64,000 bases of DNA from Acidobacteriota bacterium (GTDB lineage: Bacteria > Acidobacteriota > Terriglobia > Terriglobales > Acidobacteriaceae). Positions 1 through 64,000 of the stretch are shown piece after piece. The translations under genes and the position numbers were made by a program. The notes below the pieces were generated by a model. That model worked only from the letters and a program-made list of their open reading frames with translations, was not told the DNA's origin and made no database searches. How positions within the stretch are numbered: the first letter of the stretch is position 1; every line of letters begins with the position of its first letter. The stretch lies in NCBI GenBank assembly GCA_003225555.1, contig QIAM01000026.1, positions 1-64,000 on the forward strand, read 5' to 3'.

Positions 1-478
1 AGAGAGCGCTGGTGGGAAAACCGGTCACATACAAATCCGGGAAGCCATCGTTATCGAAATCACCGACAGCGACTCCCATCCCGTAGAAGTCGATGTGATC
101 CACACCAGCCTTGGTTGCGACATTTTCGAACTTCCCATTGCCCAGGTTGCGATAAAGCGCATTCTTTATCGGACCCGGGCTCTTGCCGCTGGAAGTCTCG
201 CCTCCATTCACGAAAAAAATATCCAGCACTCCATCGTTATCAAAATCGAGGAAGGCAACTCCTCCTCCCATGGTTTCGATCAGAAACCGATCTGGCGATT
301 CGCCACTGAACTGCCGCCAGGTGATCCCCGCTTCCTGGGTGATGTCTGCGAAAAGTTCTTTGGACGGAACTGCGAGGGCTGTGAACGAGGTTGAAGCGCC
401 GACCAACGCGATGGCTAGAGCAAGACCTGCGAACACTGCGTGAGATCGCACCCGCGAAGCGTTAGTTTTTCGCTTCAT
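1..478 (-). CDS. CRTAC1-like FG-GAP/VCBS repeat secreted protein (3' end outside window)
   Basis: Partial gene read on the minus strand from ATG at 476-478; it runs off the left edge. It starts with a basic stretch and a hydrophobic segment (a signal peptide ending near ALA-VPSK), followed by FADITQEAGITW, typical of the CRTAC1/ASPIC-type family. At least two calcium-binding-like FG-GAP motifs are visible (FLDFDNDGVLDIFFVNG and VGDFDNDGFPDLYVTG), so the product should fold into an extracytoplasmic beta-propeller. The start overlaps the last 17 nt of the upstream TPR gene, so the two are probably translationally coupled. TPR plus CRTAC1 pairs are common in Acidobacteria; the exact function is not known. 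Confidence 0.8.
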   Translation of the reverse strand, partial: MKRKTNASRVRSHAVFAGLALAIALVGASTSFTALAVPSKELFADITQEAGITWRQFSGESPDRFLIETMGGGVAFLDFDNDGVLDIFFVNGGETSSGKSPGPIKNALYRNLGNGKFENVATKAGVDHIDFYGMGVAVGDFDNDGFPDLYVTGFPTSAL

Positions 479-2052
479 CGTTGTGCGATGCCGCTCCCCC
501 ATCTCGCGAATCTGCTTCCTTCGATCTGTTATAGAGACCCATCTCTTTTTGGGCATCTTCCACGCGCTTCAAACGTCGATAGGCACGCGCCAGCGCGAAA
601 TGCGCCGGGCTGCTCAGCGGTGCCAGCTTAACGACTTGCTCGAGATGTCGAGAAGCCTCGGTGACCCGGCCGTCATTCAATTCCAGATTGCCTAATTCGT
701 AGAGTGCTTGCTGGTTAGTTGGAGCGATTGCTAGCGCAGATCGAAGCATCTTCTCAGCGCGAGTCCTGGCGACTGGGTCGCCAGTTTCCGCCTGCTTGAT
801 CAGCATCAAAGCATACTCAACCTGGAAGCGTGCATCTTTCGGAAAGCGGTTCAGGGCTGTATCTAGCGTGGACGCAGCATCTGGGTTCAATCCCGCGGAT
901 GCCTGAGCACGGGCCAGCCCGAGCGTCACGTCTGCATTGGAAGGGTCAAGCTGAGTGGCGCGTTTATACGACCGGATTGCATCTGTGAACTGCGACATTC
1001 GACTCTCGGTGCGCCCTTTGAAATCGAACACCGCGACAGAGTTTGGAAATTGGATCGCAGCGCGTTTGGCGACATCGAGAGCGGTGCGTAAAGAACCATG
1101 TGCTAACAAAATTCTGCCCAGATCGAGATAATTAGATTCGTCTGCCGGGGCAAGCGCGATGGCTCGCTCGAAAGATTCCGCGGCAGCCTTTAAATTGGCC
1201 TGCTGTTGATAAGACCAGCCCAGCAGGTTATAAGCCTGACTGGTCTCGTGTCCGGAGTCGATGAGCCGCTGCAATCTGCTTTGACTCTCCGCGAAGCGCT
1301 TCGCATGATACTCCACCAGGGCGAGGCGATACTGGACAATCGCAAAGTCGGTGTCAGATGACGAGACGGATTCGAGTAGCTTCTGCGCGGTTTCGAAATC
1401 TTCGGCCTGATCCGCAATTTGCGCGCCTAACAGGACTCCCCGTTCTGCTGCTTGCTCTGATAGCACGGAAAGAGTCTTGCGCGCTCTCTCACGTTCATGC
1501 AGCTGGTAGTAAGAACGCGCGAGTGCGGCGACGGACTCAGGCTGTTTCGAGACCTCATCGGGCACAGAACTGAGCATCTTTGCGGCAGTGCTGTAATCTC
1601 CGGAATTTTCCGAGACCATTCCCAGGAGCAAGCGGGCAGCTGCATCGTTCGGATGCTGCCGAAGAAGCGTTTGCAGCTCCTGCTTCGCCTCAGGGTAGCG
1701 ATGTAGTTGCCACAGATTGGCAGCGAGATAGCGGCGGCTGGTCGAGTCCTGCGGCGCAAGTTGCAGGGCTTTGCGGAAGAGGGTGCTGGACTCGTCCAGC
1801 TTTTTGCCCATTGCGAGCAAAGTCCCAAGCGTACTGAGAAATTCCGGATTCCTGGGTTCCAGCTTAATTGCTTGGCGAAGCTCGTTTTCCGCGCCCTGCA
1901 AGTCACCGGATTGAGCAAGCTGAAGACCATGGTCGGCGTGGACCCGTGCTTCATCGAATTGTGCGCTGCAAAACGCTGTTCCGGACAAGATCAGAGTCGA
2001 AAGAACGATTGAAAGGAGCAGGTAGGTTACGCCTCGATCGTGCGCTGGGCAT
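462..2052 (-). CDS. Secreted tetratricopeptide-repeat protein (probable single-base error near the start)
   Basis: About 530 residues with a signal peptide (hydrophobic YLLLSIVLSTLILSG, cleavage near AFCSA-Q) and many TPR units from about residue 40 to the C-terminus, for example LGWSYQQQANLKAAAESFERAIALAP. It probably acts as a protein-protein scaffold outside the cytoplasm together with the FG-GAP protein whose start it overlaps. The reading frame has no ATG next to the signal peptide. An ATG at 2052 directly abuts the stop codon of the SMP-30 remnant (TAA-ATG), but is out of frame by one base; removing one G from the run at 2047-2049 gives an in-frame MPAHDRGVTYLLLS start. An alternative is an in-frame TTG at 2090 without a good ribosome site. 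Confidence 0.75.
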
Positions 2053-2721
2053 TTAGTGGTGGCGCCGTCGGTGCACCGAGTACGGTACAAATTCCCGGAC
2101 CTTTGTGCGCAGGCAATATACAGACGTTGTGGCGGTGATATACAACGTGTGGTAATCCTTGTCTCCCCAAGCCAGATTGGTGGGCTGTTCAGGCATGACG
2201 ATTGTCCCGAGATGGTGCCCTTGCGCATCCCAAACCCAAATTCCCTGGGCTCCCGTAACAAAGAGGTCTCCTTGCTCGTCGACTTTGATTCCGTTGGGGA
2301 CACCGTCGTGCGGTTCCCCCTTTTCGTCACCGAAAATCCGGCCGTTTGCAAGATTTCCAACCGGCGTGACGTCGTACACGCGAATATTTTTTTCTTGGCT
2401 GTCGTCCACATAAAAGTGCTTACCATCGGGCGAGAATGCCGGGCCATTAGGCTGAGTTAAGTCTCTGGTTACCAAGCGCACCGCCCTTTTTTCGTCCAGG
2501 CGATTCACACCCTGAAATGAAATCTCTTGTTTCTCTCCTTTCACCAAATAAAGCGTCGGATCGGTGAAGTAGATAGCTCCATCGGGCCCGACAATTACGT
2601 CGTTAGGACTGTTGAACCGCTTGCCTTCGTATTTGTCAGCCAAGACCTTATAGCGACCGCCAGTGGCTGTTGCGGGACGCTTGACACCATTATGGCTCTC
2701 TGCTGTATTGTCGGCCAGCAA
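2053..2721 (-). pseudogene. SMP-30/gluconolactonase-like protein, N-terminally truncated
   Basis: The readable part (222 residues from a TTG) matches the SMP-30/gluconolactonase beta-propeller from the YEGKRFNSPNDVIV motif onward (FTDPT, PNGPAFSPDGKHFYV, PNGIKVDEQGDLFVTG). Family members are usually about 300 residues or more and have roughly 100 residues before this motif; here that region is absent, and upstream DNA instead holds the divergent LacI gene. I infer a truncated and probably inactive gene. The original enzyme class hydrolyses sugar lactones and is often controlled by LacI-type regulators, which fits the divergent neighbour. The following TPR gene starts immediately at its stop codon. 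Confidence 0.7.
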
Positions 2722-2764
2722 GTCGCTAAGTTAGGAGTTTGGCATCAAAAAACGAAATCCGGTT

Positions 2765-3812
2765 GTGGTGACCATTCGTGAGGTGGCGAAGGAGAGCGGC
2801 TTCTCGTCTACCACGGTCTCTATTGTGTTGAACAATGCGCCTCTCGCTCGTTATATACCCGACGCGACCAAAAACCGAATTCGGCGGGCCGCCCATAAGC
2901 TCGGCTATCGGCCTAATGTGTTTGCGCGCACCTTGCGCAACCAGCGTACGCGCACGGTCGGGGTGATGGTTTTCGACATGACCGATCCCTACTGCACACC
3001 TATCTTGCGGGGGATTGAGTGCGCGCTTTTACCAAGCTTCGTTCTTGCCAATCCTCACCGACGTACACAACGAGCGCTGCCGCTTCGAGTGTTATCTGGA
3101 AATGCTGCTCGATCGCCGGGTGGAAGCGCTGATCGTGGTTGCGAATTGGGTGTTCGTGAATATCGACGTGTTGGGCGATTTGGAGAAGAACAATATTCCT
3201 ACTGCAATGATCGGCCGCGAGCTGCAGGCCGGTTCGGTCAGTTCCGTCATCGTGGACAACGAACTGGGCGCCCAAGCCGCCGTCGAACATTTATTCTCAC
3301 TGGGGCATCGCCAGATCGCGTTTCTGCGAGGCCCTAGGCACATCGCCGTCACCGCGCCACGATGGAACGGCATTCGAAATTTTGCCAAGGCCCACGGCCT
3401 GCAGATTGATGCAGATCTTGTGCTCGACCTGCCCGGATCGGGGAACCCGCTCTCCGGTTTTGAAGCCGGCTGCAGCCTCACGAAAGAACTGGTCCGGAGG
3501 AAGCGCCAGTTTACGGCTTTAATGGCATTCGATGACATGACTGCTTTCGGCGCAATTCGCGCATTGACCAACTGCGGCATAAGAGTCCCAGAGCAAGTCT
3601 CGGTGATCGGTTTTGATGACATCGCACACGCCAGCCTGCTTACCCCCGCGTTGACCACAGTTCGCCAGCCCATGCCCGAAATGGGCGAGATGGCGGTCAG
3701 CATTGTTGCCGAGGGCATAATCGCGCTCCACGAGAAACGAAGGCTAACCGCCATGCATCGCAAGGTGCTGCCCCAACTCGTTGTTCGCGACTCAACTTGT
3801 AGCCCACTTTAG
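2765..3812 (+). pseudogene. LacI-family transcriptional regulator with a frameshift at 3027-3030
   Basis: The N-terminal part (frame from GTG 2765) has the LacI helix-turn-helix (TIREVAKESGFSSTTVSIVLNN) and the hinge (YRPNVFARTLRNQRT). The periplasmic-binding-like sensor domain continues in another frame to 3812 (LFSLGHRQIAFLRG, MAFDDMTAFGAIRAL, VSVIGFDDI). The two halves join if one T is removed from TTTT at 3027-3030, giving ALYQASFLPILTDV and a normal 348-residue protein. A GGAG at 2734-2737 lies 6 nt before an ATC codon (2744-2746) where an ATG would be expected, so the start may also be altered. It is divergent from the truncated SMP-30 gene it may once have controlled. Either a decaying gene or a homopolymer error. 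Confidence 0.85.
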
Positions 3813-3842
3813 ATTCCGGAGAACAAACGTTTAGGCGAATTT

Positions 3843-4717
3843 CTAGACAAGGTGGATGCGCGCAAGCTGGCCGACTTGTTGCGCACGGGAATGCTGCCGT
3901 GCAACGCTCTTGCTGTCGCCATACAACCCGGTGACGTGACCATGGTTATTGATGTTGGAGGGGAAGGTGCCGGTGTTTGTAATCGGGACGGAGAACGTGG
4001 TCAGGTGGCCGGCTGAATCGCGCAGGAAACCATTGGTCTGCGCCGTGCCCGCCCATGCTCCGAGAATCTTGCCGCTGTCGTTGATGCTGACCGAGGAGGT
4101 TATGGTCGAAGTCGGAACGTCAAAGGACGTGACGTTACCCGAGGTATCGCGGACAAACGCGTGGGTGTTGAAGCTGTTGTCAAAGTAATATCCGGCGATT
4201 TCTCCGGCGGCATTCAAGCCGGCAGGCTGAGTTCCCAGGAACGCCTGCGTACCACTGCCTGGGGCGTCGAATGACGAGTAGTTGCCGAACTGGTCCCGGA
4301 TGAATCCGTGGTACACGGTATTTGCATCCGCGTAGTAGCCTGCAATCTGCCCATTCGCATTGATGAGCTTGGCAAAAGTACCCTGGTTGATGCCGGTGCC
4401 TGCATTGGGGGCGTCGAGGATGGTGTAGTTTCCGGTCGCATCGCGCAGGAAGCCGTGCCACACGCCTGCGGAGTCAACGTAGGTTCCCGCAACTTGTCCG
4501 CCATCATTGATGCTGTAGGGAATGTGCCGGTGCCGGCGGAGCCAGCGAGATCGATGGGCACAAAACTGCCATTCGTCTGCCGCAGGTAGCCATGCGTGAT
4601 CGAGAATTGCCCGGAAGCAGAACCGACGATCTGGCCAGCCGAGTTACAAGATGGGGGGAGGCTAATCCAATGGCTTGACGCCAAAAGATGCGAGCAGTTT
4701 CCTCCGCCGACGCTCAC
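3843..4717 (-). pseudogene. HAF-repeat extracellular protein, frameshifted and truncated
   Basis: Both frames show the HAF-type repeat pattern, in which units such as HGFLRDATGNYTILDAPNAG alternate with INANGQIAGYYAD. The upstream part (from GTG 4717) runs in one frame up to TGTFP and the rest in another frame; adding one base to the GGG run at 4518-4520 (CCC on the coding strand) restores TGTFPYSINDGGQVAGTYVDSAG. The N-terminus lacks a signal peptide and the last repeat degrades into unrelated residues before the stop at 3843, so the gene also looks shortened at both ends. Intact relatives are secreted proteins of unknown role. Confidence 0.7.
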
Positions 4718-4895
4718 GTGTCAAGATGAACGAAATTGCATGGTAGGGGGCTGAGATGGCGTGCGGCAGTGCTTCCGACACGAGAGATTCTGCTGGAAGA
4801 ATTGCAAGAGCCGATGGGTGTTTCCGCACCTGCGAGCGGGGACACTCTGATGCCTATCAACCTATGCTCATCAGAAGGTGCAGTCCTAGTCAGCG

Positions 4896-4920
4896 AGAGG
4901 CCGCCTGCAAGGCGGCCTCT
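4896..4920. terminator. Perfect 10-bp inverted repeat downstream of the Kelch gene
   Basis: AGAGGCCGCC at 4896-4905 pairs with GGCGGCCTCT at 4911-4920 around a 5-nt loop. It lies about 80-105 nt past the stop of the minus-strand Kelch gene. There is no T-run directly after it, so factor-independent termination is uncertain. Confidence 0.45.
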
Positions 4921-4934
4921 CAAAAATCCCGCCC

Positions 4935-4967
4935 AGTCTCTGTCCCACAGACGTGGAGACAGAGACT
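4935..4967 (-). terminator. Second hairpin with 10-bp stem downstream of the Kelch gene
   Basis: AGTCTCTGTC (4935-4944) pairs with GACAGAGACT (4958-4967), with an inner CCAC/GTGG extension. On the minus strand a TTTTT run follows about 10 nt later (4922-4926). Possible terminator for the Kelch gene. Confidence 0.45.
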
Positions 4968-5002
4968 AAAACGGGTAACTTCAGCTCGAGTAGCACTCTC
5001 CC

Positions 5003-7267
5003 CTAGTTAATGGTCAGAGTGACAGTCGTTGTCTTGGTCACGCCTCCGCCCGTGCCGGTTACGGTGATGGTGCGTGTTCCGGTGGTAGCGTTCGCGGCCA
5101 CCTTGATTTGCATAGCTGCGTGCCCTGTCCCGGGAGCTGGAATGGTTGAGGGCTTGAAGAGAACCAGGACGTTGGCGCCCTGTCCCGAAGCAGTCAGGCC
5201 AATCGACGAGTTAAAACCACCCGTAGCAGTTGTCGCTAGATTGACGCGACCGAGTCCGCCCCGGGTGACGGTAATTGTCTTGGGACTTGCTGCAAGCGTG
5301 AAGCTTCCAGTCGGACCAGTGACGGTCAGGCTGACCGTGGTTGTTGCGGTCGTGCTGCCGGAAGTTCCAGTTACGGTGATCGTGTAGGTTCCGGGCACTG
5401 TGGCTGAGCCTACGTCCATGGTCATGGTCGAAGTTCCAGTCCCGGTAATCGAGGTTGGATTGAAGCTAACGGTTACGCCGCTGGGCTGGCCGCTGGCAGA
5501 CAAAGTAACGGGATCGTTAAAGCCGCCCGTTGTCGTGTTGGTGATGGTGGACGTTCCCGACGAGCCCTGCACCACCGTGACTGAGGTGGGGTTGGCGGAA
5601 AGACTGAAACCACCGCCCGCTCCCGTGATGGTGACGGCGACCGCAGCCGACGGAATGCCGTTGGCGACGACAAACAATTGACTTGCCCCGGTCTCAATTC
5701 CCGCGGGCACGTCGAAGCTCGTGGAGACGATTGTGCTGCCCGTAGCGACACCCATGGTGCTGTGATCATGGGTCTTGCAGTAGGTCACGTGTCCGGTAGT
5801 GTTGTTTACAATGCGCACGAGCGGGTAATTGGTCGCGTTCTGGAAGTCATCGCCGTAGGAACTCGCCTCTGACAGGCCGTTGAACTGGGTTCCCGAAATC
5901 GTATTGGTTGACCCGGCTACGAGGGTGCTGTCGACGGACGTGACCGTCGGCTGCCAGGACGAATTGAAGGTTCCCACCGACGTGAGAAACTCAACATCCT
6001 TGGTGAAGTCGGTATACATGATCTGCCCGTTGGGCAGAACCAGCAGGTGCCCGACAAACGAAGGGGTATTGACGGCGTTCGGCGGGGTAGGAAAGGCGGT
6101 CAAGTTAGTGCCGTCCCACTCGTAAAACTTGGCGGGCGCAGTGAATGTGCCGCTGAAAGGGCTGGCTTCTAGAATGACATTGCCGCTAGTTTCAAGTGCG
6201 GCAGGCGCATCATTGGCCGCATTGCTGTCGGGGATATCCGGTCCTGCCGTCCAGGTTCCGGTCAGCGAATTGTAAACCGCCGAGTGACCGGCCGCGCAGT
6301 CGCTGGAACCGGCAGCGAATACGGTGCCGTCTGGACGCAACACCGCTGGCCCAACCTCGAAGCTGCCGCCACCCCGGTTGCAGTTCGAATCCCAGAGTTG
6401 TTTGATGGTATTGCCGGCAGTGGACCATGTGTTGGTTGCGGAATTGTACGCTTCGGAATTCATCCCCGTGAGAATGGTATTGCTGGTGTAGGCATCCACC
6501 GTTAGTACCAATCCGCTTGGAAGCAGAGTCCAGCCTTCTTCGTCGAAGTCGTCGAACTTGCCATCGCTGGAGTTGGACTTGGTGGTGAAGGTCAGCGTAC
6601 TTTCATCGAAATAGTAATAGACCGGGAAGGTGCCGTGGCCGAATGCGATGGCGCAGCATTGCGCCAGCATCCAGGTTCCGTCGGACAATACTACAGATTG
6701 GGCATCGCCGATGTTGCTGGCAGCCGGCGGCGTCGTGGCGGTCCAGGTATTGGCGAGGGGATCGTACAGTGCGCCCTTAGACTGCCAGACTGCAGAGCAG
6801 TTTGAATTCGGACAATTGTATTCTCCGCCCTGGACTACGACCTTACCGTCCGGCAGCACGGCGGAGCCGAAGAAAAGCGGGGCGTAGGTACCAGGCAACG
6901 TTGCCACCTTCAACCAGGTGCCATTGATATAGCTGCCTGTGCTGTCGGGCGTCAGAGTGTACCAAGTGGCGTAGTCCCCGGTGCAACCAGTACAGTTGGG
7001 CTCCGAATGCACCAGGACTCTGCCGTCGGTGAGCAAGAGCATAGAGCCGACGGAAACGGGCGGGGAATTGACAGCTTTCGTCCAGGTCGCGCCCGCAGGA
7101 GGAATTTCCCCAGGAACGATAGAATTCGTTATCCGCACTGGGGGAGGTGTCACTCCAGGCGCGTGCGGGACATAGACCGGGCGATTCTGGCCAGCGGCCA
7201 TGACCGCCGACACGAACATCAAAATGCCCATCAGAGAACGTGGGGCGATTGAGCGCAACACCTTCAT
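5003..7267 (-). CDS. Secreted Kelch-type beta-propeller with two C-terminal Ig-like repeats
   Basis: 754 residues from ATG with a good ribosome site (GAGGA, 6 nt). There is a signal peptide (about 1-26, cleavage near VMAAGQ). Residues about 60-440 have Kelch/galactose-oxidase-like blades, with repeated phrases such as LLLTDGRVLVHSEPNC, AVLPDGKVVVQGG and AVLRPDGTVFAAG. The C-terminal 200 residues contain two related beta-sandwich units of about 95 residues, each of the form GxFSLxxxPxxxTVxxG...TGGFN...TITVTGT. No copper-ligand set of galactose oxidase could be assigned. Likely extracellular or surface-attached and involved in adhesion or carbohydrate contact, by inference from domains only. 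Confidence 0.85.
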   Translation of the reverse strand: MKVLRSIAPRSLMGILMFVSAVMAAGQNRPVYVPHAPGVTPPPVRITNSIVPGEIPPAGATWTKAVNSPPVSVGSMLLLTDGRVLVHSEPNCTGCTGDYATWYTLTPDSTGSYINGTWLKVATLPGTYAPLFFGSAVLPDGKVVVQGGEYNCPNSNCSAVWQSKGALYDPLANTWTATTPPAASNIGDAQSVVLSDGTWMLAQCCAIAFGHGTFPVYYYFDESTLTFTTKSNSSDGKFDDFDEEGWTLLPSGLVLTVDAYTSNTILTGMNSEAYNSATNTWSTAGNTIKQLWDSNCNRGGGSFEVGPAVLRPDGTVFAAGSSDCAAGHSAVYNSLTGTWTAGPDIPDSNAANDAPAALETSGNVILEASPFSGTFTAPAKFYEWDGTNLTAFPTPPNAVNTPSFVGHLLVLPNGQIMYTDFTKDVEFLTSVGTFNSSWQPTVTSVDSTLVAGSTNTISGTQFNGLSEASSYGDDFQNATNYPLVRIVNNTTGHVTYCKTHDHSTMGVATGSTIVSTSFDVPAGIETGASQLFVVANGIPSAAVAVTITGAGGGFSLSANPTSVTVVQGSSGTSTITNTTTGGFNDPVTLSASGQPSGVTVSFNPTSITGTGTSTMTMDVGSATVPGTYTITVTGTSGSTTATTTVSLTVTGPTGSFTLAASPKTITVTRGGLGRVNLATTATGGFNSSIGLTASGQGANVLVLFKPSTIPAPGTGHAAMQIKVAANATTGTRTITVTGTGGGVTKTTTVTLTIN

Positions 7268-7670
7268 GCTGTTTCCTCGATTTTGGATTTTCTTCGCAAA
7301 CCAGGTCAGAATCTGACAGGGTAGGAAGGCAGCCTAGCAGGGAGAAGAAAAGGCGCGGGTAATGATACCTCCAATCCGCCAAAACGCAACATTGTTTTTG
7401 GATGGTCCCGGCGCGGATGCCCGCCCCTAGAGCGGTTTGGACCGTATGGCCCATGGCGAGTGCCCTGTCTTTCAAACCATGGGACCTTGGTTTCAGAAGG
7501 GTGTCGTTGCTGGTCCGGGGCATGACTCGAGCCTAAGTATGTTTCGCGGAGAGATTGTTACTGCACTACGCCGGGTAATGAGGAAAGAGGGAGGCTTAGG
7601 GGTAACGAAGAATCCCCACTTCTCGCAACAGGCGAGAAATGGGGGCACCCCGTGTTACACAATTCTGGTG
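7268..7670. other. Intergenic region: Kelch promoter side and peroxiredoxin 3' side
   Basis: No convincing gene. It contains the upstream region of the Kelch gene and an imperfect hairpin (7613-7645) near the end of the peroxiredoxin gene. Confidence 0.6.
7613..7645 (-). terminator. Hairpin downstream of the peroxiredoxin gene
   Basis: CCCC and TCTCGC (7614-7626) pair with GCGAGA and GGGG (7632-7644), with one mismatch. On the minus strand a weak T-rich stretch (ATTCTTCGTT) follows. Could be a terminator or a member of the dispersed palindrome class. Confidence 0.4.
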
Positions 7671-8360
7671 CTACTTCGGTTGCGGCACTATGCGCAGATA
7701 GGGCTTCGGCGCCTTCCAGCCGCCGGGGTATTTCTGCTGCGCTTCCTCGTTTGAGACTGCCGGCAGGATGATGACATCGTCGCCCGGCTTCCAGTTCACC
7801 GGGGTGGCCACTTTGTGTTTGGCGGTTAGTTGCATGGAATCTAGTACCCGCAGGATTTCGTCGAAGTTGCGGCCGGTGCTCATGGGGTAGCTGAGCTGCA
7901 GCTTGATCTTCTTGTCGGGACCGATGACGAACACCGTGCGCACAGTCGCGTTGTCGGCGGCGGTGCGTCCCTCGCAGCTGTCGCCGGCTTCGGCGGGGAG
8001 CATGCCGTAGAGCTTGGCGATCTCTAGCTTGGGGTCGCCGATCATCGGGTAGTTGATCTTGTGTCCCTGTGTTTCTTCGATGTCGGCCGCCCACTTGCCG
8101 TGGTTGCTGACGGGATCGACGCTAAGGCCGATAATCTTAGCGTTCCGCTTGGCGAACTCGGGCTGCAGTCCGGCCATGTAGCCGAGTTCCGTGGTGCAGA
8201 CAGGCGTGAAGTCTTTGGGATGGGAGAATAAGATGGCCCATCCGTCGCCAATCCATTCGTGAAAACGGATGGTGCCTTGTGTGGTGTCGGCGGTGAAATC
8301 GGGTGCGGTCTCATTGATGCGGGGAATGTGCGTGGTTTCGGTTGCTGTTGCGGTGCTCAT
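7671..8360 (-). CDS. 1-Cys peroxiredoxin (Prx6 type)
   Basis: 229 residues, the usual length for the Prx6 subgroup. The peroxidatic motif is HPKDFTPVCTTELGYMA (Cys at about 54), followed by the Prx6-like GLSVDPVSNHGKW and YPMIGDPKLEIAKLYGML blocks and the C-terminal 1-Cys domain (VATPVNWKPGDDVIILPAVSNEEA). It reduces H2O2 and organic hydroperoxides in the cytoplasm. The start is supported by AGGAGAG 5 nt before ATG 8360. It stands alone; it is one of three peroxide-detoxification genes in the window, with the BCP gene and the probable selenoprotein. Confidence 0.93.
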   Translation of the reverse strand: MSTATATETTHIPRINETAPDFTADTTQGTIRFHEWIGDGWAILFSHPKDFTPVCTTELGYMAGLQPEFAKRNAKIIGLSVDPVSNHGKWAADIEETQGHKINYPMIGDPKLEIAKLYGMLPAEAGDSCEGRTAADNATVRTVFVIGPDKKIKLQLSYPMSTGRNFDEILRVLDSMQLTAKHKVATPVNWKPGDDVIILPAVSNEEAQQKYPGGWKAPKPYLRIVPQPK

Positions 8361-8436
8361 GGTTACTCTCCTGTTGAATTCGATCTCGACGTTCTAATCG
8401 GCTGCGAAAAATCCGTTTTTGCAAACTGGATTTGAC

Positions 8437-8506
8437 CTCAGCGGCTAAAGCCGCATTAATTTTGCGGCAATTTACGGCGCGGCTTGAAGCCGCGCCCTTT
8501 CAAAAC
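8437..8506. repeat. Dispersed double-palindrome repeat, copy 1
   Basis: Two GC palindromes (GCGGCTAAAGCCGC and GCGCGGCTTGAAGCCGCGC) separated by about 24 nt of AT-richer DNA. Related copies lie at 14247-14318, 24206-24270, 44905-44973 and 57551-57620, always between genes. Confidence 0.75.
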
Positions 8507-8642
8507 CGAAGGCCCTTGCCAACCGGCTTCGCCTATCCATCCGGCCTCGCCCATCGTGGGTCGAGTTTTTCCGCAGCCTGCCGAATGTTGGCTCGCCGCC
8601 GCTCTTGAAGGAAGCGAGCCAAACACGCGATTGTTGCGTCGT

Positions 8643-8745
8643 CGAAGAACGCGACCCCTTCGGCACGCTCCGCTTGCTCAGGGCAAGCTGCTTCGCGCGA
8701 TCGCTCAGATACTTCGCTCTGCAAAGAACGCTTGCTCAGGGTGAC
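8643..8745. repeat. Dispersed repeat related to the CCTGAGCGAAGCGAAGG class
   Basis: Contains CTTCGGCACGCTCCGCTTGCTCAGGG and, 60 nt later, AACGCTTGCTCAGGGTGACA. The TCAGGGTGACA end mirrors TCAGGATGACA in the element at 46302-46389. Confidence 0.45.
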
Positions 8746-9155
8746 AAACATTACCGAAAAAGCGAAACCCACCCTTTCGCGACGGGTGGGTCTGGCAAAA
8801 ACCTCTTGGCCCTACCCGCACGCCGGTGCCCGCGTACAACAACACAACGGGCCGGCTAGGGGGGCGATCATGTTAGATAGGATAAGAGCGGCGCTGGCTG
8901 GTGTCAAACGGTGGGTTGTGTGCCGGGTCGTGGCGCCTTCCTACTTCCTCGACCCCTGAGTTCTTGCTTGTGGTGAAAGTAGTGGCGATGCGCGCTCGAT
9001 GCTTCGCTCCGCCTAAAATGCGGCTGCGCTCCGCATGGCGCCACTTGGTTGGCTACATGGATCGCCCCAGTGGCGCGCTTTTCTGCATCGCTATGGGTTT
9101 TCGCAGCATCTGTCTTTTGTCTTTGTGGTGCAGACCCGCAGAGGAGGGGAGTTTA

Positions 9156-10049
9156 ATGGGCGGAGACGCGCGCCGGTTGGCGATGACTCAGTGGGATGTG
9201 TTCTCGTCACGGGCTCTTGAGGGGAATTCTCTCGCCGTGTTTCTGGACGCGACCGGCCTCGCTGACAGTGAAATGCAGTCCATCGCCAAGGAGATGAACC
9301 TCTCGGAGACTACGTTCATTTTTCCGCGCGATGCGGCGACGGAGCGCGAACGTGGTGTGCGGGTCCGGATCTTCACGGTACAGGAGGAGTTGCCTTTCGC
9401 GGGACATCCTACCCTGGGCACAGCATTCGCATTGCGAGCACGCAATGGCGGGAACGACGTCTCCCTCGATCTGAATGTGGGCAGGGTTCCAGTACATTTT
9501 GAAGAGAGGTCGGGGCAGCCGGCCTTTGGAGAGATGACGCAAGTTGACCCGGTGTTCGGAGATGAACATAACCGTGAAGCAGTGGCACAAGCACTCGGTT
9601 TGAAATTGGAAGATTTCGATCCTTCTCTGCCCATCCAGACCGTTTCAACGGGCGTGGCCTTCGTGGTTACGCCACTGCGGTCTTTGAGCGTGATCCAGAA
9701 GCTGCGGATCGATCTGAATCGCGCTGCGGAATATACGGCCAAAGCCGAGGGAAAGTTTTTCTACTTCGTGACACGGGAGGCGGTGGACCGCGATGCTCGG
9801 TTGCACGCGCGCATGCTGTTTTATAACGGTGAAGACCCCGCTACGGGCTCGGCTGCGGGGTGTACTGCGGCGTGGATGGTGGCTCATGGTGTGGCGAAGT
9901 CTGACGAGCGCGTGCTGATTGAGCAAGGGGTCGAGATGAAGCGGCCCAGCCGGATTTTTGTGCGGGCGTCGCGCAACGATAACCGTGTAGTCAACGTACG
10001 CGTTGGCGGGAATGCGGTGGAAGTCATGCGCGGTGAACTTTTGCTTTAG
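9156..10049 (+). CDS. PhzF-family isomerase/epimerase
   Basis: 297 residues from ATG 9156, which has GAGGAGGGGA 5 nt upstream; longer in-frame starts lie in repeat DNA and are rejected. The N-terminus has the PhzF signature (WDVFSSRALEGNSLAVFLDA), the catalytic-Glu block (MNLSETTFIFP) and EELPFAGHPTLGTAFAL; the C-terminal half has the second fold repeat with FYNGEDPATGSAAGCTAAWM. PhzF-like proteins are diaminopimelate-epimerase-fold isomerases. Most members outside phenazine clusters have unknown substrates, and no phenazine genes are nearby, so only the family call is safe. Monocistronic. Confidence 0.9.
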   Translation: MGGDARRLAMTQWDVFSSRALEGNSLAVFLDATGLADSEMQSIAKEMNLSETTFIFPRDAATERERGVRVRIFTVQEELPFAGHPTLGTAFALRARNGGNDVSLDLNVGRVPVHFEERSGQPAFGEMTQVDPVFGDEHNREAVAQALGLKLEDFDPSLPIQTVSTGVAFVVTPLRSLSVIQKLRIDLNRAAEYTAKAEGKFFYFVTREAVDRDARLHARMLFYNGEDPATGSAAGCTAAWMVAHGVAKSDERVLIEQGVEMKRPSRIFVRASRNDNRVVNVRVGGNAVEVMRGELLL

Positions 10050-10256
10050 ACCGCATCTCCAATCGCCGAAAAATCCTGCGGCGCACGCGCTGGCGCAAAG
10101 AGCAATGGCCATAAAGTCCCATTAACGTCCGCGGTACTTTACAGTAGACCGGCTTCCCGTTAGCATGCATCTCGCTCTGACATTCTTCATATTGAGAAAA
10201 GCCTCTGTTGGTTTGCGTTGCGTTGATCCGGCCCACCAACGGACTGCAGATAGGAA

Positions 10257-10679
10257 ATGAAACCGAAACGGACCATCCTGTGCGTCGACGATAACGAACA
10301 ATCTCTTTCCCATCGCAAGATCATGCTGGAGACACGCGGATACCGTGTCGTTAGCCTTTCCCGGGGCGAAGAGGCGCTGGAACGTTTCAAACAGGGTGGG
10401 ATCGATCTGGTCTTGACCGACATGGCCATGCCGGGGCTCGACGGTCCGCAACTGATTGCTGCCGTCAAGAATCTGTCGCCGCACACTCCTGCCATCCTCA
10501 TCTCCAGCAAAGTGCGTTTGTACGATCACGAATCGCAAGCCGACGTTTTTCTGGCTAAGGGCATGTACGCGCCGGCGGATTTGCTGGAACGCATCCGGCT
10601 GCTGCTGGTTCGCAAGCGTGGACCGAAGCGCATACAGCATCGACATTCAAGTTTTTCCTCTCAGATTGGCGTCGCCTAG
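10257..10679 (+). CDS. Single-domain response regulator (CheY-like receiver)
   Basis: 140 residues, a receiver domain with no output domain. Conserved positions are visible: acidic pair D11/D12 in CVDDNE, phosphoacceptor D55 in LVLTDMAMPG, Ser at about 83-84 (ILISS) and Lys101 (FLAKG). The last 20 residues are a basic tail. It probably relays phosphate to or from a partner kinase; no kinase gene is adjacent, so its pathway is unknown. The upstream 200 nt and downstream 135 nt are non-coding. Confidence 0.88.
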   Translation: MKPKRTILCVDDNEQSLSHRKIMLETRGYRVVSLSRGEEALERFKQGGIDLVLTDMAMPGLDGPQLIAAVKNLSPHTPAILISSKVRLYDHESQADVFLAKGMYAPADLLERIRLLLVRKRGPKRIQHRHSSFSSQIGVA

Positions 10680-10697
10680 CTCGACACCCAAACCTTA

Positions 10698-10740
10698 ATC
10701 GCAGAGAACGCTGAGAAATGCCGCAGAGGTCGCGGAGAAA
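10698..10740. repeat. CGCAGAG-type short dispersed repeat, copy 1
   Basis: ATCGCAGAGAACGCTGAGAA followed by a CCGCAGAG unit; a near copy occurs at 19512-19553. Both lie just upstream of genes, in non-coding DNA. Confidence 0.55.
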
Positions 10741-10815
10741 GCCCTGCCACGCAAACAGGTTGGGTGCGCGAGGGCCATCTTCGATAATTAAGTTCGTGTA
10801 AGATCGTCATCAGGC

Positions 10816-11520
10816 ATGGCCGAAGCGTTCATCGAAGCAAGAGACCTGCGCAAGACCTACCACGTCGGAAAGATCGAAGTACAGGCGCTGCGCGGAATCT
10901 CGTTCAGCGTACAGAAGGGCGAATTTGTCAGCGTCGTGGGTCCGTCGGGCAGCGGGAAGTCGACTCTCTTCTACTTACTCGGGGGATTGACTCGCGCCGA
11001 CTCGGGCAGCGTGGTGCTTGACGGTGATGACTTTGCCACGCTCTCCGACGCCGAGCGCACTCGGAAGCGGAAGCGGAAGATTGGGTTCGTATTCCAGAAA
11101 TTCAACCTGCTGCCGACTTTGGACGCTCGCTCCAATATCCTGATCGCGCAGGAAATCCTGGGCAATGGTCATCGCGATCCGGCGCATTTCGACCGCATCA
11201 CCGGCTTGCTGGGGCTGACGAAGCGGCTTGGGCATCGTCCCGCGGAACTGTCTGGCGGAGAGCAGCAGCGCGTGGCCCTCGCGCGGGCGCTGATCAACAA
11301 GCCGGCTATTGTTCTCGCTGACGAGCCTACCGGTAATCTCGACTCCAAAAACTCCGATGTCGTGCTGCGGATGCTGCGGCAGTCAAACCAGGAATTGGGA
11401 CAAACCGTTCTCATGATTACGCATAATCCGGAAGCGGCGAGGTATGGGGACCGGATCATCCATATGCGCGATGGCGAGATCGTGAGGCCGGAGGATGATC
11501 CGCAATGGGTGGCGCACTAA
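10816..11520 (+). CDS. ABC transporter ATP-binding protein, LolD/MacB type
   Basis: 234 residues with all ABC motifs: Walker A GPSGSGKST (about 42-50), Q-loop FVFQKFNLLPTL, signature LSGGEQQRVALARAL (about 144-158), Walker B IVLADEPTGNLDS and H-loop MITHNPE. The TGNLDS and GEIVR features place it in the LolD/MacB/FtsE-like group, which drives extrusion or release of lipoproteins and other periplasmic substrates through an FtsX-like permease. No permease is adjacent, so its partner must lie elsewhere. The ribosome site upstream of ATG 10816 is weak. Confidence 0.9.
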   Translation: MAEAFIEARDLRKTYHVGKIEVQALRGISFSVQKGEFVSVVGPSGSGKSTLFYLLGGLTRADSGSVVLDGDDFATLSDAERTRKRKRKIGFVFQKFNLLPTLDARSNILIAQEILGNGHRDPAHFDRITGLLGLTKRLGHRPAELSGGEQQRVALARALINKPAIVLADEPTGNLDSKNSDVVLRMLRQSNQELGQTVLMITHNPEAARYGDRIIHMRDGEIVRPEDDPQWVAH

Positions 11521-11773
11521 GCACTCGCCTCGACCTAACCGCCGGCGTTCTGGGCTTGCCCTCGTTTGGTGAACCTGAGTCACTGCTAGTGTGGACTTGT
11601 TTCACATGAGCTTCGAACTGCCGTTGCAGTGAGTTTACGTATTCTTCGCGATCTGGACGATGCGATCCAGAGCTGGCTTTGAACTTTACGTCAGAACAGG
11701 CACTGCATTGAGCCTCTACTGGGATGGTTCCCAGCCACTGGGTGCCGCGCAGAACTGGGTGCTTGGTTGGCAT
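11456..11773 (-). CDS. Small protein with CxxC and HxxxxH pairs (possible zinc finger)
   Basis: 105 residues if read from ATG 11773. The first 65 residues look protein-like: WLGTIPVEAQCSACSDVKF, then a charged helix ending in HVKQVH, giving a C-x2-C...H-x4-H arrangement that could bind zinc. From memory such short CxxC/HxxxxH proteins occur in Acidobacteria, but I cannot confirm a family. The C-terminal tail is low complexity and overlaps antisense with the end of the ABC ATPase gene. No clear ribosome site, so existence is moderately likely only. Confidence 0.4.
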   Translation of the reverse strand: MPTKHPVLRGTQWLGTIPVEAQCSACSDVKFKASSGSHRPDREEYVNSLQRQFEAHVKQVHTSSDSGSPNEGKPRTPAVRSRRVLSAPPIADHPPASRSRHRAYG

Positions 11774-11818
11774 AGATTCAAAGATACAACGCCAGTCTGT
11801 GCTTTTTGCAGCCTAGCG

Positions 11819-11847
11819 TTGCTGCGCCCTAAGCGGTCATTTATAAT
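11819..11847 (+). promoter_or_regulatory. Sigma-70-type promoter of the tRNA-Gly/tRNA-Cys pair
   Basis: TTGCTG (11819-11824), 17-nt spacer and a perfect TATAAT (11842-11847). The tRNA-Gly 5' end follows 13 nt after the -10 box. Confidence 0.7.
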
Positions 11848-11859
11848 CGGTTTTGCTGA

Positions 11860-11934
<75 letters not shown>

Positions 11935-12009
11935 GATTCTCACGTTTCCAGACCTGGCTGTTCCCTGCGGATAGACTTTTTCCGGCCGGAACGCTAACGT
12001 AGTGGCAGG

Positions 12010-12086
<77 letters not shown>

Positions 12087-12114
12087 CCTTCCTTGAATCT
12101 TCTGACCTTCAGGC

Positions 12115-12969
12115 ATGACCAACCTGAGCGATAGATGGCAACGGTACGTGCTGATTTTCCTGATCGCGGCGGCGACCTCTTCTGCCGGAAGTCAGACAGC
12201 GGCTCCCCGCGGCAGCGACGCTGCATGGGTATTGGCCTGGAGCGACGAGTTCAATGGACCAAACGGTTCGACAGTTGATCCGACGAAGTGGGTTGCCGAA
12301 ACTGGAGGCGATGGTTGGGGCAACCATGAACTGGAGTACTACACCAGCCGTCCGCAGAACGTCTACCAGCATGATGGCAGCCTGGTTATCAAGGCCGTCG
12401 CTGAAAAATATACTGGCCCGGACGGTGTGACACGCGACTACACATCTGCCCGTCTGAAAACCTTTGGGAAGTTTGCCCAGGCTTATGGGCGCTTCGAAGC
12501 TCGCATCAAGATTCCGTATGGACAGGGCACGTGGCCTGCGTTCTGGATGCTGGGGGAGGACATCGATAAAGCCGGCTGGCCGGCCTGTGGCGAGATTGAC
12601 ATCATGGAGAACGTCGGGAAAGAGCCGGGCATGGTCCATGGCACGATTCACGGGCCTGGATATTCGGGCGAAAAGGGGATCGGTGCTCCCTACACGGTCT
12701 CGGGCAAACAGAAGTTCGCGGATGACTTTCACCTCTTTGCCGTGGAGTGGGAGCCGGCGGTGATCCGCTTCTATGTGGATAAAGATCTCTACGCGACAGT
12801 GATCCCGGCTGATCTTCCCAAAGGATCGAAATGGGTTTACGATCACCCGTTTTTCTTGCTGTTGAATGTCGCGGTCGGAGGCGACTGGCCGGGGAGTCCG
12901 GATCCGACCACTACCTTTCCCCAGACTATGCTGGTGGATTATGTGCGGGTTTACCGCCGAGCCAACTGA
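12115..12969 (+). CDS. Secreted glycoside hydrolase family 16 (endo-beta-1,3/1,3-1,4-glucanase-like)
   Basis: 284 residues, the usual size of a single-domain GH16. The signal peptide is about 1-27 (YVLIFLIAAATSSAGSQ). The GH16 jelly roll follows: LAWSDEFNGPNG, WGNHELEYYTSRPQNV, FEARIKIPYGQGTWPAFWML, and the catalytic signature GEIDIMENVG with the E-x-D-x-x-E residues (nucleophile and acid/base). The C-terminal half has FAVEWEPAVIRFYVD and LLNVAVGGDWPG. The EIDIMEN form, with an extra Met, is the laminarinase-like type, so beta-1,3-glucans are the most likely substrate. It starts 30 nt after tRNA-Cys and may be read from the tRNA promoter or its own. Confidence 0.93.
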   Translation: MTNLSDRWQRYVLIFLIAAATSSAGSQTAAPRGSDAAWVLAWSDEFNGPNGSTVDPTKWVAETGGDGWGNHELEYYTSRPQNVYQHDGSLVIKAVAEKYTGPDGVTRDYTSARLKTFGKFAQAYGRFEARIKIPYGQGTWPAFWMLGEDIDKAGWPACGEIDIMENVGKEPGMVHGTIHGPGYSGEKGIGAPYTVSGKQKFADDFHLFAVEWEPAVIRFYVDKDLYATVIPADLPKGSKWVYDHPFFLLLNVAVGGDWPGSPDPTTTFPQTMLVDYVRVYRRAN

Positions 12970-13098
12970 CCAGTAACCCTTGCACCAGACCCGACCGGCC
13001 TGCGGAGGCCACACTTGCAATTCAGAAGGCTTGCTGCTGTCTCCCGCGTGGTCGTAGACTTGTGCCCGCATTCAGCGCAATTCACCCGCAAGGAACGA

Positions 13099-14211
13099 AT
13101 GTACCCTCACAAGCAGTTATCAGACGCAAAACGCATTCTCGCCCTTGTCGCATTCTGCTTCACTCTCTCCAGCGCCGAAGCTCAGAGTACGCCTGCTGAA
13201 AGGGCTGGCGACTACGTTCGTGCTGAAATCCAGAAGCAGCACATCCCCGGAATTGCCCTTCTGGTCGCGCGCCACGGAAGGATCGTTCGCGCGGATGGCT
13301 TTGGTCTGGCGAATGTTGAACTCGAAGTTCCCACCAAGCCCCAGACAATATTCCAGTCGGGATCGGTGGGCAAACAGTTCACCGCTACTGCGGTGATGAT
13401 GCTCGTGGAAGAAGGCAAGGTGAGTCTGGATGACCCGCTCACGAAGTATTTCGGGGATGCTCCGCCGACCTGGCGGGATGTCACGGTGCGGGAACTGCTG
13501 AGCCACACCGCGGGCTTTGGCGACTATCCCGAGAAGTTTGACTTCCGCAAGGATTGGACTGAAGAGGAACTACTCAAGCTGGTCGAGAGCATCCCGCTGG
13601 CATATCCGCCGGGCACGAAGTGGGAGTACAGCAATCTCGGATACCTGACGCTGGGCCTGCTGATTCATCACGTGACTGGACAGTTCTACGGGGACTTTCT
13701 ACAGGACCGGATTTTCAAGCCGTTGGGGATGCAGACTACGCGCATCATCAGCGAAGCCGACATCGTTCCGAATCGTGCCGCTGGTTACAGGTTGGTGAAA
13801 GGCGAACTTAAGAACCAGGAATGGGTCGCGCCCGTGATGAACACGACGGCCGATGGGAGTTTGTATTTTTCGATTTTGGATCTGGCTGAGTGGGATGCTG
13901 CGCTGTATACGGAGAAATTATTGAAGCGCTCGAGTTTGGAGCTGATGTGGACTCCGGTCAAGTTGAAGAATGGACAGCCTAACGGGGAGGGCTACGGCTT
14001 CGGGTGGTTCATCGGGGAGCAACACGGGCATCACGTGGTTCATCACGATGGGGCTTGGCAGGGATTCAAGTCTGCCATTGCGCGCTACACGGATGACCAA
14101 CTGACGGTTGTGGTGCTGGCGAATCTGGCGGAGGCGAAGCCAGGGGACATCGCTCAACACGTGGCGGAAATTTACCTGTCTGATCAACAACCACGCGACA
14201 ACACTCCCTAG
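13099..14211 (+). CDS. Secreted serine hydrolase, class C beta-lactamase/D-aminopeptidase family
   Basis: 370 residues from ATG 13099 (AAGGAA ribosome site); an upstream in-frame extension to 13015 lacks support. A signal peptide ([18 protein letters not shown]) leads to the penicillin-binding-like fold. Active-site motifs: SxxK in GSVGKQFTA (Ser nucleophile, Lys base), YSN in KWEYSNLGY, and HDG in VHHDGAWQG in place of KTG. Such proteins are esterases, D-aminopeptidases or peptidoglycan hydrolases more often than true beta-lactamases; the substrate cannot be told from sequence. Periplasmic. Monocistronic and followed by a dispersed repeat. Confidence 0.9.
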
Positions 14212-14246
14212 CAGTACGCGGAAAAAGTCCCTTGGGTCGGTTAGAG

Positions 14247-14318
14247 CCGCCCTCAGCGGCTTAAAGCCGCATTGATTTTGCACGGCTTACGGCACGAGTG
14301 AAACTCGTGCCCTTCCCA
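14247..14318. repeat. Dispersed double-palindrome repeat, copy 2
   Basis: GCGGCTTAAAGCCGC, an ATTGATTTTG linker, then GGCACGAGTGAAACTCGTGCC. Same layout and orientation as copy 1 at 8437, with a diverged second palindrome. Confidence 0.75.
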
Positions 14319-14482
14319 ATCGTTCTCGATAACGGAGTTTTTCAGCATCCCGCGTAGGCGAAGGAAAAGCCAATGGGTCGACCAGGCTTACTTTTTTACG
14401 ACTTGCAGGCCGCCTTCGGAATCTAAGACTCGCGAAGGTGGCTCTGCTACCCTTGTTTCCGGTCGGCTAGCTCCAACTCCTT

Positions 14483-17400
14483 ATGTGGTTAGTTCGCCTG
14501 GCGCTGCGGCGTCCCTACACGATTGCTGTCTCCTGCCTCCTGGTCATGCTGCTGGGAGCGTTGTCCCTTACGCGCATGCAGGTGGATATCTTCCCGGTGA
14601 TCAACATCCCGGTGGTTGCGGTGGTGTGGAACTATCCGGGGCTCTCGGCGCAGGACATGGAACGCCGTGTTGTGTTGATCAGCGAACGGGGCTACTCCAC
14701 CACGGTCAATGGAATCTCCCGCATCGAGTCGCGGTCGATCTCGGGAATCGGGCTGCTGAAGGTGTACTTCCAGCCGGGAACCGACATCGGCGCAGCGATT
14801 GCACAGATCTCTTCCGTATCCAGCACGATTCTGCGGATCGCGCCTCCGGGCATCACGCCGCCTAGCGTGATTCAGTTCAATGCCACGAATGTGCCGGTGG
14901 CGCAGCTGACAATTTTCAGCAACACCCTTCCTGAGCAGCAGCTTTACGATTACGGCCTGAACTTCATTCGCGTGCGCCTGTTTACGATCCCGGGGTTGTC
15001 GACTCCCGCGCCGTTTGGTGGCAAGGAAAGGCAGATCATCGTAGATATCAATCCACAAGCACTAGCGGCGAAGGGGCTGTCGGCGGGGGATGTGGTGAGT
15101 GCATTGCAAGCGTCCAACGTTATTCTCCCGGCGGGCGATGCGCGCATTGGAAGCACCGACTATGTGGTGCAGCTGAATTCAAGTCCGGATACGGTTGCTC
15201 AGTTTCGGCAGATTCCGATCAAGGTGGTGGGCTCTGCTCCGGTATTGCTCGGCGACGTTGCACAGGTGTCCGACAGCTTTGCCGAACAGCGCGCCATCGT
15301 CCACGTGAATGGCAAACGCGCGACTTATCTTGCCATCCTCAAACATTCGGACGCATCGACGCTGGCGGTTGTGGAGGCTACACGGGAGGCTCTGCCGCTC
15401 ATCAAGGCATCGGCCCCGCAGGGCATGGAACTCAAGATTGACTTCGACCAGTCTGTGTTCGTGCGGGGGGCCATCAGGGGAGTGGTGCGCGAGGCTATTC
15501 TCTCTTCGATCCTGGTCTCGCTGATGATTCTGGTTTTCCTTGGAAGCTGGCGCAGCGTGATCGTGGTGTGTACTTCCATCCCGCTGGCGATTTTTACGGC
15601 GATCATCGGTCTGAACCTGAGCGGCGACACGATCAACATCATGACGCTGGGCGGACTCGCGCTGGCGATCGGGATGCTCGTGGATGATGCCACCGTCGAG
15701 ATAGAGAACATCAACCGCAATTTCGATATGGACAAGCCGATCACCGTCGCGATTCTGGATGGCGCGAGCCAGATTGCGGTGCCCGCGATTGTGGCGACGC
15801 TGGCGATCTGTATTGTGTTTTTCCCGGTGGTGCTGCTGTCGGGCGCGGCCCGCTACTTGTTCACGCCGATGGCGTTGGCGGTTGTGCTGGCCATGCTCGC
15901 GTCGTATGTGCTGTCGCGCACGTTGGTTCCGACATTGTCGCGAATCTTGTTCGAAGGTCATCGCGAATCGGATCACGCCAAAGAAGAACCGAAGAGCATC
16001 GGTGGGCGGCTCAATCGGTGGCGTGAACGTGCTTTCGAGCGTCTGCAATCCTCCTATGGCGGCGTGCTGGAACTGGTGCTGCATCATCGGGTGTTTGCGA
16101 TGTGCGTATTCGTGCTGCTTTTCGCGGTGACGGCGGTGCTGCCGTTTCTCGTCGGCAGCGATTTCTTTCCGAGTGTCGACGTCGGACTCATGCAGCTTCA
16201 CTTCCGTGCGCCGATCGGAACCCGCCTAGAGAATACGGAGAAAATGCTGATGCAGGTAGAAGACCGCATTCGGCAGATTATTGCCGCCGATGAAGTTGAC
16301 ACGATCAACGACATGCAGGGCATTCCGACCTCTTACAATCTCGCGTTTGTGCCCACCGACAACGTTGGCGACATGGATGCCGAGATTTTGATCGCTTTGA
16401 AACCGAAGCATCGTCCGACTGACGGATACATGCAGCAAATCCGCGAACAGCTGCCGCGGGAGTTTCCGGGATCAAGTTTTTACTTCCAATCGGCGGACAT
16501 CGTGAGTCAGGTGTTGAATTTTGGCGTGCCTTCACCGGTCGACATTCAGGTTGAGGGTCCGAATCTGGATCAGTCGTACCAGATCGCGCAGCAATTGCAG
16601 GAGGAAATTCGGAAGGTGCCCGGGGCGGTGGATGTGCATATTAAACAAGCGATTCGCTATCCGGCTCTGCGCATCAACGTTGACCGGGACCGTGCGGCGC
16701 GACTGGGGCTGACGGAGCAGGGAGTGGCGAACAGCATGCTGATCTCGTTGTCTTCGAGTTCGCTGATTGCTCCGTCGTATTTCCTGAACCCGGCGAATAA
16801 CGTGAACTATGTGGTCGCTGTACGCATTCCACCGGAGCGCTTCGATTCGGTGGACACGCTGATGAGCACTCCACTGAGCCTGCCGGGATCGGCCGCGCCC
16901 CTGCAAGTCGCAGGTACTCCGCAGACACAGCCTATCCCGCAACCACAATACGAGACGTTATCCAACGTGTCGCGGGTCGTTCCGGATTCCGTTCCGGCGG
17001 AGGTAAATCATTACACCGTCCAGCGCGTGATCGACATCAATACCAACATACAAGGGCGCGACCTCGGCTCTGTAGTCGGTGGCATCCAGAAGAAGATCGA
17101 CGCTCTTGGAAAGTTGCCCCAGGGAACGCGCGTTACCGTGCACGGGCAGTATGAGGTGATGAATCAGTCGTTCCGCAGCCTGCTGCTGGGCCTGATTCTG
17201 GCGATTGTGCTGGTCTATCTGCTGATCGTGGTGCTGTTTCAGTCGTGGATGGATCCTTTTATTATCATGATTGCGGTGCCGGGCGCGCTGGTCGGCATGC
17301 TGTGGATGCTGGCACTGACGGGCACTACGATCAATGTGGAGTCGCTGATGGGCTCGATCATGGCCGTAGGGATTGCGACTTCGAACTCGATCCTGCTGGT

Positions 17401-17737
17401 CAGTTATGCCAATGATGCGCGCGTGGAGAAGAATATCTCTCCGCTCGAGGCTGCCCTGGAAGCGGGAAAGACGCGGCTGCGGCCGGTGCTGATGACGGCC
17501 TTAGCCATGATTATCGGTATGATTCCCATGGCGCTTGCTCTCGGTGAAGCCGGTGAGCAAAATGCGCCGCTCGGGCGCGCCGTGATTGGAGGTTTGCTGG
17601 TGGCCACGGTGGTGACGTTGTTTATTGTCCCGGTGGTTTACTCTCTGTTGCGGAAGGATTTTCCGACGCGACACTTGCTGGACGAGAAGTTTGCTGCCGA
17701 GGCTCGGGGCGAAACGTTTGAGGTGGAGGGACGTTGA
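14483..17737 (+). CDS. RND-family efflux permease (AcrB/HAE1-like)
   Basis: 1084 residues with the RND plan: TM1 at the N-terminus, a large periplasmic porter domain, TM2-6 (about 330-500), a second porter domain and TM7-12. The TM4 proton-relay motif is GMLVDDATVEIENI (adjacent Asp pair), and VDIFPVINIPVV with GxSAQDMER follows TM1. It exports drugs or other hydrophobic compounds in exchange for protons. The adaptor gene follows with a 4-nt overlap (stop TGA within TTGA); permease-first order is the reverse of acrAB. No outer-membrane channel gene is adjacent, so a shared TolC-type factor must be elsewhere. Confidence 0.94.
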   Translation: MWLVRLALRRPYTIAVSCLLVMLLGALSLTRMQVDIFPVINIPVVAVVWNYPGLSAQDMERRVVLISERGYSTTVNGISRIESRSISGIGLLKVYFQPGTDIGAAIAQISSVSSTILRIAPPGITPPSVIQFNATNVPVAQLTIFSNTLPEQQLYDYGLNFIRVRLFTIPGLSTPAPFGGKERQIIVDINPQALAAKGLSAGDVVSALQASNVILPAGDARIGSTDYVVQLNSSPDTVAQFRQIPIKVVGSAPVLLGDVAQVSDSFAEQRAIVHVNGKRATYLAILKHSDASTLAVVEATREALPLIKASAPQGMELKIDFDQSVFVRGAIRGVVREAILSSILVSLMILVFLGSWRSVIVVCTSIPLAIFTAIIGLNLSGDTINIMTLGGLALAIGMLVDDATVEIENINRNFDMDKPITVAILDGASQIAVPAIVATLAICIVFFPVVLLSGAARYLFTPMALAVVLAMLASYVLSRTLVPTLSRILFEGHRESDHAKEEPKSIGGRLNRWRERAFERLQSSYGGVLELVLHHRVFAMCVFVLLFAVTAVLPFLVGSDFFPSVDVGLMQLHFRAPIGTRLENTEKMLMQVEDRIRQIIAADEVDTINDMQGIPTSYNLAFVPTDNVGDMDAEILIALKPKHRPTDGYMQQIREQLPREFPGSSFYFQSADIVSQVLNFGVPSPVDIQVEGPNLDQSYQIAQQLQEEIRKVPGAVDVHIKQAIRYPALRINVDRDRAARLGLTEQGVANSMLISLSSSSLIAPSYFLNPANNVNYVVAVRIPPERFDSVDTLMSTPLSLPGSAAPLQVAGTPQTQPIPQPQYETLSNVSRVVPDSVPAEVNHYTVQRVIDINTNIQGRDLGSVVGGIQKKIDALGKLPQGTRVTVHGQYEVMNQSFRSLLLGLILAIVLVYLLIVVLFQSWMDPFIIMIAVPGALVGMLWMLALTGTTINVESLMGSIMAVGIATSNSILLVSYANDARVEKNISPLEAALEAGKTRLRPVLMTALAMIIGMIPMALALGEAGEQNAPLGRAVIGGLLVATVVTLFIVPVVYSLLRKDFPTRHLLDEKFAAEARGETFEVEGR

Positions 17738-18864
17738 CAGCGGAAGCACAAGGACGACGGAGCGGTTCCGGCTGGCTGTATCTGGCGGGATTCGTGGCCG
17801 TGATCGTGGCGGCGGTCATGGCCTTCGTCTTATTTACTCGCCAACGCAGCCACGTCGAAGCGGCTACCGCGAAACTGACCGTCGAACAACAAAGCGGGCC
17901 GACCGTGGAAGTGGTGACGGCGCATCGGGTAACGGGCTCGGATCAGCTGCGCCTGATCGGAGAGGCTCATCCGTTTCAGACCGCGATTGTGTACGCAAAA
18001 GTAGGCGGTTACATGCGCAGCATCAACGTGGACAAGGGTGATGCCGTGGGGGGAAACCAGGTCATCGCGGTGATTGAGTCGCCGGAGACCGACAAGCAGT
18101 ATCAAGCTGCGGTCGCAGATGCACACAACAAAGAACTGATCGCGGGCCGGGCCGCGATGCTGGTGAAGGAGAAAGTCATCTCGCAGCAGGCTGCGGACCA
18201 GGCTGAGGCGGACGCCACTGTATCCAAGTCACAACTGGAGCGTCTGGAGACCCTGAAATCTTATGAGCAGATTCGGGCGCCGTTCAGCGGAACGGTCACC
18301 GCACGATTTGCCGACCCGGGAGCCCTTATCCAAGATGCTGCGGCTTCGCAAACCAGCGCGCTGCCGGTGGTTGAGATTTCAGAAACGCGGCGGCTTCGCA
18401 TTTACATCTATGTGGACCAGGCGCACGCGGCCTTTGTGCGTCCTGGAGACCAGGTCACGATCCTCGATCAAGCCCGGCCCGATGCCAAGGTCTCGGCGCG
18501 CGTTACCCGCACCAGCGGCGAGATCGACCCCAAGACGCGGACTTTGCTGGTCGAGATCGATGTAGCCAATCCGCACAACCGGATTCTCGCCGGCAGTTTT
18601 GTCCAGGTGGAGCTGAAACTGCAGACGCCGCACTACGTCGAGGTTCCTTCCGATGCGCTCATCGTCAAGGGGAATCGGACGCTGGTGGCGACGGTCACTC
18701 CTGACAACATTGTGAGATTCAGGCAGGTAGTCGTTGCGGACCAAACCGGCGAAAGCGCGCGACTGCTTAGCGGCTTGAACGAGGGAGAGCGGGTAGCTCG
18801 CAACGTAGGCGAACGCGCCAGCGAAGGCAGCAAGGTGCAACCAGTTGTGCGGCCGGGGAGCTAG
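17734..18864 (+). CDS. RND efflux periplasmic adaptor (membrane fusion protein)
   Basis: 376 residues beginning with TTG at 17734, which overlaps the permease stop; AGGTGGAGGG lies just upstream. One N-terminal transmembrane anchor (LYLAGFVAVIVAAVMAFVLF), then a biotinyl-lipoyl-like half (YMRSINVDKGDAVGGNQVIAVIESPE), a short alpha-hairpin, the second lipoyl half (YEQIRAPFSGTVTARFADPGALI), a beta-barrel and a C-terminal membrane-proximal domain. It links the inner-membrane permease to an outer-membrane channel. The hairpin is short, as in heavy-metal or MdtA-like adaptors. Confidence 0.92.
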   Translation: MTAEAQGRRSGSGWLYLAGFVAVIVAAVMAFVLFTRQRSHVEAATAKLTVEQQSGPTVEVVTAHRVTGSDQLRLIGEAHPFQTAIVYAKVGGYMRSINVDKGDAVGGNQVIAVIESPETDKQYQAAVADAHNKELIAGRAAMLVKEKVISQQAADQAEADATVSKSQLERLETLKSYEQIRAPFSGTVTARFADPGALIQDAAASQTSALPVVEISETRRLRIYIYVDQAHAAFVRPGDQVTILDQARPDAKVSARVTRTSGEIDPKTRTLLVEIDVANPHNRILAGSFVQVELKLQTPHYVEVPSDALIVKGNRTLVATVTPDNIVRFRQVVVADQTGESARLLSGLNEGERVARNVGERASEGSKVQPVVRPGS

Positions 18865-18870
18865 ACGACG

Positions 18871-19407
18871 CTATTTCTTTTGCAGTTCGTCGAGCGCCGA
18901 CAGGACTTCATCGCTGTGTCGGGCGGGATCCACACTTGTGTACGTCTTGGCGATTTTGCCGTTGGGGTCAATGATGAAGGTGTTCCGCTCAGCAAACTTC
19001 ACCAGCCCGAGATTCCTGAGGGAGCCGTATTGGTCAGTGACCCTGTGATTGGTATCAGCCAGCAGTTTGAAGTTTAAGCCTTCCTTGGAACAAAACTTTT
19101 TGTGGGAGTCGACGCTGTCGAGGCTCACTCCCAGAACTGCGGCATTGCGCTGGGCGTACTTGGGTTGGTCGACCTGAAAATTGTGCGCCTCGCGTGTGCA
19201 GCCGGGGGTTTGATCCTTGGGATAGAAATAGAGGATTACCCATTTGCCGCGGTAGTCCTGCAAGCTCACGGAGGTTCCTTCCTGGGAGGTCAGGGTGAAA
19301 TTGGGGGCCAGGCTCCCTTCAGAGGGCGGTGCTGAGCGCGACAGCGTCCGCGGAACCAGAAGGATTGCCACGATAACTACGACTAGCAGAATCAGAAACC
19401 GAAGCAT
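18871..19407 (-). CDS. bcp: Membrane-anchored or exported thioredoxin-dependent peroxiredoxin (BCP/PrxQ)
   Basis: 178 residues from ATG 19407, preceded by GGAGGAAC; longer in-frame extensions are not needed. An N-terminal hydrophobic segment (FLILLVVVIVAILLV) is a signal anchor or signal peptide, so the enzyme works on the outer side of the membrane. The AhpC-TSA fold follows with peroxidatic Cys in FYPKDQTPGCTREA. In PrxQ enzymes the resolving Cys is usually five residues later; that position here is not Cys, but a Cys in KKFCSKEGL could serve. It removes hydroperoxides using thioredoxin-like reductants. Convergent with the RND operon. Confidence 0.88.
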   Translation of the reverse strand: MLRFLILLVVVIVAILLVPRTLSRSAPPSEGSLAPNFTLTSQEGTSVSLQDYRGKWVILYFYPKDQTPGCTREAHNFQVDQPKYAQRNAAVLGVSLDSVDSHKKFCSKEGLNFKLLADTNHRVTDQYGSLRNLGLVKFAERNTFIIDPNGKIAKTYTSVDPARHSDEVLSALDELQKK

Positions 19408-19511
19408 GGGTTCCTCCGGCTGACGGTACAAAGACAATTCTAAATCAGACTCCTGAGCTTCTCTCTTCGCCCTGCAATTCGCGAATTGCGGTGGGAAAAT
19501 GCAAGAAGCAT

Positions 19512-19553
19512 GATCGCAGAGTTCGCTGAGAAAGGCCGCAGAGTCCGCAGAGC
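19512..19553. repeat. CGCAGAG-type short dispersed repeat, copy 2
   Basis: GATCGCAGAGTTCGCTGAGAA followed by GGCCGCAGAGTCCGCAGAG, closely matching 10698-10740. It lies in the leader region before aceE. Confidence 0.55.
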
Positions 19554-19675
19554 AGGACCCGTTTCGGAGGCGGTCCGTTCGCTGACATGGGACCATTCCT
19601 TCGAGGATCGGTCAGCAAAAATCGCAGCCCTTGATATGATGGAGTGTTGCGCCTCACACGACGGAGAAACCAGAC

Positions 19676-22354
19676 GTGGCTCAGACTGAAACTGACGGCT
19701 TAGAGGTATTGGAAACCCGGGAATGGGTCGACTCCCTGGATTATGTCCTTTCCCAAGGCGGCCCAAATCGCGCGGGACGATTGCTGCAGCAACTGGCTCT
19801 GCATGCGCGGCGGGAAGCGGGCATCAATCTCCCATTCTCGGCGACCACGCCCTACCAGAACACGATTGCTTCCCAGCAGCAGGCTCCTTTTCCCGGCAGT
19901 CAGGAGATGGAACGGCGGATCAAGAGCCTGGTGCGGTGGAATGCTCTGGCCATGGTGGTGCGGGCAAACAAGATTCAAGAAGGGATCGGCGGGCACATCT
20001 CCACGTTCGCGTCGGCGGCGACGCTGTATGAAGTGGCGTTCAATCACTTTCTGAGGGCACAAACTGAAACCGGCGACCGAGACGTTGTCTATTTTCAGGG
20101 CCATGCCGCTCCGGGAATGTATTCGCGGGCATATCTCGAAGGACGTATCCCCAAGGAAAAACTGCAGAATTTCCGCCGCGAACTCAGATCCGGTGGAGGG
20201 CTGAGTTCGTATCCCCATCCCTGGCTCATGCCGGATTTCTGGGAATTTCCCACGGTGTCAATGGGCCTGGGGCCAATACAGGCGATCTACCACGCTCGCT
20301 TCATCAAGTATCTGGAGAACCGTGGCCTCAAGCAGACAACGGGCGGCAAGGTCTGGGCGTTTCTTGGGGACGGCGAGATGGACGAACCTGAGTCGCTGGG
20401 GTCGATTACGCTGGCATCGCGCGAACGACTGGACAATCTGATTTTCGTGGTGAACTGCAACCTGCAACGGCTGGACGGACCTGTCCGCGGCAACGGAAAG
20501 ATTATTCAAGAACTGGAAGCGATCTTCCGTGGCGCGGGATGGAATGTCATTAAGGTGATCTGGGGAACCGACTGGGACAGCTTGATTCAGAATGACCGTG
20601 ACGGCCTGCTGGTGAGGCGACTAGGGGAAGTCAGCGACGGACAGTACCAGAAATACTTTGTCGAGAGCGGGGCATACTTCCGCCAGAATCTTTTCGGCAC
20701 CGATCCTCGACTGCTCAAGATGGTTGAACACTTGTCGGACGATCAACTGGCGCGCATGCGTCTGGGGGGACACGATCCGATCAAGGTGCACGCGGCTTAT
20801 CGGGCAGCGGTCGATCACACGGGCGCGCCTACTATCATCCTGGCCAAGACCATCAAGGGATACGGGCTGGGCGAGGCGGGCGAAGGCAAGAACATTACGC
20901 ACCAGCAGAAGAAGCTGAATGAAGATGAATTGCAGATGTTCCGATCGCGGTTCGGGATACCTATCCCCGACGATGAATTGCATGAGGCGCCGTTCTACCG
21001 GCCATCCGACGACAGCGCTGAAATCAAGTACATGCAGGCGCGGCGGCAGCAGCTCGGCGGATACATGCCGCAGCGTAAAGTGCGTGCTACACCGCTGAAA
21101 TCTGTTCCCGCGGCGCACTTCGAAGAATTTCACAAAGGCACGGATGGGCGAGACGTTTCAACGACCATGGTCTTCGTGCGGCTGCTGGCGAAACTGCTGC
21201 GCGATCCGGAGTTGGGCAAGCTCGTTGTGCCCATTGTCCCCGACGAGGCTCGCACCTTCGGCATGGAGGCGCTGTTCCGCCAGGTGGGGATTTATTCGAG
21301 CGTGGGCCAGAACTATGAGCCGGTCGACATGGATACGCTCCTCTATTACAAAGAAGCGAAGAACGGCCAGATTCTTGAGGAAGGCATCACCGAAGCAGGC
21401 TCTATGTGCTCGTTCATCGCGGCGGGCACGGCCTACGCAAATCACGGGATCAACACGATTCCTTTCTTCATCTATTACTCCATGTTCGGCTTCCAGCGGA
21501 TCGGCGACTTGATCTGGGCGGCAGCGGACATGCGTTGCCGCGGATTTCTTGTCGGCGGCACTGCTGGACGCACCACGCTTGCGGGCGAAGGCTTGCAGCA
21601 TCAGGATGGGCACAGTCACGTGCTCGCGTTGCCGGTGCCGAATCTGCTGGCCTACGATCCGGCGTTCGCTTACGAGATTGCCATTATCATTCAGGATGGC
21701 ATCAAGCGCATGTACATCGATCAGGAATCGATTTTCTACTACCTGACGGTTACCAACGAGCCGTTGCCGATGCCGGAGATGCCGCGGGACGGAAATATTC
21801 GCGAAGGCGTTCTGAAAGGACTGTATCGTTTCAAGGCTTCAGCTAAGACCGACGCCAAGCTGCGCGCGCAGGTGCTAGGCAGTGGAACAATCATGTTCGA
21901 AGTGCTCAAGGCGCAGAAGATTCTAGAAGAAAAATACGGTGTTGCTGCCGACGTGTGGAGCGTGACCAGCTACAAGGAACTGTATCGCGACGCCAACGAC
22001 TGCGAGCGCTGGAACTTGCTGCATCCGGCGGAAGGGGCAAGAGTTCCGTATGTTACGCGGCTCCTGAAGGATGCTCAGGGACCTTTCATAGCCGCATCGG
22101 ACTACATGAAAGTCTTGCCTGAAAGCCTCGCAAAGTGGGTTCCGGGACAGTTAGTGTCCCTGGGAACCGACGGCTTCGGGCGCAGCGAAAGCCGCACCGC
22201 ACTGCGCGACTTCTTCGAAGTCGATGCCAAGCACATCGTGCTCGCCACCTTGGGAGCGTTGGCGCGGGAAAAGAAAATTGGCTCCGACGCAGTGAAGCGT
22301 GCCATTCAGGAGTTGAGCATAAATCCTGAGAAGGCGAATCCGGCGGTTACCTAG
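19676..22354 (+). CDS. aceE: Pyruvate dehydrogenase E1 component (homodimeric type)
   Basis: 892 residues from GTG 19676, the normal size of the single-chain E1. The thiamine-diphosphate motif is clear (GDGEMDEPES at about 233, then NCNLQRLDGPVRGN), as are the phosphate-contact block LSSYPHPWLMPDFWEFPTVSMG and the pyrimidine-domain signature ILEEGITEAGSMCSFIAAGTAY. It decarboxylates pyruvate and passes the acetyl group to E2 lipoyl domains. First gene of an E1-E2-E3 operon: E2 starts 30 nt later. No PdhR-type regulator is adjacent. Confidence 0.97.
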   Translation: MAQTETDGLEVLETREWVDSLDYVLSQGGPNRAGRLLQQLALHARREAGINLPFSATTPYQNTIASQQQAPFPGSQEMERRIKSLVRWNALAMVVRANKIQEGIGGHISTFASAATLYEVAFNHFLRAQTETGDRDVVYFQGHAAPGMYSRAYLEGRIPKEKLQNFRRELRSGGGLSSYPHPWLMPDFWEFPTVSMGLGPIQAIYHARFIKYLENRGLKQTTGGKVWAFLGDGEMDEPESLGSITLASRERLDNLIFVVNCNLQRLDGPVRGNGKIIQELEAIFRGAGWNVIKVIWGTDWDSLIQNDRDGLLVRRLGEVSDGQYQKYFVESGAYFRQNLFGTDPRLLKMVEHLSDDQLARMRLGGHDPIKVHAAYRAAVDHTGAPTIILAKTIKGYGLGEAGEGKNITHQQKKLNEDELQMFRSRFGIPIPDDELHEAPFYRPSDDSAEIKYMQARRQQLGGYMPQRKVRATPLKSVPAAHFEEFHKGTDGRDVSTTMVFVRLLAKLLRDPELGKLVVPIVPDEARTFGMEALFRQVGIYSSVGQNYEPVDMDTLLYYKEAKNGQILEEGITEAGSMCSFIAAGTAYANHGINTIPFFIYYSMFGFQRIGDLIWAAADMRCRGFLVGGTAGRTTLAGEGLQHQDGHSHVLALPVPNLLAYDPAFAYEIAIIIQDGIKRMYIDQESIFYYLTVTNEPLPMPEMPRDGNIREGVLKGLYRFKASAKTDAKLRAQVLGSGTIMFEVLKAQKILEEKYGVAADVWSVTSYKELYRDANDCERWNLLHPAEGARVPYVTRLLKDAQGPFIAASDYMKVLPESLAKWVPGQLVSLGTDGFGRSESRTALRDFFEVDAKHIVLATLGALAREKKIGSDAVKRAIQELSINPEKANPAVT

Positions 22355-22384
22355 GAAGTCAAACTGCGAGAATCTAAAAGAGGA

Positions 22385-24196
22385 ATGAGCGAAGTGATCG
22401 AATTCAAACTTCCCGAACTTGGAGAAAACATCGAGCAGGGAGACCTGGTGCGCCTGATGGTCGCGCCTGGCGCAACCGTCAGCACCGGACAGTCGGTGAT
22501 GGAACTGGAAACCGACAAGGCCGTCGTGGAAGTGCCCTCGTCAGTGAGCGGGACGGTGCAGGAAATCCGTGTCAAAGAAGGCGACAAGATTAAGGTTGGG
22601 CAGGTCATCTTCACCGTTGAAAACGGGAGCGGCGCGAAGGCTGCTGAGTCGCCCGCAGCGAAGTCCACGGCTCCGTCATCGCGGATTGAAATCCAGGCAC
22701 AGGCGGAATCCGTCTCTTCGCCGGGCGAAGAGGAGCCATCGACGGTCGCCCCGTCTCGCGTACCCGAGACGAGACCGCAAGTAGACGGTGCGCGACCTGT
22801 AACGTCTGCAAGGTCCTCTGCCCGCGCTACGGGCGCCAGCGAGTTCAAGTTGCCCGAACTCGGAGAGAACATCTCGCAGGGCGATCTTGTCCGACTCATG
22901 ATCGCTCCGGGATCGAAAGTCGCCGAAGGCCAGCCCGTCATGGAACTGGAAACGGACAAGGCGGTGGTGGAAGTTCCGTCCTCGGTTAGCGGTGTGGTGA
23001 AAGAAGTGAAGGTGAGAGAGGGCGAGAAGGTCAAGGTGGGACAAGTGATCTTCACCCTTGAAGGCGGTGCCGCCGCGCAACCTGAGCCCGCTCGCCAGAA
23101 GAATGCACCGGTGGAGCACGTTTCCGGGCAGCATGGCGCTCGCCTGGCTTTCCAGGCGGCGATCCGCGCCGAAGGCAAGACGGAAGAACAGGCGCTGCCG
23201 CCTGACCAGCCTCAGCAAACGCCTCCTGCTTTCAAAATGCCGGAGCAGTTGGGGAAGGTTGCAGGGACGGAGCACCGCCAGCCGGTACCTGCGGCCCCAC
23301 ACGTGCGCCGCTTGGCGCGCGAACTCGGAGTGGACATTTATGAGGTGAAAGGTTCGGGACCCGGCGGCCGAATCAGCGATGACGACGTCAAAGCTTACGC
23401 GAAATCTTTACTCTCGGCAGTCGCCTCCGCCCTGCAGGCGCCGCCACGAGCCGGGCACTTCGCGGCGCCTACGCTGCCTGATTTCGGGAAGTGGGGCAAG
23501 GTTGAGCGGGTTTCCATGCGCGGGGTAAGGCGCAAGACGGCAGAGCATCTGGCCGAGGCATGGAATACGATTCCGCATGTTACGCAGCAGGATCGCGCCG
23601 ACATAACGGAACTCGAGCAGCTGCGTGCGCGGTTCGCTCCGAAAGCGGAAGAAGCCGGCGGCAAGATGACGGTCACTGCGATTGCGCTGAAAGTGTGTGC
23701 CGCCGCTCTGAAGGTGTTCCCGCAGTTCAACGCCAGCATCGACATGGAGAAGGAAGAGATTGTCTACAAGCAGTACATCCATATCGGTGTTGCCGCGGAC
23801 ACGGACCGCGGCCTGCTAGTCCCGGTCATTCGCGATGTGGACAAGAGGAATATCGTCGAACTAGCGGTGGAGTTGTTCCAGCTGTCCAAGAAGGCGCGGG
23901 AGAAGAAGCTGATGCCGGCAGAGATGGAAGGCGGCACTTTCACGATTACGAATCTGGGCGGGATCGGTGGAGTCGGTTTCACTCCGATTGTGAACCACCC
24001 CGAAGTGGCGATCCTGGGACTATCGCGGTCGCGCACGGAGCCGGAGTGGATCAACGGAAAGTTTGAGCCTAGGCTGATTCTGCCTCTGTCACTCTCCTAC
24101 GACCATCGCCTGATTGATGGCGCGGATGCTGCGCGCTTTCTGCGTTGGATCGCCGAGGCGTTTGAGCAGCCATTTCTGCTTTCGGTTCAGGGATAG
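22385..24196 (+). CDS. aceF: Dihydrolipoamide acetyltransferase E2 of pyruvate dehydrogenase, two lipoyl domains
   Basis: 603 residues from ATG 22385; a GTG at 22394 has better spacing to AGAGGA and may be the true start. Domains in order: lipoyl 1 (about 4-78, Lys in ETDKAVVEV), a Ser/Pro/Ala linker, lipoyl 2 (about 155-230, same ETDKAVVEV motif), a linker, the E1/E3-binding domain (VRRLARELGVDIYEVKGSGPGGRI, about 305-340) and the catalytic core (about 375-603) with the HxxxDG site YDHRLIDGADA. It transfers acetyl to CoA. The two lipoyl domains are about 70% alike, pointing to an internal duplication. Confidence 0.96.
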   Translation: MSEVIEFKLPELGENIEQGDLVRLMVAPGATVSTGQSVMELETDKAVVEVPSSVSGTVQEIRVKEGDKIKVGQVIFTVENGSGAKAAESPAAKSTAPSSRIEIQAQAESVSSPGEEEPSTVAPSRVPETRPQVDGARPVTSARSSARATGASEFKLPELGENISQGDLVRLMIAPGSKVAEGQPVMELETDKAVVEVPSSVSGVVKEVKVREGEKVKVGQVIFTLEGGAAAQPEPARQKNAPVEHVSGQHGARLAFQAAIRAEGKTEEQALPPDQPQQTPPAFKMPEQLGKVAGTEHRQPVPAAPHVRRLARELGVDIYEVKGSGPGGRISDDDVKAYAKSLLSAVASALQAPPRAGHFAAPTLPDFGKWGKVERVSMRGVRRKTAEHLAEAWNTIPHVTQQDRADITELEQLRARFAPKAEEAGGKMTVTAIALKVCAAALKVFPQFNASIDMEKEEIVYKQYIHIGVAADTDRGLLVPVIRDVDKRNIVELAVELFQLSKKAREKKLMPAEMEGGTFTITNLGGIGGVGFTPIVNHPEVAILGLSRSRTEPEWINGKFEPRLILPLSLSYDHRLIDGADAARFLRWIAEAFEQPFLLSVQG

Positions 24197-24205
24197 CGTA
24201 CTCCT

Positions 24206-24270
24206 TCTGGGGTTAAAGCCCCTCGACTAATGAGGCAATTCCGCAGCGCTGAAAGTGCTGCGCCACCCGG
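24206..24270. repeat. Dispersed double-palindrome repeat, copy 3 (diverged)
   Basis: GGGGTTAAAGCCCC, a short AT linker, then GCAGCGCTGAAAGTGCTGC. It sits between the E2 and E3 genes, inside the operon. Confidence 0.65.
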
Positions 24271-24282
24271 AAGAAAGTTCTA

Positions 24283-25707
24283 ATGTCCGAAAGTCCTAAC
24301 TTGAAAATCGCAGTCGTTGGCGGCGGTCCCGGTGGATACGCCGCTGCCTTTCTCGCCGCTGATCTCGGCATGAACGTAACGCTCATTGACCCAGAAGCTA
24401 ACCCGGGCGGGGTTTGCCTCTATCGCGGCTGCATTCCTTCCAAGGCACTGCTGCACGTTGCCAAGCTGATCGAGGAATCCCATCAGGCGAAAAATTGGGG
24501 GATTGAATTTTCGGAGCCGAAAATTGATTTGGCGCGGCTGCGTTCGTGGAAAGAAAGTGTGGTGAAGAAGCTGACTGGAGGCCTGGGGCAGCTTTCGAAG
24601 CAACGTCATGTGCAGTATGTGCAAGGTCGCGCCGGTTTTGAGAATCCCACTACGCTGCGGGTATCGAAGTCAGGCGGTGGTGAAGAGTCGTTGCGTTTTG
24701 ACCGGATCATTCTTGCAACTGGGTCCCGGCCTGCCATCGTCCCCACCCTAAAGCTCGATTCGCCACGCATGATGGATTCTACGGGTGGGCTGAACCTTGA
24801 GGACATTCCCGGCACCCTGCTGGTGGTTGGTGGAGGGTACATTGGCCTGGAACTGGGCTCGGTCTATGCCGCGTTAGGCACGCGTGTGACCGTGGTGGAG
24901 ATGCTTCCGGGGCTGCTTCCCGGTGCAGATCGGGACCTTGTCGTACCGCTGCACAAAAGACTGGAAAAGACGTTCGAGGCAATCTGGCTGAACACGACCA
25001 TTGCCTTAGTCAAAGAAGAGGGCGATGCGATTCGTGCCACATTCGAGGGGGCTAAGGTTAAAGAACGAGAGAAGGCCTTCGATCGGGTGCTGGTGTCGGT
25101 GGGGCGCAAGCCGAACTCAGAGATTCCTGGCCTCGAGAATACGCAGGTGCGAGTCGGGCCACGCGGCTTTATCCAGGTGAACAAGCAGCTGCAGACGGAG
25201 GATTCCTCCATCTACGCGATCGGAGATGTCGTCGGAGAGCCCATGCTAGCGCACAAGGCCTCTCACGAGGGACGAGTCGCGGTGGAAGCCATTGCCGGCC
25301 ACAAAGTCGCCTTTGAGCCGAACGCGATTCCCGCCGTTGTGTTTACCGATCCCGAGGTCGCCTGGTGCGGTCTGACGGAAACGCAGGCGGAGAAAGAGAA
25401 TCGTAAAGTGAAGGTTGCCAAATTTCCATGGGCTGGGTCGGGCCGGGCGATTACGCTCGACCGTCCGGAAGGAATGACGAAGTTACTGATCGACCCGGAG
25501 ACAGAACGCGTGCTGGGTGTGGGGATGGTTGGCGCGGGCGCTGGTGAACTGATCGCGGAAGGTGTACTCGCAATTGAAATGTCTGCCTTGGCGAGCGATG
25601 TTGCGTTGAGCATTCATCCGCATCCCACGCTTTCGGAAACGCTGATGGAGTCGGCTGAAGTTTTCTTCGGCACGAGCACGCACGTGTATCGGCCCAAGCG
25701 CAGCTGA
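24283..25707 (+). CDS. lpdA: Dihydrolipoamide dehydrogenase E3
   Basis: 474 residues. The FAD-binding Rossmann motif is VVGGGPGGYAAAFLAADLG (from residue 11); the redox disulfide is GGVCLYRGCIPSK (Cys45 and Cys50); the NAD motif is VVGGGYIGLELGSVYAALG; the FAD second motif is IYAIGDV; and the catalytic His-Glu pair is in SIHPHPTLSE near the C-terminus. It reoxidises E2 dihydrolipoamide with NAD+. Start ATG has GGAAG upstream. It closes the pyruvate dehydrogenase operon and may also serve 2-oxoglutarate dehydrogenase and glycine cleavage. Confidence 0.97.
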   Translation: MSESPNLKIAVVGGGPGGYAAAFLAADLGMNVTLIDPEANPGGVCLYRGCIPSKALLHVAKLIEESHQAKNWGIEFSEPKIDLARLRSWKESVVKKLTGGLGQLSKQRHVQYVQGRAGFENPTTLRVSKSGGGEESLRFDRIILATGSRPAIVPTLKLDSPRMMDSTGGLNLEDIPGTLLVVGGGYIGLELGSVYAALGTRVTVVEMLPGLLPGADRDLVVPLHKRLEKTFEAIWLNTTIALVKEEGDAIRATFEGAKVKEREKAFDRVLVSVGRKPNSEIPGLENTQVRVGPRGFIQVNKQLQTEDSSIYAIGDVVGEPMLAHKASHEGRVAVEAIAGHKVAFEPNAIPAVVFTDPEVAWCGLTETQAEKENRKVKVAKFPWAGSGRAITLDRPEGMTKLLIDPETERVLGVGMVGAGAGELIAEGVLAIEMSALASDVALSIHPHPTLSETLMESAEVFFGTSTHVYRPKRS

Positions 25708-25842
25708 GATTCCGAGCGATCTTCGAGCGCCCCCAAGCTGCGTCTTCTGGGCGGCTCTTTCCGCTACAATTAACTCTTCGTTTTCTGCCCAGAATGTGTT
25801 CCCGCGCCTGGCCTGTGCAGTCCCCGGGCGCAGGAGTAACTC

Positions 25843-27624
25843 ATGACTTCTTTCTTCAGGCAAATTGCGGTCTCGCTTCTGTGCTTCGCGGCAGGCTTGC
25901 CGCTGGCTGCCCAGAATCCTCTGGGACAAATACTGCCGCCCTCGACTACGCCAGGCAAGTCCAATGATCCGGCTGATTCTCTGGGGCGAAGCACGCCCTC
26001 CGGCACGATTGTCGGCTTTCTTGAAGCGGCGCAGGAGAGCGATTACGGCATCGCCGCACAGTATCTGCAGATGAGCCCGGCGCGCCGCCAGTCCGAAGCC
26101 GAAGCCATTGTTCCCAAGCTCAAGCTTGTTCTCGATAAGGCTTTCGTGGGCAACCTGCGGAGTTTCGACCAACCGGAGGGAATCCCGCAGGAGGGAGTTC
26201 CCCCGGGTCGGCAGAAGGTGGGAATCATTTCGGCGGGCGATGTCGAAGCGGACGTGGAGCTCGTCCGCGTCTCCGACCCGAGTGCAGGAAAGATCTGGCT
26301 GATTTCCGCCGACACGCTGGGAAAACTTCCCGAGCTTTACGACCAGGTGCATGCGCGCCAGGTAGGGAACAGGCTGCCCCGCGTACTGGTCAAACATCAG
26401 TTTGCGGGAATGCCCCTGTGGCAATGGGTGGGGCTGCTCGTCGCGATTCCGATTGCCGCGGTCGCGGGCTGGCTGGTTCTCGCACTCTTGCAGGTTCCAC
26501 TGCGTTGGTGGGCCCGGCGTCGCGGACAGCATGACGTCGCTAGCTGGCGATCGGTGCCAGGGCCAGTTTGGCTCGTCGCCGGAACAGTCTTCCATCGGGC
26601 ATGCGCAGCGTATCTGGGCATGCCCCTTCTGCAGCGGCATTACTACTTCATAGTCGTCTCGATCGCCTTCATTATCGGGGCGAGTTGGACTTCCTGGCGC
26701 GCGATTCAGTGGTCCCTGCGGCGCGTGCGCAACCGCGCCCTTTCGCGCGGACACAGCGGTACGGGGTCGCTCATGTTGCTGGGTGAGCGCTTGATCAAGG
26801 CTGCCGTCTTTGTGATGACAGTGCTGGCCGTGTTTAGCGCGTTGGGTTTCAACATGACCACGGCCCTCGCCGGTCTCGGCATTGGAGGCCTCGCCATAGG
26901 CTTCGGTGCCCAGAAGACCATCGAGAATCTCTTTGGCGGCGTCTCCGTTCTGGGAGACGAGGTAATCCGCGTAGGCGATATCTGCCGCTTCGGCGATCGC
27001 ACCGGGGTGGTCGAGGATATTGGCTTGCGCTCCACGCGGGTTAGGACGGACGAGCGGACTCTGCTGGCGATCCCGAATGGCACGGTGGCGACCATCAACG
27101 TGGAGAACCTGAGCCGCCGCGACAAACTCCTGTTCAACACGAAACTCGGCCTTGGCACGGAAACGAGGGCCGACCACTTGCGTTTCGTGCTCTCCGAGAT
27201 TCGTCGCCTGCTTTACAGCCATACGAAGGTTGAAACGAAAACTGTGCGCGTGCGGCTCATCGATATCGCGTCGGGCGCGCATACCGTGGAAATCTTCTGT
27301 TACATCCTCACACAAGACTTCAACGAATTCGCTGCCGTGCGAGAGGATTTGCTGCTGCGGATGATCGATCTGGTTGAGGAATCCGGAACCGATCTGGCCC
27401 AGCCCTCGCAGAAGTTGTATGTCGCGCGCGATTCGGAAGGGGAGGATAAGAAAGAAAAAGCAGATCAAGCGGCTAAGAAAATCGCAGAATTGCGCGACCG
27501 AAAGCAACTGCCGTTCCCGGATTTCTCGGAGGAGCATATCTCTTCGTTCCGCGGATCGATTGACTACCCGCAGGCAGAGTCAGTGTTGCGCAAAGAGCAG
27601 CAAAATTCGGGATCGAGAGAATAG
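25843..27624 (+). CDS. Mechanosensitive ion channel, MscS family, with exported N-terminal domain
   Basis: 593 residues, larger than E. coli MscS (286). A signal peptide (about 1-22, SLLCFAAGLPLAAQN) is followed by a periplasmic domain of about 150 residues, then several transmembrane segments (about 185-370). The pore-lining TM3 and beta domain are typical: ALAGLGIGGLAIGFGAQKTIENLFGGVSVLGDEVIRVGD, then VVEDIGLRSTRVRTDERTLLAIPNG. The cytoplasmic domain ends in a charged tail. It would open under membrane tension to release solutes. AGGAG is 7 nt before ATG. Monocistronic; a palindromic repeat follows. Confidence 0.93.
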   Translation: MTSFFRQIAVSLLCFAAGLPLAAQNPLGQILPPSTTPGKSNDPADSLGRSTPSGTIVGFLEAAQESDYGIAAQYLQMSPARRQSEAEAIVPKLKLVLDKAFVGNLRSFDQPEGIPQEGVPPGRQKVGIISAGDVEADVELVRVSDPSAGKIWLISADTLGKLPELYDQVHARQVGNRLPRVLVKHQFAGMPLWQWVGLLVAIPIAAVAGWLVLALLQVPLRWWARRRGQHDVASWRSVPGPVWLVAGTVFHRACAAYLGMPLLQRHYYFIVVSIAFIIGASWTSWRAIQWSLRRVRNRALSRGHSGTGSLMLLGERLIKAAVFVMTVLAVFSALGFNMTTALAGLGIGGLAIGFGAQKTIENLFGGVSVLGDEVIRVGDICRFGDRTGVVEDIGLRSTRVRTDERTLLAIPNGTVATINVENLSRRDKLLFNTKLGLGTETRADHLRFVLSEIRRLLYSHTKVETKTVRVRLIDIASGAHTVEIFCYILTQDFNEFAAVREDLLLRMIDLVEESGTDLAQPSQKLYVARDSEGEDKKEKADQAAKKIAELRDRKQLPFPDFSEEHISSFRGSIDYPQAESVLRKEQQNSGSRE

Positions 27625-27639
27625 TACGACCACGGCTTA

Positions 27640-27680
27640 GGTAGCGCCCGCCGGACAGCCGGCAGGATGCCGGCGCTACT
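27640..27680. repeat. GCCGGCAGGATGCCGGC palindromic repeat, copy 1
   Basis: GTAGCGCCCGCCGGACAGCC followed by GGCAGGATGCCGGCGCTAC; the outer GTAGCGCC/GGCGCTAC arms are inverted. The same CAGCCGGCAGGATGCCGGCG core recurs at 42146-42245. It lies at the convergent end of mscS and the membrane-protein gene and could act as a bidirectional terminator. Confidence 0.7.
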
Positions 27681-28281
27681 TTGTTGCCGCATCTCTCCAT
27701 CTGCGGGTGAGCCACTCCAAAACTCGATGCGTGGGGTAGTAGATTGACAACGGCACTACTATCAGATATCCGAAGAGGTAAGCCAGGCCCGGCATCCAGT
27801 GCTGTTCACGAAAGAATGGACCGCGTGCCCAGTTCACGTCGAGTCCAGGCCGCCAGAAATAGTTGATCGGAACAATGATCCATGTGGTTAGGGTCTGCAA
27901 TTTCCAGCCGCGCCGATCATATCCCCGCCGCCGAATTGCCCACAGCAGCAGCGGCGGCGTGACCAGGTGAAATAGGCTCAGCAGGCGGACTGGCAACGGA
28001 ATGCCAGGATCGAACATGTATTCCGTTCCACCGAATGGGTGATGCCCGGTTAGTAACGCTCCCACAAGGTCGACCGTGTACAACGTCTGGAATAGCAGTA
28101 ATCCGCAGGCTTGCCACGCGAAGATCAGTGGGGATTCCAACCAGAGCGCGAGACCGATCAGAAGATTTCCAATGTCGCAGAAGAAGAGAAAGTTCTGGAC
28201 TCCGTATTGCTTCCAATACAGCGGTATCCAAGTAGCGAGCCACACGGTCCAGGTGATTTTGAGCCACAGCGGCAGCCGCAT
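27676..28281 (-). CDS. Multi-pass membrane protein of unknown function
   Basis: 201 residues with about six hydrophobic segments (WTVWLATWIPLYW, NLLIGLALWLESPLIFAW, LLLFQTLYTVDLVGALLTG, LLSLFHLVTPPLLLWAI, TTWIIVPINYFW, LAYLFGYLIVVPLSIYY). It is rich in Trp and aromatic residues, with conserved-looking HPFGGTEYMFDP and NYFWRPGLDVNWARGP loops. I do not recognise a named family with certainty. Convergent with mscS; 44 nt downstream of the acyl-ligase fusion gene on the same strand. Confidence 0.75.
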   Translation of the reverse strand: MRLPLWLKITWTVWLATWIPLYWKQYGVQNFLFFCDIGNLLIGLALWLESPLIFAWQACGLLLFQTLYTVDLVGALLTGHHPFGGTEYMFDPGIPLPVRLLSLFHLVTPPLLLWAIRRRGYDRRGWKLQTLTTWIIVPINYFWRPGLDVNWARGPFFREQHWMPGLAYLFGYLIVVPLSIYYPTHRVLEWLTRRWRDAATK

Positions 28282-28325
28282 GGAGGGCTATTGTACTCGG
28301 CCTACATCGCCGTTCTTCTCGGCCA

Positions 28326-30881
28326 CTAAAGTGCCTCGACCGCGTTCTGAAGTTCGCGGACAATCCGCTCCGGGGCGGTGCCCGGCTCGAACGTCATAGG
28401 CCGACCGATGCGAACGCTGATGTCCCACGGACGAGCAAACTTCCTCCCCACTTGCTTGACCTCGAACAGTCCCAGAATCTTCATGGGAAGAACCGGAATG
28501 CCGAGGTTCTTCGCCAATAGTCCGATGCCGGCACGAAACGGGTGCAGCTTTCCAGCTACGGTGTGACGGCCCTCTGGGAACACGAGGATGCTGTAGCCCC
28601 GATCAACGGCCTGTCCGGCATAGGCAAAGCTCTGGCGGAAACCAGCTTCGCGCGGAAGCGGAAAGACATTCAGGAGCGAGACTCCAAGCGCCCACTCGAT
28701 TCGGTGGTAAATTCTTTTGAACAGGATTGTGCCGGGAGGAGGTGTGCGCAGCGCTTCCAGCGCTTCTCCGCCCGCTGCCGTTGCCAGGCGATGACGAAGC
28801 CGCCCGGGTAGCGCCGTCAGAATGAAGCCTACATCCACATCGCCGATGTGATTGCAGATCACAAGAATAGGTCCGGTCCATCCGCGTAGATTCTCTCGTC
28901 CTTCAATCCGCGGCCAGCCGAGGAGGAAGACGGCGGGACGCAGCAGCAGATAGTGAGCCAGAAAACGAAGCCACGTCACCGGCCATCGCAATGCCCACCC
29001 AGGATAGTGATACTCCGTGCGCTGCACCGCTTCCCCCCGCAGCATTCGGTCGAGGTCGCCGACGGTGCGAGCAGTGCTGAAGCTCGTCTCGCTGAGGTCT
29101 ACTTGATATCGATCCTCCAATGCGCTCAAGAGTTCGACGCGATCGAGCGAACTCAACCCAAGATCAGAGTCTAGACTGGCATCTGGACTTAATGCCGGAG
29201 CAGGGCGGCCAGAGATGCGCTGGATCATCTCGGAGAAAAGACTGCGTCCTGCCTCCGGAACTCCTGTAGGGTGCAGCAGTTGTGCCTCAGCCGCCTCGCG
29301 GATGAGATTGCGACGGGGCTTCTGGGTGCTGGTGCGCGGAAAATCTTCCTGCGGCCATATCAGCCACAAGCGCATGCGCTGGTACTCGGCCACCGACTTG
29401 TTTACGCGCTCAACGATTGACGACGGCTCGGCGTTATCGTGCAGGATCATTACCGCACAGGGCTCGGCGTTTCCCGAGCGCTCGATGCCTACGACGACGC
29501 AATCCCTTACTTCGGGCTGGCGGCGCAGGGCTGCTTCGAGATCTTCGGGATAAACGTTCATTCCGGCCGGAGTCACGATGACTTCTTTCTTGCGTCCTTT
29601 GAAGTAGAGATTGCCAGCCGGATCCAGAGCGCCGATGTCGCCCGTGCGATACCAGCCTTCTTCGTCAGAAACTGGCCTACTTGCGACTTCCTGAGGACCT
29701 CCCGCCCAATAACCTGCGGCCACACCACCACCGCGCACGAGAATTTCGCCATCCTCTGCGAGTCTGAGTTCACGTCCCTGCAGCACTTTGCCGATGGAAC
29801 CCTTGCCCAACTTGAACGGATGATTCACGCTGATCAGCGACGTCGTTTCGGTGAGGCCGTAGCCCTGGATCACTGCATAGCCCAGACGTCCCCAGAATTC
29901 CTCGGTCTCACGATCGAGTGCGGCGCCGCCCGAGATAAACGCCCAGAATTTCCAGCCGACCTGTCGGCGTATGTGGCGAAACGTCCACCAGCGGTGCAGG
30001 AAGTGCTTGCCTTCGGAGTTTCGAAATCGCTCGCGGAAATCGTCCATCTTTCCCTGCTCTTGAATGTCGCGTTCTACCTTCTGCTTCAGCGATTGCAAAA
30101 CTCTGGGCACGCTCACCACAACCGAGACACGCTCGCGCCGGATGGTGCCGATTACTTCGGAGGGCTTGAGTTCTTCCTGGAAAATTACCGTCCCGCCCAG
30201 GAGTGGAGGCAGGAATATTCCCAGGAACTGCCCAAAAACATGGCTCAGCGGCAGCAGGTTCAGGAAACGCACGGGATGCATTAGCCGCTCGTATTTCAGA
30301 TAGGGGCGCATCTGGTTCTCCAGCGGCGCAACATTGGCGAGTACGTTGCCATGTGTGATGACGACTCCCCTAGGTTCGGCAGTCGCACCGGATGTAAAGA
30401 CGATCTGCAAGACGTCGTCATGGCTGACGACGACACTGGAAGTCTTTGAGGCCGCATGTATTGCCACCGTCTGCGCGAGGCCTTCAAGGACCAGGATCGA
30501 TGAGTGGGGAAGAGTCGAGGTCGAAACACGCTCGGCGTGCCGCCGGGAACAGATCATTAGCTTGGCTGCGACTTGGCGAAAGACTCGATGGGCAAAGTCG
30601 GCCGACGCACTGTCGTCCATGGGCACGACGACCACGCCGGAGCTCGCGCATCCGAGGAAGACCGCGACCCACTCGGCGCAGTTTTCACCCCAGAGCATGA
30701 CTCGGTCGCCTTTGTTGATCCCGCGCGAATCGAGTTCTCGTGCAAAGCGGATTGCCGTCTCTGCGATGCGATGGTACGACCACCGCTCGGTGCGGTATCC
30801 CCGACGCTTGACATACGCGCAGGCCTCGCCATGGTTCTGGAAGTCCTCGAGATAGCTGGCGACAGAGGAACGTTCTTTCAT
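28326..30881 (-). CDS. Acyl-AMP ligase / acyl carrier / PlsC acyltransferase fusion
   Basis: 851 residues from ATG 30881 (a GTG at 30902 is an alternative). Domain 1 (about 1-500) is an AMP-forming ligase: IVFTSGATAEPRGVVITHGN, VIQGYGLTETT, WYRTGDIG and FKGRKKEVIV. Domain 2 (about 535-615) is an acyl-carrier domain with the 4'-phosphopantetheine Ser in LGLSSLDRVEL. Domain 3 (about 640-851) is a PlsC-like 1-acylglycerol-3-phosphate acyltransferase with ICNHIGDVDVGF (H-x4-D) and VFPEGRH. This order suggests it activates a fatty acid, loads it on its own carrier and transfers it to a lipid acceptor at the membrane. A MetR-like regulator gene lies just upstream on the same strand. Confidence 0.92.
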   Translation of the reverse strand: MKERSSVASYLEDFQNHGEACAYVKRRGYRTERWSYHRIAETAIRFARELDSRGINKGDRVMLWGENCAEWVAVFLGCASSGVVVVPMDDSASADFAHRVFRQVAAKLMICSRRHAERVSTSTLPHSSILVLEGLAQTVAIHAASKTSSVVVSHDDVLQIVFTSGATAEPRGVVITHGNVLANVAPLENQMRPYLKYERLMHPVRFLNLLPLSHVFGQFLGIFLPPLLGGTVIFQEELKPSEVIGTIRRERVSVVVSVPRVLQSLKQKVERDIQEQGKMDDFRERFRNSEGKHFLHRWWTFRHIRRQVGWKFWAFISGGAALDRETEEFWGRLGYAVIQGYGLTETTSLISVNHPFKLGKGSIGKVLQGRELRLAEDGEILVRGGGVAAGYWAGGPQEVASRPVSDEEGWYRTGDIGALDPAGNLYFKGRKKEVIVTPAGMNVYPEDLEAALRRQPEVRDCVVVGIERSGNAEPCAVMILHDNAEPSSIVERVNKSVAEYQRMRLWLIWPQEDFPRTSTQKPRRNLIREAAEAQLLHPTGVPEAGRSLFSEMIQRISGRPAPALSPDASLDSDLGLSSLDRVELLSALEDRYQVDLSETSFSTARTVGDLDRMLRGEAVQRTEYHYPGWALRWPVTWLRFLAHYLLLRPAVFLLGWPRIEGRENLRGWTGPILVICNHIGDVDVGFILTALPGRLRHRLATAAGGEALEALRTPPPGTILFKRIYHRIEWALGVSLLNVFPLPREAGFRQSFAYAGQAVDRGYSILVFPEGRHTVAGKLHPFRAGIGLLAKNLGIPVLPMKILGLFEVKQVGRKFARPWDISVRIGRPMTFEPGTAPERIVRELQNAVEAL

Positions 30882-30908
30882 ACAAGGGCGACGAATGTTC
30901 ACTGAGAC

Positions 30909-31832
30909 TCAGCCCGGCACTGAATCCAGTGAGCAGGTCCGCACCAGCAGGTTCAGAAACTCCGTCAGATAAGGGGTCATGGGACGCTGGCGCAGAGTAG
31001 CGGCGTACCATCGCCGGCGGAATCCACTTTTGTTCAGCGGCCGGGTGACAATTCTGCCTCCAGCCAGGTAATTCTTGACGGCCCACCGCGCCAGAAGGGC
31101 GACGCCCAAGCCGGCCGATACCATATCGACGATCGACTCAGTAAGGGGAATTTCCGTGACCCGCGCTGGTTGGACTCCAGCAGGACGCAGGACTTTCAGA
31201 ACCAGGGTGCTCTCTTCTCTTGGTGGGTAGCAGAAAACAGACTCTCCCGCGAGATCGCGCGGCTGGATGTGAGTGGAAGCCGCGAGCCGGTGGTGGGAGT
31301 CCATAACGATCACCAACTCATCCTCACACGTCTGTGTGAAGCGGAGACTCTTGTTGCGCGGTGGACAGCTGGTTACTGCGACATCGATTTGGCCGTCGAG
31401 CAAGGCGGCGATCGGGTGTGAGGTTGCTTCGAGCACAATGTTGACTTCGATGCTGGGGAACTTCGCGTTGAACTTCTTGAGCACCGGAGGCAGCCAGTGA
31501 TAACAGGTGTAACACTCGGTGCTCACACGGATGATGCCGCGTGTGCTGCCGTTGAGCCCCTCAATCTGGGCCTCGGTGGTGTGGAGTTCGTCGAGGACCT
31601 TGTGGGCGGAGTCCAAGAGCTTTTCGCCGGCGGGCGTGAGAACCATTCTCCTGCCGAGCCTTAAAAATAGCGCGGCGCCCAGCTTTTCTTCCGCATCGCG
31701 CAACTGGTGGCTAAGCGCGGACTGCGTTACGTGCAGGCGCCGGCCTGCTTCTGTGACGCTGCCTTGCTCAGCCACGGCAGCCAGCAGCTTGAGGTGACGG
31801 ATTTCCAGCCGCACATCATGGTTCAGCGACAT
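30909..31832 (-). CDS. LysR-family regulator, MetR-like
   Basis: 307 residues from ATG 31832 (GAGGAAAA upstream). The N-terminal winged helix is LEIRHLKLLAAVAEQGSVTEAGRRLHVTQSALSHQLRDAEEKLG, very close to the MetR group, and the effector domain keeps the MetR-like ESIVDMVSAGLGVALLARWAV. MetR uses homocysteine as co-inducer for methionine genes. Here the gene is immediately followed (7-27 nt) by the acyl-ligase fusion in the same direction, so it may instead control lipid metabolism; the call MetR-like is by sequence only. Confidence 0.88.
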   Translation of the reverse strand: MSLNHDVRLEIRHLKLLAAVAEQGSVTEAGRRLHVTQSALSHQLRDAEEKLGAALFLRLGRRMVLTPAGEKLLDSAHKVLDELHTTEAQIEGLNGSTRGIIRVSTECYTCYHWLPPVLKKFNAKFPSIEVNIVLEATSHPIAALLDGQIDVAVTSCPPRNKSLRFTQTCEDELVIVMDSHHRLAASTHIQPRDLAGESVFCYPPREESTLVLKVLRPAGVQPARVTEIPLTESIVDMVSAGLGVALLARWAVKNYLAGGRIVTRPLNKSGFRRRWYAATLRQRPMTPYLTEFLNLLVRTCSLDSVPG

Positions 31833-32207
31833 GGCGGTTTTCCTCTTTCGCGGATCAATCGGACTTTGGTCAAGACAACACATTGGTCAATCGTCTACTG
31901 CAACCAGCCCAATTCCGGGCATGTTGCTTCTGATCTCTACCTGTGAGGCTTCGGCGCAGTATTTCTTATGTGCGGACAATTTCTTAGGCTATCGATATCC
32001 GCCGATATGAACATATCTCATTTATCCGATGAGAACAAACAATAGTCCTCATGGATGGAATTTCGTCTAATGCGGCATGGTTCGACAGAAAAGACTGATC
32101 GCAAGAAGCGGATAGCGTCGCAAAAAACCTTGCGCCACACTCGCCCTCGTGTGACGCAAGTCCGGCGCGATCACAACAACCCACGAGGATAAGACTGAGG
32201 AGGATAT
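31833..32207. other. Divergent promoter region between the LysR gene and a small secreted protein
   Basis: No gene seen. It is AT-richer than its surroundings between about 31960 and 32050 and contains the inverted repeat at 32016-32034. Confidence 0.55.
32016..32034. promoter_or_regulatory. Inverted repeat, possible LysR-type operator
   Basis: TCTCAT-N7-ATGAGA, a perfect 6-bp dyad in the divergent region. It is a 19-bp site of the size used by LysR proteins, but it is 184 nt from the regulator start, so the link is only a suggestion. Confidence 0.3.
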
Positions 32208-32636
32208 ATGAGTAACCGCAACGTTCGAATCCTGACAGCACTTTCGTTCGCTGTATTGTGGCTCGCCGGCGTGGTGCAGGCGCAGTATGCGCCGCATTAC
32301 GTTAAGGTGAGCATCCCATTCGCTTTCACCGTCGGCGATAAATCATTTCCCGGAGGGGAATACTCGCTGGCGTGCACACCAGGCCATATTGACTTGCGTG
32401 ATGCGCAAACTCACGTCGTGGCAACGATCATCACCCATTCCGTGGAATCGCTGGACAGCCCCGCGGTACCCAAGCTGGTGTTCGCCACGGATGAGGGTGG
32501 TCACGCGCTGAAGCAGGTGTGGGCCGGAAACGGTCCCTATGGCTATGAGCTAGCGCCGTCGAAGGCAGCCACAGCACTCGCCAAGCACCGCTCGAAGCCA
32601 CCCCTGCAGGCCAGCGGAGGCGGAAACAGGCCGTAA
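32208..32636 (+). CDS. Small secreted beta-rich protein (Acidobacteria-type, unknown function)
   Basis: 142 residues with an excellent ribosome site (GAGGAGG before ATG 32208). The signal peptide is about 1-25 (LTALSFAVLWLAGVVQAQ). The mature part has the pattern KVSIPFAFTVGDKSFPGGEYSLACTPGHIDLRDAQTH, which I recognise from many acidobacterial exported proteins of the form (V/I)PFxFxVGxxxxPAGxY. The C-terminus is a low-complexity basic tail. Probably periplasmic or outer-membrane associated; role unknown. Confidence 0.8.
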   Translation: MSNRNVRILTALSFAVLWLAGVVQAQYAPHYVKVSIPFAFTVGDKSFPGGEYSLACTPGHIDLRDAQTHVVATIITHSVESLDSPAVPKLVFATDEGGHALKQVWAGNGPYGYELAPSKAATALAKHRSKPPLQASGGGNRP

Positions 32637-32668
32637 CCGAGTCCAATACTTCAACCGGGGAGACCTTG

Positions 32669-33190
32669 ATGAACTCGACAATCGCAGTTCAAACCATAGC
32701 AACTACCACGCTGCCGCACGTACAGGAGGTGCTCCGGACAGCCGAGGAAGAGCTGGCCGGACTCCTTGGGCAGCGAGCAGCGATCATGAAACGCATCGGC
32801 ACGATCAAACAGATGTTGGCCGGGCTGGCGGATCTCTTCGGCGATTCCGTTCTCAGCGACGAGTTGCGAATCGCACTTGATCGGGGAGTCTCGGATCGCC
32901 GCAAGGGATTCACGCGGGCCTGCCGGCAGATTCTGATGGAGTCGCAGAGTCCGTTGCATCCACGGCAGGGTTGCGAGGAATTGTGGCGCAGATTTCCCGA
33001 ACTGGCAGGGCGGCACAAGGATCTGGGCGCATCGGTGACCACAGTATTCCACCGTCTGGTGGCCTACGGCGAAGCGCGCTGCTTTCTGAACGACCGGGGC
33101 GTGCGAGTGTGGGAATGGAGGGCCGAGGCTAAGAGTAGCAGCGACGAAAGTGGCTTGGTAGCGACTCCGGGCCAGTCCTTGCAGCAGTGA
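32669..33190 (+). CDS. Hypothetical protein with coiled-coil N-terminus and winged-helix-like C-terminus
   Basis: 173 residues from ATG 32669 (GGGGAGA upstream). Residues about 15-60 are heptad-like (EVLRTAEEELAGLLGQRAAIMKRIGTIKQML), followed by a basic region (DRRKGFTRACRQILMES), a helical segment and the end VTTVFHRLVAYGEARCFLNDRGVRVWEW, which resembles a winged-helix wing. No named family is certain. It is 32 nt after the secreted protein gene, so probably the same transcript. It could be a small DNA-binding protein; this is inference. Confidence 0.65.
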   Translation: MNSTIAVQTIATTTLPHVQEVLRTAEEELAGLLGQRAAIMKRIGTIKQMLAGLADLFGDSVLSDELRIALDRGVSDRRKGFTRACRQILMESQSPLHPRQGCEELWRRFPELAGRHKDLGASVTTVFHRLVAYGEARCFLNDRGVRVWEWRAEAKSSSDESGLVATPGQSLQQ

Positions 33191-33214
33191 CGCAGAGGGA
33201 GGTGAGCGGTTGGT

Positions 33215-33781
33215 CTATTCTCTTCCTACTCCCAGCGCGTCGGCGACGCGGTTGATGTAATTGAACCAGGAAGCAATCAGCGTGATCTGCAGGATTCCGC
33301 GGTCGTCAAACCCCGCGGCCCGCAAGCCCTCGATGTCGTCCTTCCAGACCTTGGTCGCATCCTTGGTCAGTTTGACCACAAAGTCGAGCATCGCCCGATC
33401 TTGGGCTAAGATTGGAGCGGTGGTGTAATCCTTTTCCAGCGCCTCGACCAGAGCTTTGTCCAATGTCACCCGACGCAGAAACTCTGCGTGCGACTCGATT
33501 CAATACACACATCGATTGGTGACCGATACGACGGTTGCGATCATCTCGTGCTGGCGGCGCTCGAGCGGAAGGTCAGGCGACATGAGTGCGCCGAAGGTGC
33601 TGAAGGCGTGGTAGAGCGCGTCGGGAATCAGCGTGTGCGAGCCTACTATTGATGACGCGCCCGAGGGGTCAGGGTGGACCGGTTCGGCGTATTCCTTGGG
33701 GTAAAGCAGTTTCTCGCCTTCGATTGCCTTGCGAAGCTTTTCGTCGGCTTCGGTGAGAGAGAGAGTTCGAATCCAGGTCAT
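33215..33781 (-). CDS. AhpD-like peroxidase-related selenoprotein (CxxU), TGA at 33500-33502 read as selenocysteine
   Basis: 188 codons with one in-frame TGA. The protein belongs to the alkylhydroperoxidase AhpD / carboxymuconolactone decarboxylase superfamily, peroxidase-related branch: [19 protein letters not shown] before the TGA, then [21 protein letters not shown] and [23 protein letters not shown]. In AhpD the active site is C-x2-C-x3-H; here it reads C-V-Y-(TGA)-I-E-S-H, so the TGA falls exactly on the resolving/peroxidatic Cys position and the frame stays open and conserved on both sides. The hairpin right after the TGA fits a bacterial SECIS element. The product would be a redox enzyme acting on peroxides. 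The genome must supply SelA/B/C/D, which are not in this window. The alternative is a nonsense mutation. Confidence 0.82.
33473..33489 (-). promoter_or_regulatory. Probable bacterial SECIS hairpin downstream of the in-frame TGA
   Basis: On the minus strand ACGCAG-AGTTT-CTGCGT forms a perfect 6-bp stem with a 5-nt loop. The stem begins 11 nt after the TGA; 16 nt separate TGA and loop; the loop has G as its second base. These match published bSECIS rules (at least one G in the first two loop bases, spacing of 16 nt or more) and nearly match the 17-nt upper stem-loop of fdhF. Confidence 0.75.
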
Positions 33782-33868
33782 AGGTTGGTTTTGTCCTTAA
33801 TTGTCGCCTTCCCACAACTTGGGGAAAGATACAACGGCTATACGGGGCGGCCCCATAGCCCATTCATA

Positions 33869-34335
33869 TTAGGGGCGACTTGTCGGAAGAGGAAATCGGT
33901 AGGCCCAACGCATCCCGCTGGACGTTGGTGCACATCGAAAATTGAAACTTTGATTTTCCTGTTGAGTCAGAGTGAAGAAGAAGGTAGCCCCACGGTTGAT
34001 CTCCGCCTCGGCCCAAATTCGTCCCCTATGTTTCACAATGATTCGTTGTACGATCGCCAGTCCCATTCCGGTGCCAATGAACTCTTCTTGAGTAGTGAAG
34101 CCTCCGAAAGGGAGTAAACAACTTGTCGACGTAGTTCATATTGAAGCCCGCGCCATGGTCGCGAATCATGAATACGTTCGTTCCGTCCTGTTGATACTGC
34201 CCGATTCCAATGAGGGCAGGCGCGCGCCGCGGTAAGCTTTACCGCATTGGCGATCAAGTTCCAGAAAACCTGTTTCATCAGGCCAGCATCGCACTCAACG
34301 GTGGGAAGAGAGGAGACCTCAAAGTTTACTTTCCG
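33869..34335 (-). pseudogene. Remnant of a phytochrome-like sensor histidine kinase (ATPase domain only)
   Basis: The HATPase_c domain is readable in three frames: N-box VECDAGLMKQVFWNLIANAVKLT, G1-like [23 protein letters not shown], and G2-like [40 protein letters not shown]. Removing one base from CCC in the first part and one near 34095-34108 restores a single frame. The sensory, PAS/GAF and phosphoacceptor His regions are missing, since a stop (34336-34338) and unrelated DNA precede the fragment. Non-functional unless the rest lies elsewhere. Confidence 0.75.
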
Positions 34336-34340
34336 TCACT

Positions 34341-34749
34341 AAATTAACAACCAAAGAAGAGTGAAGTGCCTGCACAGCCCACCACTGAGTTTCATATCGG
34401 CCAAAGGTGCTGTTACTTGAGTTACGTCGCACTTCCTGTGGGGCCGAATACTCGCCAATAGACCGGGAGGGATTCCGAAAGGACGGTCAGCAAAAAAGTA
34501 ATCCATGAGGCGTTCTTCCAGATGCCGTGTCTGCAAAGCTTGCCTCCCCTGATGCCCTTGGTAACCCTTTCGTACACTCCCTTTTGGTAACCCTCGGTAA
34601 CCATGCGGTTCGTGACGTCCAGACGTACAATTGGCCTTGTCCGGACGGCCATCTTCAAGGTGGGAGACGGCCGTCCCGATAGGTAACAGAGAAAGCCTGC
34701 GGAAGTCAGTGCACGCGGTCAAGACCAAGGGTTGGAGTTCGGACTAGAT
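34341..34749. other. Intergenic region with GGTAACC motifs
   Basis: About 400 nt without a convincing gene. It has three copies of GGTAACC (34560, 34586 and 34596 approx.), two within TTGGTAACCCT. It separates the kinase remnant from the large TPR gene and probably contains that gene's promoter. Confidence 0.5.
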
Positions 34750-37700
34750 ATGGCGTTTGGTTTCGGATTCAACAAGCAAAAGGTCCTCAGCGCTGCGGAG
34801 AAGTATGTCCAGCAGGGCAAGCTGCAGAGCGCCATCACGGAATACGAAAAGATCCTTAAAAATGATGCCAAAGATCTGACGGTGACCAACACTGTCGGCG
34901 ACCTCTACTCCCGCCTCGGCGAGGTCGAGAAGGCTACCGATTGTTTCAAGAATGTAGGCGATGCCTATGCCAGCCAGGGATTCACGGTCAAGGCCATTGC
35001 CATGTACAAGAAAATTAGCAAGCTCAAGCCCTCGCTGGAGAGCGTCCTGAAGCTTGCCGAACTCTACACCCAGCAAGGTTTGTTCAATGATGCCCGCGCG
35101 CAGTACCTGCAGGTCGCGGAAGAATTCCTGAAGTCAGGCGAGTTGGATAACGCCGTCCGCATCTTCCAGAAGATCCTCGAAATGGATCCGGAAAACGTGA
35201 ACATGCGGGTGCGGCTGGCCGAGGTCTATATCCGGCTGGGCAAGAAGAACGAAGCCTGGCAGATTTTCTCTGCGGCCGCCGAGGCCATGCGCTCCAAAGG
35301 CTCGTTGAGCGGCGCGGAGGAAGTGCTGCAGCGCATGTTGACGCTCGATCCGGGTAACACCTACGCCCTGCTTATGCAGGGCAAGAACCTGATCGAGTCG
35401 GGTGACGCTGAAGCAGCGATCGGTTCGCTGCAGAAAATTGGGGATCTCGATTCCAATCCGGACGGCCTGCGCGATCTACTCAAGGCCTACCTGCAAATCG
35501 GGCGGCTCTCTGATGCGGGAGCGGTTGCGAGCAAGCTGCTGACGATTCACAACGATCTGGGCGCAATTGCCAGCTTCGCCGATGCCTTGATGCAGGCGGG
35601 ACAATACGAGAATGCCCTTCAGATCTACGGCCAGCATGCCGATCGGTTACTGGCAGAGAACTCGGGGAAAGTTCTCGAAAATCTGCACACCGTGATCGGG
35701 CATGTGCGGGACAATCCGGCCTCGCTCGAGAAGTTGCTCGACCTGTTTCACAAAGCTGGCGAGACGACGCACGTCAGCGAAGTGATCGAACTGCTGGCAC
35801 ATGCCAGCGTTCAGTCGGGCGATTTGGTCCGGGCGCGCGATCTGTATCAGAAGCTGGCGACGCTCGAGCCCGGCAACCCTCTGCACATGCAGAACTATCA
35901 GCAGGTGGTCAGCCAGCTGGGAGGCACTTCAGGTACAAAGCTGATCACCCCGGAAGAGGCGGCTGTACTCGTCGACGAACTGGAAGCAACTGCGCCGTCC
36001 ATCCATCAGCACTACTCGGACGAGGTCGCCCTGGCGGTTCGTTCGGCGCTCACCGACGCCGAACTCTTCATCTCGTACAACATGCCCGCCAAAGCGCTCG
36101 GTCCGCTGATGGCGGTATTGCCCCAGGCTCAGCACGATTTACGTCTGAACCAGCGGCTGGCGGCGTTGCACACGCGTGCCGCACGTTTTGCTGAGGCCGC
36201 AGTCTGCTGCCGTACTCTGCAGAATATCTATTCCGAGGCGGACTATCCGGAAGAGGCCACGCGCTATAGAGAACTTGCAGAACGCTACGAAGAACGGACT
36301 TCGACGCCGGCAATCCCCGGCTCTAGCGACGCGCTTCCGATCACGACCGAAAGGCCGCTAGCTTCTGCGGCGGTTGGAGTGGAAGAGATTCCCGCGGAAG
36401 AAGAAATGGCGGTGACGGCGGCGCCCGAGCCCGCATCACCCTGGCCGGGAGCTGCTCCTGCAGCCATGGATGAAATTGAGATCACGCCGAGCGAGCACGC
36501 CGAGTTTGCCCTAGCAGATGAGACCATTCCGGCTCGGGCCGAGCAGGCTTCGGCGCCGGCAGAGATCGATCTTTCGGAATGGGAAGACACGGTCACCGTG
36601 GAAGCGGACGACCCTGCTGCAGAGGGGGCGGAGATCGAAGCCGCGGAGCCGGTCGCCGCCGACGAGACGGAAGAAACTGACAAGATCAGCGAGACCATTG
36701 ATGAGATTCGTTTCTACCTAACGAACCAAATGCGGGAGCAGGCCTGGGCTGCGCTGGCCAAACTCCAGACACTTACGGGCGACGACGCTACGCTAGCCGA
36801 GATCCGGGCCGAAGTGGAAGCTGCCACGCAAGGGACTGGCGATGAGGAAATCGAAGTCCCGATCGAAAGTGACGAAATCGCGCTTGAGGACATTCCCGCC
36901 GCGGAGGCTGTGGCTGAGGAGGTTCCGGCTGCCGTGGAAGAGCCGGTCGCAGAAGAAGTTGCGCCCGCCATCGAAGAAGTCGCGGTGGAGGCAGACGCGT
37001 CTGCAACTCCGGAGCCTGAAGCGGAACCAGTTCCGCAACCCGGGGTGCTGAAAGAATTCGTTTCTGATCTGGAATCCTCGCTGGGTGAAGAGTTCCTGCC
37101 GGGCGCAGTGGCCAAGCCAGTTGAAGCGCCGCACATACGCCAACGTGTTGAGGCAGCGCATGCTGAGCCTGCGGTTGCGGGCAAGCATAAGGGCCCAGTT
37201 CTCGGCGAATTTGTAGCCGATCTGGAAACTTCTCTCGGAGGTGATTTCCCGAAAGCAGCTCCGGTCGCCGAGGCTCCGCCAGTTGCCCGTGTGGCAAACG
37301 CAGCGCCCGCGCCAATGGCGCCGGTTACGATGCCCACGGTGAGTTCGCCTCTCGCCGCTAGCGCCGCCGCGGCAGCGGGTACTCCGGCGCGGCCAGCCGT
37401 TTCGCTGCCTCCGGTTGCCATGCCCCAGCCGGCGGTCCAAGCTCCGAAGCCGCAGGTTGCATCTGTAGCGGCCCCGGCTGCGAAGGCCTCTCCGTTCGGC
37501 GAAGAAGCGGGTGTTGACCTCGCCGAAATGTTCGGCGAACTGAAGCAGGACCTCGAAGCCGGGGGTGGCTCAGCCGACGAAGATCCTGAGACCCACTACA
37601 ACCTCGGCATCGCCTTCCGTGAGATGGGATTGCTGGATGAAGCCATTGGAGAATTGCAGAAGGCTTGTCAATCAGTAGATCGTGGACACGCCTTCCCGCA

Positions 37701-37959
37701 AATCATGCAGACCTATACCTGGCTCGCCCAGTGTTTCCTCGAAAAAGGCGTGCCCGAGGCGGCTGTCCGCTGGTATGAAAAGGCTCTGCACGTTGCCGGA
37801 ATCGACGGCGAGACGCGCGTGGCGCTCAACTACGAACTGGGCTCTGCCTACGAAACCGCCGGAGACAAACCTGCGGCCCTCAGGCACTTCATGGATGTCT
37901 ACGGCAGCAACATCGATTATCGCGACGTCTCCGAGCGCATCAAGGCCCTAAGGTCGTAG
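34750..37959 (+). CDS. Large cytoplasmic TPR protein with acidic Ala/Pro/Glu-rich central linker
   Basis: 1069 residues from ATG 34750; a TTG at 34732 is an alternative. There is no signal peptide. Residues about 10-530 are TPR units (YVQQGKLQSAITEYEKILKNDAKD, LYSRLGEVEKATDCFKNVGDAYASQG and so on). Residues about 535-900 are low-complexity, rich in Ala, Pro and Glu, with two copies of an EFV(S/A)DLE(S/T)SLG(E/G)(E/D)F motif about 45 residues apart. A C-terminal TPR pair (about 940-1069) begins with DPETHYNLGIAFREMGLLDEAIGELQKAC. Such proteins in delta/acidobacterial genomes are scaffolds, sometimes near gliding or signalling genes; no partner is visible here. Confidence 0.88.
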   Translation: MAFGFGFNKQKVLSAAEKYVQQGKLQSAITEYEKILKNDAKDLTVTNTVGDLYSRLGEVEKATDCFKNVGDAYASQGFTVKAIAMYKKISKLKPSLESVLKLAELYTQQGLFNDARAQYLQVAEEFLKSGELDNAVRIFQKILEMDPENVNMRVRLAEVYIRLGKKNEAWQIFSAAAEAMRSKGSLSGAEEVLQRMLTLDPGNTYALLMQGKNLIESGDAEAAIGSLQKIGDLDSNPDGLRDLLKAYLQIGRLSDAGAVASKLLTIHNDLGAIASFADALMQAGQYENALQIYGQHADRLLAENSGKVLENLHTVIGHVRDNPASLEKLLDLFHKAGETTHVSEVIELLAHASVQSGDLVRARDLYQKLATLEPGNPLHMQNYQQVVSQLGGTSGTKLITPEEAAVLVDELEATAPSIHQHYSDEVALAVRSALTDAELFISYNMPAKALGPLMAVLPQAQHDLRLNQRLAALHTRAARFAEAAVCCRTLQNIYSEADYPEEATRYRELAERYEERTSTPAIPGSSDALPITTERPLASAAVGVEEIPAEEEMAVTAAPEPASPWPGAAPAAMDEIEITPSEHAEFALADETIPARAEQASAPAEIDLSEWEDTVTVEADDPAAEGAEIEAAEPVAADETEETDKISETIDEIRFYLTNQMREQAWAALAKLQTLTGDDATLAEIRAEVEAATQGTGDEEIEVPIESDEIALEDIPAAEAVAEEVPAAVEEPVAEEVAPAIEEVAVEADASATPEPEAEPVPQPGVLKEFVSDLESSLGEEFLPGAVAKPVEAPHIRQRVEAAHAEPAVAGKHKGPVLGEFVADLETSLGGDFPKAAPVAEAPPVARVANAAPAPMAPVTMPTVSSPLAASAAAAAGTPARPAVSLPPVAMPQPAVQAPKPQVASVAAPAAKASPFGEEAGVDLAEMFGELKQDLEAGGGSADEDPETHYNLGIAFREMGLLDEAIGELQKACQSVDRGHAFPQIMQTYTWLAQCFLEKGVPEAAVRWYEKALHVAGIDGETRVALNYELGSAYETAGDKPAALRHFMDVYGSNIDYRDVSERIKALRS

Positions 37960-38060
37960 AATAGCTCGATGGGTTTGAGCCCTAATCCTTCTTATCATTT
38001 TCCTTCTGCTGTGGGCGCATGTGCGAATCGCCCCCATTCAGTTTGGCGGCGGAGCCACGT

Positions 38061-38423
38061 GTGACAACCAATCCGAATCCTATTTCGAACGGTCCGGCCA
38101 AGCCGGCAGAGCCTCCATCAAGCGACACGGGGACGGCGCTCCTGGACCTTCCGGCAAAGACCGTCCAGGAGCAAACACGTCTGCAGCTTTGGCTGCATCG
38201 CGTTTCGGTCTTCCTCTTTGTGTTGATCAGTGCGGTCGCAGGGGTTCTCCTGATCATCCTGCCCTGGACTCCGGAGTGGACCGACAATTATCTCCTGCTC
38301 TCGTTTCCGGCCTTTCGGACGTTTGTTTCAAGCGGTTTCTTTCGTGGCATTTGCAGTGGGTTGGGACTCCTCGACGTGTGGATTGGATTCTGGGAAGCGC
38401 TGCACTACCACGAGCACACCTAA
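38061..38423 (+). CDS. Small membrane protein with Pro-rich N-terminus (unknown)
   Basis: 120 residues from GTG 38061, chosen because GGAG lies 6 nt upstream; an ATG at 38019 is also in frame. A cytoplasmic Pro/Ser-rich stretch of about 35 residues is followed by a strong transmembrane helix (VSVFLFVLISAVAGVLLIILPW) and a second weaker hydrophobic region (ICSGLGLLDVWIGFWEAL), ending in HYHEHT. It starts about 100 nt after the TPR gene. No family recognised. Confidence 0.7.
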   Translation: MTTNPNPISNGPAKPAEPPSSDTGTALLDLPAKTVQEQTRLQLWLHRVSVFLFVLISAVAGVLLIILPWTPEWTDNYLLLSFPAFRTFVSSGFFRGICSGLGLLDVWIGFWEALHYHEHT

Positions 38424-38525
38424 CGACGACGTCGCTCGCGGCAGCCCCAATACCCATTCTCTGCGCGCTTCGGTATTCTGGTGATCCGCACAAAACGAAT
38501 CGTAGATTTCCAGGGGAATCCACAC

Positions 38526-39404
38526 ATGACCGACAAGCTCAAACCAGCGCCGCTGGCGTACTGCAATCAAACGTTTCTGAACAGTCCGGATGGGCGCCTG
38601 CTGCGCATCCTGTCTGAGTACATGGAACCTTTGGCGCGCTTCCGCCGCGAACAGATTCAGGACACCGTCGTCTTTTTCGGTTCGGCACGCTTTCAGGGCA
38701 GTCATGCTGCCAAGACGAATTTGACCAGCGTGGAAAGGAATGAGGCCAGGGCTGCGGCGGAGCAGCAGGAGAAAGACCTGAAGCGGGCCCTTGCCGGTGT
38801 CGACATGGCTCGTTACTACGAAGATGCCCGCCGCATGGCGTACCTGCTTTCCAAATGGTCAATTCAGATTCCGGCTCGTCGCCACCGCTTTGTGGTCACC
38901 ACAGGAGGTGGTCCCGGCATCATGGAGGCGGCCAACCTGGGAGCGCACGAGGCGGGAGGAAAGAGCATTGGCCTCAACATCAACTTGCCGTTTGAGCAGA
39001 ACCCGAATCCCTACATCACGCCTTCCCTGAATTTTGAGTTTCACTACTTCTTCATGCGAAAGTTCTGGTTCGCCTATCTGGCTAAAGCGCTGGTCATCTT
39101 TCCCGGAGGATTCGGCACCATGGATGAGCTCTTCGAGATCCTCACCCTGGCCCAGACCGACAAGCTGGCCAAGAAGATTCTCGTCGTGATCTACGGGAGC
39201 GAATACTGGAATCGCGTGCTCAACTTCCAGGCTTTCGTTGATGCCGGCACGGTTGCTCCAGAGGACATGAATCTGTTCCAGTTCGTCAATTCGCCGGAGG
39301 AAGGCTTTGAGTTCCTCCGGGATGGGCTGACCAAGTACCACTTGGGAGACACGCCAAAGAAGCAGCGCGAAGTTCTGCCAGAGATCGCGAAGACCAGGCC
39401 ATAG
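38526..39404 (+). CDS. LOG-family (TIGR00730-like) Rossmann protein, putative nucleotide phosphoribohydrolase
   Basis: 292 residues from ATG 38526 (AGGGGA upstream; GTG 38481 is an alternative). Motifs of the former lysine-decarboxylase-like family are complete: VVFFGSARFQ, VVTTGGGPGIMEAANLGAHEAGG, and the active site VIFPGGFGTMDELFEILTL. Plant and bacterial LOG proteins cleave cytokinin or purine nucleotide monophosphates to base and ribose 5-phosphate. It is longer than minimal LOG (about 190), with an extra helical N-terminal section (about 45-110), as in the larger PpnN-like group. Function by family only. Confidence 0.88.
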   Translation: MTDKLKPAPLAYCNQTFLNSPDGRLLRILSEYMEPLARFRREQIQDTVVFFGSARFQGSHAAKTNLTSVERNEARAAAEQQEKDLKRALAGVDMARYYEDARRMAYLLSKWSIQIPARRHRFVVTTGGGPGIMEAANLGAHEAGGKSIGLNINLPFEQNPNPYITPSLNFEFHYFFMRKFWFAYLAKALVIFPGGFGTMDELFEILTLAQTDKLAKKILVVIYGSEYWNRVLNFQAFVDAGTVAPEDMNLFQFVNSPEEGFEFLRDGLTKYHLGDTPKKQREVLPEIAKTRP

Positions 39405-39539
39405 CGGTTGGCGTCTTCCCGGTTGTGGATTGTGCCGCTGGAAGCTATTCTGGGCGGCAGTACCAGCATGTCCATTTCCTCTTTTCGCGCTCGTTCCAGT
39501 ACCATGTTGTCCTGATTCCCAATCCACCACAGGACCAAC

Positions 39540-40007
39540 ATGGTCGATATCGCACTGCGCGTGAACGGTAGTGAAAAGAAAGTCAGCGTCTCTCCGGAAA
39601 CTCCTCTCCTCTGGGTTCTGCGCGACACTCTCGAACTCACGGGAACGAAATTTGGCTGCGGTGCTGGATTGTGCGGGGCTTGTACCGTACATGTCGATGG
39701 ATCTCCGATACGGTCGTGCTCGACGCCGGTTTCGCAAGTCGCGGGCAAGAGCGTGACAACAATCGAGGGGTTGAGCGCCAACGGCCTGCACGTGTTGCAG
39801 CAGGCCTGGATCGAAGAGGAAGTGCCGCAGTGCGGCTACTGTCAGACCGGACAGATCATGTCGGCGGCCGCGCTGCTGGCGAAAACACCCCATCCCACCG
39901 ACGAGCAGATCACGCAGGCGATGAACGGCAATCTGTGCCGCTGTGGAACGTACGAGCGAATCCGAAAAGCGGTGCATCGCGCTGCAGGAGACGGGGGTGC
40001 GCGATGA
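39540..40007 (+). CDS. iorA: Isoquinoline 1-oxidoreductase-type small subunit, two [2Fe-2S] clusters
   Basis: 155 residues. The plant-type ferredoxin cluster is [16 protein letters not shown] plus the upstream/downstream Cys, and the helical second cluster has [10 protein letters not shown] and [13 protein letters not shown]. It carries electrons from the molybdenum site of the large subunit, whose gene overlaps by 4 nt (ATGA at 40004). No signal peptide: such small subunits are exported together with the Tat-targeted large subunit. The IorA name reflects the nearest named relative; true substrate is unknown (aldehydes and N-heterocycles are possible). Confidence 0.92.
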
Positions 40008-42124
40008 GCCCATTTTCCCGCCGTGAATTCGTGGTTGCCGGCGTGGCTGCCGGCGCCGGACTCGTAATCGGGTTTTACCTTCCGCATGGGAAGGGCGGTT
40101 CCGGCAGCGAAGCTTTCTCTCCCAATGCCTACTTGCGAATTACCCCTGACAACAAAGTGACGATCGTGGTCGCCCGCTCGGAGATGGGCCAGGGAGTGCG
40201 CACCGCTTTGCCCATGATCCTGGCCGAAGAACTCGAAGCGGACTGGAAGCAGATCGAGATCGAACAGGCTGGCGCCAGCACGCTCTACGGCGATCAAACG
40301 ACCGGCGGCAGCGCCAGCATACGATCCACATGGGACCCGATGCGCAAAGCCGGAGCGATCGCACGCGAGATGCTGACTTCGGCGGCCGCTTTGACCTGGG
40401 GTGTGCCGCGTTCCAGTTGCGCCGCCGAAAACGGCACCGTCAAGCATGTGGCGTCCAACCGGAAACTGGCTTATGGCGAACTGACGCATCAGGCCTCGAC
40501 GCTGCCCATTCCGACGGATGTCACTCTGAAGCAGAGTAAAGATTACAAGATCATTGGCCAGCGCCTACCACGGGTGGATAGCCCCTCAAAAGTGAAGGGC
40601 GGGGCCGTCTTTGGCATCGACTTCCGTTTGCCAGGGATGAAGTATGCGGCGGTATCACGCTGTCCAACGATCGGCGGAAGCATGACGGGCATGGACGATA
40701 AAGAATCGAAGAAGATCTCCGGAGTCACCTATGTGGGGAAAGTCAGCGACTCAGCCGTCGCGGTCGTCGCCGACTCTGTTTGGGGTGCAATGGAAGGCCG
40801 CCGCGTGCTCAACGTCACATGGGATGATGGACCGAACAAGGATTTGAACACGGCTGCGGTCTCAGCATCGCTGAAGCAAGCGGCTTCGAAAAAAGGCGCG
40901 AGTTTGTACTCTGCGGGCGACCCCGCGAAGGCTGCCGGCCGGCGAGTCTCCGCTGAGTACCAACTGCCGTTCATGGCGCATGCGCCGATGGAACCGGGAA
41001 ACTGTACGGCTCACTATCAGGGGTCGAAGTGCGAATTGTGGGCGCCAACGCAGGTCCCGCAAGACTGCCGTGATTCGGTCGCGCAGGCTCTGGGCCTGGA
41101 TTCCGACCAGGTGAAGGTAAACGTCACACTGATGGGCGGAGGCTTTGGCCGCCGCTTGGAGCACGACTACGCGGTCGAAGCCGCCCTCGTTTCGAAAGCT
41201 GCGAACGCTCCCGTGAAGGTCCTCTGGACTCGTGAAGACGACATGCGGTTCTCGACCTACCGTCCGGCCAGCTTGCATCAGCTAGGCGCCACGTTAGATG
41301 GTTCCGGCTACCCGGTGTCGTTGACGCATCGCCTCATCTCTCCTTCGATCAGCGCTCAGAAAGGGCAGCCAGGGGCCAATGGCGTCGATCCCGACCTACC
41401 GGACGAGGCGGGACCGGTGTATCCCATACCCAACTACGGGCTGGAATACGTGACGGTCGAAACCCCTGTGCCCCTGGGCTGGATGCGGTCGGTCTACGCC
41501 CTGCAGGCGGCATTTGCGCTCGAGAGCTTCATCGATGAACTCGCCCTGGCCGCCGGGAAAGATCCACTGCAGTACCGGCTGCATCTGCTGGCCAAGGACC
41601 AGGATCTTACCTACTTTGCGACGACATGGCACACTGCCCGCATGCGCAGCGTGCTGCAGCTTGCTGCGGAGAAAGCAGGATGGGACAAGCCCCTGCCCGC
41701 GGGACGGTACCGCGGCGTCGCCTGCTTCGGATGCTTCGCTTCGTACATGGCCGAAGTGGTCGAGATCAGCATGGAAAAAGGCCAGCCACGCGTGCATCGG
41801 GTTGTGGCGGTCGTCGACTGCGGCCTGGTAATAAATCCCAGCATTCTCGAACAGCAGATTCAGGGCGGCATCGTGTACGGACTCTCTAACGCACTGCGGG
41901 CCAAAATCACGATCGAAAAAGGCCGCGTTGTGCAAGGCAACTTCGACGACTACGCGCCACTCCGGATGGACGAAACACCGGTGGTCGAAGTCTACGCCGT
42001 GCCCAGCGCGGAGACGCCTACCGGCATTGGAGAACCGTCCGTACCACCGGTCGCGCCCGCACTCTGCAACGCCATCTACGCGGCCACGAAAAAGAGAATC
42101 CGGGCGTTGCCGATCTTGAATTAA
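40004..42124 (+). CDS. iorB: Tat-exported molybdopterin oxidoreductase large subunit (IorB type)
   Basis: 706 residues from ATG 40004, overlapping iorA; the in-frame upstream reading is in antiphase with iorA and rejected. A twin-arginine signal ([20 protein letters not shown]) is present. The molybdenum-cytosine-dinucleotide domains follow: [41 protein letters not shown]-type contact (written [13 protein letters not shown]), and the C-terminal [18 protein letters not shown] with the catalytic Glu. Family members hydroxylate N-heterocycles or oxidise aldehydes in the periplasm. No cytochrome c electron acceptor gene is adjacent and no Mo-cofactor maturase (XdhC/MobA) is near. Confidence 0.92.
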
Positions 42125-42145
42125 TGACCGCGTCGCAGTTGCGAA

Positions 42146-42245
42146 GGGTAGCGCCGCCGTCCCGGCGGCCGTCCGGCGGGCGTCCTCGCCGCCCGCGCCG
42201 AGGGCGAGACGCCCTCGGGACAGCCGGCAGGATGCCGGCGCTACC
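42146..42245. repeat. GCCGGCAGGATGCCGGC palindromic repeat, copy 2 (long form)
   Basis: GGTAGCGCCGCCGTCCCGGC at the left and GCCGGCAGGATGCCGGCGCTACC at the right form inverted ends; between them are GCCGTCCGGCGG and GGGCGAGACGCCC palindromes. It shares the core with 27640-27680. The element forms one long nested hairpin between iorB and the GH5 gene. Confidence 0.75.
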
Positions 42246-42304
42246 GGTCGTCAACCACGTAGTCACGGTACGAGCCGACCCAACGAATTCAAGGAGAAAT
42301 GCGC

Positions 42305-43435
42305 ATGAGGCGCAAGTGCATCAGTCTAGCCTTTCTCTTTCTGGCCGCGGCCGCCATCGCGCAGACCCCGCAAACCCTTTCTTCTGTCCCTTCCACCCGC
42401 CTCGCTCACATTCGGCGAGGCATCAACCTGAGCGAGTGGTTCGCCCAGGTCTGGGATCCGAAGGGATACACGAAGGAACACTTCCTAACCTGGAACACTA
42501 CTACCGACATTGCCTTGATCAAGTCCATGGGGTTCGATCACGTCCGCCTGAGCATAAATCCGCAGCCGATGATGGATGCAGTCCGCCACCCGGACGGCAC
42601 GGCGGAATACTTCGGCTATCTCGACAATGCCGTGAAGATGATTATGGATGCCGGCCTCGCCGTGCAGATTGACATGCATCCCGACTCGGACTTCAAAGAG
42701 AGTCTGGCTAAGGAGAACGAATTTGTCGAGCGTTACGCCGACTTCTGGAGCATGGTGGCGCAGCATTACGCGACGTGGGATCCGGAGCGCGTCTTCTTCG
42801 AAATCCTCAACGAGCCTGAATTCAAAGATGCTTACCGGTGGTATGGAGTGGAAGCGAAGCTGGCCGCCGCGATCCGCCGAGCCGCACCACGGCACACGAT
42901 CATCGCGACCGGAGCACGATGGGATAACGACGAGGATCTTGTCTTCCTCGAACCTCTGCCCGATCCGAACGTGATCTACGTCTTCCATTTCTACGAGCCC
43001 CACATCTTCACGCATCAGGGAGCAACGTGGGGAGCCTACTACTGGCACTGGCTGAAGGGGCTGCACTACCCTTCATCGCCGGAGAATGCTACCCAGGTGG
43101 CGGCGAGCGTGCCGGAGGCAGTGGATCGGCTGTATGTCGTCCGCTATGGCCGCGATCATTGGGACGCTGCCCGCATAGAAGCGGAGATCAACCAGGCTGC
43201 TGAGTGGGCCAGGCAGCGCAAGGTGCCGCTGATTTGCAACGAATTTGGCGTTTACCGTAGCTTTGCTGACCCTCGAGATCGCGCCGCATGGATCACAGAC
43301 GTCCGGACCACGCTCGAGCGCCACCAGATTGGTTGGACGATGTGGGACTATTCCGGCAGTTTCGGCGTGGTTACAAAAAAAGATGCCAAAACGACTCAGG
43401 ATGAAGTGACCGTGAAGGCATTAGGCCTGCCGTAA
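42305..43435 (+). CDS. Secreted glycoside hydrolase family 5 (cellulase-like endoglucanase)
   Basis: 376 residues from ATG 42305 (AAGGAG about 8 nt upstream; ATG 42299 is too close). The signal peptide is about 1-18 (CISLAFLFLAAAAIAQ). The GH5 barrel shows RRGINLSEWF, the early FDHVRLSI strand, the acid/base Glu in FFEILNEPEF and the nucleophile Glu in LICNEFGVYR, with HFYEPHIFTHQGATW between them. It hydrolyses beta-1,4-linked glucans or mannans outside the cytoplasm. With the GH16 gene at 12 kb it suggests use of plant or fungal cell-wall polysaccharides. Confidence 0.94.
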   Translation: MRRKCISLAFLFLAAAAIAQTPQTLSSVPSTRLAHIRRGINLSEWFAQVWDPKGYTKEHFLTWNTTTDIALIKSMGFDHVRLSINPQPMMDAVRHPDGTAEYFGYLDNAVKMIMDAGLAVQIDMHPDSDFKESLAKENEFVERYADFWSMVAQHYATWDPERVFFEILNEPEFKDAYRWYGVEAKLAAAIRRAAPRHTIIATGARWDNDEDLVFLEPLPDPNVIYVFHFYEPHIFTHQGATWGAYYWHWLKGLHYPSSPENATQVAASVPEAVDRLYVVRYGRDHWDAARIEAEINQAAEWARQRKVPLICNEFGVYRSFADPRDRAAWITDVRTTLERHQIGWTMWDYSGSFGVVTKKDAKTTQDEVTVKALGLP

Positions 43436-43438
43436 AAT

Positions 43439-43879
43439 TCAGAGTGCTGAGAAGACACCCAACCACTTGACCGGCATTCGCGCAGACATCGCACTGGTCA
43501 GGCGCTCGTCTGCAGTGATCAGCTGAGTTTCCGAGTGCACAGCCAAGGCTACATAGAGACAATCGTAAACCGCGCAACCATAGTTGAAGGCAATGGGAAA
43601 CGCTTCAGGCAGCAACCGCGAGGTAGGAAAGGTCGGAAATCCGCGGCGCAGCATGGCCGTCAATGCCAACTCAGCGTCGGCTCGCGAAAGCCGATCCTGC
43701 CGGACCGCTTTCCAGAGAATGTTTCCGCATTCAGCCCAGAAAACGTCGGGCACCAAAAGGCCAAACTCGCTGGCGGCGTAGCCGTCCAGCACTCTATAGG
43801 CCTCTGCTTTGAGTGGTTCATTTTTAGCTGGAAGCATCCACTTTGCCGCTACGCTGGCATCGAGGACAAAGTTGGTCAC
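43439..43879 (-). CDS. vapC: PIN-domain toxin, VapC-like
   Basis: 146 residues. The PIN fold shows the four acidic positions: D8 in FVLDASVAAKW, Glu in VFWAECGNILWK, Asp near YDCLYVALA, and the final Asp/Glu in LITADERL. The product is a predicted Mg-dependent ribonuclease toxin. It overlaps the antitoxin gene by 4 nt (43876-43879), the classic arrangement with the antitoxin upstream. Its gene end nearly touches the end of the convergent GH5 gene. Confidence 0.9.
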   Translation of the reverse strand: MTNFVLDASVAAKWMLPAKNEPLKAEAYRVLDGYAASEFGLLVPDVFWAECGNILWKAVRQDRLSRADAELALTAMLRRGFPTFPTSRLLPEAFPIAFNYGCAVYDCLYVALAVHSETQLITADERLTSAMSARMPVKWLGVFSAL

Positions 43880-44127
43880 CGATCACGGTCCTCACGAATC
43901 ATTTCTTCCGCTGAAGGGAACGAACCCGGCGAGAGCGGTTCCTGTGACGAAATACGTTTCATTTGCCGGGCAAATTCACGGCGCCGGCGCAATTCTTCGG
44001 CGGTCGGGACATTCTGCTCCAGCAGGGCAATCACTTCCGCCGCAATCGACTTGCGGTTCTTACGCGCACGTTCGCGCAGTGCCTTGTAAACGGCGTCGGG
44101 GACATTTTCAACATAAAGCGTTGCCAT
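43876..44127 (-). CDS. vapB: Antitoxin, FitA/Phd-like ribbon-helix-helix type
   Basis: 83 residues. The N-terminus ATLYVENVPDAVYKALRERARKNRKSIAAEVIALLEQ has the ribbon-helix-helix pattern of FitA-type antitoxins (beta strand then two helices), and the charged C-terminal part would wrap the toxin. It starts just after an inverted repeat (44134-44165), a probable autoregulatory operator, and overlaps the toxin gene, so both are made from one transcript. Confidence 0.88.
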   Translation of the reverse strand: MATLYVENVPDAVYKALRERARKNRKSIAAEVIALLEQNVPTAEELRRRREFARQMKRISSQEPLSPGSFPSAEEMIREDRDR

Positions 44128-44133
44128 AGGACC

Positions 44134-44165
44134 TTCCTAGGGAAAGCCTAGCACTTCCCTAGGTA
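44134..44165 (-). promoter_or_regulatory. Inverted repeat operator of the vapBC pair
   Basis: TTCCTAGGGAA (44134-44144) and TTCCCTAGGTA (44155-44165) form a near-perfect dyad (10 of 11) with 10 nt between; each arm contains CCTAGG. It is 7 nt upstream of the antitoxin start, the usual place for toxin-antitoxin autorepression. Confidence 0.65.
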
Positions 44166-44183
44166 AAAACCAACATGCTTTCC

Positions 44184-44213
44184 TTGACACCGTCGCACAT
44201 AGGAATTTATCCT
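44184..44213 (+). promoter_or_regulatory. Sigma-70-type promoter upstream of the DUF177-rpmF-plsX-fabD cluster
   Basis: Perfect TTGACA at 44184-44189, an 18-nt spacer and TATCCT at 44208-44213. It lies about 85 nt before the first gene and is oriented away from vapBC. Confidence 0.55.
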
Positions 44214-44296
44214 TAACTCTTGCTCCTTGCGGTACTTACGTCTCTTGGCGTGCTTCCGCGGGCCGCTCGTGCACGGTAGTCGCGCGGAGGTTCCTC

Positions 44297-44848
44297 ATGT
44301 TCCTGGACATCAAAGAATTGGAACTCCACCCCATTGATTTCAAGGAGGAGCTTCAGCCGGATGTCATTGACCTGGGTGGCGAGGTTCGTCAACGCTCAGC
44401 GTTGAAAACCGCAGGACGGGCCGAGTTGGTTGAGGAGCATCACGGCAAACATAAGATAATCAAGGACATACGCCTGCGTGGGCAGCTGGAGGCTGGTTTT
44501 GAAATGAGCTGTGCGCGCTGTCTCGAGCCCGTGCCCCAAGACGTAAGGCGTGAGTTTGAACTTCTGTACCGGCCCCTGGGCGTAGATGCTGGTCGCGACG
44601 AGCTCTCCGTGACCGACGCGGAAGCCGAGATCGGCTATTATCAAGGCGAAGGGCTTCTGCTCGAAGACGTGTTACGCGAGCAGGTTCTGTTGGCCTTGCC
44701 CTTAAAGGTGACTTGCCGCGAGGATTGCAGGGGCTTATGCCCGCACTGTGGCCAGAATCTGAATCAGCAACAATGTTGCTGCGCGGCTGACATGGAAGAT
44801 CCTCGATGGTCGGCGCTGAAAGAGATCCGCGACCGGTTGGAACACTGA
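44297..44848 (+). CDS. yceD: YceD/DUF177 family protein
   Basis: 183 residues, GGAGG 6 nt before ATG. The family core is visible: GQLEAGFEMSCARCLEPVPQDVRREFELLY, and a C-terminal CREDCRGLCPHCGQNLNQQQC region with four or more cysteines that could bind zinc. DUF177 proteins are linked genetically to rpmF and to 23S rRNA accumulation; here rpmF is next but 158 nt away, with a dispersed repeat between. Cytoplasmic. Confidence 0.9.
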   Translation: MFLDIKELELHPIDFKEELQPDVIDLGGEVRQRSALKTAGRAELVEEHHGKHKIIKDIRLRGQLEAGFEMSCARCLEPVPQDVRREFELLYRPLGVDAGRDELSVTDAEAEIGYYQGEGLLLEDVLREQVLLALPLKVTCREDCRGLCPHCGQNLNQQQCCCAADMEDPRWSALKEIRDRLEH

Positions 44849-44904
44849 GCAAAACTGGAAGAGTACGAGTTTAAGCAGTGTGCGAATCCCGGGCTTCGAT
44901 TTCG

Positions 44905-44973
44905 TTTTGAAAGGGCGCGGCTTAGCCGCGCCGTACGGTCCGCAAAATGATCCGCGGCTTTAGCCGCTGAGGC
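44905..44973. repeat. Dispersed double-palindrome repeat, copy 4 (inverted)
   Basis: GGGCGCGGCTTAGCCGCGCC, linker, GCGGCTTTAGCCGC, the reverse orientation of copies 1 and 2. It lies inside the yceD-rpmF transcript. Confidence 0.75.
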
Positions 44974-45006
44974 ACGTGCGGTTACCCCGCGAGAGGAATT
45001 TTAGCC

Positions 45007-45192
45007 ATGCCTAATCCGAAACGGCGACACTCCCAGAAGCGCACCTCGACACGGCGCGCACACGACGCGCTCAAGGGCCATTCCCTATCCGAGTGCCCCA
45101 ACTGCCACGAGAAAAAAATGCCCCATCGTGCCTGTCCCCAATGCGGCTACTATAAGGGACGCGAAGTGCTCGACATCAAAGAAGCCAGCTAG
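45007..45192 (+). CDS. rpmF: 50S ribosomal protein L32
   Basis: 61 residues, the normal size. The N-terminus MPNPKRRHSQKRTSTRRAHD is the L32 signature, and the zinc-ribbon form is kept: CPNCHEKKMPHRACPQCGYYKGREV (two CxxC pairs). It is a large-subunit protein near the exit tunnel. AGAGGAA upstream supports the start. A hairpin with T-run overlaps the stop codon. Confidence 0.97.
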   Translation: MPNPKRRHSQKRTSTRRAHDALKGHSLSECPNCHEKKMPHRACPQCGYYKGREVLDIKEAS

Positions 45193-45208
45193 CATCTGGC
45201 TTCGCTTT
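45181..45208 (+). terminator. Intrinsic terminator or attenuator overlapping the rpmF stop
   Basis: GAAGCCAG (45181-45188) pairs with CTGGCTTC (45196-45203) around CTAGCAT, followed by GCTTTT. It would end or thin transcription between rpmF and plsX. Confidence 0.6.
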
Positions 45209-45219
45209 TCTCACCAACC

Positions 45220-46263
45220 ATGCCTAGCGTGATCGCGCTGGATGCGATGGGTTCGGATCGCGCGCCCAAACCAGAAGTTGAGGGCGCGATTCAGGCTGCG
45301 CGCCACTATGGCGTGCGCGTACTGCTAGTCGGTCCGGAAGCCACGGTCAAAGCGGAGTTGCAGCGGCATCCTTCAGCTTTCCGTCTGCCGATCGAGGTCG
45401 TCCACGCCAGCGAGTACATCACGATGGATGACAAGGTGGAAGCCGTCCGCGCCAAGCGTGACTCCTCCATGCGAGTTGGCCTTCGGATGGTGCGCGAAGG
45501 GCGCGCTTCGGGATTTGTCACCGCCGGCAACACTGGTGCTGCAATGGCTACAGCCAAGGTTGTTCTGGGCGCAATCCCGGGCGTGGACCGTCCCGCGTTG
45601 GCCGCTGTCTTTCCCACCGCTCCGGGAACCGCAGCCATCCTGCTGGATGTGGGCGCCAACGTCGACTGCAAGCCGCAAAATCTGGAACAATTCGCGGTCA
45701 TGGGCGAGGTCTACTTTCGTGCCATGTTCGGCAAGCGCAGCCTCGCTCCGCGCGTGGGATTGCTCTCCATCGGCGAAGAAGAGACCAAGGGCAACGAACT
45801 CACGCGTGAGGCGTTTCAGTTGCTCAAGCAGCTTCCGCTGAATTTCGTGGGCAACGTGGAAGGACGTGATCTCTACAATGGCCAGGTCGACGTCATCGTC
45901 GCGGACGGATTCGTGGGTAACGTTGCCCTCAAGATTTCTGAAGGCGTGGCCAACCTGGTCCGCACCGCGCTGAAAGAGTCGCTCAAAGCGACCATCACGC
46001 GCCAAGTCGGAGCGTTGCTGTCGCGTAGCGCCTTCACCGATTTCAAGAAGCGGCTCGATCATACGGAATATGGAGGCGCGCCGCTGCTGGGAGTGAAGGG
46101 CGTGTGCATCATCACTCATGGATCGTCGAACGCGAATGCTATAAAGAATGCAGTTCGTGTTGCAGCCGAATTCTCTCGGCGCGGAATCAATGATCGCATC
46201 GAGCACGGCCTGGCTGCGCTCAAGCCGGCTTCCGTCGCCGCTGAGGTGGGGCAACCAAGCTAG
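45220..46263 (+). CDS. plsX: Phosphate acyltransferase PlsX
   Basis: 347 residues. Family signatures: [19 protein letters not shown] at the start, [41 protein letters not shown], and [20 protein letters not shown]. PlsX converts acyl-ACP and phosphate to acyl phosphate, the donor for PlsY in phospholipid synthesis. It follows rpmF by 27 nt, across a terminator-like hairpin; no strong ribosome site is seen before its ATG. Confidence 0.96.
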
Positions 46264-46301
46264 TGGGGACTCTCCGCGACCTTTTACAAGTAAATTCACC
46301 C

Positions 46302-46389
46302 TGTCTTCCTGAGCGAAGCGAAGGACCTGTGCAATGTGTACCGCACGAAATGCATAGGTCCTTCGCGCAGAATGCGCTCTCAGGATGAC
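46302..46389. repeat. Palindromic dispersed repeat between plsX and fabD
   Basis: GAAGGACCTGTGCA and TGCATAGGTCCTTC form inverted arms around a short loop; the ends are CTTCCTGAGCGAAGC and GCTCTCAGGATGACA. Related sequence occurs at 8643-8745 and 60598-60635. Confidence 0.65.
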
Positions 46390-46410
46390 AATTTGTTTTT
46401 CATTTTCTCG

Positions 46411-47364
46411 ATGATAGAAAAAACAAACGCAATTGCCTTCCTGTTTCCAGGCCAGGGTTCGCAAGCCGTCGGCATGGGCAGAGACTTATTCGAGAAGTAT
46501 CCCGTCGCCCGCCAGACCTTCGAGGAAGCCGATGACGTTCTCGGTTACAGCCTCTCGCAACTCTGCTTCGAAGGTCCCGAAGAGCAGCTTCGCTTCACCG
46601 AAATCACGCAGCCGGCAATTCTTACTGTATCTATCGCAGCGCTGCGGGTGCTGGAGACGCGCATCCCGAAAGCCAGCTATGTCGCCGGACACAGCTTGGG
46701 AGAATACTCCGCGCACGTCGCCTCCGGAACGATGACGTTCGCCGACGCCCTCTGTACCGTGCGCAACCGCGGCAAGTACATGCAGGAGGCCGTGCCCATG
46801 GGCGTGGGCGCCATGGCGGCAATCCTGGGTATGGCGCCCGACAAAGTTGCCGACGTCTGCCGGGACGCGGCGCAAGGTGAGGTCTGCGAGCCCGCCAACA
46901 TCAACTCACCCGAGCAGATTGTGATTTCAGGCAACACCGGCGCCGTGGAGCGGGCCACCAAACTCGCCGACGAGCGCGGCGCCAAGCGGGCTAAACTGCT
47001 GCCCGTAAGTGCACCCTTCCATTGTTCGCTGATGAAACCCGCCCAAGACCGGCTGGAGGCCGACCTCACCGCCCTCAAGCTGCAAAAGCCAGTTTACCCC
47101 GTGGTCTGTAATGTAGACGCGGCGTTCGTTACCGATGAACTTCAGTCTCGCGACACTCTTGTCCGCCAGGTTACGGGCTCGGTAAAGTGGGACCAATGCA
47201 TGCGCCTGCTGATCGCACACGGCATCCAGACATTCGTGGAAGTAGGCCCCGGAAAAGTGCTCTGCGGCCTGATGAGGCAGATCGACCGCTCGAAAACCTG
47301 CGTCAACGTGGCCGACGAAGCATCACTGGAGAAAGCTCTGGAACACGTAACCGCTGCCGCATGA
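46411..47364 (+). CDS. fabD: Malonyl-CoA:ACP transacylase FabD
   Basis: 317 residues from ATG 46411. Motifs: FLFPGQGSQAVGMGRDLF, the nucleophile Ser in VAGHSLGEYSAHVASG, QEAVPMGVGAMAAILG, the catalytic His in PVSAPFHCSLMKPA, and FVEVGPGKVLCGLM. It loads malonyl groups on ACP for fatty acid synthesis. The usual fabH (between plsX and fabD) and fabG/acpP (after fabD) are absent; a repeat fills the gap before it and an unrelated SRPBCC gene follows. Confidence 0.96.
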   Translation: MIEKTNAIAFLFPGQGSQAVGMGRDLFEKYPVARQTFEEADDVLGYSLSQLCFEGPEEQLRFTEITQPAILTVSIAALRVLETRIPKASYVAGHSLGEYSAHVASGTMTFADALCTVRNRGKYMQEAVPMGVGAMAAILGMAPDKVADVCRDAAQGEVCEPANINSPEQIVISGNTGAVERATKLADERGAKRAKLLPVSAPFHCSLMKPAQDRLEADLTALKLQKPVYPVVCNVDAAFVTDELQSRDTLVRQVTGSVKWDQCMRLLIAHGIQTFVEVGPGKVLCGLMRQIDRSKTCVNVADEASLEKALEHVTAAA

Positions 47365-47410
47365 AAAAGCTGCACGTTCACGAGTTCACCTACCGAGAAA
47401 AGGAACATCC

Positions 47411-47948
47411 ATGACCTCGAAGCCCCTGACCAGAAGAGAACTATCCTTTCGCCTTGCTTCGATCTTGTCCGCAACCGGCTTGGTCGGGAAAACGGGAGCG
47501 ATAAGTGGGCCCGGCCTCATCCTCACAAAACGATGAAATATCGCGCACCTGCGAATGCATCCACCAGGAGGTTGTGATCAAAGCCACGCGCGCGCGCGTC
47601 TACCAGGCTCTGACGGAGGAAAGGCAATTTCGCGAAGTTACCAACATCAGCATCCCCGGAGCTGCGACCGCGATCAGCCCGGAAGTTGGTGGGACGTTTT
47701 CCATCTTTGGCGGCGTGATCTCAGGCCGACACATCGAGATGGTTCCGAATGAGCGGCTCGTCCAGGCATGGCGAGAAAAGGACTGGACGCCGGGTGTCTC
47801 CTCGGTCGCCAGATTCCAGTTGAACGATGGAGGCTCCGACACCAGGCTGGTCTTCGATCACACAGGATTCCCGCAAGGCAAGGCAGAAAGTCTGGCCACC
47901 GGCTGGAAGTCCCACTATTGGGACGCCCTGCAAAAGTATTTGGCGTGA
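47411..47948 (+). pseudogene. Exported SRPBCC (AHSA1-like) protein, frameshifted after the signal region
   Basis: A good start (AAGGAA before ATG 47411) gives MTSKPLTRRELSFRLASILSATGLVG, a Tat-like or Sec signal. The START-like domain, IHQEVVIKATRARVYQALTEERQF through GWKSHYWDALQKYLA, is in another frame. Removing one base from the GGGCCC run at 47507-47512 joins them into a 178-residue protein (SGPASSSQNDEISRTCE). If the frameshift is real, a shorter protein from GTG 47505 has no ribosome site. AHSA1-like domains bind hydrophobic ligands; role unknown. Confidence 0.75.
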
Positions 47949-47951
47949 CGA

Positions 47952-48440
47952 TTAGTCGTAAGGCGAAAAGCTCATCGTCTTGTCGCGCTTCTCCACCCAG
48001 ACGCGCGCTGGTTGTGCCCGATCATTCACAATGACGTCGACGATCACGCCGCTGCCTCCGCCCGGAGGGGTTCCCGCGGCATAGAGTTTGTGCGACTTGA
48101 TGAGCCCCCACTCGCCACCCGGTCCCCAGTCGCGGTAAAACTCGTTGAAGGGATATTTCTGATGCTGTTCCGGATGTTGCTTCCATTGCGAATCCTGCAT
48201 CCAGACCCCATACGCGGCTTCGTAGTCATGCTTTTGAAGCGCGTCGAAGAAGCGGTCGGCAACCCGCTCTTCCGGCCAATAGAGAAACCATAGCGGGGTC
48301 TTGAACAAGATTGAGCCAGTCACTTCCAGGAGGAAGCTAACCACCAGCACGGCGACCACGGTGGAAATGATTCGTTTTCTCTTCTGGCGCTCTTTCTCCT
48401 CGTCGTACTCTTTCGCGTCCAGCAGTGTCATGACATCCAT
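47952..48440 (-). CDS. Single-pass membrane protein with an NTF2/DUF-like extracytoplasmic domain (unknown)
   Basis: 162 residues. A charged cytoplasmic N-terminus (KEYDEEKERQKRKR) precedes one transmembrane helix (IISTVVAVLVVSFLLEVTGSILF). The outer part has VADRFFDALQKHDYEAAYGVW and WGLIKSHKLYAAGTPPGGGSGVIVDVIVN, the pattern of a small alpha+beta cone-like domain. No firm family name. Convergent with the SRPBCC gene, ending 3 nt from it. Confidence 0.75.
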   Translation of the reverse strand: MDVMTLLDAKEYDEEKERQKRKRIISTVVAVLVVSFLLEVTGSILFKTPLWFLYWPEERVADRFFDALQKHDYEAAYGVWMQDSQWKQHPEQHQKYPFNEFYRDWGPGGEWGLIKSHKLYAAGTPPGGGSGVIVDVIVNDRAQPARVWVEKRDKTMSFSPYD

Positions 48441-48578
48441 AGAATAACGGACACGGCCAGCAAGTCAAAAGTTCCCCGGACATCCGTCAGCCATTGTTGC
48501 AATCTCCAATTCAATGACGCAACTCGGCAGAACCTCAATCGTGATCTAATCTGGTCCACAGGAACAATGGGAGTGCGA

Positions 48579-48980
48579 ATGGAATACCTGATTGGCCTGG
48601 TGTTGTCGTTGGCGGTGGCTGGGTCCGCCACTCTTATTGGCTTCGACCGCGAGCGTGCGTTCTATTCGACGGTGGTCATCGTGATCGCCTCGTATTACGT
48701 GTTGTTTGCGGTGATGGGCGCTTCCGGCCGAACGCTTGTACTGGAAATAGTCATTGCGACTGGATTCGCGTTACTAGCCGTGCTCGGCTTTAAGAGGACT
48801 CCGTGGTTGGTAGTCACTGCCCTTGTGGTCCACGGACTCTTTGACTTCGTCCACTCCCGGTTCATCGACAATCCCGGAGTGCCGCGCTGGTGGCCCGGTT
48901 TCTGCCTGGCATTTGACGTGATTGTCGGCGGGTGGTTGGCCATGCGTCTGATCAGGAACTCGCGGCCGCTCGCTGGCTAG
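48579..48980 (+). CDS. Four-helix integral membrane protein (unknown)
   Basis: 133 residues from ATG 48579, with GGGAG 5 nt upstream; ATG 48567 would add four residues. About four hydrophobic segments: YLIGLVLSLAVAGSATLIG, FYSTVVIVIASYYVLFAVMG, LVLEIVIATGFALLAVLGF and WLVVTALVVHGLFDFV, then a WWPGFCLAFDVIVGGWLAM region. The HGLFDFVHSRFIDNPGVP motif looks conserved. No named function. Convergent with the ABC operon. Confidence 0.75.
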   Translation: MEYLIGLVLSLAVAGSATLIGFDRERAFYSTVVIVIASYYVLFAVMGASGRTLVLEIVIATGFALLAVLGFKRTPWLVVTALVVHGLFDFVHSRFIDNPGVPRWWPGFCLAFDVIVGGWLAMRLIRNSRPLAG

Positions 48981-48999
48981 CGGCTTTAACGGGCGTTCT

Positions 49000-50112
49000 C
49001 TACAGCGTGCGCTTGAACAGCGGAATTGCAATCCCCAGAGTAATAGCAGCAAAGAGGGTCAAGAACAACATGTCGGGCCACACCGCCGAGAGCGTCGTCT
49101 CCTTCAGCAGCAGGCATTTGAAACCGTCCACCGCGTAAGTGAAGGGGTCCACCCGCGCCATCGCCCGCAGCCACTTGGGAAATGCCTGTATGGGATACAC
49201 CGAACCGCTGGGGAAGAACAGCAGGGTGTTGAGGATGCCGAACATGGCGCGCGGCACCAGCGGATCTTCGATGCGCACCATCATCAGGAACATCATTGTG
49301 TTGAAAGCCAGCGACGTGAGCACGATCATTACCACTAGCCCCAACATGGTCACGGGATTGAACAGGCTGCTGACGCCCGCCATCAGCGAACCGATGACCA
49401 CGATGATCACTCCCGTCATCACCGCCTTGATCGCGCCCGCCAGATTCAGGCCCAGCACAAGCTCCAGCTTCGTAATCGGAGTGACAAGATAACCTTCGTG
49501 CACGCCGCGTGCCTTGTCGTCGATATACAGCATGCCGCCCCCGATCATCACGGAGACGAACATAGCCAGCACCAGAGACCCCGGCAGCAGGTATTTCATG
49601 TATTCGATATAAGGATAGAGTTCGACAATATCCAGCGCCGTCTGCTGGAGGATACGCGGCGAGACCGTAGGCTGGTTCAGAGCTTTCGTCAGCTCGGTAA
49701 GCTCCGCCTCGACGGCGGAGCTCATGAAGTTGTCGCTGTTGTCCACGACCAGCGCAATGCGAGGATGGTTGTCTTCGTAGACTCGCCGCGAAAACTGCGG
49801 CGGGATGATTACCGCCCCTTGAATCTTGCCGTTGCGGACATCTTCGACCGCCTGCTTGTCGCTGTCGTAATAGACGGTGTCGAAGGTGCGGATGTTCGCG
49901 CGCACCGAGTCGAAGGCCTCGCGAATCCTCAGCGCTTGCGTGCCTCCATCCTGGTCGACCACCGCCAGCTTGGCATCGCGAATCTTCCCACCGAAAGCGT
50001 TGCCCAGAATGATGAGCTGTACCAGCGGAAAAATCATGGACGCCAGCATCAGAGCGGGAGAGCGAAAGAACTTGCGCATTTCGCGCTCGACGATGGCCAT
50101 CATTCGATTCAT
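49000..50112 (-). CDS. ABC-2 type transporter permease
   Basis: 370 residues with the YbhS/YhhJ-like plan: TM1 (PALMLASMIFPLVQLIILGNAFG), a large extracytoplasmic domain with KLAVVDQDGGTQALRIREAF and IPPQFSRRVYEDNHPRIALVVDNSDNFM, then five C-terminal helices. The C-terminal ABC-2 motif is present (FPSGSVYPIQAFPKWLRAMARVDPFTYAVDGFKCLLL). It is the last gene of the four-gene export operon, 19 nt after the ATPase. The E. coli YbhFSR system has two permeases; only one is here, so it probably works as a homodimer. Confidence 0.92.
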   Translation of the reverse strand: MNRMMAIVEREMRKFFRSPALMLASMIFPLVQLIILGNAFGGKIRDAKLAVVDQDGGTQALRIREAFDSVRANIRTFDTVYYDSDKQAVEDVRNGKIQGAVIIPPQFSRRVYEDNHPRIALVVDNSDNFMSSAVEAELTELTKALNQPTVSPRILQQTALDIVELYPYIEYMKYLLPGSLVLAMFVSVMIGGGMLYIDDKARGVHEGYLVTPITKLELVLGLNLAGAIKAVMTGVIIVVIGSLMAGVSSLFNPVTMLGLVVMIVLTSLAFNTMMFLMMVRIEDPLVPRAMFGILNTLLFFPSGSVYPIQAFPKWLRAMARVDPFTYAVDGFKCLLLKETTLSAVWPDMLFLTLFAAITLGIAIPLFKRTL

Positions 50113-50131
50113 AAACGCCGCTCCTCGCGAT

Positions 50132-51229
50132 TCATGGCTGCAATCCAGGCCGTGGCGGCATCACGAAGGCATAGGCTTTCTGCAATTCGTCACGCAACTG
50201 CCGTCCCGTATAGTGCACGAAGACGTCGTCCAGAGTGGTGTTTTGCACACTCAGCGACTTCACTCCGACTCCTGCGTGCACTGCTATTTCAACCAGCTCG
50301 GTTGTCGTGCGGGAGCCATTGCCGGTGAGAATCCGATACATCCCCGCGCCTTCGTGCTGAATGGAAGTAACGTCATCCAGGTTATGCAGCCGTTCTTCCC
50401 AATCAGTAGGCGGGTTCTCAAACTGAACTTCAATCACGTTCGATCCCGGGACGCTGGCTTTCAGTGCGATCGGTGCATCGAGCGCGACCAGTTTGCCGTG
50501 GTCGACGATGGCGATGCGTTCGCAGAGCCGGTCGGCTTCGTCCATGTAGTGGGTCGTAATGAGGATCGTCAGTTGCCGCTGGCTTTTGATGTTCCCCAAC
50601 ATTTCCCAGACCGCCACACGGGAAACCGGATCGAGACCGGTCGTTGGCTCATCGAGAAAGAAAATTCTAGGGTGATGAACGAGCCCGCGAGCGATCTCGA
50701 GCCGCCGCCGCATGCCGCCAGATAGCGTCTTGGTTTGCGCATGGCGCCACTTAGCGAGGTCGACCAATTCGAGCAATTCGGCAATCGAGCGCTCGCGCTC
50801 TTTCTTAGGCACATCGTAGAGCTTGGCGTAGATGTGCAGGTTCTCTTCCACAGTCAGATCCAGATCGCTAGTCAGCGCCTGCGGGATCACACCGATCATG
50901 CGCCGCGCCTGATCCGGTTCTTTGGCGACATCGTGCCCCGCGATGCGAGCCTTCCCGGCGGTGATTGGAATGAGTGTCGTCATCATGCGAATCAACGTCG
51001 ACTTTCCCGCGCCGTTCGGCCCCAGTAAGCCAAAGATTTCTTCTTCCTTCACATTGAACGAGATATCGTCGACCGCGGTGAAGTCGCCGAACTTCTTGAC
51101 GATGCGTTCGACCTCGATCGCGTAAGGCGCCGCGGCTCCAGGCACAGGCCCGCCCCCAGGCGTGGAAGTCCCGCTCGATGGCACAGAGGTCTCCCCGCCA
51201 TTCGCCTTTGGACTCAGGTCCGAAATCAT
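50132..51229 (-). CDS. ABC transporter ATP-binding protein (drug-export type)
   Basis: 365 residues. The first 35 residues are a Ser/Gly/Pro-rich linker unusual for the family. Then Walker A LLGPNGAGKSTLIRM, signature LSGGMRRRLEIARGLVHHP, Walker B IFFLDEPTTGLDP and H-loop ILITTHYMDEADRL. The C-terminal 100 residues form a DrrA-like regulatory extension. It powers the ABC-2 permease encoded next. Its start overlaps the membrane fusion gene by 4 nt. Confidence 0.94.
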   Translation of the reverse strand: MISDLSPKANGGETSVPSSGTSTPGGGPVPGAAAPYAIEVERIVKKFGDFTAVDDISFNVKEEEIFGLLGPNGAGKSTLIRMMTTLIPITAGKARIAGHDVAKEPDQARRMIGVIPQALTSDLDLTVEENLHIYAKLYDVPKKERERSIAELLELVDLAKWRHAQTKTLSGGMRRRLEIARGLVHHPRIFFLDEPTTGLDPVSRVAVWEMLGNIKSQRQLTILITTHYMDEADRLCERIAIVDHGKLVALDAPIALKASVPGSNVIEVQFENPPTDWEERLHNLDDVTSIQHEGAGMYRILTGNGSRTTTELVEIAVHAGVGVKSLSVQNTTLDDVFVHYTGRQLRDELQKAYAFVMPPRPGLQP

Positions 51230-52323
51230 TGCTTCCCTGCCGCCGCTGCGCTCTGCGGACTGCCGTTCTTGAGTTGTTCGGGCGAAACCAAAACCTCCGC
51301 CGTCATTCCCGGCACAAACGCGCCCTTGGGATTATCGAGGCGCACTTTCAGCACGATGGTCTTGATATCCCGTTTTCGACGACTGACGTCACGCTGCGTC
51401 GCGAAGTCACCCTCAACTCCCTTAAAAAACACCTTGCCGCTCGTGATCGTCCCGCCCGGAAGCCGCACGTGCAACACATCTCCATAGCCGATGTGATCGG
51501 CATAAGTCTCCGGAATTGCCGCCCTCACCCACGTGTCGCTCAGATCGACGACGGTCACAATGGGCGATCCGATGTTGATGACCTCCCCTTGCCGCGCTGC
51601 CCGCACTGAGATAGTTCCGGTCACCGGGGCGTACACATTGGTATAGCCAAGGCGGACTTCAGCCTGATTCTTCTGTGCGACCGCGTTCTCCAAATCGGCC
51701 TCTGTAGCCGCCACGGTGCTTTTCGCAGCGTTCGCCTGGTGTGTGCGCGCAATCGCCGCATTCAAATCGGCTTCCGAAGCCTTGACCAGGTCCATCTGCG
51801 CCTGGACGCTGGCTTCGGCAACCTGCAGTCCAGTCTCGGCTTGCACGCGTTCCTGATCGGACGCCACGCCTGCCTTCGCCAGTTCGATGATTCGACGGCT
51901 GTCACTTCTGGTTCGCGCCAGCGTGGCTTGCGCTTGCTGCAACTGAGCGTTTGCCGACGAGAGCCGGGCGCGGGCATTCGCCACCTCACTCGTAGTCGAC
52001 CCGGAGGTCGAAAACTCGGTGTGTCGCATCTCCGCCACTTTGTGCTGCATGCTGGAAATCGTCGCCGAAGCCGCGGCTTCCTGTGCCTGCAACTCTGAAG
52101 GATCAAGCACGGCAATCAAGTCTCCCGCCTTGACAGGCGTGCCTTCATCCACGAGCAACTTCTGCAAGCGGCCGCTTACCTGCGCGCTCACGATGACCTG
52201 ATTCGAGTCGACCGTGCCGATCATCACCAGATCGCGAGAGTGGTCGGTTGAGAAGACGTAGTAGACCGCCGCGATCACGAGAATGATTCCGAGAAGTATG
52301 AAGAAGCGGTTGCGCGCGCTCAT
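51226..52323 (-). CDS. HlyD/YbhG-type membrane fusion protein
   Basis: 365 residues. One N-terminal transmembrane anchor (FFILLGIILVIAAVYYVF), a first lipoyl-like half (IVSAQVSGRLQKLLVDEGTPVKAGDLIAVLD), a long coiled-coil hairpin (about 80-210, rich in Ala, Gln and Glu), then the second half LGYTNVYAPVTGTISVRAARQGEVINIGSPIV and a beta-barrel. It connects the ABC exporter to an outer-membrane channel. It overlaps both neighbouring genes by 4 nt, showing tight coupling. Confidence 0.93.
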   Translation of the reverse strand: MSARNRFFILLGIILVIAAVYYVFSTDHSRDLVMIGTVDSNQVIVSAQVSGRLQKLLVDEGTPVKAGDLIAVLDPSELQAQEAAASATISSMQHKVAEMRHTEFSTSGSTTSEVANARARLSSANAQLQQAQATLARTRSDSRRIIELAKAGVASDQERVQAETGLQVAEASVQAQMDLVKASEADLNAAIARTHQANAAKSTVAATEADLENAVAQKNQAEVRLGYTNVYAPVTGTISVRAARQGEVINIGSPIVTVVDLSDTWVRAAIPETYADHIGYGDVLHVRLPGGTITSGKVFFKGVEGDFATQRDVSRRKRDIKTIVLKVRLDNPKGAFVPGMTAEVLVSPEQLKNGSPQSAAAAGKQ

Positions 52324-53015
52324 GAGCGTGCTCCTTGCGAGGTACGAGCTTCAGGACGGAACAGCGCCGCGGAAACGAAGTCCAGCACGGCAGCTCGCCG
52401 TTCCGCAATCCGCTCCGGCGCCAGCGGATTGAAGCGCACGATCTTTTGCATCACGGGAGCGCTGCTGAAGTAGAAAACGATCATAGAAATCATGGAAGGA
52501 ATGAAATGCGCTGGATCCACCGGACGAAACTCGCCTTCGGAGATTCCCTTTCTCAACAATTCACCCACTCTCATATAGATGGGCTGGAAATAGTTCTTGA
52601 TCAACTTATCAATGTGCGGCGATTGGCCTTCGCGTGCACGCATCATCTCTCGTTGCATCAGCTTGGGATAGACCTGGTTCGCAGCCACGAAATCAAAGTA
52701 CGCTCCAACGTACGTCAGGAACTTCTCGCGCGTGGGCTGGCCGCCGTCCAATACTTGAAAAACCGTCGACTTCAAACCCGAAAACGCGTGATCGAGCACT
52801 GCGCCGTAGAGAGTCTCTTTGTCCTTGAAGTAGTAGTAGAGAAGCGCCTTGTTCACCTTGGCCTGTCGGGCAATGGCATCGGTTCGGGCTCCTGCAATGC
52901 CGTGCTCGGCAAACTCCTGTGCGGCCGCCCGCAGAATCGCGGCACGGCTCTCTTCCGGCTGCCCGCGAGTGCCCATGCGGGTCGATTGGGTTCGGGCATG
53001 GAAAAGCTGAGCCAT
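52320..53015 (-). CDS. TetR/AcrR-family regulator, CecR-like, first gene of the export operon
   Basis: 231 residues. The helix-turn-helix is typical: ILRAAAQEFAEHGIAGARTDAIARQAKVNKALLYYYFKDKETLY. The ligand domain (about 85-231) is of the CecR/YbiH type, whose E. coli member controls the ybhGFSR exporter, matching the gene order tetR-hlyD-ATPase-permease here. It probably represses its own operon through the dyad at 53024-53039 and is released by an exported toxic compound. Conserved order is the main support for that. Confidence 0.93.
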   Translation of the reverse strand: MAQLFHARTQSTRMGTRGQPEESRAAILRAAAQEFAEHGIAGARTDAIARQAKVNKALLYYYFKDKETLYGAVLDHAFSGLKSTVFQVLDGGQPTREKFLTYVGAYFDFVAANQVYPKLMQREMMRAREGQSPHIDKLIKNYFQPIYMRVGELLRKGISEGEFRPVDPAHFIPSMISMIVFYFSSAPVMQKIVRFNPLAPERIAERRAAVLDFVSAALFRPEARTSQGARS

Positions 53016-53023
53016 AGAACCTT

Positions 53024-53039
53024 AATTAACCAGTTAGTT
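53024..53039 (-). promoter_or_regulatory. Imperfect palindrome, likely TetR operator
   Basis: AATTAACCAGTTAGTT matches its own reverse complement at 12 of 16 positions and begins 9 nt upstream of the regulator start, so a bound repressor would block the promoter or leader of its own operon. Confidence 0.5.
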
Positions 53040-53183
53040 AGATTTTAGCATAACCGAAAAGGCTCGCCGGCCGCCGATTTGGGCCTTGCCTCTCTCTTTT
53101 CATTACGTGGAAGTACGCCGGAAAACAGCCGGGGCAAGACCTGCTCTCGTGTTCTAATACGGTTCCACGCAACGTCGATCCCA

Positions 53184-53198
53184 GCAGGAGGCCTGCTC
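53184..53198 (+). promoter_or_regulatory. Hairpin enclosing the ribosome-binding site of the deacetylase gene
   Basis: AGCAGG-AGG-CCTGCT is a perfect 6-bp stem with a 3-nt loop. The AGGAGG site (53186-53191), 9 nt before GTG 53201, lies within the stem and loop, so translation start may be limited by structure. Confidence 0.45.
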
Positions 53199-53200
53199 TT

Positions 53201-54196
53201 GTGAAATCGCTCTCCAAATTTCTCGCTATCTCTTGCGTGCTATGCCTGCTCACCGCTTGGTCACCTGCACAGGCACCGAAGCAGCCCGACCGTCAGGTCG
53301 CCATCACGATTGACGACCTTCCCGCCGGCATGTCCGACCGCCTCCCGGCAACCGCCATCACAGAAATGACTGCGAAATTGCTGGGCACTCTCCGCGATCA
53401 GAAGATTCCGGCTGTCGGCTTCGTGAACGAGAAGAAGCTCTACAAGTTCGGAGAAGTCGACGAGCGCATCAAGGCCCTGCAAATGTGGCTCGATTACGGA
53501 TTTGATCTAGGCAATCACACCTACAGTCATTCCTCACTGAATCAGGTAGGCCTGAAGGCTTGGGAAGACGACGTAATCCAGGGCGAGACCGTGACCAAGC
53601 TCCTGCTCGCGCAACGCAACAAGAAGCTGAGACATTTCCGCCATCCGTATCTGGATACCGGGCGTGACCTGCAGACTCGCCGCCAGGCCGAAGCGTTTCT
53701 CGTGGAACGCAGTTACCGCATCGCTCCCGTGACTCTCGATGGCTGGGACTGGATGTATGCCGGCGTGTACGAAGACGCCAAGAAGCGCGGCGACACAGCT
53801 CTGCAACAGGATCTGGTGAAGTCCTATCTTTCCTATCACGATGCGGTCTGCGCCTACACCGAGAAGTTAGCCCTGCAGATGATCGGCTACGAGCCCAAAC
53901 AGATTCTGCTCCTGCACGCCAGCCAACTGGAAGCCGACCACATCGGCGAGCTCATGGACATGTTGCGTAAACGAGGCTACCGCTTCATCACGCTCGAGGA
54001 GGCGCTGGGGGATCAGGCTTACAGCCTCCCTGACATGTATGTAGGAGAGGAAGGTACGGGATGGTTCGATCACTGGGCCATCACGATGGGAAAACCTCCC
54101 CAGGGCGCGCCGGCGTTTCCCCAGTGGGTGATCGACCGATCAAAGGCGTTGCAACTGCCTCAAGGGATCGTTCCCGTCGCACCACCACCCCAATGA
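53201..54196 (+). CDS. Secreted polysaccharide deacetylase (NodB-like, carbohydrate esterase 4)
   Basis: 331 residues from GTG 53201. The signal peptide is about 1-24 (FLAISCVLCLLTAWSPAQA). NodB motifs: TIDDLP (motif 1 with the Asp pair), GNHTYSHSSL (motif 2 zinc histidines H-x3-H type) and RHPYLDTG (motif 3 in RHFRHPYLDTG). The C-terminal half has ILLLHASQLEADHIGEL. It removes acetyl groups from N-acetylglucosamine-type polymers in the cell envelope or outside. The CE4 active site looks complete. It is divergent from the TetR operon. Confidence 0.9.
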   Translation: MKSLSKFLAISCVLCLLTAWSPAQAPKQPDRQVAITIDDLPAGMSDRLPATAITEMTAKLLGTLRDQKIPAVGFVNEKKLYKFGEVDERIKALQMWLDYGFDLGNHTYSHSSLNQVGLKAWEDDVIQGETVTKLLLAQRNKKLRHFRHPYLDTGRDLQTRRQAEAFLVERSYRIAPVTLDGWDWMYAGVYEDAKKRGDTALQQDLVKSYLSYHDAVCAYTEKLALQMIGYEPKQILLLHASQLEADHIGELMDMLRKRGYRFITLEEALGDQAYSLPDMYVGEEGTGWFDHWAITMGKPPQGAPAFPQWVIDRSKALQLPQGIVPVAPPPQ

Positions 54197-54208
54197 CCGC
54201 CGCTCGGC

Positions 54209-55197
54209 TCATTTCAGAGCGGCTTGTAGCGTGACCAGCGCTTTCCGCACCTCTTCTGACTGGGGGCTCGTCTTATCTTCAGCCAGGAACACCTGCAGTT
54301 CGGCAAATGCATCGGGAATCCGGCCTTTTTGTTCGAAGGCATGTGCCGCAGCTAAGTGCACAAACGCATGCTGGCCCTCGGTTAGCGCATGCGCCTGACT
54401 GCGAGTAGCGATAACCTGGTCGAGGTGCTGATCCCTCACCTGAACGTATGCCAGCAGCACAAGTGTGATCGCATCCGAAGGAGCAAGGCTTGCAGCCTTT
54501 CCCAACAGAGCCTCAGCCTCAGGGAAGTCGTTGGCTGCGATGCTGATACGACTCAGGTTGACATACGCTGGAGCAAGGCGGTCGTTCAGGGTGATGGCCT
54601 TTTGCAGCGCGTCGCGCCCTTGGGTACGATCCCCTAGGTGGGTATAGACCACACCCAGATTGTTGTAGGCGGCCGCGTAATCTGGATAGATCGCCACAGC
54701 CTTGCGAAGCCGTTCAACCGCCTTCGCCCAGTCCCGCTTCCCAATCAGTCGATTCGCCGTGTTGAACTCTTTCGCGGCTGCGGAGGGAATACCTAGATCG
54801 GCCGCTGAAATGAGGGTGTTGACTGGCAGCGCGCGGATTCGGATTCCCCTATGCGCCTAACGTTCACCTCCACGTCCTCCGCGTCCGAGGAATTCACTTC
54901 GACATCGGCGGTTTCGGTGTTTCCAATGTCCCTCCCCATCACCGTCGCACGATAGTTTCCGGGACGGACGTGGGAGAACTCAACCAGGCACTCTCCATCG
55001 GTAAAACCTTCCCCAACGATGTTCCCGGCTTCACCTTCCAGCACGACGTGAGTAGAAGGATCGCAGGCTCCCCTGCCCGTGAATACTACGTGCACTCTCA
55101 CCCGCCAGGCTATGCCCGGCATCGGGAACGGACGATTCGACTGAGCTGAAGCTGATGCCAAAAAGAGAAAAGACAGAGTTACAAGGCGACTCGTCAT
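54209..55197 (-). pseudogene. Exported Ig-like plus TPR protein with a frameshift at 54846-54849
   Basis: The first part (from ATG 55197) has a signal peptide (LVTLSFLFLASASAQS) and a beta domain typical of acidobacterial envelope proteins (GIAWRVRVHVVFTGRGACDPSTHVVLEG...PGNYRATVMG). The second part, in another frame, starts IRALPVNTLISAADLGIPSAAAKEF and runs through TPR units (YPDYAAAYNNLGVVYTHLGDRTQGRDALQKAI) to the stop at 54209. Adding one base to the CCCC run at 54846-54849 fuses them into a 329-residue protein. Either a pseudogene or a homopolymer miscount. Convergent with the deacetylase gene. Confidence 0.8.
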
Positions 55198-55585
55198 GGC
55201 GTCCTCCAGAGCCGCTGTCAGGAATCCGCTCGTCGCTCGTCACCGAAAGCACGGGAGGCTCGTGTGACAACTTGCGACGTAAGACGCGTCGTTAGCAAAA
55301 TCGGTAGCGACAGATTGGTGTTGGAGATGAAATTCTTTTGACAAACGTTTTCACTACGAGCAGACGGGAGATAACAACAGCTATGAGCTATGCATGTGGA
55401 AGTGCTGGGAGATTCTGTTCGTGTAACAGTGTGCGCGTCAGCAGCCAACACCCTAGGAATACAACACGGACGCGGGAAACACTTCCATGTGAGGCAGAGC
55501 CGAAACGGTGTGTTGTGCGAGCGCGATCAGCGCGAATCCCGAGAGAGCTTTGTTTGCGCCGTCGGCAATGAAAAGCAAGACAGAC
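55198..55585. other. Intergenic region, nothing recognised
   Basis: About 390 nt without a credible gene or strong structure; presumably the promoter of the exported TPR gene. A TTGACA occurs at about 55338 on the plus strand without a clear -10 partner or downstream gene. Confidence 0.5.
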
Positions 55586-55882
55586 TTATCTGGAAGGGCT
55601 GATATCAGGTTCTTGCAACGCTTTCGACTCGCGGACTTCTAGTTCCTTTTGACGCAGCTGCGTAGCCAGGGCGGGATCGGTTCCGGCTTTGATCACAGTC
55701 TTCTCGGGAAAGTAGCGCCAGCCGGCGTGGCGATCTTCCGAACTCTGTCCGTCTTCGAACTGCTTTACCGCGGCCTCCGCGTTTTGCTTACCGTGGACGA
55801 CCCCCATCACCCCGGCGGACTCATAGGTTCGCACGTTGTGGCGGATGATGACGTAAGAGCCGTTCGATTCTTCGCGTGTCAC
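55586..55882 (-). CDS. Small hypothetical protein
   Basis: 98 residues from GTG 55882 with GAGGT 5 nt upstream. It is soluble and charged, with a beta-like part (GSYVIIRHNVRTYESAGVMGVVHG) and the run GWRYFPEKTVIKAGTDPALATQLRQKELEVRES. No cysteine, signal or membrane segment. No family recognised. It follows the cold-shock gene on the same strand beyond a strong hairpin. Confidence 0.6.
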   Translation of the reverse strand: MTREESNGSYVIIRHNVRTYESAGVMGVVHGKQNAEAAVKQFEDGQSSEDRHAGWRYFPEKTVIKAGTDPALATQLRQKELEVRESKALQEPDISPSR

Positions 55883-55932
55883 AGAGACCTCAAATCATTC
55901 TGATTTGAATCAGAGTCTAACCTTCAGAGATA

Positions 55933-55964
55933 TGCCCGCCGGACGACTTCTTTTCCGGCGGGCA
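55933..55964. terminator. Strong GC hairpin downstream of the cold-shock gene
   Basis: TGCCCGCCGGA (55933-55943) and TCCGGCGGGCA (55954-55964) form a perfect 11-bp stem with a 10-nt loop. No T-run follows on the minus strand, so it may be a weak terminator or an RNA-stabilising 3' end for the cspA-like transcript. Confidence 0.5.
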
Positions 55965-55986
55965 CGCCTGTTTCCGAGATTTGCCG

Positions 55987-56190
55987 CTAGAGCGGCTGAA
56001 CGTTTTCTGCCTGCCAGCCTTTCGGCCCCTTGGTGACGTCGAACTGCACCGTCTGGCCCTCCTGCAAGCTGCGGAAGCCGCCCGCCTGGATCGCCGAGAA
56101 ATGCACAAAAACATCTTCGCCACTCTGTCGGCTGATAAAACCATAGCCCTTGGCGTCGTTAAACCACTTCACTGTTCCTTGTTCTGCCAT
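55987..56190 (-). CDS. Cold-shock protein (CspA family)
   Basis: 67 residues, the standard size. RNP1 is KGYGFISR and RNP2 is DVFVHFSAI, with [14 protein letters not shown] at the N-terminus and [13 protein letters not shown] at the end. It is a single-stranded nucleic-acid-binding RNA chaperone. The ribosome site AAGGAAAC is clear. The upstream non-coding stretch is long, as expected of a regulated cold-shock leader. Confidence 0.96.
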
Positions 56191-56660
56191 ATTGATACTG
56201 TTTCCTTTTTGTTGATTTACGCTGGAAGGGAGTCGGAGATACTAAAGACAGGTGCTGGCTGGTTGGCAAGAAGCTGCTTTATTACCGAATCTAGTCAAAC
56301 GCATGTTTAGCATATCACACAAACGGGCAATGAGGGCAGTTACTTGCACCCACCCGCCCGAGGGGGTCCTTGGCGGCCGCGTTTCCCTCCCTGGCCCATC
56401 AGCTCTCCCACAACGGAAACCAATCAGGAAGTATTTCCAATCGCTCCATGATCTAACAGGTATAATCAGTTGACCTTAACCTCGAAGACACATCGCAAAC
56501 TCGTTTCCCTGCGCCTTCGCGATTGAGAAAATCCAGTCCCAGATAAGGCGCCCTGAATCACCAAAACAACGACGTGAACTTGCCGGGTCCTAAGAAAGGC
56601 GCGGCAAAATCGTGGTTTGTCGAAGTCAGGGAGGCACACACTGCGCACGAGGAGACAGCG
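56191..56660. other. Divergent intergenic region between cspA-like and small basic protein genes
   Basis: About 470 nt. Holds the minus-strand leader of the cold-shock gene next to 56190 and the plus-strand promoter region of the small-protein cluster. I see no gene that stands out. Confidence 0.5.
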
Positions 56661-56828
56661 ATGTCAGCACGAAACGGTGACAAATCCCGGTTCCACCGCG
56701 TACGGAAACAGAGGATCCAACTCCGTCTCCGGACCAGAGCGTTTTTGCAGGCGGCAGGACTGGCGAGCGGTTTGAGCACTCCTGCGGGTGCCCCTAAGCC
56801 GTCGCGGTCCCGAACCAAGAATGAGTAA
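56661..56828 (+). CDS. Very small basic protein (about 55 residues)
   Basis: 55 residues from ATG 56661, which has GAGGAG 6 nt upstream, a nearly ideal ribosome site. The sequence begins SARNGDKSRFHRVRKQRIQLRLRTR and is strongly basic, with an Ala/Pro/Ser tail. Similar short NGDK-R-x-R-R/K-K proteins are, as I recall, common in Acidobacteria and some other phyla near RNA-binding genes, but have no assigned role. It lies 37 nt before the RRM gene and is probably co-transcribed. Likely RNA- or ribosome-associated, by charge and context only. Confidence 0.65.
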   Translation: MSARNGDKSRFHRVRKQRIQLRLRTRAFLQAAGLASGLSTPAGAPKPSRSRTKNE

Positions 56829-56865
56829 GTTTGATTTTGATTGAAATAGCACAGCGAGGAGCAGC

Positions 56866-57231
56866 ATGAAGAAGATATTTGTCGGAAACATTCCCCACAG
56901 CACCACGGAAGCGGAACTACGAACCCTTTTCGAACCCCATGGCGCTATCGAGCAGGTCAGCATTGTGACCGAGCGTGAGACCGGCCGTTCCCGCGGATTT
57001 GCCTTCGTGGAAATGACCGACAACGGCGAAGCCGAAAAGGCCATTGCCGCGCTCAACGGCACAGAGTTAGGTGGCCGCGCATTGAACATCAACGAGGCCC
57101 GACCCAAAACCGATAACCGCGGTGGCGGCGGCTTCCGCGGCGGACGTCCGGGTGGCGGCGGCCGTTCCGGCGGCGGCGGACGCGATGACTATCGCGGCCA
57201 GGCCCGCCAACCTCGCGAGCCGCGATGGTAA
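56866..57231 (+). CDS. RNA-binding protein with one RRM domain and Gly-rich tail
   Basis: 121 residues. The RRM spans about 1-80: RNP2 IFVGNI, RNP1 RGFAFVEM, and GTELGGRALNINEARP. The tail is Gly/Arg-rich (GGGGFRGGRPGGGG...) like cyanobacterial Rbp and plant glycine-rich RNA-binding proteins. The RNP aromatic positions (F4 and F44-F46 area) are kept, so RNA binding is likely. It sits in a cluster of cspA-like and basic small proteins, which suggests cold or stress RNA handling. Confidence 0.94.
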   Translation: MKKIFVGNIPHSTTEAELRTLFEPHGAIEQVSIVTERETGRSRGFAFVEMTDNGEAEKAIAALNGTELGGRALNINEARPKTDNRGGGGFRGGRPGGGGRSGGGGRDDYRGQARQPREPRW

Positions 57232-57314
57232 TCTGAATAGTTGAAACATTATTACCGGGCGAGACCATCCTGCATCGCGGGTTCGCGCGCGGAATCCATC
57301 TTGGAGGTATGCCC

Positions 57315-57530
57315 ATGCCAGGTCGAGGTCGTGCAAGCTTCACGAAGCGCCAGAAGGAGCGCTCGCGCCAGGACAAGCAACGCGAGAAAGCCGAACGTAA
57401 AGCCCAACGAAAGGTGGAAAAACAGACCGGCCCCGAGGGCACCGAGTCCCACGATTTCGGCTCAGTCGAGGAACAGTGGGCACTTCCCAACGGAAGTGAC
57501 AATGAAAACGACGAAGAAGACACTGTCTAG
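57315..57530 (+). CDS. Small Lys/Arg/Glu-rich protein (unknown)
   Basis: 71 residues from ATG 57315, with GGAGG 7 nt upstream (ATG 57309 is too close). The first half is a basic charged helix (RASFTKRQKERSRQDKQREKAERKAQRKVEKQ) and the second half is acidic (SVEEQWALPNGSDNENDEEDTV). It follows the RRM gene by 83 nt. Short proteins with a FxKRQKEx-R-K start occur beside RNA-binding genes in several phyla; function unknown. Confidence 0.75.
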   Translation: MPGRGRASFTKRQKERSRQDKQREKAERKAQRKVEKQTGPEGTESHDFGSVEEQWALPNGSDNENDEEDTV

Positions 57531-57550
57531 AACTGCTCTCTACCAACAAC

Positions 57551-57620
57551 TTTGAAAGGGCGCGGCTTCGAGCCGTGCCGCTCAGGGCCACAAAACCAAT
57601 CCGGCTTTAGCCGCTGAGGG
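57551..57620. repeat. Dispersed double-palindrome repeat, copy 5 (inverted)
   Basis: AAGGGCGCGGCTTCGAGCCG, linker, CCGGCTTTAGCCGCTGAGG. Same orientation as copy 4 at 44905 (shared GAAAGGGCGCGGCTT and CGGCTTTAGCCGCTGAGG). Confidence 0.75.
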
Positions 57621-57692
57621 ATTCTTGCCACGAGCAAGAATGAGTTTTTCCGCTCACCTTCGGCTGACGACGTGGACCTTATGCTACCGCTA

Positions 57693-57971
57693 CTACGCTC
57701 CCCCGGCGATCGACGGTACCAACAGAACTTCATCTCCCTCCTGGAAGGCGTAGCTGGGGCCACCCAGGAAGCGAATATCTTCTTCGTTCACGTAGATGTT
57801 AAGGAAGCGCCGCACCTGCCCCTTCTCATCGCGCAAGTGCGGACGCAGATCTGGAAATTTTTCGTCGAGCACCGAAAACAGTTGATCCAGATTCGTTGCC
57901 GCACACTGGATTGATCCCACACCAGCAGTGTGCCGTCGGAGAGCAGTCGGAATCTGCACCGTAATCGGCAT
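57693..57971 (-). CDS. MoaD/ThiS-like sulfur carrier protein ending Gly-Gly-Ala
   Basis: 92 residues from ATG 57971, one base after the stop of the threonine-synthase-like gene (TAA-C-ATG), so clearly coupled. Ubiquitin-like fold of the CysO/MoaD type: MPITVQIPTALRRHT, FLNIYVNEEDIRFLGG, FQEGDEVLLVPSIAGGA. The terminal Gly-Gly would carry a thiocarboxylate; one extra Ala must first be removed, as in carriers processed by a JAMM protease (HcyS, QbsE, by memory). With its partner enzyme it probably supplies sulfur for an amino acid rather than for molybdopterin. Confidence 0.88.
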   Translation of the reverse strand: MPITVQIPTALRRHTAGVGSIQCAATNLDQLFSVLDEKFPDLRPHLRDEKGQVRRFLNIYVNEEDIRFLGGPSYAFQEGDEVLLVPSIAGGA

Positions 57972-57972
57972 G

Positions 57973-59256
57973 TTAAGCCCCCACCACCGAAGTTTCGCGA
58001 GCCACTTCGGCCACATCCAGCGTGCGCTGCAGATACTGTTCAAACTCAGCCAGCTTAGGCGCAATCGGACGCTCGGCCTCGTAGACACCCGCCAGCACGT
58101 CGGTCGTCTTCAGACCATTGCCGGTGATGCACAGCACCGTCGTCTCCTCGGGCAGGATGCGGTCCTGGCGATACAACTTGCCCGCCGAGCCCACAGTGAC
58201 GCCCCCGGCAGTCTCCGTGAAGATGCCTTCGGTCTCCGCCAGCAACCGAATGGAATCGATCACCTCAGGATCGCTGACGTCCTCACTCCATCCGCCACTA
58301 TTCTTGATGGTCTTGATTGCATAGTGCCCATCAGCAGGATTGCCAATCGCCAGTGATCGCGCGATCGTCGCAGGTTTTTGCGGCTCGATCTCGGAGGCAC
58401 CCGTCTTCACCGCGGTCGAAATCGGAGAGCATCCCGTCGCCTGCGCGCCGAAGAACTTCACTTCCTTGCCTTCAACCAAGCCCAGCTTGATCAGCTCGTC
58501 AAACGCCTTCTTGATCTTCACAATCAGCGACCCACCGGCCATCGGGACAACAACGTTGTCCGGCAGCCGCCAGCCCAATTGCTCGGCAATCTCAAAGCCT
58601 ACAGTCTTCGATCCCTCAGCGTAGTAGGGACGCAGGTTCACGTTGACGAATCCCCAATTGCGCTCGTCCGCAATCTGCGAGCAGAGCCGATTGACCTGGT
58701 CGTAGCTCCCCGCGATGCGGACGACCTTCGCTCCGAACACATTCGTACCCAGAATCTTCGCCGGCTCCAAGTCGGCCGGGATAAATATCCAAGCCTTGAA
58801 CTCCTCTCGCGCCGCATGTGCCGCCACGGCATTCGCCAGATTCCCGGTAGACGAACACGAGACAGTATCGAATCCAAACTCGCGCGCCTGCGCCAATGCC
58901 ACCGCAACCACGCGATCCTTGAAGCTCAGCGTCGGCAAGCAGACGGCATCGTTCTTGATGTAAAGATTCTGGGGGAGCGCACCCAAGCGCTCAGCAAGAT
59001 GCGGCGCCTGGAACAACGGCGTGAACCCTACTGGCAGTCCTGGTTTAAAGCTTTGGGGGAGGGGCAAAAGCTCAGCGTAGCGCCACATGTTCGGGGACCG
59101 CTGGGAAATGCGCTCGCGAGTGAATGATCCCTCGCAGCGGATCGCGTCATAGTCGTAAGCAACTTCCAGAGGAGAGAAACACTCATCGCAGATCGAACGA
59201 GGCTGGTTTCCCCAGGTTCGTCCACATTCCCGGCACCGCAGTTCGTAGTGAGACAT
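57973..59256 (-). CDS. thrC: Threonine-synthase-like PLP enzyme under a SAM riboswitch
   Basis: 427 residues from ATG 59256. An N-terminal zinc-ribbon (CRECG and CDECF) is followed by the fold-type II PLP domain: the PLP lysine in PTLSFKDRVVAVAL, the substrate loop VSCSSTGNLANAVAAHA, the VPMAGGSL Gly loop, and CITGNGLKTTDVL near the end. By family it turns O-phosphohomoserine into threonine. Context suggests more: a SAM-I riboswitch sits in its leader and a sulfur-carrier gene follows one base after its stop, so it may instead or also make homocysteine. That role is inference; the threonine-synthase fold is clear. Confidence 0.88.
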   Translation of the reverse strand: MSHYELRCRECGRTWGNQPRSICDECFSPLEVAYDYDAIRCEGSFTRERISQRSPNMWRYAELLPLPQSFKPGLPVGFTPLFQAPHLAERLGALPQNLYIKNDAVCLPTLSFKDRVVAVALAQAREFGFDTVSCSSTGNLANAVAAHAAREEFKAWIFIPADLEPAKILGTNVFGAKVVRIAGSYDQVNRLCSQIADERNWGFVNVNLRPYYAEGSKTVGFEIAEQLGWRLPDNVVVPMAGGSLIVKIKKAFDELIKLGLVEGKEVKFFGAQATGCSPISTAVKTGASEIEPQKPATIARSLAIGNPADGHYAIKTIKNSGGWSEDVSDPEVIDSIRLLAETEGIFTETAGGVTVGSAGKLYRQDRILPEETTVLCITGNGLKTTDVLAGVYEAERPIAPKLAEFEQYLQRTLDVAEVARETSVVGA

Positions 59257-59330
59257 GACGGCTACTCGCTTTCTTGCTTCTTTTGTCAAAGCACCTGCGA
59301 ATAGCTGAGGACGAGCCGGAAAAAATGGCC

Positions 59331-59371
59331 TAAAAACAAAGGCCTCTTTTTCCAGGAAAAGGAAAAGAGGC
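59331..59371 (-). terminator. Intrinsic terminator in the riboswitch leader
   Basis: On the minus strand GCCTCTTTTCC (from 59371) pairs with GGAAAAAGAGGC (to 59342), one bulge, followed by CTTTGTTTTT. It lies between the SAM aptamer and the coding start, so it is the likely switch-controlled terminator; a small second GGCC/GGCC hairpin with T6 follows. Confidence 0.75.
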
Positions 59372-59419
59372 TATCGGATGCAATACAGCGCGCATGCCGA
59401 ATCCCATGTTCCCTGTTTC

Positions 59420-59512
59420 CAGGAGAGAGTTGGCACCAGACACCCGGGATATATGATCCCGGTTCGGTTGCCGTGGCGTCTCAGGGCTCGTCCCTCAGCC
59501 ACTCTGCATGAA
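59420..59512 (-). ncRNA. SAM-I (S-box) riboswitch aptamer
   Basis: Reading the minus strand: CAGAG, GGCTGAGGGACGAGCCCTGA, CGCCACGGCAACC, then a variable hairpin with CGGGATCATATATCCCGG, and GGTGCCAACTCTC. These match the S-box consensus (AGAG, GAGGGA..GGCCC.GUGA-like, GGCAACC, GGUGCCAA, CUCU). P1 is closed by AGAG/CTCT. It is followed by a terminator before the thrC-like gene, so high S-adenosylmethionine should lower expression. Confidence 0.9.
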
Positions 59513-59615
59513 ATTCAGGTCCACCCCCCACTATAAGCGAAGAGCGAACTTGTTCGTACGATACTAAACGGGTTGCCGCTCCTCAGTCAAGCCTTTCGAT
59601 CCCGGGAAATCCCGT

Positions 59616-59648
59616 GAAGCCAGGCCACTGATTACCCCGTGCCTGGCT
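59616..59648 (-). terminator. Dyad downstream of the FKBP gene
   Basis: AAGCCAGGC (59616-59624) and GCCTGGCTT (59640-59648) form a perfect 9-bp stem, 15-nt loop, 16 nt past the FKBP stop on the minus strand. No T-run follows. Confidence 0.45.
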
Positions 59649-59663
59649 TGGATGGGAAGGCCG

Positions 59664-60479
59664 CTACTTCTTGTCCGTCCCCTTGTCGGCAATCGAAACC
59701 AACTCGACCTCAAAAATCAGAGTCGCGCCGGGACCGATATCCCCTCCCCCGCCGCGATCGCCATAGGCAAGATCCGAGGGGACGAACAGCTGCCACTTTG
59801 ACCCGACCGGCATGAGCTGAAGGGCTTCGGTCCATCCCTTGATCACGCCAGTAACGGGAAAGGTCGCAGGGCCACCGTGCTTGCCCGAACTGTCGAACTC
59901 CTTGCCGTCGATCAGCGTGCCGCGATAGTTGCAGACCACGGAATCGGTCGCCGTCGGCTTCGCACCCGTGCCGGGCTGCAGAATCTTGTATTGCAGGCCG
60001 CTGGGCAGCGCGACCACGCCTTGCTTGCTCTTGTTGGCGGCAAGAAATGCCTCGCCTTCCTTCTTGTTCGCCTCTCCCATCTCCTGCATTTTGGCCTGCT
60101 GTTTCTTGTTAACTTCGTTCTGAATGGCTGTCAGAGCGGCGCGCGCTTCATCGTCGGTCAGAGCGGTTTTGCCGCCGGCCAGCGTGTCCCTCAAGCCTCG
60201 CGCCAGAATGTTCGGATCCACCGGCACGGATTGCGAATGCAGGCTCTTCCCCAGATTCATTCCCAGGGCGTAACTGAATTTCTCTTTCTGCGTCTTGAGC
60301 GCGAGAGGAGCCTGGCTCTTCGCCGCAGTCCCCGTCTTTGGCTTCGCGGCCGGAGTTTGAGCCTTCGTCGAAGGAGCAGCTTGAGTTGAGGCCGCAGGAG
60401 TCTGCTGGCCAAGAGCGAAGGCGCCGCCGAACACGAGTGCCATCGCTGCCGTGAGCATAGGAATCAAAGATTTCTGCAT
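59664..60479 (-). CDS. Exported FKBP-type peptidyl-prolyl isomerase (FkpA/Mip-like)
   Basis: 271 residues from ATG 60479; a 21-residue in-frame extension is not supported. Signal peptide (SLIPMLTAAMALVFGGAFALGQ), an Ala/Pro/Thr/Lys-rich linker, a helical dimerisation domain (KEKFSYALGMNLGKSLHSQSVPVDPNILARGLRDTLAGG, about 80-165) and the FKBP domain (about 170-265: LPSGLQYKILQPGTG, YRGTLIDGKEFDSS, VIKGWTEALQLMPVG, DLAYGDRGGG, ATLIFEVELVSI). A periplasmic folding helper of the FkpA/Mip group; active-site residues (Tyr, Phe, Asp, Trp, Ile, Tyr) look intact. Confidence 0.93.
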   Translation of the reverse strand: MQKSLIPMLTAAMALVFGGAFALGQQTPAASTQAAPSTKAQTPAAKPKTGTAAKSQAPLALKTQKEKFSYALGMNLGKSLHSQSVPVDPNILARGLRDTLAGGKTALTDDEARAALTAIQNEVNKKQQAKMQEMGEANKKEGEAFLAANKSKQGVVALPSGLQYKILQPGTGAKPTATDSVVCNYRGTLIDGKEFDSSGKHGGPATFPVTGVIKGWTEALQLMPVGSKWQLFVPSDLAYGDRGGGGDIGPGATLIFEVELVSIADKGTDKK

Positions 60480-60597
60480 AAATGTATTTTCACATTGCCG
60501 GAACGAATCCAGCAAACTCGCTAAAACACAAAGAAGAACCAATGAACCACGAAGGACGCGAAGTTATACGAAGGTTTAGTCTCAGGTTCCCTTCGTG

Positions 60598-60635
60598 TAC
60601 CGCAGCTTGTCCTGAGCGTAGCCGAAGGGTGCCCT
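60598..60635. repeat. Short copy of the CTTGTCCTGAGCG repeat
   Basis: CAGCTTGTCCTGAGCGTAGCCGAAGG, related to the elements at 8643 and 46302; preceded by CGAAGGACGCGAAG units (about 60550-60574). Confidence 0.45.
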
Positions 60636-60705
60636 TTGGTGGTTAAGCCGTGGTGATCCGGATCTTCAATCAACAATCAGGAAATCAACAATCAACAATG
60701 CACTC

Positions 60706-61911
60706 TCACCGGCTGTACTGATTCTTCTTCTTGTCCGCGTGTCGTTCGAGCCCCAACTCAAGCAGCCGGTCAATCAAGTCGGCGTAAGCCAGTCCCGACG
60801 CCGCCCACAGCTTCGGATACATACTGATCGCAGTAAATCCCGGCATGGTATTGATCTCGTTCAGATAGATCCTGCGAATCTTCGGATCCATGAGAAAGTC
60901 GACGCGAGCCAGGCCTGAGCAGTCCACAGCCTGAAAGGCCTGCACCGCCAACTGCTGTACCTTCTTCGTTTCCGCCTTGCTGAGCTTCGCCGGAATGATC
61001 AGCTGCGACCCTTCGTCGAGATACTTCGCCGTATAGTCGTAGAACTCCTTACCCGGCACAATCTCTCCCGGCACCGAGGCCACGGGCTCGTCATTCCCCA
61101 GCACCGAACATTCAATCTCGCGAGCCTTGTTCTTCTTCCCTCCCACGCCCTGCTCGATCACGATCTTGCGGTCGAACTTCGCAGCCTCCTCAATGGCCGG
61201 TCCAAGCTCTTTGCGGTCGCGCGCCTTGCTGATGCCAACCGACGATCCCAGGTTCGCCGGCTTCACGAACACGGGATACTTTAGCTTGCTCTCGACCACT
61301 TTCCGAACTTTCTTCGGATCCCTTTCCCACGCGCCGCGCAAAATCGTGACGTGCTTCACAATCGGGATTCCCGCCGCGATGAACAGAGACTTCATGATGT
61401 CCTTGTCCATTCCGGCCGCAGAGCCCAGCACACCAGCGCCGACGTAGGGGATGTCCGCCAATTCGAGCAGACCCTGAATGGTTCCATCTTCGCCAAACGT
61501 CCCGTGCAACACAGGGAAGATCACGTCCACATTAATCGCGCGATCACTGGCGCGACGAGTGAGTCCAGCATCACTCTGGAACGGTACCAGCCCACTTTGA
61601 CGATGCACCGGCTCGGGAGGCACTACCACGGACTCGCCCTGAGCCAGCAAGGCGGCGCCAGGAGTCGCGTCGGGATCCCCCGCCCGCAAATGTGCCTGTG
61701 TGGAGCGGACACTCTTGTCCGCCGCATTGCCAAGCAGCAGATTCTCCGCATGCTCGGCCGTCAGCCAGCGTCCTTCCTTCGTGATACCAATCGGCACCAC
61801 CTCGTACTTGTTCTTATCAATAGCGTTGACTACCGACGCAGCTGACAGCAGCGAAACCTCGTGCTCCCCGCTACGACCGCCAAACAGAACCCCAATGCGA
61901 AGCTTTTTCAT
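60706..61911 (-). CDS. ddl: D-alanine--D-alanine ligase
   Basis: 401 residues, long for Ddl (about 310-370), the surplus being an insert near residues 55-115. ATP-grasp motifs: [74 protein letters not shown], and the metal-binding end [24 protein letters not shown]. It makes the D-Ala-D-Ala dipeptide for peptidoglycan. The insert [24 protein letters not shown]-type region (about 75-110) is low in conservation. On the same strand as the FKBP and arginase genes, but with gaps of 226 and 63 nt. Confidence 0.94.
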
Positions 61912-61974
61912 GACCTTTCAGTGTGGACGCGCCCCAACTGCGGAGTCAATCGCAGGGTTGGTTCCGGGTAGAAA

Positions 61975-62913
61975 CTACAGAATCTTCTTCCCAAACGCCG
62001 AAAGCGCCAGCTCCACCGCCAGATCAGCCGTCCGGTTGTGCTCGTCGATCACCGGATTCACTTCCACGATTTCAAAGCTCAGCATGCGCCCGTGATCGGC
62101 AATGATCTCCATGGCGAGGTGAGCCTCGCGATAGGTTGCGCCTCCGCGCACCGGAGTACCGACCCCCGGCGCGTCCTCGGGATCAATCCAATCCATGTCC
62201 AATGAAATGTGATAGCCCGCAGTACCGCGGCCAGCCATGCCTAGGGCCTCCTCCATTACAGTGCGCATGCCACGCTCGTCGATATCGCGCATGGTGAAGA
62301 CGCCAATGCCCGCTTTCCGTACGTTTTCTTTCTCAATCGCATCGATGTCGCGCACTCCGACCAGCACACAATTCTCCGGCTTCACCTTGGGAGAGAAATC
62401 AAAAATATTCGAGAGCTCCGCGGGACCCAGCCCCATCAGCGCCGCCAATGGCATCCCGTGCACGTTGCCGCTGGGCGAAGTCTCCGGCGTGTTGATGTCG
62501 GTATGCGCGTCGATCCAGATCAGCCCGATCCGCTGGTTCTGCCGCCGGTAATACTCGGCAACACCAGCCACAGTTCCCGCCGCGACCGAGTGGTCACCCC
62601 CCAGGGTCAAAGGAATCTTTTCCGCCTCGAGCGTCTTGATGACCAGCTCCGCATGCTTAGTACAGGTGGCAGTAATCTCCTTCAAATACTTCGCGTGAGT
62701 GTCGCCTTCCTTTTTCTGCTCGGGGATCGCAACCGCCACATTGCCCCCGTCCTCGACCTCGTGCCCGAGCTCTTCGAGGCGCGCTTCAAGTCCAGCCACC
62801 CGCACGGCCGACGGGCCCATGTCAACGCCGCGACGCGACTGGCCAAGGTCCAGGGGAACGCCAATCACACGGATCTTCTTCGGAATAATGTTGGTGGAAG
62901 TTGTGATCGTCAT
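61975..62913 (-). CDS. rocF: Arginase
   Basis: 312 residues from ATG 62913 (an in-frame start at 62955 adds 14 residues). Arginase/agmatinase-family metal motifs: [32 protein letters not shown], and [22 protein letters not shown]; the N-terminus [23 protein letters not shown] is typical of true arginase. It hydrolyses arginine to ornithine and urea using two Mn ions. The third metal motif has Trp in DMDWIDP where DVDALDP is usual. No urease or ornithine genes adjoin it. Confidence 0.93.
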
Positions 62914-63003
62914 AGAGATTTGCCATTGTGTAATTGGCCAATTGGAAAGGCGCATCGCCAGATTTCAATTGCGCAGTTACCCGATATCCCAATTACCTAA
63001 TTC

Positions 63004-64000
63004 CTACGGATACAGCCGGTACAACATCCTAGGAAACGGGATCGTCTCCCGCACATGCTCCAGCCCGCAGATCCAGGCCACGGCCCGCTCAATCCCCATC
63101 CCAAATCCGCCATGCGGCACGCTGCCATACTTCCGCAGGTCGAGATACCACTTGAAGGCCTCTTCCGGCAGCCCATGCTCGCGAATCCGCTGCACCAGCA
63201 GTTCGTGTGAAGCCATACGCTGCGAGCCGCCGATGATCTCACCGTAACCCTCAGGCGCAAGCACGTCGACGCACAACGCCAGTTCCGGGCGCTCCGGATC
63301 AGGCTCCATATAAAACGCCTTCACCTTGGCCGGATAACGATGCACCATCACCGGCTTGTCGAACTGCACCGACAGGTAAGTCTCATCCGGCGAGCCGAGA
63401 TCCCCGCCCCACTCGAATTTCGATTCCAGCGCGCCCTTCGCATGCCCTTCCTGCAGATTCTTAACAGCCTCGTCATAGCTGATCCGAGGGAACGGAGGAG
63501 TAATTTTCTCGAGCTTAGAAATGTCGCGTCCAATCGTTTGTAGATCAACCCGCCGCCGCTGCAGACAGCGCTTCACGATGAAGCTGATCAATCCCTCCGC
63601 CAGTTCCATGAGATCGTCAAGCTGTCCGTAAGCAACCTCGGGTTCGACCATCCAGAACTCGGTCAGATGCCGTCGCGTCTTCGACTTTTCCGCGCGAAAC
63701 GTCGGACCGAACGAGTACACCTTGCCCAACGCCATCGCCGTGGCCTCGATGTAGAGCTGGCCCGACTGTGTCAGATAGGCCTGGTCATCAAAATAGTCGA
63801 CTGGAAAAAGTGTAGTGGTGCCCTCACAAGCCGCCGGAGTAATAATCGGGGGATCGGTCAGGGTGAATCCGCGGTCGTCGAAGAAATCGCGCGCCGCCTT
63901 GATGATCTCCGCCCGCACCCGCAAAATCGCCGCCTGCCGCTGCGACCGCACCCACAGATGCCGGTGCTCCATCAGAAAGTCGGTGCCATGCTCTTTGGGC
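63004..64000 (-). CDS. asnS: Asparaginyl-tRNA synthetase (5' end outside window)
   Basis: 332 codons of the C-terminal part, running past the right edge (the frame continues upstream as [14 protein letters not shown]). Class II motifs: motif 1 at [19 protein letters not shown], motif 2 at [27 protein letters not shown] and motif 3 at [17 protein letters not shown]. The ending [17 protein letters not shown] is the AsnRS form, not AspRS. It charges tRNA-Asn with asparagine. The N-terminal OB-fold anticodon domain lies outside. Confidence 0.95.

Follow-up and report, generated by a model that had tools for sequence, protein, structure and literature searches.

The locus considered here raises a simple question: is the TGA codon inside an AhpD-like gene a stop, or is it read as selenocysteine (Sec)? 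The gene lies in a window of 64,000 nucleotides from a contig of a soil Acidobacteriota bacterium. We put the probability at about 0.97 that positions 33781-33215 on the minus strand encode an AhpD-like (TIGR01926/COG2128) selenoprotein, in which UGA is decoded as Sec94 by means of SelB and an adjacent hairpin. The computational case for it is unusually complete: the frame is open across the TGA, the TGA is conserved, the hairpin is under selection at the RNA level, the Sec machinery is present in the same genome and an AhpD fold is predicted.

The AhpD-like gene and its surroundings

When TGA was translated as Sec, a single open frame was obtained on the minus strand (33781-33215; M...CVYUIESH...GRE), with 188 residues and then a stop, whereas the plus strand at 33215-33781 contained no open frame. 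The only in-frame TGA of the gene is at 33502-33500 and corresponds to residue 94, the second position of a CxxU motif. The active-site stretch C91-V-Y93-U94-I-E-S-H98 occupies 33488-33511 on the same strand, and C91, Y93, residue 94 and H98 were invariant in an alignment of 36 sequences. The initial annotation had placed the TGA at the second Cys of a CxxC-like AhpD motif, naming no strand, and had proposed that read-through yields a full-length protein of 188 residues; both proposals hold for the minus strand.

The same annotation anticipated that standard gene calling would split the gene, and this was indeed the case, because callers stop at TGA. With translation table 11 and no read-through, two open reading frames were called, 33781-33500 (93 aa) and 33469-33215 (84 aa). 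The whole 188-residue protein scored 114.2 bits with TIGR01926 (cut-off 81.8) and 37.5 bits with Pfam CMD (cut-off 23). The TIGR01926 scores of the split halves were 25.6 and 61.4 bits, both below the cut-off.

To see how the codon is kept, genome contigs were searched for relatives, and 251 loci were confirmed. In the best 80 of these 251, which were used for the codon count and shared 71-96% identity, TGA was found in the aligned codon in all 80. Their alignment contained no further in-frame stop and the protein was conserved on either side of the TGA, which is the opposite of the Cys codon and lost downstream conservation that the initial annotation had suggested looking for. The titles of the source records of these best 80 name acidobacterial groups, Gemmatimonadetes (nine) and Latescibacterota (one).

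Two further sets of genomes, with three genomes in common, were searched. Among 200 genomes of the order, 32 contained a close homologue (at least 59% identity); it was nearly full length in 28, covered residues 1-167 in G151 and was split in G117, G118 and G174. All 30 codons read in the order loci (L105-L134) were TGA. In the phylum set (396 genomes), 29 genomes contained a total of 30 close loci. A TGA was present within 29 of these loci and absent from one (L160 of genome G212, 61% identity); the codon itself was read in 29 of the 30, with 28 TGA and one TGC, that of L160. The codon was left unread in G117, G174 and the second copy of G355 (C41). In plasmid records, the protein was not found at E 1e-20.

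One could suppose that a nonsense change turned a former Cys codon into the TGA and that the gene is dead or has been misread. The genome is a draft assembly (114 contigs, 85.99% complete), and the split copies in three related genomes (G117:C2:606555-607117, G118:C112:19172-19721 and G174:C55:4343-4862), which reflect either frameshift decay or assembly error, would fit such an explanation. We consider it extremely improbable. Besides the uniform TGA in the best 80 of 251 relatives, in an alignment free of other in-frame stops, the codon is common to several genera and phyla with selection on either side of it, and both the hairpin frozen in 117 sequences and the Sec machinery of the genome, described below, argue against decay or error.

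The surroundings of the gene were also inspected. On the minus strand at 28326-30902, the window encodes a protein of 858 residues that carries AMP-binding, phosphopantetheine and acyltransferase domains. We looked for this gene in flanks of at most 2 kb, with the distant rows L161-L201 left out. Of 136 loci, counting duplicates, 36 have a match downstream of the selenoprotein gene and in the same orientation; in one locus the match is upstream, on the opposite strand. All matches were in loci at least 77% identical, so this neighbour was dropped as a functional clue; given that restriction, the short flanks and the exclusion of distant rows, it may represent synteny within one group. Upstream of the selenoprotein gene, possible remains of a histidine kinase are seen at 33869-34278 on the minus strand, with a weak HATPase_c match at 33869-34066 (24.8 bits; cut-off 26.4) and no match at 34033-34278. 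Another feature of the window is a SAM riboswitch on the minus strand at 59401-59514 (RF00162, 67 bits).

The hairpin downstream of the TGA

Immediately 3' of the TGA, at 33489-33473 on the minus strand, the transcript can form the hairpin ACGCAG-AGUUU-CUGCGU. Folding reproduced the features given in the initial annotation, namely a perfect stem of 6 bp and a 5-nt loop that begins 16 nt after the TGA and has G in second position. An additional A-U pair within the loop gives a stem of 7 bp and a 3-nt GUU loop at 17 nt, with an energy of -8.8 kcal/mol. According to a 2026 review (PMC13188914), a bacterial SECIS element has a loop of 3-9 nt, a stem of 4-16 bp, a G in the first two loop positions, a distance of 16-37 nt from the UGA and a minimum free energy of at most -7.5 kcal/mol. 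The hairpin agrees with every one of the constraints published there.

Taken by itself, the hairpin of this one sequence is only moderately surprising and constitutes weak evidence. In 20,000 synonymous recodings of the sequence, a stem at least as long appeared in 4.2%; the 45 nt that follow the TGA did not have a significant folding energy (12.9% of 2,000 synonymous recodings), and the 56-nt fold had a z of -1.16. On these figures, single-sequence folding statistics were rejected as the deciding test. It is conservation that decides, because none of 111 columns show stronger synonymous freezing than codons 98-103. For this alignment a row had to contain the TGA, reach 58% identity and have 160 or more aligned residues; removal of identical rows left 117 distinct close sequences. 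By excess synonymous conservation, codons 98-103 (CAC GCA GAG TTT CTG CGT) took ranks 1-6 of the 111 conserved columns. GCA was used at its hairpin codon in 98% of cases, against 9% elsewhere in the same genes, and CGT in 97% against 8%. The freezing has sharp edges, codons 97 and 104 being free to vary. Across the 117 distinct homologues the hairpin is thus far beyond chance.

Pairing was examined as well. By one and the same rule, all 135 close TGA loci, counting duplicates, had a stem of at least 6 pairs, and all 34 distant ones had a stem of at least 5. An alignment for covariation was made of 33 TGA rows, 31 of them distinct, consisting of 21 distant rows and 12 close rows chosen by eye for spread and variation. 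L160 was excluded as a Cys form, and so were L162, L174, the group with CPYULDSH (L163-L173), which has another hairpin register, and the remaining close rows. In these 33 rows the stem cells were paired in 88.0%, compared with 25-51% in slid versions, and there were 17 double-sided changes; none of 500 shuffles scored as high. Pair 17-27 changed from C-G to G-C (12 rows; 6 unpaired) and pair 20-24 from A-U to C-G (5 rows; 9 unpaired). Double-sided changes were confined to these two of the seven pairs, a number that 420 of the 500 shuffles also reached, and some distant homologues had shifted hairpins.

From the fold, the synonymous freezing and the compensatory pairs, we predict that the hairpin is a SECIS element to which SelB would bind to direct the insertion of Sec. 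The 17-nt element is near-identical across the Acidobacteriota and Gemmatimonadota subclade. Since it is kept almost letter for letter, beyond what pairing needs, it is conceivable, and we offer this as a doubtful suggestion, that SelB or another factor reads the sequence of the hairpin as well as its shape, and that the subclade is a nearly obligate selenoprotein.

Selenocysteine machinery and the close Cys homologue

The initial annotation had proposed a search of the genome for selA, selB, selD and a tRNA-Sec gene, and all four are present: selB on contig C52 (377.2 bits), selA on C31 (538.7 bits, joined), selD at C4:69266-70240 (367.7 bits, joined, with an in-frame TGA) and tRNA-Sec on C32 (68.2 bits), which ARAGORN called as SeC with the anticodon TCA. 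A second match to RF01852, just at the cut-off (C53, 47 bits), was a tRNA-Ser according to ARAGORN. The selD gene (L014, L015) lies on the same contig as the AhpD-like gene, about 5 kb past the end of the window. Its TGA is followed by a 7-bp hairpin of its own, GUCCAGC-GGC-GCUGGAC, whose loop is 20 nt after the TGA, and selD is a second selenoprotein on this contig.

The presence of selA was then compared with that of the AhpD-like gene. In the order, all 32 genomes that have the gene also have selA, as against 58 of the 168 that lack it (Fisher 2e-13, uncorrected for kinship); in one of these 58, selA was below the curated cut-off. In the phylum, the TGA form was accompanied by selA in 28 of 28 genomes, a figure read by eye from the list of matches, compared with 224 of 368 others (p 1.8e-6, again uncorrected for kinship). 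The phylum set thus contains selA in 252 of 396 genomes, and for this reason acidobacterial selenoproteomes may well be under-annotated. The converse does not hold: in the same genus, G092, G124 and G135 carry selA, yet a search for the gene at E 1e-10 gave nothing in them; in G183, which also has selA, only a 37% match was seen.

These results also bear on the possibility that UGA is recoded here without Sec, through genome-wide reassignment, a suppressor tRNA or programmed read-through that inserts another residue. Of the selA, selB and selD genes that scored above the cut-off in this genome, selD alone contains a TGA, and selD is a listed selenoprotein; the tRNA with the TCA anticodon is of the Sec type, the gene co-occurs with selA, and the position of the hairpin fits the SECIS model. 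Recoding by another residue is therefore hardly credible, and we retain Sec as the residue at position 94.

Other arrangements of these genes were seen in the searches. In G075 (C3:25880-28179; L171, L204) a partial selB match (234.3 bits; cut-off 242.25) lies beside a TGA-containing AhpD of another type. No selA match was found in G075 and its best match to the tRNA-Sec model was a tRNA-Ser by ARAGORN, so the genome is either an incomplete assembly or has a decaying Sec system. A second type of AhpD-like selenoprotein is located about 2.2-2.3 kb from selA in G111, G143, G153, G130, G116, G077, G199 and G180, which belong to the same family; the motif CPYULDSH was seen in the six of these eight genomes that were read, G077 and G180 being unread. 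In L164 (G111:C1:1218000-1226000, about 2267-6257) the gap is filled by selB (395.4 bits), giving the order selA-selB-ahpD(Sec), and these genes may form a compact cluster for Sec.

Among the close homologues found, Cys was seen only in L160, which lies in a genome that is 99% complete (G212). L160 has TGC at the Sec codon, and the first Cys of its motif is lost too, with Thr instead. No selA match was found in G212. At E 1e-30 there was a single selB match, below the cut-off and in a 403-residue frame, which we read as EF-Tu, and the best RF01852 match, the one that was checked, scored 47.1 against a gathering score of 47 and was a tRNA-Ser by ARAGORN. By the rule used, L160 has no hairpin stem; its fold had a z of +1.54, and 192 of 200 shuffles folded as well. 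A midpoint-rooted tree was built from 94 of 160 distinct rows, those above 72% identity being thinned to one in five. In this tree L160 is inside the starred node of 53 rows, all the rest of which have Sec, and it stands beside G490, G527 and G313 with a support of 87/88. In G321 and G476, the tested genomes of the same family, selA, selB and tRNA-Sec are present. The simplest history, for this one case, is that Sec was replaced by Cys in the G212 lineage and that the machinery was lost. The Sec/Cys pair with G212 offers a natural test of what giving up Sec costs.

Outside the clade, seven Cys loci (L175-L181) were examined. Their genomes comprise six without a selA match and one with selA (L178, G073). 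By the same stem rule, two of the seven loci have a 6-pair stem and three a 5-pair stem.

Predicted fold, proposed chemistry and known systems

A structure model computed from 36 sequences, with Cys in place of Sec, had a pLDDT of 81.7; a single-sequence model was discarded (pLDDT 48.0). The best PDB matches of the model were the AhpD-like peroxidase-related entries 6k40, 3c1l, 2pfx, 2prr and 2oyo (E 7.0e-9 to 1.1e-7), and a sequence search led to the same entries. For PA0269, a proton relay of Glu36, Cys48, Tyr50, Cys51 and His55 is given in PMC3141380, and the spacing of E79, C91, Y93, U94 and H98 in our protein matches this relay; Glu79 (33545-33547, minus strand), the predicted proton-relay acid, precedes C91 by 12 residues, the same distance that separates Glu36 from Cys48. 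All five positions are invariant columns in the 36 sequences. Sec94 takes the position of Cys51 in PA0269 and of Cys133 in M. tuberculosis AhpD. We take this position to be that of the residue which makes the first attack on peroxide.

The following course of events is proposed. SelB would bind the hairpin just 3' of the UGA and deliver Sec-tRNA(Sec); the UGA would be read as Sec94 and the ribosome would continue to residue 188. By analogy with the family, the relay of Glu79, Tyr93 and His98 may activate Sec94, which would then reduce a hydroperoxide. Cys91 would presumably resolve the selenenic acid, as expected from the family, forming a selenenylsulfide between Cys91 and Sec94, which a cellular dithiol would probably reset, again as in related proteins. 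Hydroperoxide reductase activity of the AhpD-like selenoprotein is thus inferred only.

The protein could also be a true selenoprotein with another chemistry, in which the selenol serves as a general reductant or in dehalogenation, as in the reductive debrominase Bmp8. Bmp8 was among the Foldseek matches (6ohj and 6ohi; E 3.0e-4 to 7.5e-4, query TM 0.70-0.74), and the residue between Cys and Sec is Tyr and not His, as in PA0269, which PMC3141380 describes as a weak hydroperoxidase. Peroxidase-related AhpD-like proteins nevertheless matched better, several of them being described as uncharacterized, and all five relay residues are invariant. We regard a different chemistry as unlikely and favour a putative hydroperoxide reductase.

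The gene belongs to an already known kind of selenoprotein, since TIGR01926 proteins with CxxU have been catalogued since 2005, which bears out the remark in the initial annotation that AhpD-like selenoproteins are a known class. PMC13188914 has a table entry for an AhpD-like protein (TIGR01926, CxxU), the same selenoprotein family appears as COG2128 in a table of PMC9312934, and the Sargasso Sea survey counted 27 AhpD-like selenoprotein sequences (PMC1088965). The present protein resembles those catalogued in its family-model score, in Sec as the second position of CxxU and in a SECIS directly after the UGA; it differs, on a comparison by family model and motif, in that its subclade was found among Acidobacteriota and Gemmatimonadota and in a single record of Latescibacterota. 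For Acidobacteria, a 2006 study gives four selenoproteins of three families (PMC1794560). In the portions of the open-licence PMC literature covered, nothing on this subclade was recognised.

It is related in sequence to NF041238 AhpD_rel_CFYUT (Sargasso Sea hypothetical protein 1), which is likewise listed with CxxU, but is not a member of that family (56.8 bits; cut-off 175). With classical AhpD (M. tuberculosis AhpD and PA0269) it shares an all-helical fold and the spacing of Glu, Cys-X-Tyr(His)-Cys and His, as described in PMC3141380. The classical proteins have Cys at the second position, where Sec is found here, and the structural match to M. tuberculosis AhpD is only weak (1knc, E 0.29). 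Cys homologues at the Sec position exist elsewhere in the family, L160 in the clade and L175-L181 outside it. For AhpD-like 1, the GOS survey reports 902 Cys homologues and 299 Sec forms (PMC2398784), whereas here one close locus has Cys. What is distinctive in this subclade is that Cys is rarely seen in it and that its RNA is sharply frozen.
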